In this document: piece after piece, positions 1 through 45,347 of the stretch
How the letters are laid out: every line of letters starts with the position of its first letter
How positions within the stretch are numbered: position 1 is the first letter of the stretch
DNA from: Chloroflexota bacterium
GTDB taxonomy: Bacteria > Chloroflexota > Dehalococcoidia > Lucifugimonadales > UBA2985
Reading direction: 5' to 3'
DNA: 45,347 nt
Assembly: GCA_028877205.1 (NCBI GenBank)
Contig: JAPPHY010000002.1
Span: 77,994-123,340, forward strand
Notes under the pieces: model-generated
What the model saw: only the letters and a program-made list of their open reading frames with translations
The model's database searches: none
Told to the model about the DNA's origin: nothing
Program-made: the position numbers and the translations under genes

Positions 1-14
1 TGAGCGGCAGTGCT

Positions 15-1265
15 ATGGACCCGAGGACGCTTCACAGCATAACCAAACGCGGCGTGAGCGACATCATCGTGGAGGAGGAGTTCGTTCGCCTCCTCGGCGA
101 GGGCAAGCCACTGCGGCTCAAGATGGGATTCGATCCCAGCCGGCCAGACATTCACCTGGGCCACGCAGTGGGCTTGAGGAAGCTGCGCCAGCTGCAGGAG
201 CTGGGCCACCAGGTCATCCTCATCGTTGGCGACTGGACGGCGCAGATAGGGGACCCCAGCGGACAATCCGCCACGCGGCAGATGCTCACGGCGGAGGAGG
301 TTCGCGCCAACGCCGAGACCTACATGCAGCAGTTCTTCAAGGTGGTCGACAGGTACCGTACCCAGACCGTGTGGCAGAGCGAGTGGTTCGGCAAGTTCTC
401 GCTGGCCACCGTGATAGACCTGACGCGACGCTTCACTGTCGCGCAGTTCCTGGCGCGAGACGACTTCGCGAATCGGTTCCGCGCTCAGCAGCCCATCGCC
501 ATAACCGAGCTGCTGTACCCACTGCTGCAGGCATACGACTCGGTGGCAATCGAGTCGGACGTGGAGTTCGGAGGCTCGGACCAGCGGTTCAACCTGCTGG
601 TGGGCCGCGACCTCCAGGCCATGATGGGGCAGCGGCAGCAGCAGTGCTTCATCATGCCCTTGCTAGTGGGCACGGACGGAGTGCAGAAGATGAGCAAGAG
701 CCTGGACAACTACATCGGCGTGTTCGAGCCGCCCAACGACATCTACGGGAAGGCCATGTCGATTGCGGACGGCCTCATCCTGGACTACTTCGAGCTGCTC
801 ACGGACGTGTCGGACGAGGACTTGGCCGAGATGCGCTCCACGCTCGAGGCCGACGCGGTCAACCCTATGGAGTTGAAGAAGCGCCTGGCGCGCGACCTCG
901 TGGCGCAGTTCCACGACCCGCAGACGGCGCTACGGGCGGAACAGCACTTCGAGAGCACGTACCAGCGCGGCGAAGCGCCGGAGGAGGCGCAGGTCATATC
1001 GCTGACGGAGTGGGTCGAGAGGCTGCGGGAGGAACATGGCGACGTCCAGGTCGGCGATCCCGCCGCTGGGCTGCCGATTGTTCCGATCATGGTCGGTGAG
1101 GGCCTGGCCGCCAGCGCAAGCGAGGCCAAGAGGCTGCTGCAGCAGGGCGCGGTAGAGGTAGACGGCGAGCGGCTGACGGGGCAGACGGCGCTGCTGCGTG
1201 AGGGCAGCCTGATGCGCGTGGGCAGGCGACGCTTCGCTCGATTTGTTGGTCCCACCGCAAGTTGA
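15..1265 (+). CDS. tyrS: Tyrosyl-tRNA synthetase
   Basis: Charges tRNA-Tyr with tyrosine in the cytoplasm. The 416-residue length and the sequence fit the TyrZ-like bacterial branch. The class I signature HLGH is at residues 47-50 and KMSKS at 225-229, so both halves of the ATP site are intact. The C-terminal ~70 residues (around PIMVGEGLAASASEAKRLL) form an S4-type RNA-binding domain ending in the basic segment RVGRRRF. The ATG lies only 14 bases from the window edge, so its promoter and any leader are outside the view. The next gene follows after 55 bases on the same strand. Family assignment is secure. Confidence 0.97.
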   Translation: MDPRTLHSITKRGVSDIIVEEEFVRLLGEGKPLRLKMGFDPSRPDIHLGHAVGLRKLRQLQELGHQVILIVGDWTAQIGDPSGQSATRQMLTAEEVRANAETYMQQFFKVVDRYRTQTVWQSEWFGKFSLATVIDLTRRFTVAQFLARDDFANRFRAQQPIAITELLYPLLQAYDSVAIESDVEFGGSDQRFNLLVGRDLQAMMGQRQQQCFIMPLLVGTDGVQKMSKSLDNYIGVFEPPNDIYGKAMSIADGLILDYFELLTDVSDEDLAEMRSTLEADAVNPMELKKRLARDLVAQFHDPQTALRAEQHFESTYQRGEAPEEAQVISLTEWVERLREEHGDVQVGDPAAGLPIVPIMVGEGLAASASEAKRLLQQGAVEVDGERLTGQTALLREGSLMRVGRRRFARFVGPTAS

Positions 1266-1320
1266 CGCGGCGGGCGTATCCGTCAAATGCGCTGGCACGG
1301 CCGGGGTGCAAGAGGACGTC

Positions 1321-1575
1321 ATGGCTGACTTCAAGTTCGCCAGAGGTCAGATGGTCCGTATCAGGGAGGGCAGCTTTCCCCTGAACAACCCGGACGGCTA
1401 CGCGCTCATCGGGCGCACAGGCTCCGTGGAGCGCGCTTGGGACCCTCGCGCGGGGAGGCGAGATGAGCACACCGTCCGCTCAGAGCACATCCAGTACTTC
1501 GAGCTGCTGCAGTACGACGTGCGCATCGACGGCACTCTCTACTCGCTGAACGAGGACTGGTTGGAAGAGGACTAG
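1321..1575 (+). CDS. Small acidic protein, possible SH3-like fold, function unknown
   Basis: An 84-residue protein starting at an ATG preceded by GAGG. I do not recognise a named family. It opens with FARGQMVRIREGSF, has GRTGSVERAW in the middle and ends YSLNEDWLEED. The pattern of short strands with a 'pass-through' glycine (GRTGSV) and a basic/aromatic core resembles small SH3-like barrels (KOW or nitrile-hydratase-beta-like), but this is only a shape argument. There are no membrane segments or cysteines. It lies 55 bases after tyrS and could be cotranscribed with it. The open frame extends upstream to 1243, but the segment before the ATG overlaps tyrS and lacks a ribosome site. Confidence 0.7.
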   Translation: MADFKFARGQMVRIREGSFPLNNPDGYALIGRTGSVERAWDPRAGRRDEHTVRSEHIQYFELLQYDVRIDGTLYSLNEDWLEED

Positions 1576-1619
1576 CAGGGGCAGCCCAATCGCCCCAAAT
1601 CTCCCCGTCGCGCCTCTTT

Positions 1620-1646
1620 TTGGCAGGGCTTGCCATGTGGTAAAAT
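1620..1646 (+). promoter_or_regulatory. Possible promoter for the aminotransferase-serA pair
   Basis: TTGGCA (1620-1625) and TAAAAT (1641-1646) resemble -35 and -10 boxes, but the 15-base spacer is short. The -10 is the stronger half. It would give a leader of about 60 bases before the GTG at 1716. Confidence 0.35.
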
Positions 1647-1715
1647 TCACAATGCGTTATGGCCCATCCCAACCGACCGTGAGGAAGGGCCCTGCAAGAA
1701 TGATGGGAGGTTGAA

Positions 1716-2825
1716 GTGAACTTACGCATACCCGGACCCACGCCATGTCCCGACTACGTACTGGACGCCATGAACCGCGATATGATCAACCATCGCGGCC
1801 CGGAGTTCCAGGACATGCTGCATCGCTGCACGGACCGGCTGAAGGAGGTCTTCAAGACCGAGAGTGACGTCCTCATCCTGACCGGCTCCGGGACCGGCGC
1901 CATGGAGGCAGCCGTTGTGAACGTCCTCTCGCCGGGCGACCAGGTGCTCTGCGTCTCCATTGGTGTGTTCGGCGACCGGCTGGCGCAGATCGCGGAGGCG
2001 TTCGGCGCCTCCGTCACGAAGCTGACCGCCACGTGGGGCACGCCGGCCGACCCCGAGGCCATTCGCAGCGCGCTCGCCGAGAACCCCGACATCAAGGCCG
2101 TGCTGGTCACCCACAACGAGACCTCCACCGGCGTCACCAACGACATGGCCGCCATCAGCTCCGTTGTCAAGGGAGCCGGCAAGCTCCTCGTCGTCGACGC
2201 GATCAGCAGCCTGTCCTCGCTGCCGTTCTACACGGACGAGTGGGGCTGCGACGTGGTGATGAGCGGCTCGCAGAAGGGCTACATGGTGCCTCCCGGCCTG
2301 GCATTCATCAGCGTCAGCGACGAAGCGTGGAAGGCCTTTGAGGAAGCCAAGATGCCCAGGTTCTACTGGGACTTTGGCAGGGCCAAGAGCTATCTCAATC
2401 GCGGGCAGACGCCCTGGACTCCGGCCGTCTCCGTGTTCTACGGACTGGACGCCGCCCTGGAGCGGATGCTTGATGAGGGCATGGACGCCATTTTCGAGCG
2501 TCACGCCCGCATTGCGCAGAAGACGCGCGACGGAGTCAAGGAGCTTGGCCTGTCGCTCTTCGCCGACGAGAGCTGTGCCTCCAACACCGTGACAGCGGTG
2601 AACGTGCCGGAGGGTGTGCAGCTCGGCGCGCTGATGCGGCAGCTCCAGGCCGACCATGACGTCGTGCTGGCAGGCGGGCAGGGCGCCCTCGACGGCAAGA
2701 TCATGCGAGTCGGGCACCTGGGGTACATCACGGACGAAGACATCACGCAGGTCCTGAGCGCACTGTCGACGGTGCTGCCGCAGGTCGGCTTCCAGCCAGT
2801 GACCTCACCGGCAAGGGGCGCCTGA
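1716..2825 (+). CDS. Class V aminotransferase (phosphoserine / serine-glyoxylate type)
   Basis: A PLP enzyme of the alanine-glyoxylate / serine-pyruvate aminotransferase family, 369 residues. The PLP-binding lysine is K187 in SGSQKGYMVPPG. The aspartate that holds the pyridine nitrogen is in VVDAISS (about 159-165), and the GSGTGAMEAAV segment near 58 contacts phosphate. The start is GTG with GGGAGG upstream. Its stop overlaps the serA start in a TGATG arrangement, so the two are translationally coupled. Because SerA makes 3-phosphohydroxypyruvate, this enzyme is a likely stand-in for SerC, converting it to phosphoserine. That role is inferred from context; a glyoxylate aminotransferase role is the main alternative. 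Confidence 0.9.
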   Translation: MNLRIPGPTPCPDYVLDAMNRDMINHRGPEFQDMLHRCTDRLKEVFKTESDVLILTGSGTGAMEAAVVNVLSPGDQVLCVSIGVFGDRLAQIAEAFGASVTKLTATWGTPADPEAIRSALAENPDIKAVLVTHNETSTGVTNDMAAISSVVKGAGKLLVVDAISSLSSLPFYTDEWGCDVVMSGSQKGYMVPPGLAFISVSDEAWKAFEEAKMPRFYWDFGRAKSYLNRGQTPWTPAVSVFYGLDAALERMLDEGMDAIFERHARIAQKTRDGVKELGLSLFADESCASNTVTAVNVPEGVQLGALMRQLQADHDVVLAGGQGALDGKIMRVGHLGYITDEDITQVLSALSTVLPQVGFQPVTSPARGA

Positions 2826-4402
2826 TGCCCAGGATGCTGGTTTCGGACCCTCTGGCCACGGAAGGGCTGGAGCTTCTGCGTACCCAGGGTGACGTAGACG
2901 TCAAGCTCCGCATGGATCCCGCGGAGCTTCTGACCATCATCGGGGAGTACGACGCGCTGGTAGTGCGCAGCGAGACCAGGGTTACGGCGGAGGTCATCGA
3001 GGCGGGTAGCCGGCTCCAGGTCATCGGGCGCGCAGGCGTAGGAGTCGATAACATTGACGTTGAAGCTGCCACGCGCCGCGGCATACCCGTCGTGAACGCT
3101 CCGACCGGCAACACTATCGCGGCCGCCGAGCACACCATCGCCATGATGCTGGCGCTGGCTCGCAACATCCCGCAGGCCCACGAGTCGCTGCGCCGCGGCG
3201 AGTGGACTCGCAGCGCGTTCACCGGTGTTGAGGTGCGCAACCGCGTGCTGGGCGTAATCGGTCTGGGCAAAGTCGGCACTGAGGTCTCAAACCGCGCGCG
3301 CGGCCTTCAGATGCGCGTTCTGGGCTACGACCCGTTCGTCTCCCCGGAGCACGCCAGCATGCTGGGCATCGAGCTGGCCTCTCTGGAGCGCATCTTCGAA
3401 GAGTCCGACTTCATCTGCCTTCACACCCCCCTAACCGAATCCACCCGCGGCATCATCGGAGAGAACGCGCTGTCGATGATGAAGCCCAACGTGCGCATAC
3501 TCAACGTGGCCCGCGGTGAGCTTGTGGACGAGGACGCGCTGTTGAAGGCGGTCGAGGAGGGCCGCGTGGCGGGAGCCGCGCTGGACGTCTTCTCCAAAGA
3601 GCCGCCGCACGGCAGCCCCCTGCTGGACGAGAGGCGCATTATCGTCACGCCTCACCTTGGCGCATCCACGGAGGAGGCGCAAGCGGAGGTGGCGCGGGAG
3701 GTCGCCGAGCAGGTTATCGCAGTTCTGCAGGGCCGCTCGGCGATGCACACCGTGAACGCTCCGTTCGTGCCGCCCGAGACGCAGCGCGTGCTGACGCCGT
3801 TCGTGGACGCCGGGTCGTACGCGGGCAAGCTGGCGGCCCAGCTCGTTACCGGGCAGTTGCAGTCGGTGAACCTGCGCTACGACGGCGAGATAGCTACCCA
3901 CGACACCAACCTGTTGAGGGCGGCCTGCCTGGTGGGCATCCTCAGCCCCATCAGCGACGAGCGCGTCAACCTGATCAACGCCAACCTCCACGCCTCCCAG
4001 CGCGGCCTGCGAATCACGGAGCAGAAGAGCCCCTCGGCGGAGGAGCACGGCAGCCTGATCACTGTGGAGATGGAGACCACCGAGCGGAAGATAGCCATCT
4101 CGGCTGCGCAGGTGCGGGGTGAGACGCACATCGTCCGCATCAACGACTACTGGATCGACATCGTGCCGACCGGCGGCTACATGCTCATTGCGCACCACCA
4201 GGACAGGCCTGGAATGATCGGTGCGGTGGGCACTATCACCGGCAAGCACGACATCAACATAGGCTTCATGGAGGTGGGCAGGCTGGAGCCGAGAGGCCAC
4301 GCCACCATGATCATCGGCCTGGACGATCCGTTACCGGACTCGGTCCTCGCCGAGATCAACTCCCTTCCCAACATGGTACAGACCGTCGTAGTGCAGCTGT
4401 AG
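2825..4402 (+). CDS. serA: D-3-phosphoglycerate dehydrogenase
   Basis: First committed enzyme of phosphorylated serine synthesis, oxidising 3-phosphoglycerate with NAD+. At 525 residues it is the long form. It has an N-terminal substrate domain, a Rossmann domain with the GLGKVG nucleotide loop (about 146), catalytic R230 (in NVARGELVDE) and H277 (in TPHLGAS), then an intervening ASB-type domain and a C-terminal ACT domain (about 450-525, IAHHQDRPGMIG) that usually binds serine for feedback inhibition. The ATG overlaps the preceding aminotransferase stop by one base. It is convergent with the MerR gene, with only 6 bases between the two stop codons and no visible terminator. Confidence 0.97.
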   Translation: MPRMLVSDPLATEGLELLRTQGDVDVKLRMDPAELLTIIGEYDALVVRSETRVTAEVIEAGSRLQVIGRAGVGVDNIDVEAATRRGIPVVNAPTGNTIAAAEHTIAMMLALARNIPQAHESLRRGEWTRSAFTGVEVRNRVLGVIGLGKVGTEVSNRARGLQMRVLGYDPFVSPEHASMLGIELASLERIFEESDFICLHTPLTESTRGIIGENALSMMKPNVRILNVARGELVDEDALLKAVEEGRVAGAALDVFSKEPPHGSPLLDERRIIVTPHLGASTEEAQAEVAREVAEQVIAVLQGRSAMHTVNAPFVPPETQRVLTPFVDAGSYAGKLAAQLVTGQLQSVNLRYDGEIATHDTNLLRAACLVGILSPISDERVNLINANLHASQRGLRITEQKSPSAEEHGSLITVEMETTERKIAISAAQVRGETHIVRINDYWIDIVPTGGYMLIAHHQDRPGMIGAVGTITGKHDINIGFMEVGRLEPRGHATMIIGLDDPLPDSVLAEINSLPNMVQTVVVQL

Positions 4403-4408
4403 GCGTAC

Positions 4409-5176
4409 TCAGCGGGCGCTGCTCTTCTCCAGACCGTCTGCGTAGACGTGCATGGCCTGCCGCAGGAACGCGGCCAGCCCTAGACGCCATCGATCGTAGT
4501 GGGTAGTGAAACGTGCGTCCTCCACGTACATGTCGGCCAGCCCGCGAAACACCTCCGGCGAACACTCGTAGAAACGGTAGTTGATGAGCTTGTACCAGCG
4601 GCCCACCAACTCCTGCGCCTCCGGGCCTGCCGGATCCCGCTCCATCAGAGCTGCCAGACCGCGGTTGATTTCGTCGCTCTCCGTTTGGATGTCCTGCCAG
4701 TCCTGCTTCGTGTAGCCGCTCGTGCGGCGCTCGGACTCCTCCCACGCGGGTGTGCCTCCCCAGCGGCGTCGCGCCTCCTCCCGGTACTCGCGGAGCTTGG
4801 ACTCGTCGAACCCGTCGAACATAGCATTGCTAGTCATCTCTTCACCTCCGTCCATTGTGGCGATCGACCTATCGACCGACCTGATCAGCGCGCCCAGGCG
4901 CTTGCGCTTCTCGACAAGCAGCCTGCGGTGCATGGCCAGTGCCTCTTTCCGGTCGAAGTCCGGGCTGCTCAGCACGCGTGCGATATCGCGCAGGCTGAAG
5001 CCCAGCTCACGGAAGAACAGCACCTGCTGCAGGCGCTCCAGGTCGGCATCGCTGTACAGGCGATATCCGGCCGAGCTGATGGCGGCAGGCCTGAGCAAGC
5101 CGACCGCGTCGTAGTGGTGGAGCGTCCTGACGGTTACGCCTGAAAGCCTTGCCACCTGTTTTACCGTGTAGGTCAT
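4409..5176 (-). CDS. MerR-family regulator with TipAS drug-binding domain
   Basis: A 255-residue transcription factor. Residues 1-70 are a classic MerR winged helix-turn-helix (YTVKQVARLSGVTVRTLHHYD, then GYRLYSDADLERL). A helical linker follows, and residues about 115-245 form a TipAS antibiotic-recognition domain (ending in AAFLRQAMHVYADGL). Members usually sense cationic peptides or other lipophilic drugs and activate genes by untwisting promoters with 19-base spacers. The gene is convergent with serA. No efflux pump sits next to it, so its target may be only itself or a distant gene. A matching operator-promoter lies immediately upstream at 5195-5225. Confidence 0.93.
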   Translation of the reverse strand: MTYTVKQVARLSGVTVRTLHHYDAVGLLRPAAISSAGYRLYSDADLERLQQVLFFRELGFSLRDIARVLSSPDFDRKEALAMHRRLLVEKRKRLGALIRSVDRSIATMDGGEEMTSNAMFDGFDESKLREYREEARRRWGGTPAWEESERRTSGYTKQDWQDIQTESDEINRGLAALMERDPAGPEAQELVGRWYKLINYRFYECSPEVFRGLADMYVEDARFTTHYDRWRLGLAAFLRQAMHVYADGLEKSSAR

Positions 5177-5194
5177 TTCGTTGCCTCGAATATC

Positions 5195-5225
5195 ACGGTA
5201 CAGCCTGACGTTACGTGAGTGTCAA
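5195..5225 (-). promoter_or_regulatory. MerR-type promoter with palindromic operator
   Basis: Read on the minus strand: TTGACA (5220-5225), a 19-base spacer, then TACCGT (5195-5200). The spacer contains the near-perfect palindrome CTCACGTAACGTCAG (5205-5219), with arms CTnACGT/ACGTnAG. A long spacer filled by a dyad is the hallmark of promoters controlled by MerR proteins. The regulator's ATG is just downstream with GAGG at 5184-5187, indicating autoregulation. Confidence 0.7.
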
Positions 5226-5275
5226 TACCCTCGCAGGGAAGGCCGAATCTACGTAACCACTCCTGCGGAGCTTGT

Positions 5276-5346
5276 CCCCGCGAAGGCGGGGGGCAGGAGT
5301 CCATGAAGAGCGAGGCGCCAAGGGATGGATTCCTGCGAAAGCAGGA
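5276..5346. repeat. Two hairpin repeat units in the merR-sigma intergenic region
   Basis: The 329-base gap between the MerR gene and the sigma factor holds two short palindromes: CCCCGC-GAAG-GCGGGG (5276-5291) and TCCTGC-GAAA-GCAGGA (5331-5346). They sit in text of the kind 'GGATTCCTGCGAAAGCAGGA' that recurs as dispersed intergenic repeats in many high-GC genomes. They probably form cruciforms or RNA hairpins. No gene, tRNA or further signal is evident in the rest of this gap. Confidence 0.65.
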
Positions 5347-5505
5347 TTAACGGTGGTGGGCGCTGCGCCCCAATCGCAAGGACGTCCGCGACGGTGGTAC
5401 AGGGCCGCACCGCGATGCTTGCTGACTGGCAAATGAACCTTTCTGTGGTCTGGTGGTAATACTATAGGAAGGGTTCATAATGCGGGGTTCGGATTAGAAC
5501 GTCCT

Positions 5506-6099
5506 ATGACGCTTCCAGACGAGCGAGAAGCCATATTGCGGTGTCAGCGTGGAGACGTGGACGGACTGCAGTCTCTCTTCGAGCTTCATAGGCTGGCGGT
5601 CCTACGTACAGCATATGGGATCATTGGAAGCGGTCACATTGCTGAGGACGTAACGCAGCAGGTCTTCGTAGAGTTGTTCAGAGCGATAAGGCGCTTCGAC
5701 CCGAATCGGCCTTTCGCTCCCTGGCTATACCGGATCGTAGTCAACATCAGCCTCAAGGAAGTACGGCGGCGCGACCACCGCAACCTGCCGCTGGAAGAGG
5801 CCGCCGATGTGCCCTCGCTCGATCCTCTCCCCGACTTGATAGCGGAGGAATCGGAAGCCAGGAGGATCGTCTGGGCGGCTATTCAAAGACTTAGTCCAAA
5901 ACAGAGGGCGGTGGTCGTGCTCCGCTACTACCACGGGTTCGGCGAGGCTGAGATGGCTGTTGCGCTCGGCTGTCCTCGAGGCACGGTGAAGTCCCGTCTG
6001 CACTCAGCGCTGCGTCAGCTTGAGTTTCTGTTGCGGGACAGCAAAAAGGGAGAGAGTGTGCGGGAACGTGGACGAGGCACACCAGGTCCCAAGCGATAA
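5506..6099 (+). CDS. ECF-type RNA polymerase sigma factor
   Basis: A 197-residue sigma-70 family factor with only regions 2 and 4. Region 2 (about residues 18-90) includes AEDVTQQVFVELFRAIRRFDP and PWLYRIVVNIS. Region 4 (about 125-180) includes LSPKQRAVVVLRYYHGF and the recognition helix GCPRGTVKSRLHSAL. It would redirect RNA polymerase to a small regulon in response to an envelope signal. The ATG at 5506 has no clear ribosome site. The gene downstream by 25 bases encodes a single-span membrane protein that is probably its partner. Base composition is visibly less GC-rich than in the housekeeping neighbours. Confidence 0.92.
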   Translation: MTLPDEREAILRCQRGDVDGLQSLFELHRLAVLRTAYGIIGSGHIAEDVTQQVFVELFRAIRRFDPNRPFAPWLYRIVVNISLKEVRRRDHRNLPLEEAADVPSLDPLPDLIAEESEARRIVWAAIQRLSPKQRAVVVLRYYHGFGEAEMAVALGCPRGTVKSRLHSALRQLEFLLRDSKKGESVRERGRGTPGPKR

Positions 6100-6124
6100 A
6101 GCATAGCCGTGAGGAGGTATAGAT

Positions 6125-7267
6125 ATGCTTCGGCGAGGTGGTCTCCGTATTGAAGAGCGATTGATTGGAGATGCGCTAAGTGAATACATGGACCGCGTCG
6201 GAACAGGGCGCGATCTCTGGCCCACCATCAGCGATTGGCTGAGTCCACGGAAGCGGACACGGCTTCCGAGGATTACAGCAATGATGGCAACTACCGCGGT
6301 GGCGTCGTTGCTTGCATTTCTCGCGGTTGTTAGACCTTGGTCTAATCTCGACGACTCCGTGTCCTTGTTCACAGCTGTCGCGCACGCATACGACGGCTTA
6401 TACGAGTTCGAGACCGTTCATTACCGGGTTGATGGGGACGACAGCTTTGGTCAGCGCTCCGTCACTACTCACAAAGTCGACATGGTCAATCACATTCACT
6501 ACTGGGCCACCTGGCCCGGCACAGACCCTGCCAGTAATGCTCCTAGTGGCGAGTCGATCACGATCGAAGGCAAGGCGTTCGACCGGAATTGGGCAAGTAA
6601 CGGGGAATGGATGTTCTCGCGGGAGACAAAGGGTTGGGATCCATTCGGAGACCTAGGGGGACTCCCCTGGAGCAGTGAAGTCGCGGCAGACCGATTCGAC
6701 CGGATTGAGAAACTGGGAGAGGTCGAAATTGATGGACTGCCCGTAGTCCACTACCGTGCGACAAGAAGACTTAAGCCGACCAGCACGCCTGGGTATGTGG
6801 TAACGGAGTTTGACATAGAAGGCAGCGCGCTAAAGAGTGCAAAGACCGTCCATCGGGGGGCTGACGACTATACGGTCTATGTGGACACTGTTGACATCTG
6901 GATAACTGCAGGCGACGGCACACTTGTAAAGGCCGACTGGACGCAGATTGAGAAGGCCCCCGATCCTCCGGCAGACCTTGATGAAAGGGACTGGTGTCAA
7001 GGGATCGGGGAGTTCGTTGATCCCCAGTACTACTATCGGCCGAGATCGGGATCACTGATAGATTTCCATGCTTTCGATGCACCCATGGATTCGGAAGATT
7101 ATGAACTGGCGAAAGTCATCTGTTGGAATGGAGATCAATCAGAGGGGAGAGTACCTTGGGGCAGAAGTTTGGCCGAGCAGATTGGCCAGGACTTTTGGAT
7201 AAAATGGGAATACACCTTTATCGCGTTCAACGAGACCTTCGACCTGCCCAATAATCTGCCTGAGTGA
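6125..7267 (+). CDS. Membrane-anchored partner of the ECF sigma factor (putative anti-sigma or sensor)
   Basis: A 380-residue protein with a short N-terminal cytoplasmic part (about 55 residues), one membrane span (about 57-78, MMATTAVASLLAFLAVVRPW) and a large outside domain rich in aromatic and acidic residues. The outer part (ETVHYRVDGDDSF, then VDGLPVVHYRATRRL-like strands) resembles LolA/LppX-type lipoprotein-carrier folds, but I cannot assign a family firmly. It lacks the HxxxCxxC zinc motif of ordinary zinc anti-sigma factors. The ATG follows GAGGAGG (6111-6117). Position after the sigma gene and topology suggest that it controls sigma activity; this is inference. Base composition is lower in GC than the neighbours. 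Confidence 0.8.
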   Translation: MLRRGGLRIEERLIGDALSEYMDRVGTGRDLWPTISDWLSPRKRTRLPRITAMMATTAVASLLAFLAVVRPWSNLDDSVSLFTAVAHAYDGLYEFETVHYRVDGDDSFGQRSVTTHKVDMVNHIHYWATWPGTDPASNAPSGESITIEGKAFDRNWASNGEWMFSRETKGWDPFGDLGGLPWSSEVAADRFDRIEKLGEVEIDGLPVVHYRATRRLKPTSTPGYVVTEFDIEGSALKSAKTVHRGADDYTVYVDTVDIWITAGDGTLVKADWTQIEKAPDPPADLDERDWCQGIGEFVDPQYYYRPRSGSLIDFHAFDAPMDSEDYELAKVICWNGDQSEGRVPWGRSLAEQIGQDFWIKWEYTFIAFNETFDLPNNLPE

Positions 7268-7280
7268 TCGGACACTTCCA

Positions 7281-7294
7281 CCCACATGAGTGGG
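7281..7294. other. Short hairpin after the sigma operon
   Basis: CCCAC-ATGA-GTGGG lies 14 bases after the stop of the sigma partner gene. There is no following T run, so terminator function is doubtful. The remaining ~140 bases before the transporter show no other clear signal. Confidence 0.3.
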
Positions 7295-7434
7295 CAGTAC
7301 ACCGCGTGGGCCGCCTGTCCGCCAGCCCGCATGTGTGCTAAGCTGAGCCGGCGCCAGGCCGCCCGCGGCCGCGACCGAATCGGGAAGCGGCGAGGGCGGC
7401 TACTCGCGGCGCAAGGGGACGCTTCAGCCTTCCT

Positions 7435-8292
7435 ATGTGGCACGTAGAACCGGTACTGTGGGGGCTTGCCTGCGCGGTGATGTGGGGCGTGGGGGACGTG
7501 TTTGGACGCTCGGCATCCATGCGAGTCGGGAGCCCCACGATGTCCTGGGCCATTCAGGGAATGGGCGTCTTCCCTGCGCTGGCCGGCTTTCTGCTCTTCG
7601 ACGAGTCCTGGGATGCACTTGCCACGGCGAACTATGCCGCGCTCGCGGTTGCAACGGCGGTGCTCTTCTCTGTGGGCTACATAGTCTTCTACCGGGGGCT
7701 GGCCCGCGGCCTCGTGTCGATTGTAAGCCCGGTTTCTGCGGGCTACGTGGTGGTAGCGGCGCTGGTCTCGGCCGTGTTCTTTCACGAGACGATTGGCTTC
7801 GACAGGTGGATGCTCATTCTCGTCATAATGGCGGGCATAGCCCTCGCATCGACGCGGGGCAGGAGCCGGGCGACGCTCTCAGGAGTGGGCCACGGCGTCA
7901 CGGCAATGATCGTGATGGGGATCGCGATTTCGCTCTGGAAGCCTATGGTGGACGCTTCGGGACCATTCCTGGCCGTCGTCTCGGTGCGGATTATCTCCGC
8001 CGTGATGCTCGGCGGGTTTCTGGCGGCTATGCGGGCCCAGTGGTCGCCGTTCCGCAATGGGGCCGGCGTGTTCGTGATTGCCGCCGCTCTCCTGGACTCC
8101 GTGGGCTTCATCGTATTCAACTTCAGCATCGAGAGGAATCCGGTCTCGCTCATCATCCCCATCGCGGCGGCCTACCCCGTGGTCACTGTCGCGCTCGCTT
8201 GGGTGCTGGTGCGGGAGCGGCTGGCGCGGACGCAGGTGGTGGGGGTCGCGGTCGTGATGGGCGGCATCGTTGCATTCAGCGCGGCGGCGTGA
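7435..8292 (+). CDS. EamA-family (DMT superfamily) transporter
   Basis: A 285-residue inner-membrane protein with about ten membrane helices arranged as two EamA repeats, each of about 140 residues. The repeats begin PVLWGLACAVMWGVGDVFGR and GHGVTAMIVMGIAISLWK, and each ends in a segment such as MLILVIMAGIALAS or QVVGVAVVMGGIVAF. Such proteins export metabolites or drugs; the substrate cannot be told from sequence. The ATG at 7435 lacks an obvious ribosome site, so the exact start is uncertain. polA follows 71 bases downstream with its own -10 box. Confidence 0.9.
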   Translation: MWHVEPVLWGLACAVMWGVGDVFGRSASMRVGSPTMSWAIQGMGVFPALAGFLLFDESWDALATANYAALAVATAVLFSVGYIVFYRGLARGLVSIVSPVSAGYVVVAALVSAVFFHETIGFDRWMLILVIMAGIALASTRGRSRATLSGVGHGVTAMIVMGIAISLWKPMVDASGPFLAVVSVRIISAVMLGGFLAAMRAQWSPFRNGAGVFVIAAALLDSVGFIVFNFSIERNPVSLIIPIAAAYPVVTVALAWVLVRERLARTQVVGVAVVMGGIVAFSAAA

Positions 8293-8332
8293 GAGTGCAC
8301 CTGCGCGTCTTTTGCGGGAGCATGGCCCGGAG

Positions 8333-8338
8333 TATAAT
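8333..8338 (+). promoter_or_regulatory. -10 box for polA
   Basis: A perfect TATAAT (8333-8338) lies 25 bases before the polA ATG; the -35 region (TTTTGC near 8310) is weak. GGAGG at 8351-8355 then supports the ATG at 8364 over the GTG at 8355. Confidence 0.55.
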
Positions 8339-8363
8339 CAGCGCGTAGCCGGAGGTGTCGATT

Positions 8364-11186
8364 ATGACCAGCGCCAGGACCGAGCCAATGCCCCTCTTGC
8401 CGGAAAAGCCGCTGCTCATGCTCATGGACGGCCACGCCATGGTGCACAGGGCATGGCATGCGATACAGTCGCCGCTCACGCTGCGCACTACCAACGAGGA
8501 CGTGCGGGGCGTATTCGCGTTTACCAACACGTTCATCCGCGCCATCCAGGAATGGAGGCCGACCCACTGCGCCATCGCATTCGACATGGACGTGCCCACA
8601 TTTCGCCACGTCCGTTTCGCCGAGTACAAGGCGCAGCGGCCCTCCACGCCGCCGGAGCTGCGCAACCAGTTCCCGTGGGTGAGGCGGCTTATGGAGGCCT
8701 TCGACGTGCCAATCTACGAGATGCAGGAGTACGAGGCCGACGACGTGCTGGGGACGCTCTGCCGCCAGGCCACCGACCTGGGCATGGACACGATCATCCT
8801 CACAGGCGACACCGACACGCTGCAGCTTGTGTCTCCCTCCGTCCGCGTTGCCCTCAACCGCAGCGTCCAGGACCGCATTATCTACGACCTGGCGGGCGTG
8901 CGTGAGCGCTATGGAGGCCTGGAGCCGGACCGCCAGCCACACGTCAAGGCGTTGCAGGGCGACTCGTCGGACAACATCCGGGGCGTGCCTGGCGTTGGCG
9001 TCAAGACGGCCATAAAGCTGATTGTGGACCACGGCAGCATCGACAGCCTCTACGCCAACTTGGAAAGCGTCACGCCGCCTCGCATCCGCGCCCTGCTGGC
9101 GGAGCACGAGGCCGACGCCCGCGAGGGGTTGGAGCTGACCACGATAGTCGACAAGGTGCCGATCACGCTGGACACGGAGACATCCCGCTTCTGGCGGTAC
9201 GACCGAGAGCGCGTGATCGGCCTGCTGCGGGAGCTGGAGTTTGCGAGCATATTCTCTCGCGTGCCCAACCCCGCCGACGCAAGTGAGACCTCGCCTGGGG
9301 AGGCTTCCCAGTCCGCGCAGGGCGCGCTCATACCTGTCACTGATGAGCCCAAAGGCGACTATCGCACCGTGGACACTGTTCAGGCCCTGGAGGCGATGGC
9401 CTCGGAGCTGCGAGCCGCCGGCAGCTTCTCGTTCGACACGGAGACCACGGGCCGCGACCCTATGGCGTCGCACCTCGTCGGGCTGTCGTTCTCCTGCGAG
9501 AGCGGCGTCGCGTACTACGTGCCAGTGGGGCACGATGAGGGTTCTCAGTTGTCTGTCGATGAGGCGCTGTCGGTCCTCAAGCCGCTGTTAGAGGACCCGG
9601 CGGTGGGCAAGACGGCCCACAACGCCAACTACGACATGACCGTGCTGGCCAACTACGGCGTCAACGCCCGCGGCATGGACTTCGACACGATGGTGGCCGC
9701 CCATCTGCTCGGCGAGAAGGCGCTGGGCCTCAAGAACCTGGCGTTCACCCGGCTGAACGTGGAGATGACGAACATTGACGCGCTTATCGGCACGGGGCGA
9801 AAGCAGAAGACGATGGCGCAGGTGCCGGTCGAGGACGCTGCGGCATACGCGGCCGCGGATGCCGACATGACGCAGCGGCTCAAGGACCTGTTCGGCCCGC
9901 CGCTCATGAGCGAGGGCAAGCTGGCGTCGGTCTTCGCAGGCATGGAGATGCCGCTGGTGCCGGTGCTGGTGAAGATGCAGCGCAACGGCGTCGCGCTGGA
10001 CGTCCAGAGGCTCAGGCGGATGGCGGATGCGCTGGGCGAGCGGCTGTACCAAGTGGAGGATGAAGTGCTGGGCGCCGTCGGACACCGGTTCGCGCTGAAC
10101 TCGACGCAGCAGCTGGCCGACGTGCTGTTCAACGAGCTGCGCCTGCCCCGGTCGAAGCGCACCAAGACGGGCTACTCGACGGACGCGTCCGTGCTGGAGG
10201 GCCTGCGCGTGATGATCAAGGAGGGCCAGGCGGTCGACGCCGACCCGAGAGCGCCCCAGGTGCTGGACGGCATCCTGGAGTACCGCGAGCTGTCCAAGCT
10301 CAAGTCGACCTACGTGGACTCGCTTCCGCAGCTGGTCAACCCCTGGACGGGGCGCGTGCACACGAGCTACAACCAGACCGGCTCGGCGACGGGCCGCGTC
10401 TCCAGCAACGACCCGAACCTGCAGAACATACCCGTGCGCACGGAGCTTGGTCGGGAGGTGCGCCGCGCGTTCGTGGCGGAGGGCGCGCCCGAGTGGACGC
10501 TGCTGGCCGTGGACTACTCGCAGATCGAGCTGAGGGTGCTGGCGCACCTGTCCGGCGACCGCGGGCTGGTGGACGCCTTCCTGCGCGACGAGGACATCCA
10601 CTCGGCGACGGCGTCGCAGGTGTACGGCGTGGGTCTGGACGAGGTCACGCCGGACATGAGGCGCATCGCCAAGGTGATGAACTTCGGCGTCATCTACGGG
10701 CTGAGCGCGTACGGCATCTCGCAGCAGACCGACCTGGGCGCGAACGAGGGCGCCAAGTTCATCGAGAGCTACTTCGCACGCTACCCGGGCATTCGCGACT
10801 ACCTGGACGAGACGAGGGCGCAGGCACGCAGGCTGGGCTACCTGGAGACGCTGAGCGGCCGCCGCCGCTACATTCCTGAGGTGAACTCGCCCAACTTCCA
10901 CATACGGCAGGCGGCGGAGCGCATGGCGGTGAACATGCCGATACAGGGCACGGCGGCGGACGTGATCAAGCTGGCTATGGTGAGCATAGACCGGCGAATG
11001 GAGGAGGAGGGCCTGCGCTCGCGCATGATACTCCAGGTCCACGACGAGCTCATCTTCGAGGTGGCGATGGACGAGATCGAGGCAGTAACGTCGCTTGTGT
11101 CGGAGCTGATGCCGGCCGCGCTGGAGCTGGTGGTGCCGCTGAAGGTGGAGCTCAAGAGTGGCCCCACGTGGGGCGATCTGGAGTAG
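8364..11186 (+). CDS. polA: DNA polymerase I
   Basis: Repair and primer-removal polymerase, 940 residues, three domains all present. The N-terminal 5' nuclease has EYEADDVLG, GDTDTLQL and GDSSDNIRGVPGVG. The central 3'-5' exonuclease keeps its metal ligands (FDTETTG, HNANYDM, AAADADMT), so proofreading is probably active, unlike in Thermus or some Bacillus homologues. The polymerase domain has motif A (DYSQIELRVLAHLSGD), motif B (RRIAKVMNFGVIYGLS) and motif C (QVHDELIFEV). The ATG at 8364 is chosen because GGAGG at 8351-8355 is ideally spaced for it. The downstream orphan gene begins 13 bases after the stop. Confidence 0.97.
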   Translation: MTSARTEPMPLLPEKPLLMLMDGHAMVHRAWHAIQSPLTLRTTNEDVRGVFAFTNTFIRAIQEWRPTHCAIAFDMDVPTFRHVRFAEYKAQRPSTPPELRNQFPWVRRLMEAFDVPIYEMQEYEADDVLGTLCRQATDLGMDTIILTGDTDTLQLVSPSVRVALNRSVQDRIIYDLAGVRERYGGLEPDRQPHVKALQGDSSDNIRGVPGVGVKTAIKLIVDHGSIDSLYANLESVTPPRIRALLAEHEADAREGLELTTIVDKVPITLDTETSRFWRYDRERVIGLLRELEFASIFSRVPNPADASETSPGEASQSAQGALIPVTDEPKGDYRTVDTVQALEAMASELRAAGSFSFDTETTGRDPMASHLVGLSFSCESGVAYYVPVGHDEGSQLSVDEALSVLKPLLEDPAVGKTAHNANYDMTVLANYGVNARGMDFDTMVAAHLLGEKALGLKNLAFTRLNVEMTNIDALIGTGRKQKTMAQVPVEDAAAYAAADADMTQRLKDLFGPPLMSEGKLASVFAGMEMPLVPVLVKMQRNGVALDVQRLRRMADALGERLYQVEDEVLGAVGHRFALNSTQQLADVLFNELRLPRSKRTKTGYSTDASVLEGLRVMIKEGQAVDADPRAPQVLDGILEYRELSKLKSTYVDSLPQLVNPWTGRVHTSYNQTGSATGRVSSNDPNLQNIPVRTELGREVRRAFVAEGAPEWTLLAVDYSQIELRVLAHLSGDRGLVDAFLRDEDIHSATASQVYGVGLDEVTPDMRRIAKVMNFGVIYGLSAYGISQQTDLGANEGAKFIESYFARYPGIRDYLDETRAQARRLGYLETLSGRRRYIPEVNSPNFHIRQAAERMAVNMPIQGTAADVIKLAMVSIDRRMEEEGLRSRMILQVHDELIFEVAMDEIEAVTSLVSELMPAALELVVPLKVELKSGPTWGDLE

Positions 11187-11199
11187 GGGGGTGACATTG

Positions 11200-12834
11200 A
11201 TGAACGCAAGTGAGCTGGTGCAAGAGTGTTTCCGGCGTACCGGCATACACAGAAGCGACCTGAACGCATTGGCCGACTTCATTGAGACTCGTGAGTCCGG
11301 ACAGCTGGACGCACTGAGGACAGTGAGGCTGTTCTGGGAGACTTGGAACCCGCGCGCCATGGTAGCGGTTGCCTCAGTTCCGGTCGGCAATACTGATGAA
11401 GAGCCACCATCCCTGCCGGATGAACTGGAGGCGGAGCACTTGGAGATTCTCGCTGGCTTGGAGCAGGAATGCAGAGTCTACTACGAGCCGGACTCGGAGA
11501 CTGCAATCGACCATAGGGACGCCAGCATTTACGCACACGTGGGAGCCGCATCAGCGCTGAGCCACCGAAAGAGAGACGGTCTGTCCGATGACGTTACACG
11601 GACTTTGGATGATGTGAGGAAGACTCTGTATCGTGGAAACTACGGCGGCTTCATGGAATCGGATACAGGCGAGACGATTTCCCTCAGTGGGGTAAGAGCT
11701 ATAGTCTTGAGTCTTCAGGCACAGGTCCGGTACCGCGACACGAAATATGGGGAGGCATTCGAGATGGCCTTGAGTGCGTTCAGGGAGTTGCGGCCTTTTG
11801 AGACCATGTACGAACCAGAAGACTTTCTCAAAGAACTGCTCATGGAAGACTGGTTGGGCGAAGGAGTTGATGAAGAGGAGCTAGAAGAGGAGATTGAGAG
11901 GGATTTCGAGGTCCGCAGGGAGATACGAATCGGTGATCCTCTAACGATTCTCGATCCTCAGTTGATGGTAGACGCATTTGAAGGCCTTAAGCGGCAAGGC
12001 AAATGTGATGACTGGCAAGCGTTGGCACGCAACTGCGACTATTTGGCCATTGCTAGTTCGGCTGAGTTGAATGAGACTAGGGTATTCGTCGGTGACGAAC
12101 CGGATATCACTTGGAATTATCGTTTACGTAAGGCGTTGAGCGAAGTACCTATACTAGAGGGCGATGTGGCCCCGCATGGATTTAGAGAGAAATGGCAGGA
12201 CTACTGGATTCGTGCTAAAGGATGGGCCGCTGCGCAGCTATCTCCGAACGAGTACCGCGAAATGAGACGCCAAGATGACGAAGACGCTTCGGAGCAACGC
12301 CTCAGGCGTTACTTCTTTGGGGATATTTGGGAGAAACTGCCGGAGAAAACTCGGGAAAGCTTGGTCAATGTGGACAATCTGTGGTTTTCTGCCGCGCGGG
12401 GGACAAACGTAGGCTCCGTGCTGAACGAACTGCAGGTCGCCGCCGAGACCATGTGCTACCAGTACATCTGGGAGCCGCTCAGGCAGACCCAGGGAGGCCA
12501 AGCTGTGCTGGCATTCAAAGCCAGGGACGCCGGGCTAAGAGACAAGGGTTTCTTTCCCACCCTTAGTGACTACACTTGGGCCTGTCGGAGGCCACTTTTC
12601 AGGATTCTAATAGACTCCGCAAATCTCGACAAAGATGATCGACAGTTTATGAATGTCGAACTCCGGCGCGCCCTCACCGCTCTTCGCAAGCCCCGCGACG
12701 ATATTCAGCATGATCCTAGCATTCGGATGCAGCGGCGCGACGTAGAGCCATTCGTCCGGCGTTTCCTAGGTATTGGGCAGGAGGGTGTGCTGCGGCGCCT
12801 GGGGGAGATTGGCCCGAAGTTGGCTTGCCGGTGA
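11200..12834 (+). CDS. Orphan 544-residue protein with HEPN-like C-terminus
   Basis: No named family recognised. The ATG at 11200 is preceded by a G-rich AGGGGGGTGA stretch. The N-terminal ~200 residues contain helical, TPR-like stretches (AIVLSLQAQVRYRDTKYGEAFEMALSAFR-type). A very acidic segment (EEELEEEIERDFE) lies near 225-240. The C-terminal part resembles HEPN domains: LPEKTRESLVNVDNLWF, then NELQVAAETMCYQYIWEPLR, and finally R499-x4-H504 in PRDDIQHD followed by one more helix. HEPN domains with Rx4-6H are often RNases in defence or toxin systems. Codon use is visibly lower in GC than polA upstream, suggesting horizontal acquisition. Function is inferred, not shown. Confidence 0.8.
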   Translation: MNASELVQECFRRTGIHRSDLNALADFIETRESGQLDALRTVRLFWETWNPRAMVAVASVPVGNTDEEPPSLPDELEAEHLEILAGLEQECRVYYEPDSETAIDHRDASIYAHVGAASALSHRKRDGLSDDVTRTLDDVRKTLYRGNYGGFMESDTGETISLSGVRAIVLSLQAQVRYRDTKYGEAFEMALSAFRELRPFETMYEPEDFLKELLMEDWLGEGVDEEELEEEIERDFEVRREIRIGDPLTILDPQLMVDAFEGLKRQGKCDDWQALARNCDYLAIASSAELNETRVFVGDEPDITWNYRLRKALSEVPILEGDVAPHGFREKWQDYWIRAKGWAAAQLSPNEYREMRRQDDEDASEQRLRRYFFGDIWEKLPEKTRESLVNVDNLWFSAARGTNVGSVLNELQVAAETMCYQYIWEPLRQTQGGQAVLAFKARDAGLRDKGFFPTLSDYTWACRRPLFRILIDSANLDKDDRQFMNVELRRALTALRKPRDDIQHDPSIRMQRRDVEPFVRRFLGIGQEGVLRRLGEIGPKLACR

Positions 12835-12870
12835 CGCGCTCGCTGTGCGGCGTAACGCAAGGTGCCTAAC

Positions 12871-13605
12871 GTGACCGCCCAATCGCGAGATGAGCTGCGC
12901 AGCGCACTCCTGACTGGTCTGCGGCAGGCGGCCACTGCGCTGTTCATCATGGCCGTGCCCGTGTTCCTGCTGACCACCAACGTACGCTTGGCCTTCGACA
13001 GTCTTGCGCTCTATCGCTTCGGCTTCGAGCAGTACGACGTGACGTCCACCACGGGGCTGAGCATGGACCAGCTCATGGACGTGGCAACCGAGATCCGCGA
13101 CTACTTCAACTCCCCGGACGAGCTGCTGGACGTGCAGGTAACCCTGGCCGGCGAGGTGCGTCCTCTATTCAACGAGCGTGAGACTCTCCACATGCAGGAC
13201 GTGAAGGGGCTTGTGCGGGCCGTTCACGCCGTACAGATGCTTTCCGGCCTGTACCTGCTCGGCTACGCGGCGGTCGTGCTGGCCTACGGGCGATGGCGCG
13301 GCGCGCGGGCGGTTGCGAGGCGGCTGGCGCTGGGGTGCGTCTCCGCCGTCGCACTGCTGGCAGTCGGAGGTCTGGCGTCGCTGGTGGGCTTCGACCAGCT
13401 ATTCTACAGCTTCCACGTCATCAGCTTCGCCGCCGGCACCTGGACGTTCGACCCGCGCTACAACTACCTGACTAGGCTGTTCACAGAGGAGTTCTTCATG
13501 CAGGCCGCGCTGATAGTGGCCGCGGCGGTCATACTTGAGGCGCTGGCGATCGCGGCGGCCGCCCTGGCCGCGATGAAGTGGCTTTCCAGGCGGGGGCAAA
13601 GCTAG
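12871..13605 (+). CDS. DUF1461 (TIGR01906-like) integral membrane protein
   Basis: A 244-residue protein with four predicted membrane segments: one near the N-terminus (ALFIMAVPVFLLTTNVRLAF), two central, and one close to the C-terminus (ALIVAAAVILEALAIAAAALA). A large loop between the first two spans contains MDVATEIRDYFN and FNERETLHMQDVKGLV, which match the DUF1461 pattern. Function is unknown. AGGT at 12860-12863 favours the GTG at 12871; a GTG at 12862 is the alternative. A decayed partial second copy of this gene lies about 0.75 kb downstream. Confidence 0.82.
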   Translation: MTAQSRDELRSALLTGLRQAATALFIMAVPVFLLTTNVRLAFDSLALYRFGFEQYDVTSTTGLSMDQLMDVATEIRDYFNSPDELLDVQVTLAGEVRPLFNERETLHMQDVKGLVRAVHAVQMLSGLYLLGYAAVVLAYGRWRGARAVARRLALGCVSAVALLAVGGLASLVGFDQLFYSFHVISFAAGTWTFDPRYNYLTRLFTEEFFMQAALIVAAAVILEALAIAAAALAAMKWLSRRGQS

Positions 13606-13626
13606 AAGAAGCTGCCGCCACGCTTC

Positions 13627-14238
13627 CTATGGTGATTCAGGGCCGCCCACAGGGCCGTAGACTACGAACCCGTCACCGGTGTCTTCGAAGCGGCTCGCGC
13701 GGGGGTAGGACATCACCTTGCGCATCATGAGCATGTCACCTGCTGAGCCCGCGACGTTGAGCACAAAGGCCCACATTACGACAGAGGCAAGCAGGTCTTC
13801 CGCAGCCACGAAAGCCAGGATTGGTGCCAGCGCCGCGGTCAACAGCACCGCCGGGGCCAACCCGGCTGCGAGGTACAGAGGCCTGTTCAGGTAGCTCCCG
13901 GGGGCGGCCGCGTAGAAGACCGGCCCAAACCTGGTCCACGGCTTGAACCCAAAGCGCGGTCTACCACCGAAAGCCAGGAAGAAGACACCGTGGACGGCTT
14001 CGTGCAATGTGACTCCGAGAACAAGCCCAACCAGCACCCCAAGGAGAAACGTTTCCCCGCCTATCGTCACTTCGCCCGAGCCCGTCGCCGCCCCGACGAT
14101 AAGGGCTGTGGCAGAGAGTGCAGCGACGAAGGCGACAAGGCCAATCAGGACCGAGAGCAGGCCCTCCTTTGCGGATGCCTGTTTCGCAGTCCACCGGTCA
14201 ATCTCGACATAGCCCTCCGGCAACCGCCTGCCACCCAT
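13627..14238 (-). CDS. DUF3267-type putative membrane zincin
   Basis: A 203-residue membrane protein with the zinc-protease motif HEAVH at residues 79-83 placed at the end of a hydrophobic segment, followed by FGGRPRFGFK and three more hydrophobic stretches. This matches the DUF3267 family of small predicted intramembrane metallopeptidases related to site-2-type zincins. The third ligand cannot be fixed by eye. AGGAGG at 14248-14253 supports the ATG at 14238. It is convergent with the DUF1461 gene. The promoter area contains a long perfect inverted repeat (14271-14311), suggesting dedicated control. Substrates are unknown. Confidence 0.82.
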   Translation of the reverse strand: MGGRRLPEGYVEIDRWTAKQASAKEGLLSVLIGLVAFVAALSATALIVGAATGSGEVTIGGETFLLGVLVGLVLGVTLHEAVHGVFFLAFGGRPRFGFKPWTRFGPVFYAAAPGSYLNRPLYLAAGLAPAVLLTAALAPILAFVAAEDLLASVVMWAFVLNVAGSAGDMLMMRKVMSYPRASRFEDTGDGFVVYGPVGGPESP

Positions 14239-14270
14239 CGCTAATCCTCCTGGTAGGTGGAGGTCCGATC

Positions 14271-14311
14271 TTGGGATTCTGGCCTCTCTAGTATCGTAGC
14301 ACGAATCCCAA
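14271..14311 (-). promoter_or_regulatory. Inverted repeat flanking an extended -10 box (candidate operator)
   Basis: TTGGGATTC (14271-14279) and GAATCCCAA (14303-14311) are perfect 9-base inverted repeats separated by 23 bases. Between them, on the minus strand, is TGCTACGAT (TACGAT at 14293-14298), an extended -10 box for the zincin gene. A dimeric repressor could bridge the two arms; the centre-to-centre distance of 32 bases is about three DNA turns. Confidence 0.5.
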
Positions 14312-14321
14312 TTCGGGGGTC

Positions 14322-14492
14322 AGGCGCTCTCGGGCGCGTACCGGCTATGCGGTGGCTGTGCTGGTGACGGGGCTATGGTTCGGCGCGCGGGCTATTGCGA
14401 TGCGTCCGGCGATGGGATGCGCATTCGCTCGCGCTTCTGGCCGTCGGGGGACGGCCGCGATTAGACGGCTTTCGAGGCGGGAGCTGAGCTAG
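14322..14492 (+). pseudogene. Decayed partial copy of the DUF1461 gene
   Basis: From 14343 the DNA aligns without gaps for about 80 bases to 13261 onward in the intact DUF1461 gene (for example GGCTATGCGGTGGCTGTGCT against GGCTACGCGGCGGTCGTGCT). After a loss of roughly 190 bases it rejoins the 3' end of that gene (CGGCCGCGATTAGACGGCTT against TGGCCGCGATGAAGTGGCTT), including a stop codon at the matching place (14490-14492). Weak similarity extends back to about 14322. The translated remnant reads GYAVAVLVTGLWFGARAIA, compared with GYAAVVLAYGRWRGARAVA. It has no start or N-terminal half. Confidence 0.75.
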
Positions 14493-14734
14493 CAGAAGGG
14501 GCCGACGTCCGCGCAGCCGCAGGCGTCGTGGCCGTCGCCGCATCCGCCGCTGGTGACGCCTACCGGCAGCATCTCGCCACCGGGCGCCTTCGTGAACGCC
14601 GCGAACATCGAGAGGACCCTGGTGGAAGGGGTGCCGCAGTCCGGGCACGGCGACGGCTCGTCGAACGAGTCCATGGAGCGCATGCGCTCGAAGCGGTTCC
14701 GGCAGGTGGGGCAGGCGTACTCGTAGATCGGCAT
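14489..14734 (-). CDS. FmdB-family zinc-ribbon protein
   Basis: An 81-residue protein. The first 40 residues are the typical FmdB zinc ribbon: MPIYEYACPTCRNRFE with C8 and C11, then CPDC at 30-33. The tail is glycine- and cysteine-rich (GGCGDGHDACGCADVGPFC), as in many family members. FmdB was named as a putative regulator of formamidase genes, but the small proteins are widespread and their role is unsettled. Its own strong promoter is present at 14763-14791. Its last codons overlap the end of the decayed DUF1461 copy on the other strand. Confidence 0.9.
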   Translation of the reverse strand: MPIYEYACPTCRNRFERMRSMDSFDEPSPCPDCGTPSTRVLSMFAAFTKAPGGEMLPVGVTSGGCGDGHDACGCADVGPFC

Positions 14735-14762
14735 CGTGCTACCTCGCTCTTTGGCTTACCAG

Positions 14763-14791
14763 ATTCTACCCAACCATGCGTGGGCGGTCAA
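14763..14791 (-). promoter_or_regulatory. Promoter of the FmdB-family gene
   Basis: Minus strand: TTGACC (14786-14791), 17-base spacer, TAGAAT (14763-14768). Both boxes match consensus at 5 of 6 bases. The same pair of hexamers and spacing occurs before yebC (34425-34453). Confidence 0.7.
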
Positions 14792-14830
14792 GGCGGCCGG
14801 GACGCGGCATCGCGCTTGTGAAGGATCCAT

Positions 14831-14914
14831 CCGCTCGTGTCCTTCGACAGGCTCAGGACGAGCGGAATAACTTGGCCCGCTCATGGTGAGTCGGTCGAAC
14901 CTTTTGAGCGGGCC
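14831..14914. repeat. Two dispersed palindromic repeats downstream of the copper cluster
   Basis: CCGCTCGT (14831-14838) pairs with ACGAGCGG (14858-14865) around CCTTCGACAGGCTCAGG. A second unit has perfect 10-base arms GGCCCGCTCA (14874-14883) and TGAGCGGGCC (14905-14914) around GAGTCGGTCGAACC. A relative is at 32145-32185. They lie just past the last stop of the copper cluster and may also end its transcript. Confidence 0.75.
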
Positions 14915-14931
14915 GCGTAACCACCTCCCGT

Positions 14932-16488
14932 CTACACCTCCTCCACGATGGGCTGGGCTATGATCCACAGGCTGGCCATGGTGTACACGACCATGAGGCC
15001 CATCATGGGGTACTGGCTCCGGAGCGCCGACCGTCGGTTCTTCATCGTTCCTATGGCGATCATGTGTGCAACGTACACGGCGATGATGTGCCCCGCCACA
15101 ATGACGCCCACGCTGAGCAGCCACGTGGCGCGGGCGGTGACCACGCCTGGGTTGATCACGTAGCCGGCGGTGCCGAGCAGGTCCCAGCCGTAGCCGAACG
15201 GGTCCGACGCCAGCGGAATGATGAGCTGCCCGTTGATTACCAGCAGTGTGAAGAAGTGGGCGATATTGTACGCAAGCGCAATCGGTACGAGCGAGAAGAC
15301 GAACGCCAAAGCCATCTCGCCGGCCGGGGCCTCTCCGCCCGAGGCTATGGCCATGACCCACGAGAATACGAGATAGGTGACCATGAACAGCGCGGGTATG
15401 AGCAGCAGCCCCATCGTGTCGATGGCGACGACTGCGTTGGCCCCGAACATGGAGCTGGTCGTGCTGAACAGCGAGTCGCGGACTTCCGTCCACAGGGGCG
15501 TGGAGCTCAGGCCGTCGAATGTCACGGTGGCCAGCAGGAGCAGCACCATCGCCATCACGTCCGCGGTGACGCGCTCGCGGACGGCCAGGCCGGCCGCGTA
15601 GGGACGAACGTTGAGCTCGCGCTCGGCGCGCGGGGAGCGCTCCCAGCACAGGCAGCAGTTCACGCAGGTGTCGCCGGCGTTGCCGCAGTCGGCTTCGCAG
15701 TCCATGCAACGATCGCTCGTCGTCCTGAGCTCCGAGGGCGCGAACCTCGCGAGCACGCCGAACACGACGGAGAAGGCCTCTCCGTATCGCAGCCATACGT
15801 GCCGTCCAAACATGAGCATCCCAACCCACGTGACCAAGGAATAGGTGACGACCGCCAGCGCCATTATCTCCGGCTCCGATGCTCCCGGGTACGAGTTCTC
15901 CAGCCACGCAAAACCCAGGAAAAGTCCGAACGCAGGCCACACGCCCAGGCCACGCGGATACTCGAAGCGCAGGTCTAGCTCTCTCCCAGGCCTCATGCGC
16001 GACAGCAGGCCCTCCGCCCAGCCGAACGTGATGCTCCACGGGTTGATCAGCGGCCATACGTTGCCCACCAGTGCTACGAAGAAACCCAGGCCAACCCACC
16101 AGACGATCCACACCAGTGTCGGCGCAATGTTGACGCCCGAGTCCTGGTCGCCCAAGAAGCCGGCGGTCACCACGAGCGTGAGCAGCCCTACGGCGGCCAC
16201 CTTGATTGGCGTGATCAGCAGCCTGGATTGAAGGAACACGCCCAGTCGTGGGACGCTGAGCAGGTTGAAGCGCCACTGCCGTCCTCCCCCCGGCGTGCCT
16301 CCAACGAACAACCCTATCAGTGCGAAGGAAAGTGCTACAGCGGCCCCCGCGCCCGCCAGGTAGTACTCCAGCGGCACGGGCAGGGAGTACCGCTCGCCGA
16401 AGCCGTGGGCGTATACGGGCGAGACCGCAAGCGCAGCAGGAACGGCGAGAAGCAGCGCTCGAGGGGCCAGCCGAGTCCACGGTCTCAT
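14932..16488 (-). CDS. Polytopic membrane protein of the 'fenitrothion hydrolase-like' family with a Cys-rich insert
   Basis: A 518-residue membrane protein with an N-terminal signal-like segment ending AVSPVYAHGFG and about ten further hydrophobic spans. The order AHGFGERYSLPVPL, then NIAPTLVWIVWWVGLGFF, NVWPLINPW and GEAFSVVFGVLARFAP matches actinobacterial membrane proteins often labelled fenitrothion hydrolase, whose true role is unclear. Here a loop after residue 260 carries seven cysteines in 21 residues (C261, 264, 268, 275, 278, 279, 281), which looks like a metal or cluster site. The start at 16488 is chosen because it follows the upstream stop by 5 bases; an upstream ATG at 16572 would overlap that gene. 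Context suggests a copper-related role. Confidence 0.8.
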   Translation of the reverse strand: MRPWTRLAPRALLLAVPAALAVSPVYAHGFGERYSLPVPLEYYLAGAGAAVALSFALIGLFVGGTPGGGRQWRFNLLSVPRLGVFLQSRLLITPIKVAAVGLLTLVVTAGFLGDQDSGVNIAPTLVWIVWWVGLGFFVALVGNVWPLINPWSITFGWAEGLLSRMRPGRELDLRFEYPRGLGVWPAFGLFLGFAWLENSYPGASEPEIMALAVVTYSLVTWVGMLMFGRHVWLRYGEAFSVVFGVLARFAPSELRTTSDRCMDCEADCGNAGDTCVNCCLCWERSPRAERELNVRPYAAGLAVRERVTADVMAMVLLLLATVTFDGLSSTPLWTEVRDSLFSTTSSMFGANAVVAIDTMGLLLIPALFMVTYLVFSWVMAIASGGEAPAGEMALAFVFSLVPIALAYNIAHFFTLLVINGQLIIPLASDPFGYGWDLLGTAGYVINPGVVTARATWLLSVGVIVAGHIIAVYVAHMIAIGTMKNRRSALRSQYPMMGLMVVYTMASLWIIAQPIVEEV

Positions 16489-16493
16489 CGATG

Positions 16494-17168
16494 CTACCCG
16501 GACCTGCCTCGGCGTCTCCGCCGGGCGGGTCGCCGCGCCGGCCTTCCGGCAGTGGCATGCCTGAGATACCACGCCGCTGACACCAGCATTGGCAGTGCGG
16601 CTATGAACACCACTACTACGCCCCAGTTGACACCACCAGAGCTTACCAACACTGGGAACTCAACAATTGTCGAGTCCTCGCCCTGGGATATGTCCAGCGC
16701 GAAGCTCCACTCGCCGTCCTGTGGCAGCGCCACGTTCAGGTCGTACCAGTTGAGCAGCTCGGTCGTGGGCTCGGCGTTGACCGGCCCCACCAGCAGTGAG
16801 TCGGGGGCTGGGCCGATCGCGCGCACCCATATGGACGCGTCGTGGACCGGCTGCATGTTGACTGTGGATTGCAGAACCACCGACATGTGCAGGCTTCCCA
16901 CGCGTGGCGTCGGCGGCGAGACCCTGACCTCCACGCGATACGGTCCCTGTACGGTGTCGAAAATCGAGACTGTCTGGCCGTTGGCGCCGGCCGGCACTTC
17001 CGGCGCTGCGAGCCACATGGCCAACACGGGCAGGGCAAGTACTAGCGCGATTGCGGCCTTTCTTACGGGCGGCAAGTCGGACCCTAAGGCGAGGTGCCTC
17101 GCAGCGCGGGCGACGGGCGACGCGGGAGGCTGAAAGGGTGCGGCGCAGAGAGGAGCATCGGGCGGCAT
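16494..17168 (-). CDS. YtkA-like membrane-anchored protein of the copper cluster
   Basis: About 224 residues: a cytoplasmic N-terminus, a membrane anchor (about 36-54, AAIALVLALPVLAMWLAA), an outside beta-rich domain (YRVEVRVSPPTPRVGSLHMSV through GEWSFALDIS) and a C-terminal span (WGVVVVFIAALPMLVSAAWYL) with a very basic tail. The outer domain fits the YtkA/CopC-like immunoglobulin-type folds often linked with copper handling. The start is uncertain: ATG at 17168 or 17204. The next gene starts 5 bases past its stop, so they are almost certainly cotranscribed. Confidence 0.72.
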   Translation of the reverse strand: MPPDAPLCAAPFQPPASPVARAARHLALGSDLPPVRKAAIALVLALPVLAMWLAAPEVPAGANGQTVSIFDTVQGPYRVEVRVSPPTPRVGSLHMSVVLQSTVNMQPVHDASIWVRAIGPAPDSLLVGPVNAEPTTELLNWYDLNVALPQDGEWSFALDISQGEDSTIVEFPVLVSSGGVNWGVVVVFIAALPMLVSAAWYLRHATAGRPARRPARRRRRGRSG

Positions 17169-17251
17169 GATGAGTGGCGTGGCGTCATGCTGCGCATGGT
17201 ACATTGGCGCGGCGTACTGCCGCAAGGCCGCCGGTGTGGCGCGCGGCCTGC

Positions 17252-17455
17252 CTACATCTCGATGCGCTTCTCGCCCGACAGGTACGCTTCCGGCTCCCGC
17301 GAGAATGCGACGCGGCAGCCCGGCCCGCAGAAGTAGTAGGTCTGTCCCTCGTGGTCGTGGGTGCCGCCGGGTGGGGACTTCATGTCCACCTCCATGCTGC
17401 ACACCGGGTCGATTGCCCTCTCTCCGCGGCCACGGCTCAGTAGTGGAATCCTCAT
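17252..17455 (-). CDS. YHS-domain metal-binding mini-protein
   Basis: A 67-residue protein that is essentially one YHS domain: [10 protein letters not shown] (C19) followed by [12 protein letters not shown] (C43 and C47). YHS domains often bind copper or other metals and occur at the ends of copper ATPases or as free partners. Its ATG overlaps the copA stop codon by 4 bases (ATGA), so translation is coupled with CopA. It may serve as a small chaperone or buffer for the pump. Identification of the domain is firm; its role is inferred. Confidence 0.88.
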
Positions 17456-19971
17456 TGCGCGACCTCCGGTCGTCGATTTCGTGCTCCGCGATAGCGCTGC
17501 AACCGCAATGAGTTGCTCACCACGCTGAAGGAGCTGAGCGCCATCGCTGCGGCGGCCATCATGGGGTTCAGGAAGCCGTGCTCGCCCAGGAGCGGATGCA
17601 GCGCCGCCGGCACGCCTCCTGTGAAGAAGGGGTAGAGCACGCCCGCCGCCACGGGTATGAGCGCCGTGTTGTAGAAGAATGCCCAAAAGAGGTTCTGGCG
17701 AATCACCCGCATGGTGGCCCGGCTGAGGTCGAGGGCATCAGCGATTCCGTGCAGGTTGTCCCGCACCAAAGCAATGTCCGCGGCCTCCATTGCCACGTCC
17801 GCGCCTGCGCCGATGGCGATACCCACGTGCGCCTGCGCCAGCGCCGGGGCGTCGTTGATACCGTCGCCCACCATTGCCACCGTCGCGCCGGCCTCCTGAA
17901 GCTCGCGTATGGCGCTCGCCTTGCCGCCCGGCAGCACCTCGGCCACAACCCGCTCGATGCCCAGTTCCGCGGCGATGGCCTCCGCCGTGCGGCGGTTGTC
18001 GCCCGTGAGCATGACCACCTCCAGGCCCATGCCGCGCAGGGAGCGCACCACCTCGGCGGCCTCCGGCCTCGGCGAATCGGCAACCGCAATGACGCCGATG
18101 GCTTGCCTATCGAGCGCGACGAACACGGGAGTCTTGCCTGCAGAGGAGAGGCGGGCCTCCTCCGGTTCCAGCGCGTTCAGGTCTACGTCCAGCTCGCGCA
18201 TCAGCGCAAGGTTGCCCAGCGCGACCGGTTCGCCGCCCACGACTGCGCGAATGCCGCGGCCGGGGAGGGCCTGGAAATCGTGCACGTCTTCGAGAGCGAG
18301 ACCGCGATCCTCGGCCGCGGCCAGGATCGCATCCCGTAGAGGGTGCTCCGAGCCGCGCTCCGCCGATGCGGCGAGCGCAAGCAGCCGCTCCTCGGACACG
18401 CCGGACGCCACAAAGTCCGTGACCTTAGGCCGGCCCAGCGTGAGCGTTCCGGTCTTGTCCAACACGACCGTATCCACGCGATGTGCTGTCTCCAGGGACT
18501 CGGCGCTGCGAATGAGAATGCCGCGTTCGGCGCCCTTCCCCGTGCCGGCCATGATTGCGGTAGGCGTGGCGAGGCCCAGCGCACAGGGGCAGGCGATTAC
18601 CAGCACGGCCACCATGTTGAGCAGGGCGTAGATGTATGCGGGCGACGGCCCGGCCATGAGCCACACCAGGAAGGTAACCAGGGCAATGCCGATCACCACC
18701 TGCACGAACCAGCCGGACACGACGTCTGCGAGGCGCTGTATCGGCGCCTTGGAGCCTTGGGCGTCCTGCACCAGCCGAATGATGCCCGCCAGTGCGGTGG
18801 CTGCGCCGACCCTCGTCGCGCGCATCTGGAAGCTGCCCGTGCCGTTCAGCGTGGCGCCGTACACCGGCGAGTCCACGGTCTTCTCGACGGGAACGCTTTC
18901 GCCGGTCAGCATGGACTCGTCCACGGAAGATGCACCCTGGACCACCACGCCGTCAACGGGGAGTCTCTCGCCGGGTCGCACCACCACCACGTCGCCGGGC
19001 ACAACGTCCTCGACCGGCACGCTCACCTCCGCGCCGTCGCGCAGAACGGCCGCATGTTTGGGCTGCAGGCCCATCAGCTTACGTATGGCCTCGGAGGTAC
19101 GGCCTTTCGCCCTTGCCTCCAGGTAGCGTCCCAGCAGTATGAGCGCGATGATGATGGCTGCCGTGTCGAAGTAGACCTTGGCGTCGGCCTGCTCCACGCT
19201 GAGCGCGTCCGGGAAGAGGGTCGCCGCCGCGCTGAACACATACGCAACGCTGGTGCCCACGGCTATGAGGGTGTTCATGTTGGCGGTGCCGTGCTTCAGT
19301 CCGCCCCACGCGCCCTGGTAGAACTGCCAGCCGGCCCACAGCTGTACCGGCGTGGCGAGTGCCCACAGGGTGTACCAGTTCTGAAGGAAAGAGGGCATCC
19401 ACGGGAACAGCTCGCGGAAGCTGCCGAGGAAGATGAGGATACCGAGGCTGGAGGCCACTAGCGTCCGTCGCCGCAGCCCGGCGATCTCGCGGGTGCGGGC
19501 CAGCCGCTCCGCGTCGTGGCCGGCCTCGTCGCCTGACACACCCTCGACGGAGTAGCCCGCGTCGCTCACGGCGTGGCGCATGTCCGGTAGCGCGGCCGTG
19601 CCGGGCAGGTACTCCACCGCGGCCTGCTCGGACGCCAGGTTCACGTTCACCGAAAGTACGCCCTCCACGTCGCGCAGAGCGTGCTCCACGTGCACCACGC
19701 AGGACGCGCAGGTCATGCCTCCCACGTTGAGCGTGATGCTGGCGAGGCCGGTCTTGTAGCCCGAGTCGTCCACGGCCCCGATGAGGTCCTTGAGCGACGC
19801 GCGGTCGCCGTCGAACTCGACGGCGGCCTCCTCTGAGGCCAGGTTGACGTTGGCGGAAACGACGCCTGCGACGTCCTTAAGCGCCCCCTCAACGTGCGAG
19901 ACGCAGGCGGCGCAGGTCATGCCCTCCACGGGCAGTATCACCTTGCGCAGGTCTGGGGCTTTGGTTGTCAA
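17452..19971 (-). CDS. copA: Copper-translocating P-type ATPase
   Basis: An 839-residue P1B-1 ATPase that exports Cu+. It has two N-terminal heavy-metal domains (GMTCAAC with C20/C23 and GMTCASC with C88/C91), the TGES loop (MLTGESVPV), the intramembrane CPC motif ([12 protein letters not shown]), the phosphorylation site DKTGT, the SEHP motif (GSEHPL), the hinge [13 protein letters not shown], and the late-helix YN motif ([11 protein letters not shown]), all complete. The start appears to be TTG at 19971 with GGAG nine bases upstream. A clear promoter at 20008-20036 precedes it. First gene of a four-gene minus-strand cluster. Confidence 0.96.
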
Positions 19972-20007
19972 CTTATCGACTCCGTGAGCGCGTCTGGGCT
20001 ACCAACC

Positions 20008-20036
20008 ATTATCAACCCTCTCGCTCGGGCTGTCCA
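20008..20036 (-). promoter_or_regulatory. Promoter of the copper cluster
   Basis: Minus strand: TGGACA (20031-20036), 17-base spacer, GATAAT (20008-20013), each 5 of 6 to consensus. Normal spacing argues against a CueR/MerR-type activator here. I see no obvious CsoR-like operator dyad. Confidence 0.65.
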
Positions 20037-20063
20037 CACCGCGGCCAGCCGCCGCTCCGCTTC

Positions 20064-21293
20064 CTACCCGCGCCGGGCGATCGCGGGCGCAGGCTGCGGT
20101 AAGGCGCCTGATTCCGTGACGCGACGGACCTCCGCTTGCTCAACCGCCTTGGCGACCAGCGCGGGCACGTCGAGCGCCGACTCCAGCCGCTCGATTTCTG
20201 TGGCGTTTGTACGCGTCGCCGGGTGGCGCGGCGTGAACAGTGAGCAGCAGTCCTCGTCCGGCAGGATCGATATGGGGAAGGTGCCGAGTCGTCGCGCCTC
20301 GTCGATGATCTCCTGCTTGTCCATGCCGATGAGCGGGCTGAGGACTGGAAGCGAGGCGACGCTTCGCACCGTGGCAAGGTTCTCCAGAGTCTGCGATCCA
20401 ACCTGGCCCAGGCTCTCGCCGGTCACGAGCGCGCCGGCGCCGTGTTCCCTTGCGATCACCTCCGCGATCCTTGTCATGAACCGGCGGTAGACCACCACGC
20501 GGTAGGGCGGAGGCACGGAGAGGATGATCTCGCGCTGCACGTCCGCGAAGGGCACCAGGAACAGGGTGGAGCGGAACTGGTACTTACTCAGAAGCTCGGC
20601 AATTTCCAGCGCCTTCTCCCTGGACGAGCCGTCCACAAGCGGGAAGCTGTGGAAGTGCACGAACATCACCTGGCAGCCCCGCTTCATCATGCGCCATGCT
20701 GCTACGGGAGAATCGATGCCGCCCGACAGCAGCGCGGCGACGCGGCCTCCCGAGCCGACTGGCAGACCGCCCGGCCCAGGCATCTCGCGCAGGTACACCA
20801 TTGCCTCGCGCGGCGTGATCTCCACGAAGATGTTGACTTCCGGATCGCGCAGACTCACCCGCGCGCCCGTGACGCGCTCCACCAGGCTGCCGAGCCGGCT
20901 GTTGATCTCCAGCGACGTGAGGGGGAACGCCTTGTCCGACCGCTTGGCCGTGATGCGGAAGGTATCGAATTCGAGGCCGTCGGTCTCACTGATCAGGGCT
21001 TCCTCTATAGCCTGAAGCGTGCGTGGCACCTTGCGACAGCGATAGAACTTGACCACGCCGAAGACACGGCCGATTCGCTCGGCGATCTCCGGCCAGGCGG
21101 AGTCCGGCACAGGGGAGATCTCAACTCCGAGGTGCTTGGGGTCGACGCGCTGCACTGGTGTGTCCCGCAGCGCCAGCCGGAGATTGCGCCTGAGCCGCTG
21201 AAGGAAGAGCGGGCGGTTCCTGCCCTTCAGGGCAATTTCGTGCACCCTGACCATCACCGAGTCAGGGGGGCGCTGCGTGTCGATTGTAGCCAT
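20064..21293 (-). CDS. thiI: tRNA 4-thiouridine synthetase
   Basis: A 409-residue ThiI: N-terminal ferredoxin-like plus THUMP region (about 60-165), then an ATP pyrophosphatase domain with the PP-loop SGGIDS at 190-195 and the conserved EDCCSLFTPRHP segment near 340-355. It adenylates U8 of tRNA and transfers sulfur; it can also supply sulfur for thiazole. It lacks the C-terminal rhodanese domain found in E. coli, like the Bacillus form, so sulfur must come from a separate carrier. It lies 100 bases after dapA on the same strand and may be an add-on to that operon. Confidence 0.95.
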   Translation of the reverse strand: MATIDTQRPPDSVMVRVHEIALKGRNRPLFLQRLRRNLRLALRDTPVQRVDPKHLGVEISPVPDSAWPEIAERIGRVFGVVKFYRCRKVPRTLQAIEEALISETDGLEFDTFRITAKRSDKAFPLTSLEINSRLGSLVERVTGARVSLRDPEVNIFVEITPREAMVYLREMPGPGGLPVGSGGRVAALLSGGIDSPVAAWRMMKRGCQVMFVHFHSFPLVDGSSREKALEIAELLSKYQFRSTLFLVPFADVQREIILSVPPPYRVVVYRRFMTRIAEVIAREHGAGALVTGESLGQVGSQTLENLATVRSVASLPVLSPLIGMDKQEIIDEARRLGTFPISILPDEDCCSLFTPRHPATRTNATEIERLESALDVPALVAKAVEQAEVRRVTESGALPQPAPAIARRG

Positions 21294-21393
21294 GTGACGG
21301 ATCCGAGAGATGGGGGCTGAAGGGCCACCATCCCAGTCTTAGCAGGGGACGGTGCGTCTTCGCTGACGCCGGGCTGCGGACTGCGCCCCGGAA

Positions 21394-22296
21394 CTACGCC
21401 CCGGCGGCCACCGGCAGATCGACCGAGTAAGCCTCCATCATGGCGCGGAGCTGCTGCGCCGTACGCTCGTCCGGCGGCGTGAGCGGCAGCCTGGGGTTGC
21501 CCACGTTGAAGCCGGCCTCGTTCAGCCCGAACTTCACCGGTATGGGGTTGGACACGATGAACAACCCCTTGAAGATGGGGGTGAGCCTCAGGTGCTCGGC
21601 GGCGGCCTCCGCAGTCCTTCCGTCCACCGTCGCGTCCATCATGCACTTGATCTGGCGGCCCACGAGGTGCGATGCCACGCTCACCACTCCGTAGCCGCCC
21701 ATCGTCATTATCCCGAACGTGTCGCTGTCGTTGCCGCTCCAGACGCGGAAGTCCTCCGGCGCGCCTGCAATGATGCGCGCGATCTGGTCGAAGTCGCCGC
21801 TGGCCTCCTTCACGCCGACGATGTTGTCGATTTCAGCCAGGCGCAGCGTGGTCTCCCACGAGAGGCTGGTTATCGTGCGGCTGGGCACGTTGTAGAGGAC
21901 GCAGGGGAGGGCTGTGCTCTCCGCGATGGCGCGGAAGTGAAGGTACAGCCCCTCCTGCGTGGGCTTGTTGTAGTAGGGAACCACCAGCAGCGCAGCGTCC
22001 GCGCCCGCCTTCTCGGCCTCGCGGGTGAGCTCGATGCTCTCGGCCGTGCTGTAGTTGCCGGTGCCGGCCACGATGGCGCCCCGGTCGCCAAGCTCCGACT
22101 TGGTTTCCCGAAAGAGGCGGAGCTTCTCCTCAGTCGTTAGCGTGGGCGACTCCCCGGTCGTGCCGGAGACGACCAGCCCGTCGCTGCCGGAGTCCAGCAG
22201 GGCGGAGGCAAGTCTCCCGGCCTGGGCGAAGTCCACGTCGCCCTGCGCGTCGAAGGGTGTGACCATTGCCGTTATGAGCCTGCCGACGTCGACCAT
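21394..22296 (-). CDS. dapA: 4-hydroxy-tetrahydrodipicolinate synthase
   Basis: Condenses pyruvate with aspartate semialdehyde in lysine/diaminopimelate synthesis. 300 residues, normal for the family. The Schiff-base lysine is K163 in GVKEASGDFD, with Y135 (LYNVPSR) and the SGTTGES loop (44-50) also in place. The ATG at 22296 is preceded by GGAGG (22305-22309) lying inside the end of asd. The open frame upstream of this ATG overlaps asd and is not used. It belongs to the dapB-asd-dapA group. Confidence 0.97.
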   Translation of the reverse strand: MVDVGRLITAMVTPFDAQGDVDFAQAGRLASALLDSGSDGLVVSGTTGESPTLTTEEKLRLFRETKSELGDRGAIVAGTGNYSTAESIELTREAEKAGADAALLVVPYYNKPTQEGLYLHFRAIAESTALPCVLYNVPSRTITSLSWETTLRLAEIDNIVGVKEASGDFDQIARIIAGAPEDFRVWSGNDSDTFGIMTMGGYGVVSVASHLVGRQIKCMMDATVDGRTAEAAAEHLRLTPIFKGLFIVSNPIPVKFGLNEAGFNVGNPRLPLTPPDERTAQQLRAMMEAYSVDLPVAAGA

Positions 22297-22301
22297 GACA
22301 A

Positions 22302-23336
22302 CTACCTCCTGGCGATTGGGGATAGCACCTCTTCCTTGACCACCACCTCGGCTATCTGTACGGCGTTCAGAGCGGCGCCCTTCCGCAGGTTGTCGGCCAC
22401 AACCCACATGGCCAGACCGCTGGGGTGAGACAAGTCCTCCCGGATGCGGCCCACGAACACGTCGTCGGTGCCCTCCGCGTACAGCGGCAGCGGGTAGCGC
22501 TGCGAGCCGGGGTCGTCCTGCACGGCGACACCGGGCGCGTCAGCGAGTATCTCGCGGGCCTCGCGGGCGGACATGGGCCTGCTCAGCTCCACGTTCACTG
22601 ACTCGCCGTGGCCCACGTACACCGGAACGCGTACGCAGGTGGCGCAGACGGGCATGTCCTGCTCGTGCATGATCTTGCGAGTCTCCTGGACCATCTTCCA
22701 CTCCTCGGTGGTGTAGTCGTTGTCCAGGAAGCTCTCGACGAAAGGCAGCGCGTTGAAGGCGATTGGGTGCGGATAGGCTTGGGGAGTGACCTCGCCGTTT
22801 CCGCCCTTAACTGCGTGGTCGATCTGCTCGCGCAGTTCGTCCACGGCTGCGCTGCCGGTGCCCGACACGGCCTGGTACGTGGAGACGACGATGCGCTGGA
22901 TGGGGTTCACCTGGTGGATCGGGTTGAGGGCAACCACCATCTGGATGGTTGAGCAGTTGGGGTTGGCGATGATGCCGCGATGGTCGCGAATGTCGTCCGG
23001 GTTGACCTCCGGCACTACGAGCGGAACCTGCGGATCCATGCGGAATGCGGAGCTGTTGTCGATGACGACTGCGCCTGCGCGAGCGGCCGCGGGGGAGAAG
23101 CGGCGGCTGATGTCGCCGCCTGCGGAGAACAGCGCGATGTCGATACCGTCGAAGCAGTCTTCGGTGGTCTCCTCCACCTCATGCTCCTCGCCCATGAAGC
23201 AGAGGCGCTTACCGGCGGATCGGTCGGAAGCGAGCAGCTTCAGCGAGTCGATTGGGAATGCCCTCTGCTCGAGCACCCGAAGGAACTCGCTTCCCACCAG
23301 TCCGGTAGCGCCAACTATTGCAACGCGAAAGCCCAT
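22302..23336 (-). CDS. asd: Aspartate-semialdehyde dehydrogenase
   Basis: Makes aspartate semialdehyde from aspartyl phosphate with NADPH. 344 residues. It has the N-terminal nucleotide loop GATGLVG (9-15), the catalytic cysteine C128 in NPNCSTIQ, and the substrate-binding segment around QAVSGTGSAAVDEL. It precedes dapA by 5 bases. A 93-base gap separates it from dapB, and a candidate promoter lies in that gap (23370-23398), so part of its expression may be independent of the rpsO promoter. Confidence 0.97.
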   Translation of the reverse strand: MGFRVAIVGATGLVGSEFLRVLEQRAFPIDSLKLLASDRSAGKRLCFMGEEHEVEETTEDCFDGIDIALFSAGGDISRRFSPAAARAGAVVIDNSSAFRMDPQVPLVVPEVNPDDIRDHRGIIANPNCSTIQMVVALNPIHQVNPIQRIVVSTYQAVSGTGSAAVDELREQIDHAVKGGNGEVTPQAYPHPIAFNALPFVESFLDNDYTTEEWKMVQETRKIMHEQDMPVCATCVRVPVYVGHGESVNVELSRPMSAREAREILADAPGVAVQDDPGSQRYPLPLYAEGTDDVFVGRIREDLSHPSGLAMWVVADNLRKGAALNAVQIAEVVVKEEVLSPIARR

Positions 23337-23369
23337 GTCTCCACCTGAGATGTTGAATTAGCAGTCCTC

Positions 23370-23398
23370 ATACTATACGCGCGAGCGCGGAAAGACAA
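23370..23398 (-). promoter_or_regulatory. Possible internal promoter before asd
   Basis: Minus strand: TTGTCT (23393-23398), 17-base spacer, TAGTAT (23370-23375). Four of six matches in each box. A small CGCG-CGAG-CGCG hairpin sits within the spacer. Confidence 0.4.
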
Positions 23399-23429
23399 GA
23401 GCAGAATGGGGGAGTAGAGGCTGCCGCCG

Positions 23430-24227
23430 CTACAGCCCCAGCAGCTTGTCCAGGCCCACGGTCAGCCCCGGCGTCTTGACCACCTCTCGGATGGCTAGCG
23501 TGACGCCCGGCATATAGCACTCGCGGTTGATGGTGTCGTGGCGGAGGCTGAGGGTCTGCCCCTGCGTGCCGAGCACGACTTCATGGTGGGCCATCCTGCC
23601 GGGCATTCGCATGCTGTGTATGGATACGCCTTCCACGTCGCCGCCGCGCGTGCCCTCCACCGGCTCCTTCTCCGGCGAGGGTCGCGTGAACGCTCCGTCC
23701 CGGCCCTCGCGCAGGTTGCGGGCCAGTGCCAGGGCAGTGCCTGACGGCGAGTCGATCTTGGCCTCGTGGTGGGCTTCGACGATGTCCACGTAGTCGAAGT
23801 AGCGCCCCAGGCCCTTGGCGAGGTGCATCAGCAGCACCGCGCCAATGGCGAAGTTGGGCGCAAGGAAGGCGCCGATACCGTACTCGCGAGCAAGGCCGTC
23901 CAGCTCGCGAACGGAGTCCTCGTTGTGGCCTGTGGTCCCTACCACGAGGTTGACGCCGCGTGCGGCCGCCACCCGGCAGGCTGCCAGCGACGCCTCAGCG
24001 TTCGTGAAGTCCACCATGACCTGTGGCGTGTGGGCGTCCAGCGTGCCGGCCAGGTCGGGCGATACTGGAATGCTGCCGGAGCCGTCCGGCAGGGGCAGGC
24101 TTTCGTCGGAGGCGGCGCGGTCTACGCCGGCCACCGCCTCCAGGTCCGGCTCGCGGCAGACCGCCGCCAGGACCTCTCTGCCCATCTTTCCCATCACGCC
24201 GTGGACAAGGACAGCTATTGGCGCCAT
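23430..24227 (-). CDS. dapB: 4-hydroxy-tetrahydrodipicolinate reductase
   Basis: Reduces the DapA product with NAD(P)H. 265 residues. The N-terminal nucleotide loop is GVMGKMG (10-16), GTTGH is at 97-101, and the family signature HHEAKIDSPSGT is at 153-164 with the key lysine K157. The ATG follows the pnp stop by 35 bases. Position directly after pnp and before asd-dapA is a conserved order in Dehalococcoidia-like genomes, as far as I know. Confidence 0.96.
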   Translation of the reverse strand: MAPIAVLVHGVMGKMGREVLAAVCREPDLEAVAGVDRAASDESLPLPDGSGSIPVSPDLAGTLDAHTPQVMVDFTNAEASLAACRVAAARGVNLVVGTTGHNEDSVRELDGLAREYGIGAFLAPNFAIGAVLLMHLAKGLGRYFDYVDIVEAHHEAKIDSPSGTALALARNLREGRDGAFTRPSPEKEPVEGTRGGDVEGVSIHSMRMPGRMAHHEVVLGTQGQTLSLRHDTINRECYMPGVTLAIREVVKTPGLTVGLDKLLGL

Positions 24228-24262
24228 TTCCTATACCTCACGCCTTTCAGGTGTCAGCCGAG

Positions 24263-26545
24263 CTAGCGGGACGGCCTGAACGGAGGCCGTCCGCCTCCCC
24301 GCGAGTTGCTGTTTGGCCCGGAGTTGCGGGGACCGCGGCTCCTGCCGGGCCGGTCGTTGTCGCGGCGGGGCCTGTCGAACCGGGGCCTGGATTCCGTGGC
24401 GCTGGGCGCCGGCTGGCCGTCCGAGCCCGGGTCCTGCAGCAGGGCGCGGCGGGACAGGTTGATGCGGCCCATGGAGTCGATCTCTCTGACCATGACGGTG
24501 ATTTCATCGCCTATGTTCACAACATCCTCCACGGACTCCACGCGCTCGGTCGAAAGCTCGCTGATGTGAACCAGCCCGTCCTTGCCGGGCAGGATCTCCA
24601 CGAACGCGCCGAAGTTCATGAGGCGCACCACCTTGCCGGTGTAGATGCCGCCGACCTCGGCCTCCTTGGTCAGCAGCTCGATGCGCTCGATTGCCCTGTT
24701 CGCCGCCTCCTGGCTGGTGGAGCCGATGGTCACGGTGCCGTCGTTGTCCACGTTGATCGTGGTCTTGGTCTCTTCGATGATCGACCGGATAGTCTTGCCG
24801 CCCGGACCTATTATGGTGCCGATCTTGTCGACCGGAATCGAGAGCCTGATCATCCGCGGTGCGTAGGGGCTCAGGTCCTCACGCGGCGCGGCCAGCGTCT
24901 CGGTGATGCGCTCCAGCACGAACATTCGCGCCTCGCGCGCCTGGCTTAGCGCCTCCTCCATGATGCCGTAGGTGATACCCTTCACCTTGATGTCCATCTG
25001 GAGGGCGGTTATGCCCTGCGAGGTGCCCGCCACCTTGAAATCCATATCGCCAAGGGCGTCCTCCACGCCCTGGATGTCGGTGAGGATGACGTAGCCGCCA
25101 TCCTCAATCATCACGAGTCCCATCGCCACGCCGGCAACGGGCGTGCGTAGCGGCACGCCCGCGTCCATGAGCGCCAGGGTGCTTCCGCACACGCTGGCCA
25201 TGGAGGTGCTGCCGTTGGAGCCGAGCGACTCGGATACCAGGCGGATGGTGTAGGGGAACTCAGCCTCGCTCGGAACGACGGGAAGCAGGGCTCGTTCGGC
25301 GAGTGCGCCGTGGCCTATCTCCCTGCGGCCCGGGCCTCCCACGCGCCGGACCTCACCGACGGAGTACGGAGGGAAGTTGTAGTGGTGGAGGTATCGCTTC
25401 GAGTCCTCCGGATTGATGGTGTCCAGCTTCTGGTTCTCGGCCATGGAGCCGAGCGTCGCAATCGTGAGGACCTGGGTCTGGCCGCGGGTGAAGAGGCCGG
25501 TGCCGTGAGTCCGCGGGAGGATGGAGGTCTCGCAGGTGATTGGGCGAATCTGACGGGGGGCGCGGCCGTCCGGGCGGAGTCCGCGTTGTACGATGCCGGA
25601 GCGCACCTCTCTCTTGAGCAGCGCTTCGAATGCCGAGCGCACGGCCTGGGAGGAGTGATCGTCCGCGAGCTCCGCGGCTACCTCGCGGCTCAGCTCGTCC
25701 AGGGCGCCGTCGCGCTCGCCCTTCTCCTTGCCGGAGAAGATCGTGGAGTGCAGGCGGCCGTCCACCATGGAAGCAACCTTCTCAACCAGTTCATCGTCCG
25801 CCAGAGGCTCAAGGTTCAGCTCCATCTTGGGCTTGGAGGCAGTGGCCATAAGCTCTCTCTGAAGCCCGATGATGGTCTGGTTCGTATCCTGTCCGAGCTT
25901 GACTGCGCCGATGATGACGTCCTCCGGCACCTCGTTGGCGCCGGCCTCGACCATTGCAATGGCCTCGCTGGTGCCGGCCACTACCAGGTCCAGCTTGCTC
26001 TCCTCCAGCTGTGCGAACGTGGGATTGACGACCAGCTCGCCGTTGATGTAGCCGAGCCTTGTGGCGGCCACGGGCCCGTCGAAGGGTATTTCGGACAGGC
26101 ACAGGGCGGATGATGCGCCGATGATTCCCAGGATGTCCGGGTCGTTCTCCTGGTCTGCGGACAGCACCGTGACGATGACCTGGATCTCATTGTGGAGTCC
26201 CTTCGGAAACAGGGGGCGTAGAGGCCGGTCGGTGAGGCGCGCTGCGAGGGTACCCACCTCCGTGGGGCGGCCCTCCCTGCGGAAGAAGCTGCCCGGAATC
26301 TTGCCCGCGGCGTACAGGCGCTCTTCGTAGTCGATGGTCAGGGGCAGGAAGTCGATGCCTTCCCTGGGGTTGGGCGCGGCGCAGGCCGTGACCAGCAGGA
26401 CGGTGTCACCATATCGGACTGTCACGGAGCCGCCGGCCTGGTTGGCCAGCTTGCCGGTCTCTATGGTGAGCGCGCGACCGGCAATTTCCCCGCTAGCTGT
26501 GTGAATCAAGGTATACTTATCCTCCTCATATTTTCTCAGCAACAT
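24263..26545 (-). CDS. pnp: Polyribonucleotide nucleotidyltransferase (PNPase)
   Basis: Phosphorolytic 3'-5' exoribonuclease, 760 residues. Two RNase PH domains flank an all-helical part (the second around GIVQRGLRPDGRAPRQIRP and SVCGSTLALMDAG). A KH domain (IPVDKIGTIIGPGGKTIRSI, about 580-640) and an S1 domain (VGGIYTGKVVRLMNFGAFVE, about 650-715) follow. The tail is rich in Arg, Gly and Pro (for example DNDRPGRSRGPRNSG), probably a disordered RNA-binding extension. It lies behind rpsO with a terminator-like hairpin between the two. Confidence 0.97.
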   Translation of the reverse strand: MLLRKYEEDKYTLIHTASGEIAGRALTIETGKLANQAGGSVTVRYGDTVLLVTACAAPNPREGIDFLPLTIDYEERLYAAGKIPGSFFRREGRPTEVGTLAARLTDRPLRPLFPKGLHNEIQVIVTVLSADQENDPDILGIIGASSALCLSEIPFDGPVAATRLGYINGELVVNPTFAQLEESKLDLVVAGTSEAIAMVEAGANEVPEDVIIGAVKLGQDTNQTIIGLQRELMATASKPKMELNLEPLADDELVEKVASMVDGRLHSTIFSGKEKGERDGALDELSREVAAELADDHSSQAVRSAFEALLKREVRSGIVQRGLRPDGRAPRQIRPITCETSILPRTHGTGLFTRGQTQVLTIATLGSMAENQKLDTINPEDSKRYLHHYNFPPYSVGEVRRVGGPGRREIGHGALAERALLPVVPSEAEFPYTIRLVSESLGSNGSTSMASVCGSTLALMDAGVPLRTPVAGVAMGLVMIEDGGYVILTDIQGVEDALGDMDFKVAGTSQGITALQMDIKVKGITYGIMEEALSQAREARMFVLERITETLAAPREDLSPYAPRMIRLSIPVDKIGTIIGPGGKTIRSIIEETKTTINVDNDGTVTIGSTSQEAANRAIERIELLTKEAEVGGIYTGKVVRLMNFGAFVEILPGKDGLVHISELSTERVESVEDVVNIGDEITVMVREIDSMGRINLSRRALLQDPGSDGQPAPSATESRPRFDRPRRDNDRPGRSRGPRNSGPNSNSRGGGRPPFRPSR

Positions 26546-26549
26546 GGGG

Positions 26550-26583
26550 AGAACAAAGAAAGAGCGCCCTTAGGGCGGGCGCT
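26550..26583 (-). terminator. Attenuator/terminator between rpsO and pnp
   Basis: Minus strand: AGCGCCC (26577-26583), loop GCCCTAA, GGGCGCT (26563-26569), then CTTTCTTTGTTC. The stem begins within the rpsO stop codon. It likely reduces read-through into pnp and caps the rpsO message. In other bacteria PNPase and RNase III act on this same intergenic region. Confidence 0.65.
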
Positions 26584-26848
26584 ATCTGCGAATGCCAAGG
26601 CTGGAGGTGATCTCCAGGTAGCGGGCGCTGTCTTCCTTCAAGAGGTAACGTAGGAGGCGCCGGCGCTTGCCCACCAACTTGAGCAGTCCACGGAGACAAT
26701 GGTAGTCTTTGCGGTGTACCCTCAGGTGGCTGCTCAGGTGGTTGATCCTCTGCGTCAGAATGGCTATCTGAACACCCGTGGAGCCGGTGTCACCTTCCCT
26801 GGTCTGGTACTCCCTGATGAGGTCCTGTTTGGCCTCTGTCCCCAGCAT
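26582..26848 (-). CDS. rpsO: 30S ribosomal protein S15
   Basis: 88 residues, the standard S15 length. The segments [23 protein letters not shown] and [19 protein letters not shown]-like are diagnostic (the GSxxVQIAxLTxRI and RxLxxLVxxRRxLL motifs). It binds 16S rRNA in the platform. It is first in the order rpsO-pnp-dapB-asd-dapA and has a strong promoter upstream at 26887-26915. Confidence 0.98.
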
Positions 26849-26886
26849 CTACGACTATGACCTTTCTCTATTCTCTACTGGGCGGG

Positions 26887-26915
26887 ATTATATCACAGGT
26901 CGCGCGGGTAGTAAA
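26887..26915 (-). promoter_or_regulatory. Promoter of the rpsO-pnp-dap operon
   Basis: Minus strand: TTTACT (26910-26915), 17-base spacer, perfect TATAAT (26887-26892), about 40 bases before the rpsO ATG. The rest of the 299-base gap up to 27147 holds no gene, tRNA or repeat that I can support. Confidence 0.7.
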
Positions 26916-27147
26916 CCGCGGGTGATAAAGCAGGGCCTTGCGGAAGTGACGATTGAGCAGAGCTCTGCGACGACGCTGTGGACGCCACGCGCCGCGCACC
27001 CCGAACATGGACTGCCGGGTAGCAGGACCCGTCGGAGCTACATCAAGCGACGCCATGCCTGCGGCGTGCGTGGACCGGTGTCCCGAACGAGTCGCAGGCT
27101 GCGACTGCCGTGCTCAGTGCGATGTGTGGCGATGGTCGGCGGAGTGG

Positions 27148-27435
27148 CTAGCGCACCGCTCGCTCGGCGGTGAAGCAGTCGCTGCAGTACACCGGCCTAC
27201 CCAGCCTTGGCTGGAACGGCACTTCCGCGTCGCGCCCACAGGAGGCGCAGACTATGGCGTGCATCACACGGGGAGCCCCGTCCTCGCTGCTTCGAGACCG
27301 TCGGCGCGCCGCCCGGCATTCGGGGCAACGGCTGGGCTCGTTGAGAAGTCCTCGCTTCTGGTAGAAGTCCTGTTCGCCTTCGGTGAACAGGAACTCAACT
27401 CCACACTCTCTACAAACCAGGCTCTTGTCACTCAA
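27148..27435 (-). CDS. Double zinc-ribbon protein
   Basis: A 95-residue protein with two zinc-ribbon units: C8xxC11 with C37xxC40 (25 residues between the pairs, containing FTEGEQDFYQKRGL) and C63xxC66 with C84xxC87 (17 between). The first half matches the 'probable zinc-ribbon' family and the second the CxxC-x17-CxxC type; both are common in Chloroflexota and clostridia with unknown roles, perhaps nucleic-acid or ribosome binding. The start is taken as TTG at 27435 because AGGAGG lies ten bases upstream; the ATG at 27486 has no such signal and would extend past the ribosome site. Confidence 0.85.
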   Translation of the reverse strand: MSDKSLVCRECGVEFLFTEGEQDFYQKRGLLNEPSRCPECRAARRRSRSSEDGAPRVMHAIVCASCGRDAEVPFQPRLGRPVYCSDCFTAERAVR

Positions 27436-27667
27436 ACCGCTGGGTCCTCCTAGGCCAATTCTGGGTCGCTTGATCGACCGATACATCGATGCCCAGAACC
27501 CCGGGAAGGACCTTCCGAGCCGCGTCGCAGCATTCCATGGGTGATAGAATGCAGATTACGGAGGGGAGTCTACCATCGAAAACCATGCGAGTCAATAGCG
27601 TCCGGCGGGGGTTGCGGACACTCCGGGGGCCTGTCACGGCGGTTGGCGGCCGGACGGCTGCGTCGGA

Positions 27668-27696
27668 TTGCCAAAACCCTGCAATTGTGGGACAAT
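27668..27696 (+). promoter_or_regulatory. Promoter placing transcription at or next to the PAC2 start codon
   Basis: TTGCCA (27668-27673), 17-base spacer, GACAAT (27691-27696). The expected start of transcription, about 7 bases on, coincides with the ATG at 27703. There is no Shine-Dalgarno sequence, so the mRNA may be leaderless. Confidence 0.5.
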
Positions 27697-27702
27697 GAAA
27701 CC

Positions 27703-28587
27703 ATGAGAATTGGCGCGTTTGAGCTAATCGAACCCCTTCCCGAGTTCAAGGACCTCCACGCAATCGCCCTGCTTCATCCCTGGGTAGACGCGGGCAGCGT
27801 GGGAACGCTGGCCCTGGAGCGACTGGAGAACCACTTCGGCGCGCAGGAGCTTGGAAAGCTTCACAGGCCGGGCAGCTTCTTCGACTTCACGCGATATCGC
27901 CCGACGTCGAAGTTCGTGGAGGGCGAGCGGGTCATCGTGGTGCCCAACACCAACGTATACTACGCGCAGCAGGACGAGGGCCCGGACTTCCTGTTCATTC
28001 ACCTCATGGAGCCTCACGCCTTTGCGGAGAGGTACGTGAAGTCCGTGGCGGAGCTGATCAAGGCGCTGGACGTCAAGCGCTACTGCCGGATCAGCGGCAT
28101 GTACAACGCAGTGCCACACACCCGACGGCTGCGCATCACGGGCTCTCCTGAGCTGGAGAATATGCCCCAGCTGGCCGGCCTCATCACCCCGCGCCGGGCC
28201 ACGGGCGGCTACCAGGGCCCAACGAGCATCATGAACTCGCTGACGGATGAGCTGGAGAAGCTGGGCACGGAGATGATCAACTTCATGGTGCATCTTCCCC
28301 ACTACCTGAGCCTGGACGAGGACTACCAGGGGACGGCCCGGCTGATGGAGGTGCTGTGCGCCCTCTATGACCTGCCGCCTGACCTTGTGGAGGCGGACCT
28401 GGGAGCGAGCCAGTATCAGGACGTGGGTAATCGAGTGGAGAAGAACCTCCAGGTCAAGGCGCTCGTGTCGAAGCTAGAGGAGTACTACGACGATCAGCAG
28501 GAGGAGCCGGAGGAGGAGGAAGAGTCGCCTCCGCTGGCTCCCGGCGTGGAGAGCTTCCTCCGCGAGATGGGCATCCGCCTGGACTAG
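27703..28587 (+). CDS. PAC2-family (proteasome-assembly-chaperone-like) protein
   Basis: A 294-residue protein of the PAC2 family: AIALLHPWVDAGSVGTLAL at the start, DFTRYRP, then FLFIHLMEPHAFAERYVKSV, RISGMYNAVPHTR and YQGPTSIMNSL. Bacterial and archaeal members are named for similarity to the eukaryotic proteasome chaperone PAC2; some bind ATP-grasp ligases or proteasome parts, but most have no known task. The C-terminal ~60 residues carry an acidic low-complexity stretch (DDQQEEPEEEEE), followed by a short helix ending EMGIRLD. No proteasome genes are in this window. Start chosen from promoter spacing. Confidence 0.87.
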   Translation: MRIGAFELIEPLPEFKDLHAIALLHPWVDAGSVGTLALERLENHFGAQELGKLHRPGSFFDFTRYRPTSKFVEGERVIVVPNTNVYYAQQDEGPDFLFIHLMEPHAFAERYVKSVAELIKALDVKRYCRISGMYNAVPHTRRLRITGSPELENMPQLAGLITPRRATGGYQGPTSIMNSLTDELEKLGTEMINFMVHLPHYLSLDEDYQGTARLMEVLCALYDLPPDLVEADLGASQYQDVGNRVEKNLQVKALVSKLEEYYDDQQEEPEEEEESPPLAPGVESFLREMGIRLD

Positions 28588-28671
28588 GCTCGGCATCCCG
28601 GCGCCATTGTTTCTGTGCGGGCAATTCCGAGAACGGGTCGTGGGTAATCTCACGCCAGCCTGGCTAACGTT

Positions 28672-29352
28672 ATGAGTGCCTCGTCTTTCAGCCACGTAAC
28701 TGGCACCCATCTCTTGCAACGCGAAGAGTCGGAAGGAGACTCTTACCCGAACAACCTCCGGCTGCGGGTGCACCGTGCCATAAGCTGGATCCAGCGCGCC
28801 GAGATGGCCGCCGTCGACGGGGACCCGGACATCGCCTTTACCTGCTACTGGATCGCATTCAACGCCGCGTACGCGGAGGATACTGCCCACGCAGCCGAGG
28901 TGACCGCCCGGGCACTCTTTGCGGACTACTTCGACAAGATCCTGAGGCTTGACGACGGCGGGACCATCGTCAACGCTATCTGGGAGCAGCTTTCCGGGCC
29001 GGTCAACGACATTCTGGACAACCAGTACGTTTACGAGCCGTTCTGGAAGCACGTGAACGGCGTATCGGGCCACGATAACTGGGAAGCGCGGCTGCGAAGC
29101 GACATGCAGGCGATAAACCAGGCTCGCGCCGGGCAGAAGACCGACCTACTGCTGGCAACGCTGTTCGACCGGCTCTATGTGCTGAGGAACCAGATCCTCC
29201 ACGGTGGCGCAACCTGGAACAGCAGTGTAAATCGCAAGCAGGTGGATGACGGCGCCGAGATCATGGCCTTCCTGATCCCCTGCTTCGTAGGCGTGATGAT
29301 GGACCACCCGGACGAGCCGTGGGGTGCAAACTACTATCCGGTTGTTAACTAA
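28672..29352 (+). CDS. HEPN-domain protein (Apea-like), putative RNase
   Basis: A 226-residue all-helical protein. A helix with FTCYWIAFNAAY (about 56-67) and the motif R172-N-Q-I-L-H177 (LRNQILHGG) match the HEPN fold with its Rx4-6H active site, closest to Apea-like/methylamine-type HEPN proteins known from abortive infection and toxin systems. The sequence between (AIWEQLSGPVNDILDNQYVYEPFW) is a longer insert. There is no nucleotidyltransferase (MNT) antitoxin next to it. The following gene, 108 bases on, is a DUF6884/YaaA-like protein on the same strand. RNase activity is inferred from the motif only. Confidence 0.82.
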   Translation: MSASSFSHVTGTHLLQREESEGDSYPNNLRLRVHRAISWIQRAEMAAVDGDPDIAFTCYWIAFNAAYAEDTAHAAEVTARALFADYFDKILRLDDGGTIVNAIWEQLSGPVNDILDNQYVYEPFWKHVNGVSGHDNWEARLRSDMQAINQARAGQKTDLLLATLFDRLYVLRNQILHGGATWNSSVNRKQVDDGAEIMAFLIPCFVGVMMDHPDEPWGANYYPVVN

Positions 29353-29460
29353 ATGGCGGCTGGTTGATATTGAAAGGAACAATCAGCCCGTTCTAGGGAA
29401 GCAGGAACGGAAGTTCTGTGACCAGATAGAGTCTCCGGTGAACAGGATGGAGGTAATAAG

Positions 29461-30147
29461 GTGATCGTCGTCATATCCTGTGCGGGAAGCAAGGCCCCGA
29501 ACGCCGGCAGGCTGCTGACACCGGACGGCAGGCCGGTCCAGTTCGTGGCGCACCCGGACCTGATGGAGGAGTCGCGAATCGAACCCAACTTGGTGTACGC
29601 GTCTCCAGACGCTCAGTCCGGCTTTGGCGCGACGTGGCGAGAGAGGCTGGCGGAATACAACGAAGAGCATCGGCGCACCGGCGGCAACCCCAGCGACCTT
29701 CTGCCCGCGTTTCAACTGTATAAGAACCGGATCTATCGCGATCTGGCCGGCAAGTTCGGACCGGAGAACGTCTTCATCCTGTCCGCCGGCTGGGGTCTCA
29801 TTCGGTCCGATTTCCTCACGCCGCAATACGACATAACTTTCTCCGGCCTCGCGCCGGACGCGGAAAGGCGGGATTACGGTCGTGACGCCGGCTTCAGAGA
29901 CTTCAACGCTTTGGCAGAGATCCGAGAGGCCGTAGAAGGCCCCGTACTCTGCATCGCTGGGAAAGACTACCTGCCAATCTTCGGCAATCTGTCTGAACCT
30001 ATCGATTGCGAGAAGCTGGTGATCTTCGCCACCAATGATCCCCCGGACGTGCCAGGATGCAGGCCCGTGAGATACACCGGCAAGGGCGGAACAAACTGGC
30101 AATACAGATGCGCCCGAGACCTCATTGACGGCAAGCTGGAGGTATAG
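29461..30147 (+). CDS. DUF6884/YaaA-like protein paired with the HEPN gene
   Basis: A 228-residue protein starting at GTG with GGAGGT at 29449-29454. The N-terminal ISCAGSK (5-11), LYKNRIYRDL (87-96) and FILSAGWGLIRSDFLTPQYD (105-124) segments are the landmarks of a loosely defined group (DUF6884 and the peroxide-stress YaaA group) that share 'SC-x-x-K' and 'SA-x-x-GL-x-x-PY' motifs and often occur in mobile or defence neighbourhoods. It may bind DNA or a nucleotide or nucleobase; I cannot assign a reaction. It ends 399 bases before cimA. Confidence 0.7.
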   Translation: MIVVISCAGSKAPNAGRLLTPDGRPVQFVAHPDLMEESRIEPNLVYASPDAQSGFGATWRERLAEYNEEHRRTGGNPSDLLPAFQLYKNRIYRDLAGKFGPENVFILSAGWGLIRSDFLTPQYDITFSGLAPDAERRDYGRDAGFRDFNALAEIREAVEGPVLCIAGKDYLPIFGNLSEPIDCEKLVIFATNDPPDVPGCRPVRYTGKGGTNWQYRCARDLIDGKLEV

Positions 30148-30225
30148 AGCTCCTATTCCACTTTGCTGGTCACTGGACGGCGAGAGTGGTTCGCGTCGGC
30201 CCTCGATTGCGGTCGGAGCCACGCC

Positions 30226-30254
30226 TTGACGCCGTTGAGTCCTTGTGCTAATGT
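30226..30254 (+). promoter_or_regulatory. Promoter of the cimA T-box transcript
   Basis: TTGACG (30226-30231), 17-base spacer, TAATGT (30249-30254) preceded by TGC to form an extended -10. Transcription would begin near 30261, just ahead of the T-box stem I. Confidence 0.5.
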
Positions 30255-30264
30255 TCCCGCCAAC

Positions 30265-30530
30265 GGCAAAGACGGAGACGAGTAGGGGGGCATCCCTCGT
30301 TCAGCGAGCCTGGTACGGTGCAAGCAGGCATGCAGGGCCCTCCCGAATATCCCTCCTGAGCCGCCCGCCGAACGCTCCTGACAGGGGCTTGTAGACCGGG
30401 CCGGGGTCGCTCCCGTTAGCCAAGGCGCGGGCGTGTTGGCGCCTTGTCATAAAGAGTGCTCCGCTTTGTCGGGGAATTAGGGTGGTACCGCGGGTCTTTG
30501 TGTCCCGTCCCTTTTGGGGACGGGATTTTT
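30265..30530 (+). ncRNA. T-box riboswitch, isoleucine type
   Basis: A tRNA-sensing leader. Stem I contains the S-turn halves AGTA (30281-30284) and GAA (30345-30347), flanked above by GGGGGGC/GCCCTCC (30285-30291 with 30337-30343) and below by GGAG/CTCC (30274-30277 with 30353-30356). One base after GAA comes the specifier codon ATC (30349-30351), the same spacing as in the glyQS T-box, so the RNA should read tRNA-Ile. The antiterminator carries the conserved AGGGTGGTACCGCG (30479-30492); its TGGT bulge (30483-30486) pairs with a tRNA 3' end bearing discriminator A, as in tRNA-Ile. A strong terminator follows. Uncharged tRNA-Ile should permit read-through into cimA. Confidence 0.9.
30503..30530 (+). 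terminator. T-box intrinsic terminator
   Basis: TCCCGTCCC (30503-30511), loop TTTTG, GGGACGGGA (30517-30525) and TTTTT (30526-30530). It is mutually exclusive with the antiterminator that uses the T-box sequence just upstream. Confidence 0.9.
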
Positions 30531-30546
30531 CGTTATGGGGGAAAAC

Positions 30547-32133
<1,587 letters not shown>

Positions 32134-32144
32134 AGGCAGACCGC

Positions 32145-32185
32145 AGCCCGCTCGCCCTGAGCCTGTCGAAGGGTCTGAGCGGGCT
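32145..32185. repeat. Dispersed palindromic repeat between cimA and cysM
   Basis: Perfect 9-base arms AGCCCGCTC (32145-32153) and GAGCGGGCT (32177-32185) enclose CCCTGAGCCTGTCGAAGGG. Same family as 14831-14914. It lies between two convergent stop codons and could end both transcripts. Confidence 0.75.
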
Positions 32186-32190
32186 GATAC

Positions 32191-33123
32191 TTACCACCAG
32201 GCAGTCTCGTCCGGGTCCAGCTTCCGAGCGTCCATCTCCTCGCGCCAGGGACCTGCCGACAGGTATTTCCAGCCGCCGTCGGCGAAGATGACCACGATGT
32301 TGCCCCCGTCCATGCGCTGTGCCACCCTCTGTGCGCAGCTCAGAACGGCCCCTGACGATACGCCTGCGAATATCCCTTCCTTCTCCAGCACTGACCGGGC
32401 GCACCTGAACGCCTCATCCGTATCGATGAGGAACCTGCCGCTAAGCATGTCGAGATCCAGAAGCGGCGGCACGTAACCCTCCTGCAGGTTTCGCAGGCCC
32501 TGCAGCTGCTCGCCCATCTTGGACTCCACGCCGACGATGCGCGTGCCGGGGTTTCGTTCCCTCAGCCTGCGTCCTACGCCCATGAGAGTGCCGCCCGTGC
32601 CTATACCGGCCACAAAGGCGTCCACCTGGGGCAGGGCCGCGAGGATCTCCGGTCCCGTGGTGTCGTAGTGAGCCTGCAGGTTGGCCGCGCTCTCGAACTG
32701 CCGCGTATTGAACAGCCCTTCCTTCCGGCTCAGGCGATCTGCCATCTCGATAGCGCCCTTCATGCCTGCTACCGGCTCGCTCCACACCACCTCGGCGCCG
32801 AACGTCTCCAGCAGCTCCGCCATGCCGGGCGTGGTCCGGCGGAGCATCACCACCTTCAGGCCGTAGCCGCGCTGCTTTGCGATGAGGGCCAGAGCAAGTG
32901 CGGTGTTGCCCGTGCTGGCCTCTATCAGGGTGCTGCCGGGAGTCAGCGCGCCGCGTTCCTCGGCCTCTCGCACCAGGTAGAGGGCCACGCGGTCCTTGAT
33001 GCTGCCGGTCGGGTTGTGGCCCTCCAGCTTGGCGAAGATTCGCACGCCCGGCTTTGGGCTCATGTGCGAGAGCTCGACGAGCGGGGTGTTTCCCACGTAG
33101 TCCAGGATGGTCTTGGTTTGCAT
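32191..33123 (-). CDS. cysM: Cysteine synthase, CysM type
   Basis: A PLP enzyme that makes cysteine from an activated serine (O-acetyl-, or possibly O-phosphoserine) and sulfide. 310 residues. The Schiff-base lysine is K43 in SIKDRVALY, the substrate loop is EASTGNTALA, and GTGGTL is the phosphate-binding loop. The sequence pattern is CysM-like rather than CysK-like. The ATG at 33123 is preferred; an in-frame ATG at 33144 sits only about 15 bases after a TATCAT -10-like box (33159-33164). It is divergent from rpsP. A thiosulfate- or thiocarboxylate-using role is possible. Confidence 0.93.
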   Translation of the reverse strand: MQTKTILDYVGNTPLVELSHMSPKPGVRIFAKLEGHNPTGSIKDRVALYLVREAEERGALTPGSTLIEASTGNTALALALIAKQRGYGLKVVMLRRTTPGMAELLETFGAEVVWSEPVAGMKGAIEMADRLSRKEGLFNTRQFESAANLQAHYDTTGPEILAALPQVDAFVAGIGTGGTLMGVGRRLRERNPGTRIVGVESKMGEQLQGLRNLQEGYVPPLLDLDMLSGRFLIDTDEAFRCARSVLEKEGIFAGVSSGAVLSCAQRVAQRMDGGNIVVIFADGGWKYLSAGPWREEMDARKLDPDETAWW

Positions 33124-33245
33124 GGCTGTTTCGCCCCGTGCCATTGGTGAACGGTGAGATGATACCTGAAGTGCAGGCGTATCGGAAGCCCGGCGGGTTG
33201 CACGAGTGTCATCGTGGTTGTGAGACAGAGGATCGCGGGAATATG

Positions 33246-33275
33246 TTGACAATTGAGACTGCCCGCCACTAGAAT
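33246..33275 (+). promoter_or_regulatory. Promoter of the rpsP operon
   Basis: Consensus TTGACA (33246-33251), 18-base spacer, TAGAAT (33270-33275), 50 bases before the rpsP ATG. Confidence 0.75.
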
Positions 33276-33324
33276 ACCGTAATCCACGGGAGATTACGTA
33301 ACTCAATTTCACAAAGCAGGTCAA

Positions 33325-33582
33325 ATGCTCAGAATCAGATTGCGCAGGATAGGGGCCAAAAAGAAGCCTAGCTACCGGATAGTCGTAGCAGACTCGCGTT
33401 CGCCTCGCGACGGCATGGTCGTTGACCAGGTGGGCCACTACGATCCCCTCACCAATCCTCCCACCGTTACCCTGGACGAAGAGAAGGTGGCCAAGTGGCT
33501 GAGGTCCGGAGCACAGCCCTCCGCGCCGGTGGAGGGAATGTTGAAAAGGTCGGGAGTCCTTGAGAGGCTGAAGGCGGAATGA
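33325..33582 (+). CDS. rpsP: 30S ribosomal protein S16
   Basis: 85 residues. The start MLRIRLRRIGAKKKPSYRIV and the segment SPRDGMVVDQVGHYDPL are the S16 signature. It is first in a tight cluster: its stop overlaps the KH gene start by 4 bases (ATGA). The 5' end has a strong promoter. Confidence 0.98.
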   Translation: MLRIRLRRIGAKKKPSYRIVVADSRSPRDGMVVDQVGHYDPLTNPPTVTLDEEKVAKWLRSGAQPSAPVEGMLKRSGVLERLKAE

Positions 33583-33809
33583 AAGAGCTGATCGAGTATA
33601 TCGCCAAGTCGCTTGCCTCGAATCCTGACCAGGTGAAGGTCACCGAGGAGTCGAACGAGGAAGGCCAGGTTCTCCTGAAGCTGGAGGTGGCGGAGGAGGA
33701 CAAGGGCAAGATCATCGGCAGGCAGGGCAGGGTTGCCGAGGCCATGCGGGTGCTGCTCCGGGTGCGTGCGGTCAAGGACGACACGCGGGCCAACCTCGAG
33801 ATAGTCTAG
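33579..33809 (+). CDS. khpA: KH-domain RNA-binding protein KhpA
   Basis: 76 residues, a single KH domain with the loop GKIIGRQGRVAEAMRVLL (about 46-63). KhpA homologues bind RNA, often with KhpB/Jag, and are almost always found next to rpsP. The ATG overlaps the rpsP stop. N-terminal ELIEYIAKSLASNPDQV is typical. Confidence 0.96.
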   Translation: MKELIEYIAKSLASNPDQVKVTEESNEEGQVLLKLEVAEEDKGKIIGRQGRVAEAMRVLLRVRAVKDDTRANLEIV

Positions 33810-33828
33810 CCTGCGGCTCCCCTAATCG

Positions 33829-34371
33829 ATGGACTCTTCCGGCAAACTGGCCGGCGCTCCGGAACGCTCAGGCAATCCCCATCCCCTAACGGCCGTCGTC
33901 GGCGTGATCGTTGGGCCGTGGGGCAACGCGGGCGAGGTCAGGGTGCAGCCACACACGGACAATCCACGCAGGTTCGTCAGGGGCGATCGTCTCATGGCGG
34001 CCGGCCGCATCCTGCGCTCCGAGGGACGGAGAACCCACCGGGGCATGGCTCTCGTGAAGTTCCAGGGTATCGATACTCGCGAGGATGCCTCGCGGCTCGC
34101 GGGCGTGGAGCTGGAGGTCCCCGTCGAGGACGTGCCGCCACTGCCGGACGGCAGCTACTACCACTTCCAGATCCTGGACATGGAGGTGTGGACGGCGTCC
34201 GGGGAGCTTCTGGGCGTTGTGGAGGACATCCTGAGCACTGGCAGCAACGACGTGTACGTCGTGCGCCGCGGCGCCGAGGAGGTGCTGGTGCCTGCTATTG
34301 AGAGCGTGGTGCTTCAGGTGGACGTGGACGGGGGGAGGATCACCGTGGACCTGCCCGACGGGTTGCGCTGA
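33829..34371 (+). CDS. rimM: Ribosome maturation factor RimM
   Basis: 180 residues, helps 16S processing and S19 assembly. The N-terminal beta-barrel has VGVIVGPWGNAGEVRV and the C-terminal PRC-barrel has YYHFQILDMEVWTASGELLG and EVLVPAIESVVLQVDVDGGRITVDLPDGL. The N-terminus has about 20 extra residues (SSGKLAGAPERSGNPHP) compared with short homologues, so a later start is possible, though none with a better ribosome site is evident. In most bacteria trmD and rplS follow; here they do not. Confidence 0.95.
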   Translation: MDSSGKLAGAPERSGNPHPLTAVVGVIVGPWGNAGEVRVQPHTDNPRRFVRGDRLMAAGRILRSEGRRTHRGMALVKFQGIDTREDASRLAGVELEVPVEDVPPLPDGSYYHFQILDMEVWTASGELLGVVEDILSTGSNDVYVVRRGAEEVLVPAIESVVLQVDVDGGRITVDLPDGLR

Positions 34372-34424
34372 CGCACCCGCTTCCGGTTTTGTAGGTGGCC
34401 TTGTGGTGTGCGTGCGCGGGCGTT

Positions 34425-34453
34425 TTGACCTCGCCGCACTGCAATGGTAGAAT
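34425..34453 (+). promoter_or_regulatory. Promoter of yebC
   Basis: TTGACC (34425-34430), 17-base spacer, TAGAAT (34448-34453), both 5 of 6. The transcript would start about 35 bases before the ATG at 34495. Confidence 0.75.
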
Positions 34454-34494
34454 CCGAATAGGCGCAGCCTGAAGCTCTACCGAGGTGTGGTGAT

Positions 34495-35247
34495 ATGTCC
34501 GGTCACTCCAAGTGGTCCACCATCAAGCATCAGAAGGGGGTTACGGACGCCCGCCGGGGACAGCTGTTCACCAAGCTGGCCCGCGAAATTACCGTAGCAG
34601 CCCGTCAGGGCGGCGGCGACCCGGACTCCAACTTCCGCCTTCGCCTGGCCGTCCAGAAGGCCCGCGAGAACAACATGCCGCAGGACAACGTTGACCGCGC
34701 CATCAAGCGCGGCGCCGGCGGAGGCGAGGGCGGCGGCGACCTGGAAGAGGCTCTGTACGAGGGGTACGGCCCCGGCGGAGTTGCCATCATGCTGCAGGCT
34801 CTCACGGACAACCGCAAGCGTACCGTGTCGGACGTGCGGTCGTCCTTCACGCGCGCCGGCGGCAGTCTCGGCGAGGCAGGATGCGTGTCCTGGAACTTCG
34901 AGTCGCGCGGCGTGGTCACCGCGGAGGTGGACCCAAATCTGGGCGAGGAGATTGCCCTGGCCGCAATCGACGCGGGCGCCGAGGACTTCAAGCTGGACGG
35001 CTCCTTCCTTGAGATCTACACGGGCCTGGAGAACCTCGAGGCGCTCCGCAGTGCGATGGAGGAGCAAGGCGTGAACGTCACGTCTGCGGAGCTGTCCATG
35101 GTGCCGCGCAACACCATCATGCTTGACGCTCGTGTGGCCGACCAGACCCTGCGTCTGCTGGACCAGCTTGAGGAGCTGGACGACGTCCAGAAGGTCTACT
35201 CGAACGCAGACTTCCCGGACGAGGCGCTCGAGAAGTACGGGAGCTAG
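34495..35247 (+). CDS. YebC/PmpR-family protein
   Basis: 250 residues. The start MSGHSKWSTIKHQKG and the segment ARENNMPQDNVDRAIKRG are the family signature; three alpha/beta domains follow in standard order. Members are described as DNA-binding regulators (PmpR) or, more recently, as factors that help ribosomes past proline stretches. A homologue (TACO1) acts in mitochondrial translation. It often neighbours ruvC, but not here. The assignment to the family is secure; the exact role is not. Confidence 0.95.
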   Translation: MSGHSKWSTIKHQKGVTDARRGQLFTKLAREITVAARQGGGDPDSNFRLRLAVQKARENNMPQDNVDRAIKRGAGGGEGGGDLEEALYEGYGPGGVAIMLQALTDNRKRTVSDVRSSFTRAGGSLGEAGCVSWNFESRGVVTAEVDPNLGEEIALAAIDAGAEDFKLDGSFLEIYTGLENLEALRSAMEEQGVNVTSAELSMVPRNTIMLDARVADQTLRLLDQLEELDDVQKVYSNADFPDEALEKYGS

Positions 35248-35330
35248 GCGGCCGCGTAATCTCCAATCTGGAGCGGCGGGGATGCTCACCCGCGACTCGT
35301 GACTAGCGCCGACTGTCCGACCAATCCAGC

Positions 35331-36107
35331 ATGGTGAACCATTTCGACTCGTGGGCTGAGATCTACGACTGGGTGTTCGCCTGGAAACGGGAAGACGTCC
35401 GGTTCTACGTGGAGCAGGCCCGGCGGTCGGGCGGCCCGGTCCTGGAGCTCGGCAGCGGCACCGGCAGGATAGCCATTCCCATCGCGCAGGCCGGCGTCGA
35501 GGTCGTGGGACTGGAGAGCTCCACGGCGATGCTGGGAGAGGCACGGCGAAAGACGGGCAGCGGGACGTCCCACGGCCACCCCGAATGGATCGAGGGGGAC
35601 ATGAGGGACTTCTCGCTGGGCAGGCGTTTTGCCCTCGTCATCATTCCTTTCCGCGGCTTCCTGTCTTTGCTTACCGTCGAGGAGCAGCTGGACTGCCTGC
35701 GCTGCATCCGCGATCACCTGGCGCCGGGCGGCAGGCTCATCTTCGATGTGTTCGTGCCGGACCTGAACATGCTTGTGGACGACGACTCCACTCCCTTCTA
35801 CGTCGAGGACGTGCCGCACCCCGACTCGGACAGGCGGCTGGTCGTCTGGCACCACAACCGCTTCGACAACCACAATCAGATCAACAACGCGCGCACCATC
35901 CTGGAAGAGGTGGACTCGACGGGTGAAGTCGTGCGCCGCCTGTACCGCGAGTTCCAGATCCGGTACATGCACAGGTTCGAGGCGCAGCACCTGCTGGAGC
36001 TGGCCGTCTTCCGGGTTGAGGAGCTGTACGGGGACTTCGAGCTCGGCCCGTTCGACGAGGATAGCACGGACATGGTGTGGGTGGCCTCGCCAGCAGAATC
36101 AGACTGA
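35331..36107 (+). CDS. SAM-dependent methyltransferase
   Basis: A class I methyltransferase, 258 residues. Motif I is VLELGSGTGRIAIPIAQAG (about 37-55), the acidic residue ending strand 2 follows in VGLESS, and the WIEGDMRDFSLG segment gives motif II/III. A C-terminal half with several strands (RLYREFQIRYMHRFEAQHLLEL) resembles small-molecule methyltransferases. The substrate cannot be told. No ribosome site is apparent before the ATG at 35331. Confidence 0.88.
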   Translation: MVNHFDSWAEIYDWVFAWKREDVRFYVEQARRSGGPVLELGSGTGRIAIPIAQAGVEVVGLESSTAMLGEARRKTGSGTSHGHPEWIEGDMRDFSLGRRFALVIIPFRGFLSLLTVEEQLDCLRCIRDHLAPGGRLIFDVFVPDLNMLVDDDSTPFYVEDVPHPDSDRRLVVWHHNRFDNHNQINNARTILEEVDSTGEVVRRLYREFQIRYMHRFEAQHLLELAVFRVEELYGDFELGPFDEDSTDMVWVASPAESD

Positions 36108-36137
36108 CTGACGGGCTAGGTGAGACCCGCGGTGGTC

Positions 36138-36146
36138 TGCTAGAAT
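36138..36146 (+). promoter_or_regulatory. Extended -10 promoter before uvrB
   Basis: TGC-TAGAAT (36138-36146) gives an extended -10 without a good -35, 41 bases ahead of the uvrB ATG. I see no LexA-like palindrome nearby, so SOS control is not evident. Confidence 0.5.
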
Positions 36147-36186
36147 AAGGGGTAGGCCGATTCTCGACTTCGCAGAGTGAGGCAGC

Positions 36187-38229
36187 ATGCCGGATTTCAA
36201 GATCGTATCGTCCTACAATCCCACGGGAGACCAGCCCAGGGCCGTTGACCTGCTGGCGGATGGCGTAAGCAAGGGATACCGCCACCAGACGCTCCTTGGC
36301 GTGACCGGCAGCGGCAAGACGTTCACCATGGCCAACGTGGTAGAGCGCGTGCAGCGCCCCACGCTGGTCATCGCCCACAACAAGACGCTGGCGGCGCAGC
36401 TGGCAACGGAATTCAAGGAGTACTTCCCAAACAACGCCGTGGAGTACTTCGTGTCCTACTACGACTACTACCAGCCGGAGGCCTACGTGCCCCAGACGGA
36501 CACGTACGTGGAGAAGGACGCGGACATAAACGATGAGATCGACAAGCTGCGCCACTCCGCCACGCGCGCGCTGCTCACCCGGCGGGACGTGCTCATCGTA
36601 GCCTCGGTTTCGTGCATATACGGCCTGGGCGCGCCGGAGGAGTACCAGAGCTTCGTCGTATTCTTGAACAAGGGCGAGAAGAGCAACCGCACCTGGCTGA
36701 TACGCCGCCTGGTCGACCAGCAGTACGAGCGCAACGACTCAGACCTGTCACGGGGCAAGTTTCGGGTTCGGGGCGATACCCTGGACATACTGCCGGCATA
36801 CGAGGAGGTCGCCGTGCAGGTGCAGTTCTGGGGCGACCAGGTTGACCGCATCATGGAGATCGATCCGCTGACCGGCGAGGTCTTCGGGGAGCGGGACTCG
36901 ATCGCCATTTACCCTGCCAAGCACTTCGTCACGTCGCGAGAGAAGCTGGAGCTCGCGATTCGCGACATAGAGGAGGAGCTTCAGGAACGCGTGGCCTGGT
37001 TCCGGGATCGGGACCGGCTCCTGGAGGCGCAGCGCCTGGAGAACCGCACGCGCTACGACCTGGAAATGCTGCGTGAGGCGGGCTACTGCTCCGGCGTGGA
37101 GAACTACTCCGCGCCGCTGGGCAGGCGGCCCAAGGGCAGCACGCCGTGGTGCCTCCTGGACTACTTCCCGGACGACTTCCTGCTGTTCGTGGATGAGAGC
37201 CACATGACAATCCCCCAACTGCACGGGATGTATCACGGCGACATCTCGCGGAAGCAGACGCTGGTGGACTACGGCTTCCGCCTGCCCTCGGCGCTGGACA
37301 ATCGGCCGCTGAACTTCGGGGAGATCGAGGACCACCTCAACCAGGTGATCTACGTCTCGGCGACGCCCAGCGCCTTCGAGTACAACCACAGTCAGCAGGT
37401 GGTGGAGCAGGTGATTCGACCGACCGGACTGCTCGACCCGACCATCGAGGTCAAGCCCACCACGGGTCAAATCGATGACTTGCTGCATCAAATACGGGTG
37501 AGGGTAGACCGCGGCGAGCGCTGCCTGGTCACCACGCTCACCAAGCGCATGGCGGAGGAGCTGGCCGACTACCTGCAGGAAATGAACGTCAAGACGCACT
37601 ATTTGCACTCGGAGATCGACACGCTGGAGCGCAGCGAGATACTGCGCGACCTGCGCCTCGGTGTGTACGACGTGGTGGTGGGCATCAACCTGCTGAGAGA
37701 GGGACTGGACCTGCCGGAGGTGAGCCTCGTTGCCATCCTGGACGCAGACAAGGAGGGCTACTTGCGCTCCGGGTCGTCGCTCATCCAGACCATTGGACGG
37801 GCGGCCCGCCACTCGGATGGACACGTCATCATGTACGCCGACGGCGTCACCGACTCGATGCGCAAGGCAATCGACGAGACGTATCGAAGGCGGGAGCTGC
37901 AGGAAGAGTACAACCGAGAGCACGACATCACGCCCCAGGGCATTCGCAAGGCCGTGCGCGACATCACGGATCGCGTGAAGGCCGTGGCCGAGCGGCGCCC
38001 CACGTACCAGGTGCGCCAGGACATGCCCAGGGAGGACCTGCTGAGGGTCATCAAGGACCTGGAGTCGCAGATGAAGCTGGCCGCTCGGGCGCTGGAGTTC
38101 GAGAAAGCGGCCCTGATCCGCGACGAAGTGATGGAGCTCCGCAAGGTGATGGCCTCGGGCAAAGACCAGGACTCCGAGCAGCGGCCAGCGTCGCGTTCGC
38201 CGGCGCGGGCCGGCTCCCGGAGACGCTAG
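36187..38229 (+). CDS. uvrB: UvrABC excinuclease subunit B
   Basis: The damage-verifying helicase of nucleotide excision repair, 680 residues. Walker A GVTGSGKT is at 38-45. The beta-hairpin that clamps DNA is in [20 protein letters not shown] (about 96-115). DESHMT is motif II, and the DNA-handling SATP and QTIGRAARH motifs are intact. The C-terminal UVR motif ([19 protein letters not shown]) binds UvrC, followed by a basic tail ([12 protein letters not shown]). uvrA and uvrC are elsewhere. Confidence 0.97.
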
Positions 38230-38292
38230 CGCGAGCCGCGATTCCTCAATCGCCGGCCTCCGCCCGAGCAATCCGGCGTCTCGACTCAGGCG

Positions 38293-38321
38293 TTGGACTT
38301 GACAAGAAAAAGTAGTACAAT
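38293..38321 (+). promoter_or_regulatory. Candidate promoter for the DUF58-transglutaminase cluster
   Basis: TACAAT (38316-38321) is a good -10. At 17 bases upstream is TTGGAC (38293-38298), a weak -35; a full TTGACA (38299-38304) is only 11 bases from the -10. It precedes the first gene by about 80 bases. Confidence 0.4.
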
Positions 38322-38403
38322 CCACGAATCGATTTCGGCCTTGGCCAAGGGCTGACGGAGTCCGATCTTCTCGAGTCTTGGAGAGAGGGATACCCGACAG
38401 GAC

Positions 38404-39294
38404 ATGGAGATAGACCGAACCTCGTATCTGCAGACCAACGGTCTGATAAGGCTGGCCGCCGCCGTGGTGGGAGTCTCGCTGGTTGCGGCAACGGGCGTGC
38501 TGGTCGTCGAGGCTCGCGCCCTTCCCAAGCCCCTGATGCAGATTCCGGCGGTGTTCCTGACGCTTGGCATGGGAGCACTGGCTATCTATGCCAGTTCCTT
38601 TGCCGTGATGGGGCGCCGCACGATTGCACTGGTGTTCTGGGGGACATGCATCGCGGTGCTCGTGACCTTGCCCATGCTGCAGGTGCTCCCCATTGAGTAC
38701 GACACTTCAACCCTTCTGGACATTCAGGAGCTGGCTCCTCCACTCTGGCAGTACGCAGTTGCCATCCCGTTGCTCCTGTTCCTGTTCCTGGAAACGGCCA
38801 TACCCGGCATCAGGCCCAACCATACCTCCAACCTGTTCCTGCTGGTCGGCTTGACGTCGGCGGTAGCGTTCCTCTTCTTCACCACCGCCCTGATAGGTGA
38901 CGTGGTGAACTTCTCGATTCTCATCTTCATTCCGGATCGCCTCTTCTACACAGTGGCCGCCCCGATTGGCATAAGCGGAGTCATTGTACTGGCCGTGGTG
39001 CTGGCCCGCAAGGGACTCCCGTCCGTTGGAATCGCAGCCCTGCTTGCCATCGGATTGGGTCTTGAGTGGATGTCCACCTGGTCCTACACCGGCCCACACT
39101 TCCTGGACGAGGTCGAACGAATTCCCTTTGCCCGCTTCCCGCTGCTTCCTGTGCTGGCGGGCACGATTCCGGGCGCACTGGCCGCGGCCGCGGCCGTGAT
39201 GGCCGGCTGGGAGGTGTACGGCCGGCGCAGCGCGGAGGCGGAGGATGAGCCGGAGATCGAGCAAAATGGCGCCGTTGCTCTGGAGCAGGCATGA
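38404..39294 (+). CDS. Multi-span membrane protein of unknown function
   Basis: 296 residues with about eight hydrophobic segments, for example LIRLAAAVVGVSLVAATGVLV, IPAVFLTLGMGALAIYAS, YAVAIPLLLFLFLETAIPG and LFLLVGLTSAVAFLFFTTALI, and an acidic C-terminal tail. No conserved family recognised. Its stop overlaps the DUF58 start (ATGA), so it is translated with that gene. It may be a membrane partner of the DUF58-transglutaminase-MoxR group. Confidence 0.75.
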   Translation: MEIDRTSYLQTNGLIRLAAAVVGVSLVAATGVLVVEARALPKPLMQIPAVFLTLGMGALAIYASSFAVMGRRTIALVFWGTCIAVLVTLPMLQVLPIEYDTSTLLDIQELAPPLWQYAVAIPLLLFLFLETAIPGIRPNHTSNLFLLVGLTSAVAFLFFTTALIGDVVNFSILIFIPDRLFYTVAAPIGISGVIVLAVVLARKGLPSVGIAALLAIGLGLEWMSTWSYTGPHFLDEVERIPFARFPLLPVLAGTIPGALAAAAAVMAGWEVYGRRSAEAEDEPEIEQNGAVALEQA

Positions 39295-40532
39295 AGCGCG
39301 TATACGCCGTTTCGCTGTTGATGGTGGTGACGCTGCTGATGGCGCTAGGCTCCGGTGTGCCCGTGTACTACCGCGTCTTCTTTCTCACCACTCTCGTGCT
39401 GGTATTTGGACTGGCGTGGGCTTTGCTGAGCGTCTGGCGCTTGGGAGTTGGGGTGGACCGGTCTTTCGGTAAGCTGCGCGTAGGCGAGAGGATGGAGAGC
39501 CAGATTGCGGTGCGGAGCGGGAGCCCGCTGCCGAAGTTCGGCCTGGAGGTGAGGGAGCTCTCGGAGATGCCGGGCCACAATACCGCGGCCGTGATCAACC
39601 TGCCGCCCTTCGGAGAGGCGTATGTGAAGCTCAGCGTGCCTCTCGTGAAGCGAGGCGTATACAGGATCGGACTGCCGGTGCTGGTCGGAGGCGATCCGTT
39701 CGGCATCTTCACACTGCGCCGCAAACGGCCCGGGACTGAGCCGCTTGCCGTGATGCCGTACGTGGTGGACATTCCGCCGTTCTCGGTGGCGCAGGGGGAC
39801 ACAAGCGGAGAAGGATCGCTGCTCAGGAGCGCTCCGGAGGCCACCGCATCGGCTTCGACTGTCAGGGAGTACCGGCATGAGGACAGCACGCGGTACATCC
39901 ACTGGCCCGCCACCGCACGCAAGGGCAAGCTGATGCTCAAGCAGTTCGACGGTGGTATGGAGGACGTGCTCTGGATCCTGCTGGACCTGCAGGCCGGAAC
40001 CACGGTCGGCGACGAGTTGGAGAACTCCGAGGAGTTCGCAGTAACGGCGGCTGCCTCGATTGCCAAGAGCTACTCAGAGGTAGGATGGGCGGTTGGACTG
40101 CTGGCTCAGGGAGACCGTCAGTACCTGCTGCCGCCGCAGGAGGGCGCTCCGGCCTACGAGCGCATCAGCATGGCTCTTACGGAGGCGCGCGCAAACGGCG
40201 CATATCCCATCAGCGAGGTGCTGAGCTACTGGCAGACCCACGTTCCGTCACCTGCCGTGTCGCTGGTGGTGGTTTCCGCATCCATGGAGCCGGGCTGGGG
40301 TGTTGCGCTGGAGTCCGTGGTGCGGCAGGGCGTCACGGCCTCGGCTGTAGTCGTAGACGCCTCGTCGTTCGGCGGAAGGGATGACCCAGCGCTGCTGCTG
40401 AGCCGCCTGCAACGACGTGGAGTCCCAACCTACCTGCTGAGGAAGGGCGAAGATATATCGTATGCGCTTCAGCATCGCTGGCACCCCGGCAGCCCGCAAC
40501 GTGTAGAAGAGCCCGTGGGAGCAACAGCATGA
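39291..40532 (+). CDS. DUF58-domain protein
   Basis: 413 residues. Two N-terminal membrane spans (about 5-45) are followed by a beta-rich region (KLRVGERMESQIAVRSGSPL) and the DUF58 core: STVREYRHEDSTRYIHWPATARKGKLMLKQF, then a vWA-like fold (LWILLDLQAGTTVGDEL). DUF58 proteins are usually encoded with MoxR ATPases and transglutaminase-like proteins, and the group is thought to act as a membrane chaperone or assembly system. It overlaps the genes on both sides by 4 bases. Confidence 0.92.
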   Translation: MKRVYAVSLLMVVTLLMALGSGVPVYYRVFFLTTLVLVFGLAWALLSVWRLGVGVDRSFGKLRVGERMESQIAVRSGSPLPKFGLEVRELSEMPGHNTAAVINLPPFGEAYVKLSVPLVKRGVYRIGLPVLVGGDPFGIFTLRRKRPGTEPLAVMPYVVDIPPFSVAQGDTSGEGSLLRSAPEATASASTVREYRHEDSTRYIHWPATARKGKLMLKQFDGGMEDVLWILLDLQAGTTVGDELENSEEFAVTAAASIAKSYSEVGWAVGLLAQGDRQYLLPPQEGAPAYERISMALTEARANGAYPISEVLSYWQTHVPSPAVSLVVVSASMEPGWGVALESVVRQGVTASAVVVDASSFGGRDDPALLLSRLQRRGVPTYLLRKGEDISYALQHRWHPGSPQRVEEPVGATA

Positions 40533-43105
40533 GCGCCGTGCAACAAGCCGGAGCCGCCTACGTCACGCCCCAGTACCGCGTGAGGGGCCTCACGGGCGTC
40601 CTCAACGTCACCTTCTGGCTGCAGGTGGCGCTGCTCGCATCGGCGGCCTGGTCCCTGCAGGCGGCCGGCTGGGTGGAGTCGCCGCCGCTGGTGGTCATCG
40701 CGTTCCTGGGGGCGCTGGCGGCGTTCCTGATGGCGGACCTGAAGGGGCGCGCCGCGGTCTACCACGCCTCCGCCTCCCTTGTAGGCCTGGTAATCGCATA
40801 CCTGGGCGGCGTCTTCCTCACCGAGGCCGATCAGTGGTACCTGAGATTCGGCGAGCTCAACAGCAGGCTGTGGGAGTGGTGCGTCGCCGTGTTCAGCCAG
40901 GACGCTGCGACGGACAGCTTGCCGCTCTCAATCACGATGATCGCGCTGGTCTGGATGGTCGCGTACTTCACCTCCTGGATGCTCTTCAAGCGGAGGAACG
41001 TGTGGGCTGTTCTCCTACCGGTGGGCACCGGGGTTGTGATCAACATGACCTACTTGCCGGACCGGTTCCACGTGCATCTCTTCGTAAACATGTTCTTTGC
41101 CCTGCTCATGCTCGTGCACGTAAACAGCCTGAACACAGGCGCGCTGCTGAGGACGCGTGGCACTCCGCATCCGGCATCGCTTCACCGGCTGGTCATGGCT
41201 CTCGGCCTGCTTCTCAGCGTCGCCGTTCTTGGGATAGCGGCGTTCTTCCCGCTCTCGAAGGAACCGACCGCGCCGCTGGAAGCAGTGTTCGATCCGATTG
41301 ACAGGCTGGTGCGCAATCTGCAGGACGAGGTCTACCGGGTCTTCGCAGCCATTCCCGGCCACGAGCCGGCCTCCGTGCGGTTCTTTGGGACAGTGCTTCC
41401 GCTGCAACGGGCAGTACCCATCACGGAAGACGAGATCATGTTCTCCAGCGCACGCTATCCGCTCTACTGGCCTGCCATAGCCTACGATGGGTATACGGGC
41501 AAGGCGTGGAAGGTGGAAAATACGGCTCCCAAGCGGGCGGTATCCGTTGCGCAGGAGCTTGCAGACGAGGAGGAGGAGGGCTTGGCGGGCACGATTTACA
41601 GGGTGGACCTGCACGTGGAATCGCCGTACCTCATGCTGCCGGGCAACGTGTTGGACATCAAGCCGAATGCAAACGAGTTCATGCCCGCGTTCCAGCCGCA
41701 CCGGCTGGACCTTGCGGACCTGGAGCAGAACCGGGACCTGCCCCAGGACATGCGGGATCTGGCTGCTTCACTGAAGGCGTCGGCGGCGGGCTCCGGCAAT
41801 CCGAGCGTAAGGGCGCTTCCCTCCAGCATGGTGGTGACCAGCGTCACGAAGGAGTCGCCTTCGGGCGACCGGAGGAGCGTGGACGTAGAGTCGGGCGAGC
41901 TCATCGTCTACTATGAGGATCTGAGGAGAGTTTTCGGTGAACCGGGTTCCACGGTGGAACTGGAGGTTGTGCGCGTGCCGCAGGAGGACTCTGTGGCCTA
42001 CGTTGAGCCGGTGCAGAGAATGGAGGAGGGGAGCCAGTACACGGTCACCAGCGAATTCGTCTATGCCAGCGAGGAAACCCTGCGTTCCGCAGACGTGGTG
42101 TACCCCGCCGGCATAATCGAGCGGTTTCTCGGTCTGCCTTCCTCGCTGCCCGGCAGGGTATCGGCGTTGGCGTCGGATCTCACTGCCAATGCGGAGAACA
42201 CCTACGACAAGGCAGTTGCCATTGAGACCTACCTTCGGGAAGAGATGGAGTACACGACCCTGCAGCAGGAAATTCCTCACGACGCCGACGTGGTCGACTA
42301 TTTCCTGTTCGAATCCAGGAAGGGGTTCAGCGACTTTTTCGCCTCCTCCATGGCCGTGATGCTGAGGACGCAGGGAATCCCTTCTCGCATGGTGCTGGGC
42401 TTTGGCCCCGGCGAGCCTGATGCTGAGCAGGAGGGCTTCATGGTCCGGGACAAGGACAGCCACTCCTGGCCGGAGGTCTACTTTGGAGAGCTCGGATGGG
42501 TGCCCTTCGAGCCCACTCCCATCTACCCCACCCGTACGCGAGGCCTCCTGGAGAGCCCGTTTGGCATAGGCGCACTCGGAGGCGGGGATCTTGGCGGCGA
42601 ACTACAGGAGCTGCTGGGCGACGCGCAGATGGACCCCGAGGCGCTGGAAACGCTGGAGCTGGACCCGGGAGGTCCGCTGTCCGGCGGCGAGGGCGCCAAG
42701 CCTCTCCCGGTGCGTTACTTCGGCACACCGTTGGGACTGGGCGGCGCGCTGTTCCTCGCGTTCCTGGTCGTTGGAGCAGTGGTACTCCGCGTTGTCTGGA
42801 TGATGCAGTACGGGCGATTGCCAACCGGCCAGACCGCCTACGAGCGAATGTACCGCCTGTCGGCGTTTCTCGGCTTCCGTGCAAGACTATCGCAGACCCC
42901 GACCGAGTTCACCAGCGGGCTCAGCGCGCTGGTGCCGGAAGTGCGTGACGAGGTGGAGATGGTATCGCGCAGCTTCGTGAGGGAGAGGTACGGCGGAGTC
43001 CGGCCCACGGCCCTGGAGCAGATGAGGCTGCTTTGGGCATGGCGCCGGATCAAGAAGGCGTTCTCGGCACTGCAGGCGCAGGCGGGGGAGGCCGCGCCCG
43101 GCTAG
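40529..43105 (+). CDS. TgpA-type transglutaminase-like membrane protein with Cys-to-Ser active site
   Basis: 858 residues. About six N-terminal membrane spans are followed by an outside transglutaminase-like domain and a final span (LGGALFLAFLVVGAVVLRVVW) with a DUF4129-like C-terminal tail. The usual catalytic segment GxCxxFAxxMxxxLR here reads KGFSDFFASSMAVMLR, so the cysteine is replaced by serine (S601, codon AGC). The histidine (H645, in DSHSWPEV) and the acidic residue (E661, in FEPTP) remain. This may be an inactive, structural version. It is coupled to DUF58 by an ATGA overlap. Confidence 0.9.
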   Translation: MSAVQQAGAAYVTPQYRVRGLTGVLNVTFWLQVALLASAAWSLQAAGWVESPPLVVIAFLGALAAFLMADLKGRAAVYHASASLVGLVIAYLGGVFLTEADQWYLRFGELNSRLWEWCVAVFSQDAATDSLPLSITMIALVWMVAYFTSWMLFKRRNVWAVLLPVGTGVVINMTYLPDRFHVHLFVNMFFALLMLVHVNSLNTGALLRTRGTPHPASLHRLVMALGLLLSVAVLGIAAFFPLSKEPTAPLEAVFDPIDRLVRNLQDEVYRVFAAIPGHEPASVRFFGTVLPLQRAVPITEDEIMFSSARYPLYWPAIAYDGYTGKAWKVENTAPKRAVSVAQELADEEEEGLAGTIYRVDLHVESPYLMLPGNVLDIKPNANEFMPAFQPHRLDLADLEQNRDLPQDMRDLAASLKASAAGSGNPSVRALPSSMVVTSVTKESPSGDRRSVDVESGELIVYYEDLRRVFGEPGSTVELEVVRVPQEDSVAYVEPVQRMEEGSQYTVTSEFVYASEETLRSADVVYPAGIIERFLGLPSSLPGRVSALASDLTANAENTYDKAVAIETYLREEMEYTTLQQEIPHDADVVDYFLFESRKGFSDFFASSMAVMLRTQGIPSRMVLGFGPGEPDAEQEGFMVRDKDSHSWPEVYFGELGWVPFEPTPIYPTRTRGLLESPFGIGALGGGDLGGELQELLGDAQMDPEALETLELDPGGPLSGGEGAKPLPVRYFGTPLGLGGALFLAFLVVGAVVLRVVWMMQYGRLPTGQTAYERMYRLSAFLGFRARLSQTPTEFTSGLSALVPEVRDEVEMVSRSFVRERYGGVRPTALEQMRLLWAWRRIKKAFSALQAQAGEAAPG

Positions 43106-43157
43106 CGGGGGACACACCGTATCAGGCTTGGGGTGACACAACCTGCAAACTTCATGG

Positions 43158-43163
43158 TAAACT
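43158..43163 (+). promoter_or_regulatory. Possible -10 for moxR
   Basis: TGG-TAAACT gives an extended -10 (TAAACT at 43158-43163), about 38 bases before the moxR start. No good -35 is present. Confidence 0.3.
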
Positions 43164-43200
43164 TGTGGGAATCCAAATGACACCGGGTTGAGAGGAACGC

Positions 43201-44154
43201 TTGGATCAACTAGTCGAGGCTTCACAAACAGCGCTGAAACTGCTGGAGAATATCAAGGGTGTAATCGTAGGCAAGGAGCAGGCCATCGAGATGAGCCTGG
43301 TAGCCCTGATTTCGCAGGGCCATCTGCTCATCGAGGACGTTCCCGGCCTTGGGAAGACCACGCTGGCAAAGGCCATCGCGACCTCCTCCGGCTGCAGCTT
43401 CAAGCGCATACAGTTCGTGCCTGACCTGCTGCCCAGCGACATAACAGGCGTCAACATCTACAACCAGAAGACGAGCGAGTTCGAGTTCCGACACGGGCCG
43501 CTGATGACGCAGGTGGTGCTGGCCGACGAGATCAATCGCGCGCCCTCCAAGACACAGGCCGCGCTGCTAGAGTCAATGGAGGAGCACCGCGTCACCGTGG
43601 ACGGCGTGACTTATAGCATGGACCGGCCGTTCTTCATCATCGCCACGCTCAACCCGGTGGAGTACCACGGCATATTCCCGCTGCCTGAGGCGGAGCTGGA
43701 CAGGTTCACGATACGCGTGACCCTGGGCTACGCCAGCTTCCAGCAGGAGGTGGAGATCATAGGCAGGCAGGAGCTGGAGGACCCCATCGACAACCTGGAG
43801 TCGGTGACCACCCCTGAGGACCTGATACAGGTCCAGGAGGAAACCAAGGCTATCTACGTAGATCCACTGGTGCGCCAGTACATCGTCTCATTGACCCAGG
43901 CGTCGAGGCAGCACCAGGACGTGGTGTTGGGCGCATCGCACAGAGGGTCGCTGGCCCTGTTCAGGACCGCACAGGCGCTGTCGCTCATCCGCGGCCGCGA
44001 CTTCGTAACACCGGATGACGTGAAGGAGCTGGCGGTCCCGGTTCTGGCGCACCGCCTCATCCTGACGCCTGAGGCCAGGGCCAGGGGCATCGACGGCGCC
44101 AAGGCCGTCACCTCGATTGTCGACAACCTGACCGTGCCGGGCGCGCACGTATGA
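43201..44154 (+). CDS. MoxR-family AAA+ ATPase
   Basis: 317 residues. Walker A is DVPGLGKTTLAK (about 46-57), Walker B is VVLADEINR (D109-E110), and sensor I is in ATLNPVEYHGIFPLPEAELDRF. The C-terminal helical lid (about 225-315) is typical (GASHRGSLALFRTAQALSLIRGRDFVTPDDV). MoxR ATPases remodel partner proteins and work with the DUF58/vWA proteins encoded beside them. The start is TTG at 43201 with GAGAGG upstream. It is separated from the transglutaminase gene by 95 bases. Confidence 0.93.
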   Translation: MDQLVEASQTALKLLENIKGVIVGKEQAIEMSLVALISQGHLLIEDVPGLGKTTLAKAIATSSGCSFKRIQFVPDLLPSDITGVNIYNQKTSEFEFRHGPLMTQVVLADEINRAPSKTQAALLESMEEHRVTVDGVTYSMDRPFFIIATLNPVEYHGIFPLPEAELDRFTIRVTLGYASFQQEVEIIGRQELEDPIDNLESVTTPEDLIQVQEETKAIYVDPLVRQYIVSLTQASRQHQDVVLGASHRGSLALFRTAQALSLIRGRDFVTPDDVKELAVPVLAHRLILTPEARARGIDGAKAVTSIVDNLTVPGAHV

Positions 44155-44250
44155 GGCGTTTGCGTCGTGTTCAGCGAACCAATCGCTCGAAATGCCGCAA
44201 TGCGCCAAGAAATGTAAGGAAATAGTGGCTTAAACTCGCTGACTCCGTGA

Positions 44251-44256
44251 TATAAT
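44251..44256 (+). promoter_or_regulatory. -10 box for the permease operon
   Basis: A perfect TATAAT (44251-44256) about 48 bases before the GTG at 44305; the -35 (CTTAAA near 44229) is weak. The message likely continues beyond the window. Confidence 0.5.
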
Positions 44257-44304
44257 CGCTCGACACGCACAAAGCGAAACCTTCAACAGACACTGGGGGT
44301 AGAA

Positions 44305-45258
44305 GTGCTACAGTACACTCTTCGTAGACTCTGGCTGGGATCATTGACAGCCGTGCTTGTGTCCATCATGGTCTTTGTGATCATGCGCATAGCGCCGGGC
44401 GACGTGGTGGACGTGATTCTGGGAGGGGAGGACGCCTTCTACTCGGAGGAGACCGCAGACCTTCTCAGGGAGCAGCTGGGGCTCAACGCACCGTTGCCGG
44501 TGCAGTATTTCACGTGGATGAGGGACTTCGTAACGCTCCAGTGGGGCGTGTCCCTGGTGGACAGCAAGCCCATCTGGGGTCAGATAAGGCAGAAGATGCC
44601 CCTGACCCTTGAGCTCTCAATCCTGACGCTCGTCATCTCGGTTGTTCTGGGGATACCATCCGGGATTTTCATGGCCCTGAAACAGGACACTGCCACGGAC
44701 TACATCATCCGCATAGGGTCTCTGCTGGGGCTGTCCATCCCGAACTTCTGGATAGCAACGATGATCATCCTGGGTGGTGTGCTCTACTTCGACTGGAGCC
44801 CGCGCCTGGAGTACGTCTCCATCTGGGTGAACCCGGTAGATAACCTGTGGATGTTCTTCTGGCCGGCATTCGCGCTTGGCACGTCGTCCATGGCCACCAA
44901 GGCCAGAATGATGCGCTCCACGATGCTGGAAGTGCTTCGCCAGGACTACATCAGGACGGCACACGCCAAGGGCCTGCGGTACTACATCGTGGTGTACCGA
45001 CACGCGATGAAGAACGCCATGCTGCCTGTCGTCACCATCATCGGCATACAGATCGCCGGCATCCTGGGCGGCTCCGTGATTCTGGAGACCATCTTCCTGC
45101 TGCCCGGCATGGGTCAGTACCTGGTCTACAGCCTGAGCCGGTGGGACTACCCGGTGGTGCAGACGCTGGTGCTGTTCTTCGCAGCCTGGATAATCGTCAC
45201 CAACCTCATCGTGGACCTCACCTACGGCTGGCTCGACCCTCGCATCCGGTTCGACTAG
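44305..45258 (+). CDS. DppB-like ABC transporter permease
   Basis: Inner-membrane permease of the peptide/nickel (DppBC/OppBC) family, 317 residues, six main spans. The start is GTG with a G-rich site (CTGGGGGT) upstream. MLQYTLRRLWLGSLTAVLVSIMVF is the first span, and the EAA cytoplasmic loop is QDYIRTAHAKGLR (about 213-225). The end GWLDPRIRFD is typical of DppB. The DppC, ATPase and binding-protein genes should lie beyond the window edge. Confidence 0.95.
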   Translation: MLQYTLRRLWLGSLTAVLVSIMVFVIMRIAPGDVVDVILGGEDAFYSEETADLLREQLGLNAPLPVQYFTWMRDFVTLQWGVSLVDSKPIWGQIRQKMPLTLELSILTLVISVVLGIPSGIFMALKQDTATDYIIRIGSLLGLSIPNFWIATMIILGGVLYFDWSPRLEYVSIWVNPVDNLWMFFWPAFALGTSSMATKARMMRSTMLEVLRQDYIRTAHAKGLRYYIVVYRHAMKNAMLPVVTIIGIQIAGILGGSVILETIFLLPGMGQYLVYSLSRWDYPVVQTLVLFFAAWIIVTNLIVDLTYGWLDPRIRFD

Positions 45259-45347
45259 AAGTCCATCGATGCAAATGCAGAGGCGGGGGGGGGCACCGGG
45301 GAGGGGGCCCGCGCGGGTGTGGTTGGTGGTATTGGATGATTGGTGGT
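45259..45347. other. Low-complexity contig edge
   Basis: After the permease stop the sequence becomes G-rich and unlike the rest (a run of nine Gs, GGGGAGGGGGCCC, then GTGGTTGGTGGTATTGG). It has no coding appearance and is probably unreliable sequence at the end of an assembly. Confidence 0.6.

Follow-up and report, generated by a model that had tools for sequence, protein, structure and literature searches.

An isoleucine-specifying class I T-box leader precedes a citramalate synthase gene in a Chloroflexota genome

The first step of the citramalate route to isoleucine is catalyzed by the product of cimA, and the DNA just upstream of this gene in a Chloroflexota genome raises the question of whether, and in response to which tRNA, its expression is controlled by a T-box riboswitch. 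The window analyzed here is a stretch of 45,347 nucleotides. An earlier note on this DNA had placed an isoleucine T-box at 30265-30546, and had proposed a covariance-model search as a check. That search, carried out with Rfam, returned a full-length match to the T-box family RF00230 (model positions 1-219 of 219) at 30260-30515 on the forward strand, scoring 98.7 bits (gathering score 93) with an E-value of 1.2e-20. The T-box is where it had been placed, with coordinates correct to within a few bases. No other Rfam family matched within the window, and the core AGGGTGGTACCGCGGG was found there once, against a chance expectation of 0.05 at one mismatch. A simple scan for a sigma-70-like promoter found none. 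The small gene just upstream (29461-30147) matches DUF6884 only weakly, with E 9e-5, which is below the cut-off.

The elements of the leader are collected in Table 1. CCGUUA is named the F-box and placed in Stem IIA/B partly by reference to the T-box family.

Table 1. Features of the cimA leader and its target gene, in window coordinates.
Feature	Position	Strand	Basis or remark
T-box leader RNA	30260..30515	+	RF00230, full length
Stem I, including specifier loop	30264..30363	+	Rfam alignment; pairs covary in 18 leaders
Stem I K-turn	near Stem I base	+	Rfam alignment
Distal double T-loop of Stem I	AGCGA 30303-30307; GGTGCAA ~30317-30323	+	Rfam alignment
AGTA, 5' half of Stem I S-turn	30281..30284	+	invariant in 18/18 leaders
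GAA, 3' half of Stem I S-turn	30345..30347	+	invariant in 18/18 leaders
Spacer base T	30348	+	between GAA and specifier
Specifier AUC (Ile)	30349..30351	+	invariant in 18/18 cimA leaders; fits TBDB rule
Stem II with S-turn	30364..30400	+	sequence and Rfam alignment
Stem II S-turn halves	GAA 30370-30372 / GTA 30391-30393	+	GA and TA invariant in alignment
Stem IIA/B region	30402..30450	+	contains F-box
F-box CCGUUA	30413-30418	+	CCGTTA invariant in 18/18
RRRNG motif GAGUG	30454-30458	+	sequence; motif per PMC7778990; Rfam alignment
Stem III	30459-30474	+	sequence; Rfam alignment
AA after Stem III	30475-30476	+	sequence; Rfam alignment
Antiterminator	30479..30512	+	Rfam alignment; forced fold; pairing in 98-100% of cells (18 leaders)
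T-box bulge UGGU	30483-30486	+	inside antiterminator; Rfam alignment
Intrinsic terminator hairpin and U-run	30502..30530 (by scan 30502-30526 plus tail)	+	overlaps 3' half of antiterminator
cimA ribosome-binding GGGGG	30537-30541	+	5 bases upstream of ATG 30547
cimA, citramalate synthase	30547..32133	+	TIGR00977, 717.3 bits; Pfam HMGL-like, LeuA_dimer

The long Stem I with its distal double T-loop, together with a Stem II that carries an S-turn, assigns this leader to class I (tyrS-like) as defined in PMC10482949. The earlier note had likened its layout to that of glyQS, a comparison that does not hold. In the glyQS (class II) T-boxes, which are glycine specific, a single-stranded linker takes the place of the Stem II domain (PMC10482949). 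A glyQS-type architecture was rejected because the cimA leader possesses Stem II and the F-box CCGUUA, both missing from leaders of that type, as well as the specifier AUC.

Conservation was examined in an alignment of 18 cimA leaders, consisting of the window, 15 loci from genome contigs (genome_contigs) and two loci in genomes of the window's family. In this alignment 90.6% of the cells in Stem I and the antiterminator pair, a percentage that is biased in favor of the tested structure, which had itself been built from the window together with the Rfam consensus. Versions of the same structure slid along the alignment were only 40–55% paired. Changes on both sides of a pair are stronger evidence than the paired percentage, and 16 pairs in Stem I and the antiterminator show such changes; the mean for shuffled alignments was 10.0, and none of 500 shuffles reached 16. 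The covariation score for these elements was 0.301, compared with 0.131 after shuffling. Pairing is lower in helices 3 and 4 of Stem I, at 82% and 63%, which length differences among the leaders may explain. The terminator is paired in 96.9% of cells across the 18 leaders. These data bear on the possibility that the leader is a remnant that has decayed or lost its function. T-box losses do occur, in that none is detectable at some loci closely related to this cimA (for example L006 and L018), but every conserved element is intact in the window and compensating changes have kept the pairing among relatives. A remnant is thus very improbable, and the leader is an ordinary, well-formed and canonical T-box.

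Which tRNA would such a leader read? The earlier note had derived an ATC specifier from the S-turn halves AGTA and GAA plus a single spacer base, and had asked for an alignment of related cimA leaders in which this position could be inspected. Both GAA and ATC are unvarying in all 18 leaders, and the alignment gives no support for TAT. All four bases occur at the position between them (30348), and position 30352, next after ATC, holds C in 13 leaders, A in four and T in one. Because ATC is invariant while both of its flanking bases vary, AUC can be fixed as the specifier, as read from the aligned sequences, and the overlapping TAT at 30348-30350 was rejected. That triplet would be available for a tyrosine reading one base upstream, and neighboring specifier frames are possible in principle according to TBDB (PMC7778990). 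However, a genuine T-box that reads tRNA-Tyr, or some other tRNA through another frame of the loop, is extremely unlikely, given the variation on either side of an unchanging ATC, a target gene that fits isoleucine and the AUC found also in the ileS leader of the same genome. For the isoleucine reading, the position of AUC agrees with the TBDB rule, which puts the specifier at a distance of 2–4 bases from the bulge's 3' end, and AUC is used by 99% of the Ile T-boxes in that database (PMC7778990). As a separate observation, a pyrimidine follows the specifier in 14 of the 18 cimA leaders where the Rfam consensus has A; the ileS, ilvB and trpS leaders of the same genome have A, G and G, respectively, at this place.

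The tRNA-Ile(GAU) of the genome has A73 as its discriminator and no encoded CCA, and matches the UGGU bulge, as the earlier note had expected; ARAGORN was run on the loci of the best 30 of 47 tRNA matches, so that a second tRNA-Ile(GAU) may exist. The anatomy of the leader, its conservation, its covariation and its tRNA match are all observed here. At one related locus (L023:1586-1880) the cimA T-box combines the specifier AUC with a UGGC bulge, yet the discriminator of the tRNA-Ile(GAU) found in that genome is A; this may reflect a C-A mismatch, an error in the sequence or decay.

The remaining T-boxes of the genome provide internal controls. There are four in total, preceding cimA (AUC), ileS (AUC), ilvB (GUA) and trpS (UGG, with a UGGC bulge), where the genes were named by NCBIfam models, trpS and ilvB scoring over their cut-offs and ileS being named from a partial sequence with TIGR00392 as its best model. 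Specifier and bulge track gene function: tRNA-Trp has discriminator G, matching the UGGC before trpS, and tRNA-Val has discriminator A, matching UGGU. In the three other genomes of the family that have T-boxes, specifiers and genes are matched in the same way.

We next consider how occupancy of the leader might be converted into gene expression. When the structures were forced, the antiterminator folded with -9.9 kcal/mol in the absence of tRNA and the terminator hairpin with -18.9 kcal/mol. The two share 30503-30512 and are mutually exclusive. The greater stability of the terminator is as expected of a switch that depends on tRNA to be held open. Plain minimum-energy folding of the entire leader yielded a long-range structure without several of the T-box elements, and this fold was not used as evidence. 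By analogy with the T-box family, switching would proceed as follows. When isoleucine is short, uncharged tRNA-Ile would contact the leader twice, its anticodon pairing with the AUC of Stem I and its ACCA end with the UGGU bulge. The antiterminator would thereby be held in place, and RNA polymerase would continue into cimA. The end of a charged tRNA-Ile could not properly enter the bulge; the more stable terminator would then form and transcription would end before the gene. Alternatively, the T-box might act on translation by sequestering the ribosome-binding site, which is only about 10 bases past the terminator hairpin. This is hardly to be expected in view of the U-run behind the hairpin, the position of the GGGGG site outside it, the classic alternative pairing of antiterminator and terminator kept in 18 leaders, and the distance from leader to gene, which differs widely among relatives. 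We conclude that cimA is very probably controlled at the level of transcription by a class I T-box riboswitch that is specific to tRNA-Ile(GAU).

The identity of the target rests on protein models. With TIGR00977, whose cut-off is 450 bits, the product of 30547-32133 reaches 717.3 bits; the best LeuA model gives only 291.3 bits, far below that model's cut-off of 517. A separate LeuA homologue, 31% identical to the CimA protein, is encoded on contig C14 of the genome. By its protein model the product is CimA, a citramalate synthase predicted to use pyruvate and acetyl-CoA, which sustains the earlier proposal that cimA is the target of an Ile T-box. The same proposal held that the specifier confirms CimA over LeuA; the identity stands, on the strength of TIGR00977 and of the separate LeuA paralogue, and the specifier fits this identity without proving it. 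The enzyme that this T-box very probably switches on is the first of the citramalate route to isoleucine. There may be more than this one route, since the genome also encodes an ilvA-type threonine dehydratase (TIGR01127, 480 bits, over the cut-off). None of the four T-boxes is located at this gene.

The Val (GUA) T-box precedes ilvB at L119 (G000:C14:124000-143526), at the head of a run of genes on contig C14 comprising ilvB, ilvN, ilvC, leuA, leuC and leuD, in which ilvB was named by TIGR00118 and the others were read as such by the appearance of their translations. This run (ilvB-ilvN ... ilvC-leuA-leuC-leuD) is broken by a DNA adenine methylase-like gene and an opposite-strand ORF. We slightly favor the view that in this class of Chloroflexota the branched-chain pathway is governed by two separate tRNA sensors, an Ile T-box on cimA alone and a Val T-box on ilvBN-ilvC-leuACD, with none found on ilvA, so that a shortage of isoleucine is met by way of citramalate and not of threonine.

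The arrangement is shared by relatives. A T-box lies upstream in 15 of the 25 nearest CimA loci (L005-L029), in every case with ATC. At the more distant loci (L030-L084) a search with the core motif, by which weaker leaders could be missed, found none; on some of these contigs little sequence precedes the gene. On a quick tree of CimA proteins the rows with a T-box cluster, requiring 7 changes compared with 14 in shuffles, and 15 of the 16 such rows fall inside a single supported group of 22 Chloroflexota rows, with several apparent losses. Judged by its nearest CimA relatives, the host is a Dehalococcoidia-like member of the Chloroflexota. At two loci the T-box core is found about 450 (L029:1342-2001) and 280 bases (L011:1483-2001) before the matched cimA start, with no clear gene in between. 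The earlier note had called a clear example in a Chloroflexota-like genome useful, T-box control being best known in Firmicutes. T-boxes are not rare in Chloroflexota: at least one is present in 131 of 148 sampled genomes of the window's class, and T-boxes of ileS, trpE and a trpB-like gene were reported in Dehalococcoides (Chloroflexi) in 2008 (PMC2494555).

As a whole, the cimA T-box extends known regulation, in that many related Chloroflexota have this switch ahead of the same gene, and the known working of T-boxes is unchanged by it. In the open-access literature searched no cimA T-box is named, and the pairing may already be catalogued. For Dehalococcoidia-like Chloroflexota, citramalate synthase becomes a well-supported target of Ile T-boxes, which helps in annotating CimA versus LeuA and points to citramalate as the isoleucine-responsive route in that group.

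Among known systems, the class I T-box typified by Bacillus subtilis tyrS (RF00230) shares with the cimA leader a long Stem I with K-turn, specifier internal loop and distal double T-loop, a Stem II with S-turn, the F-box, Stem III, an antiterminator with UGGN and a terminator. The cimA leaders differ from it in mostly having C after the specifier, where the consensus has A, in their target and in their Chloroflexota host. With class II glyQS they have in common the specifier loop and the Stem I distal motif. The ileS leader of the same genome (L003) has the same AUC specifier, UGGU bulge and architecture; in contrast to this and other ileS Ile T-boxes, including that of Dehalococcoides (PMC2494555), the cimA leader controls a biosynthetic enzyme and not a tRNA synthetase. 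The leuA T-box of Geobacter and Pelobacter (PMC2494555) likewise occurs outside the Firmicutes, and the gene that it precedes falls in the same enzyme superfamily, but there the enzyme is 2-isopropylmalate synthase, whereas here AUC is joined to citramalate synthase.
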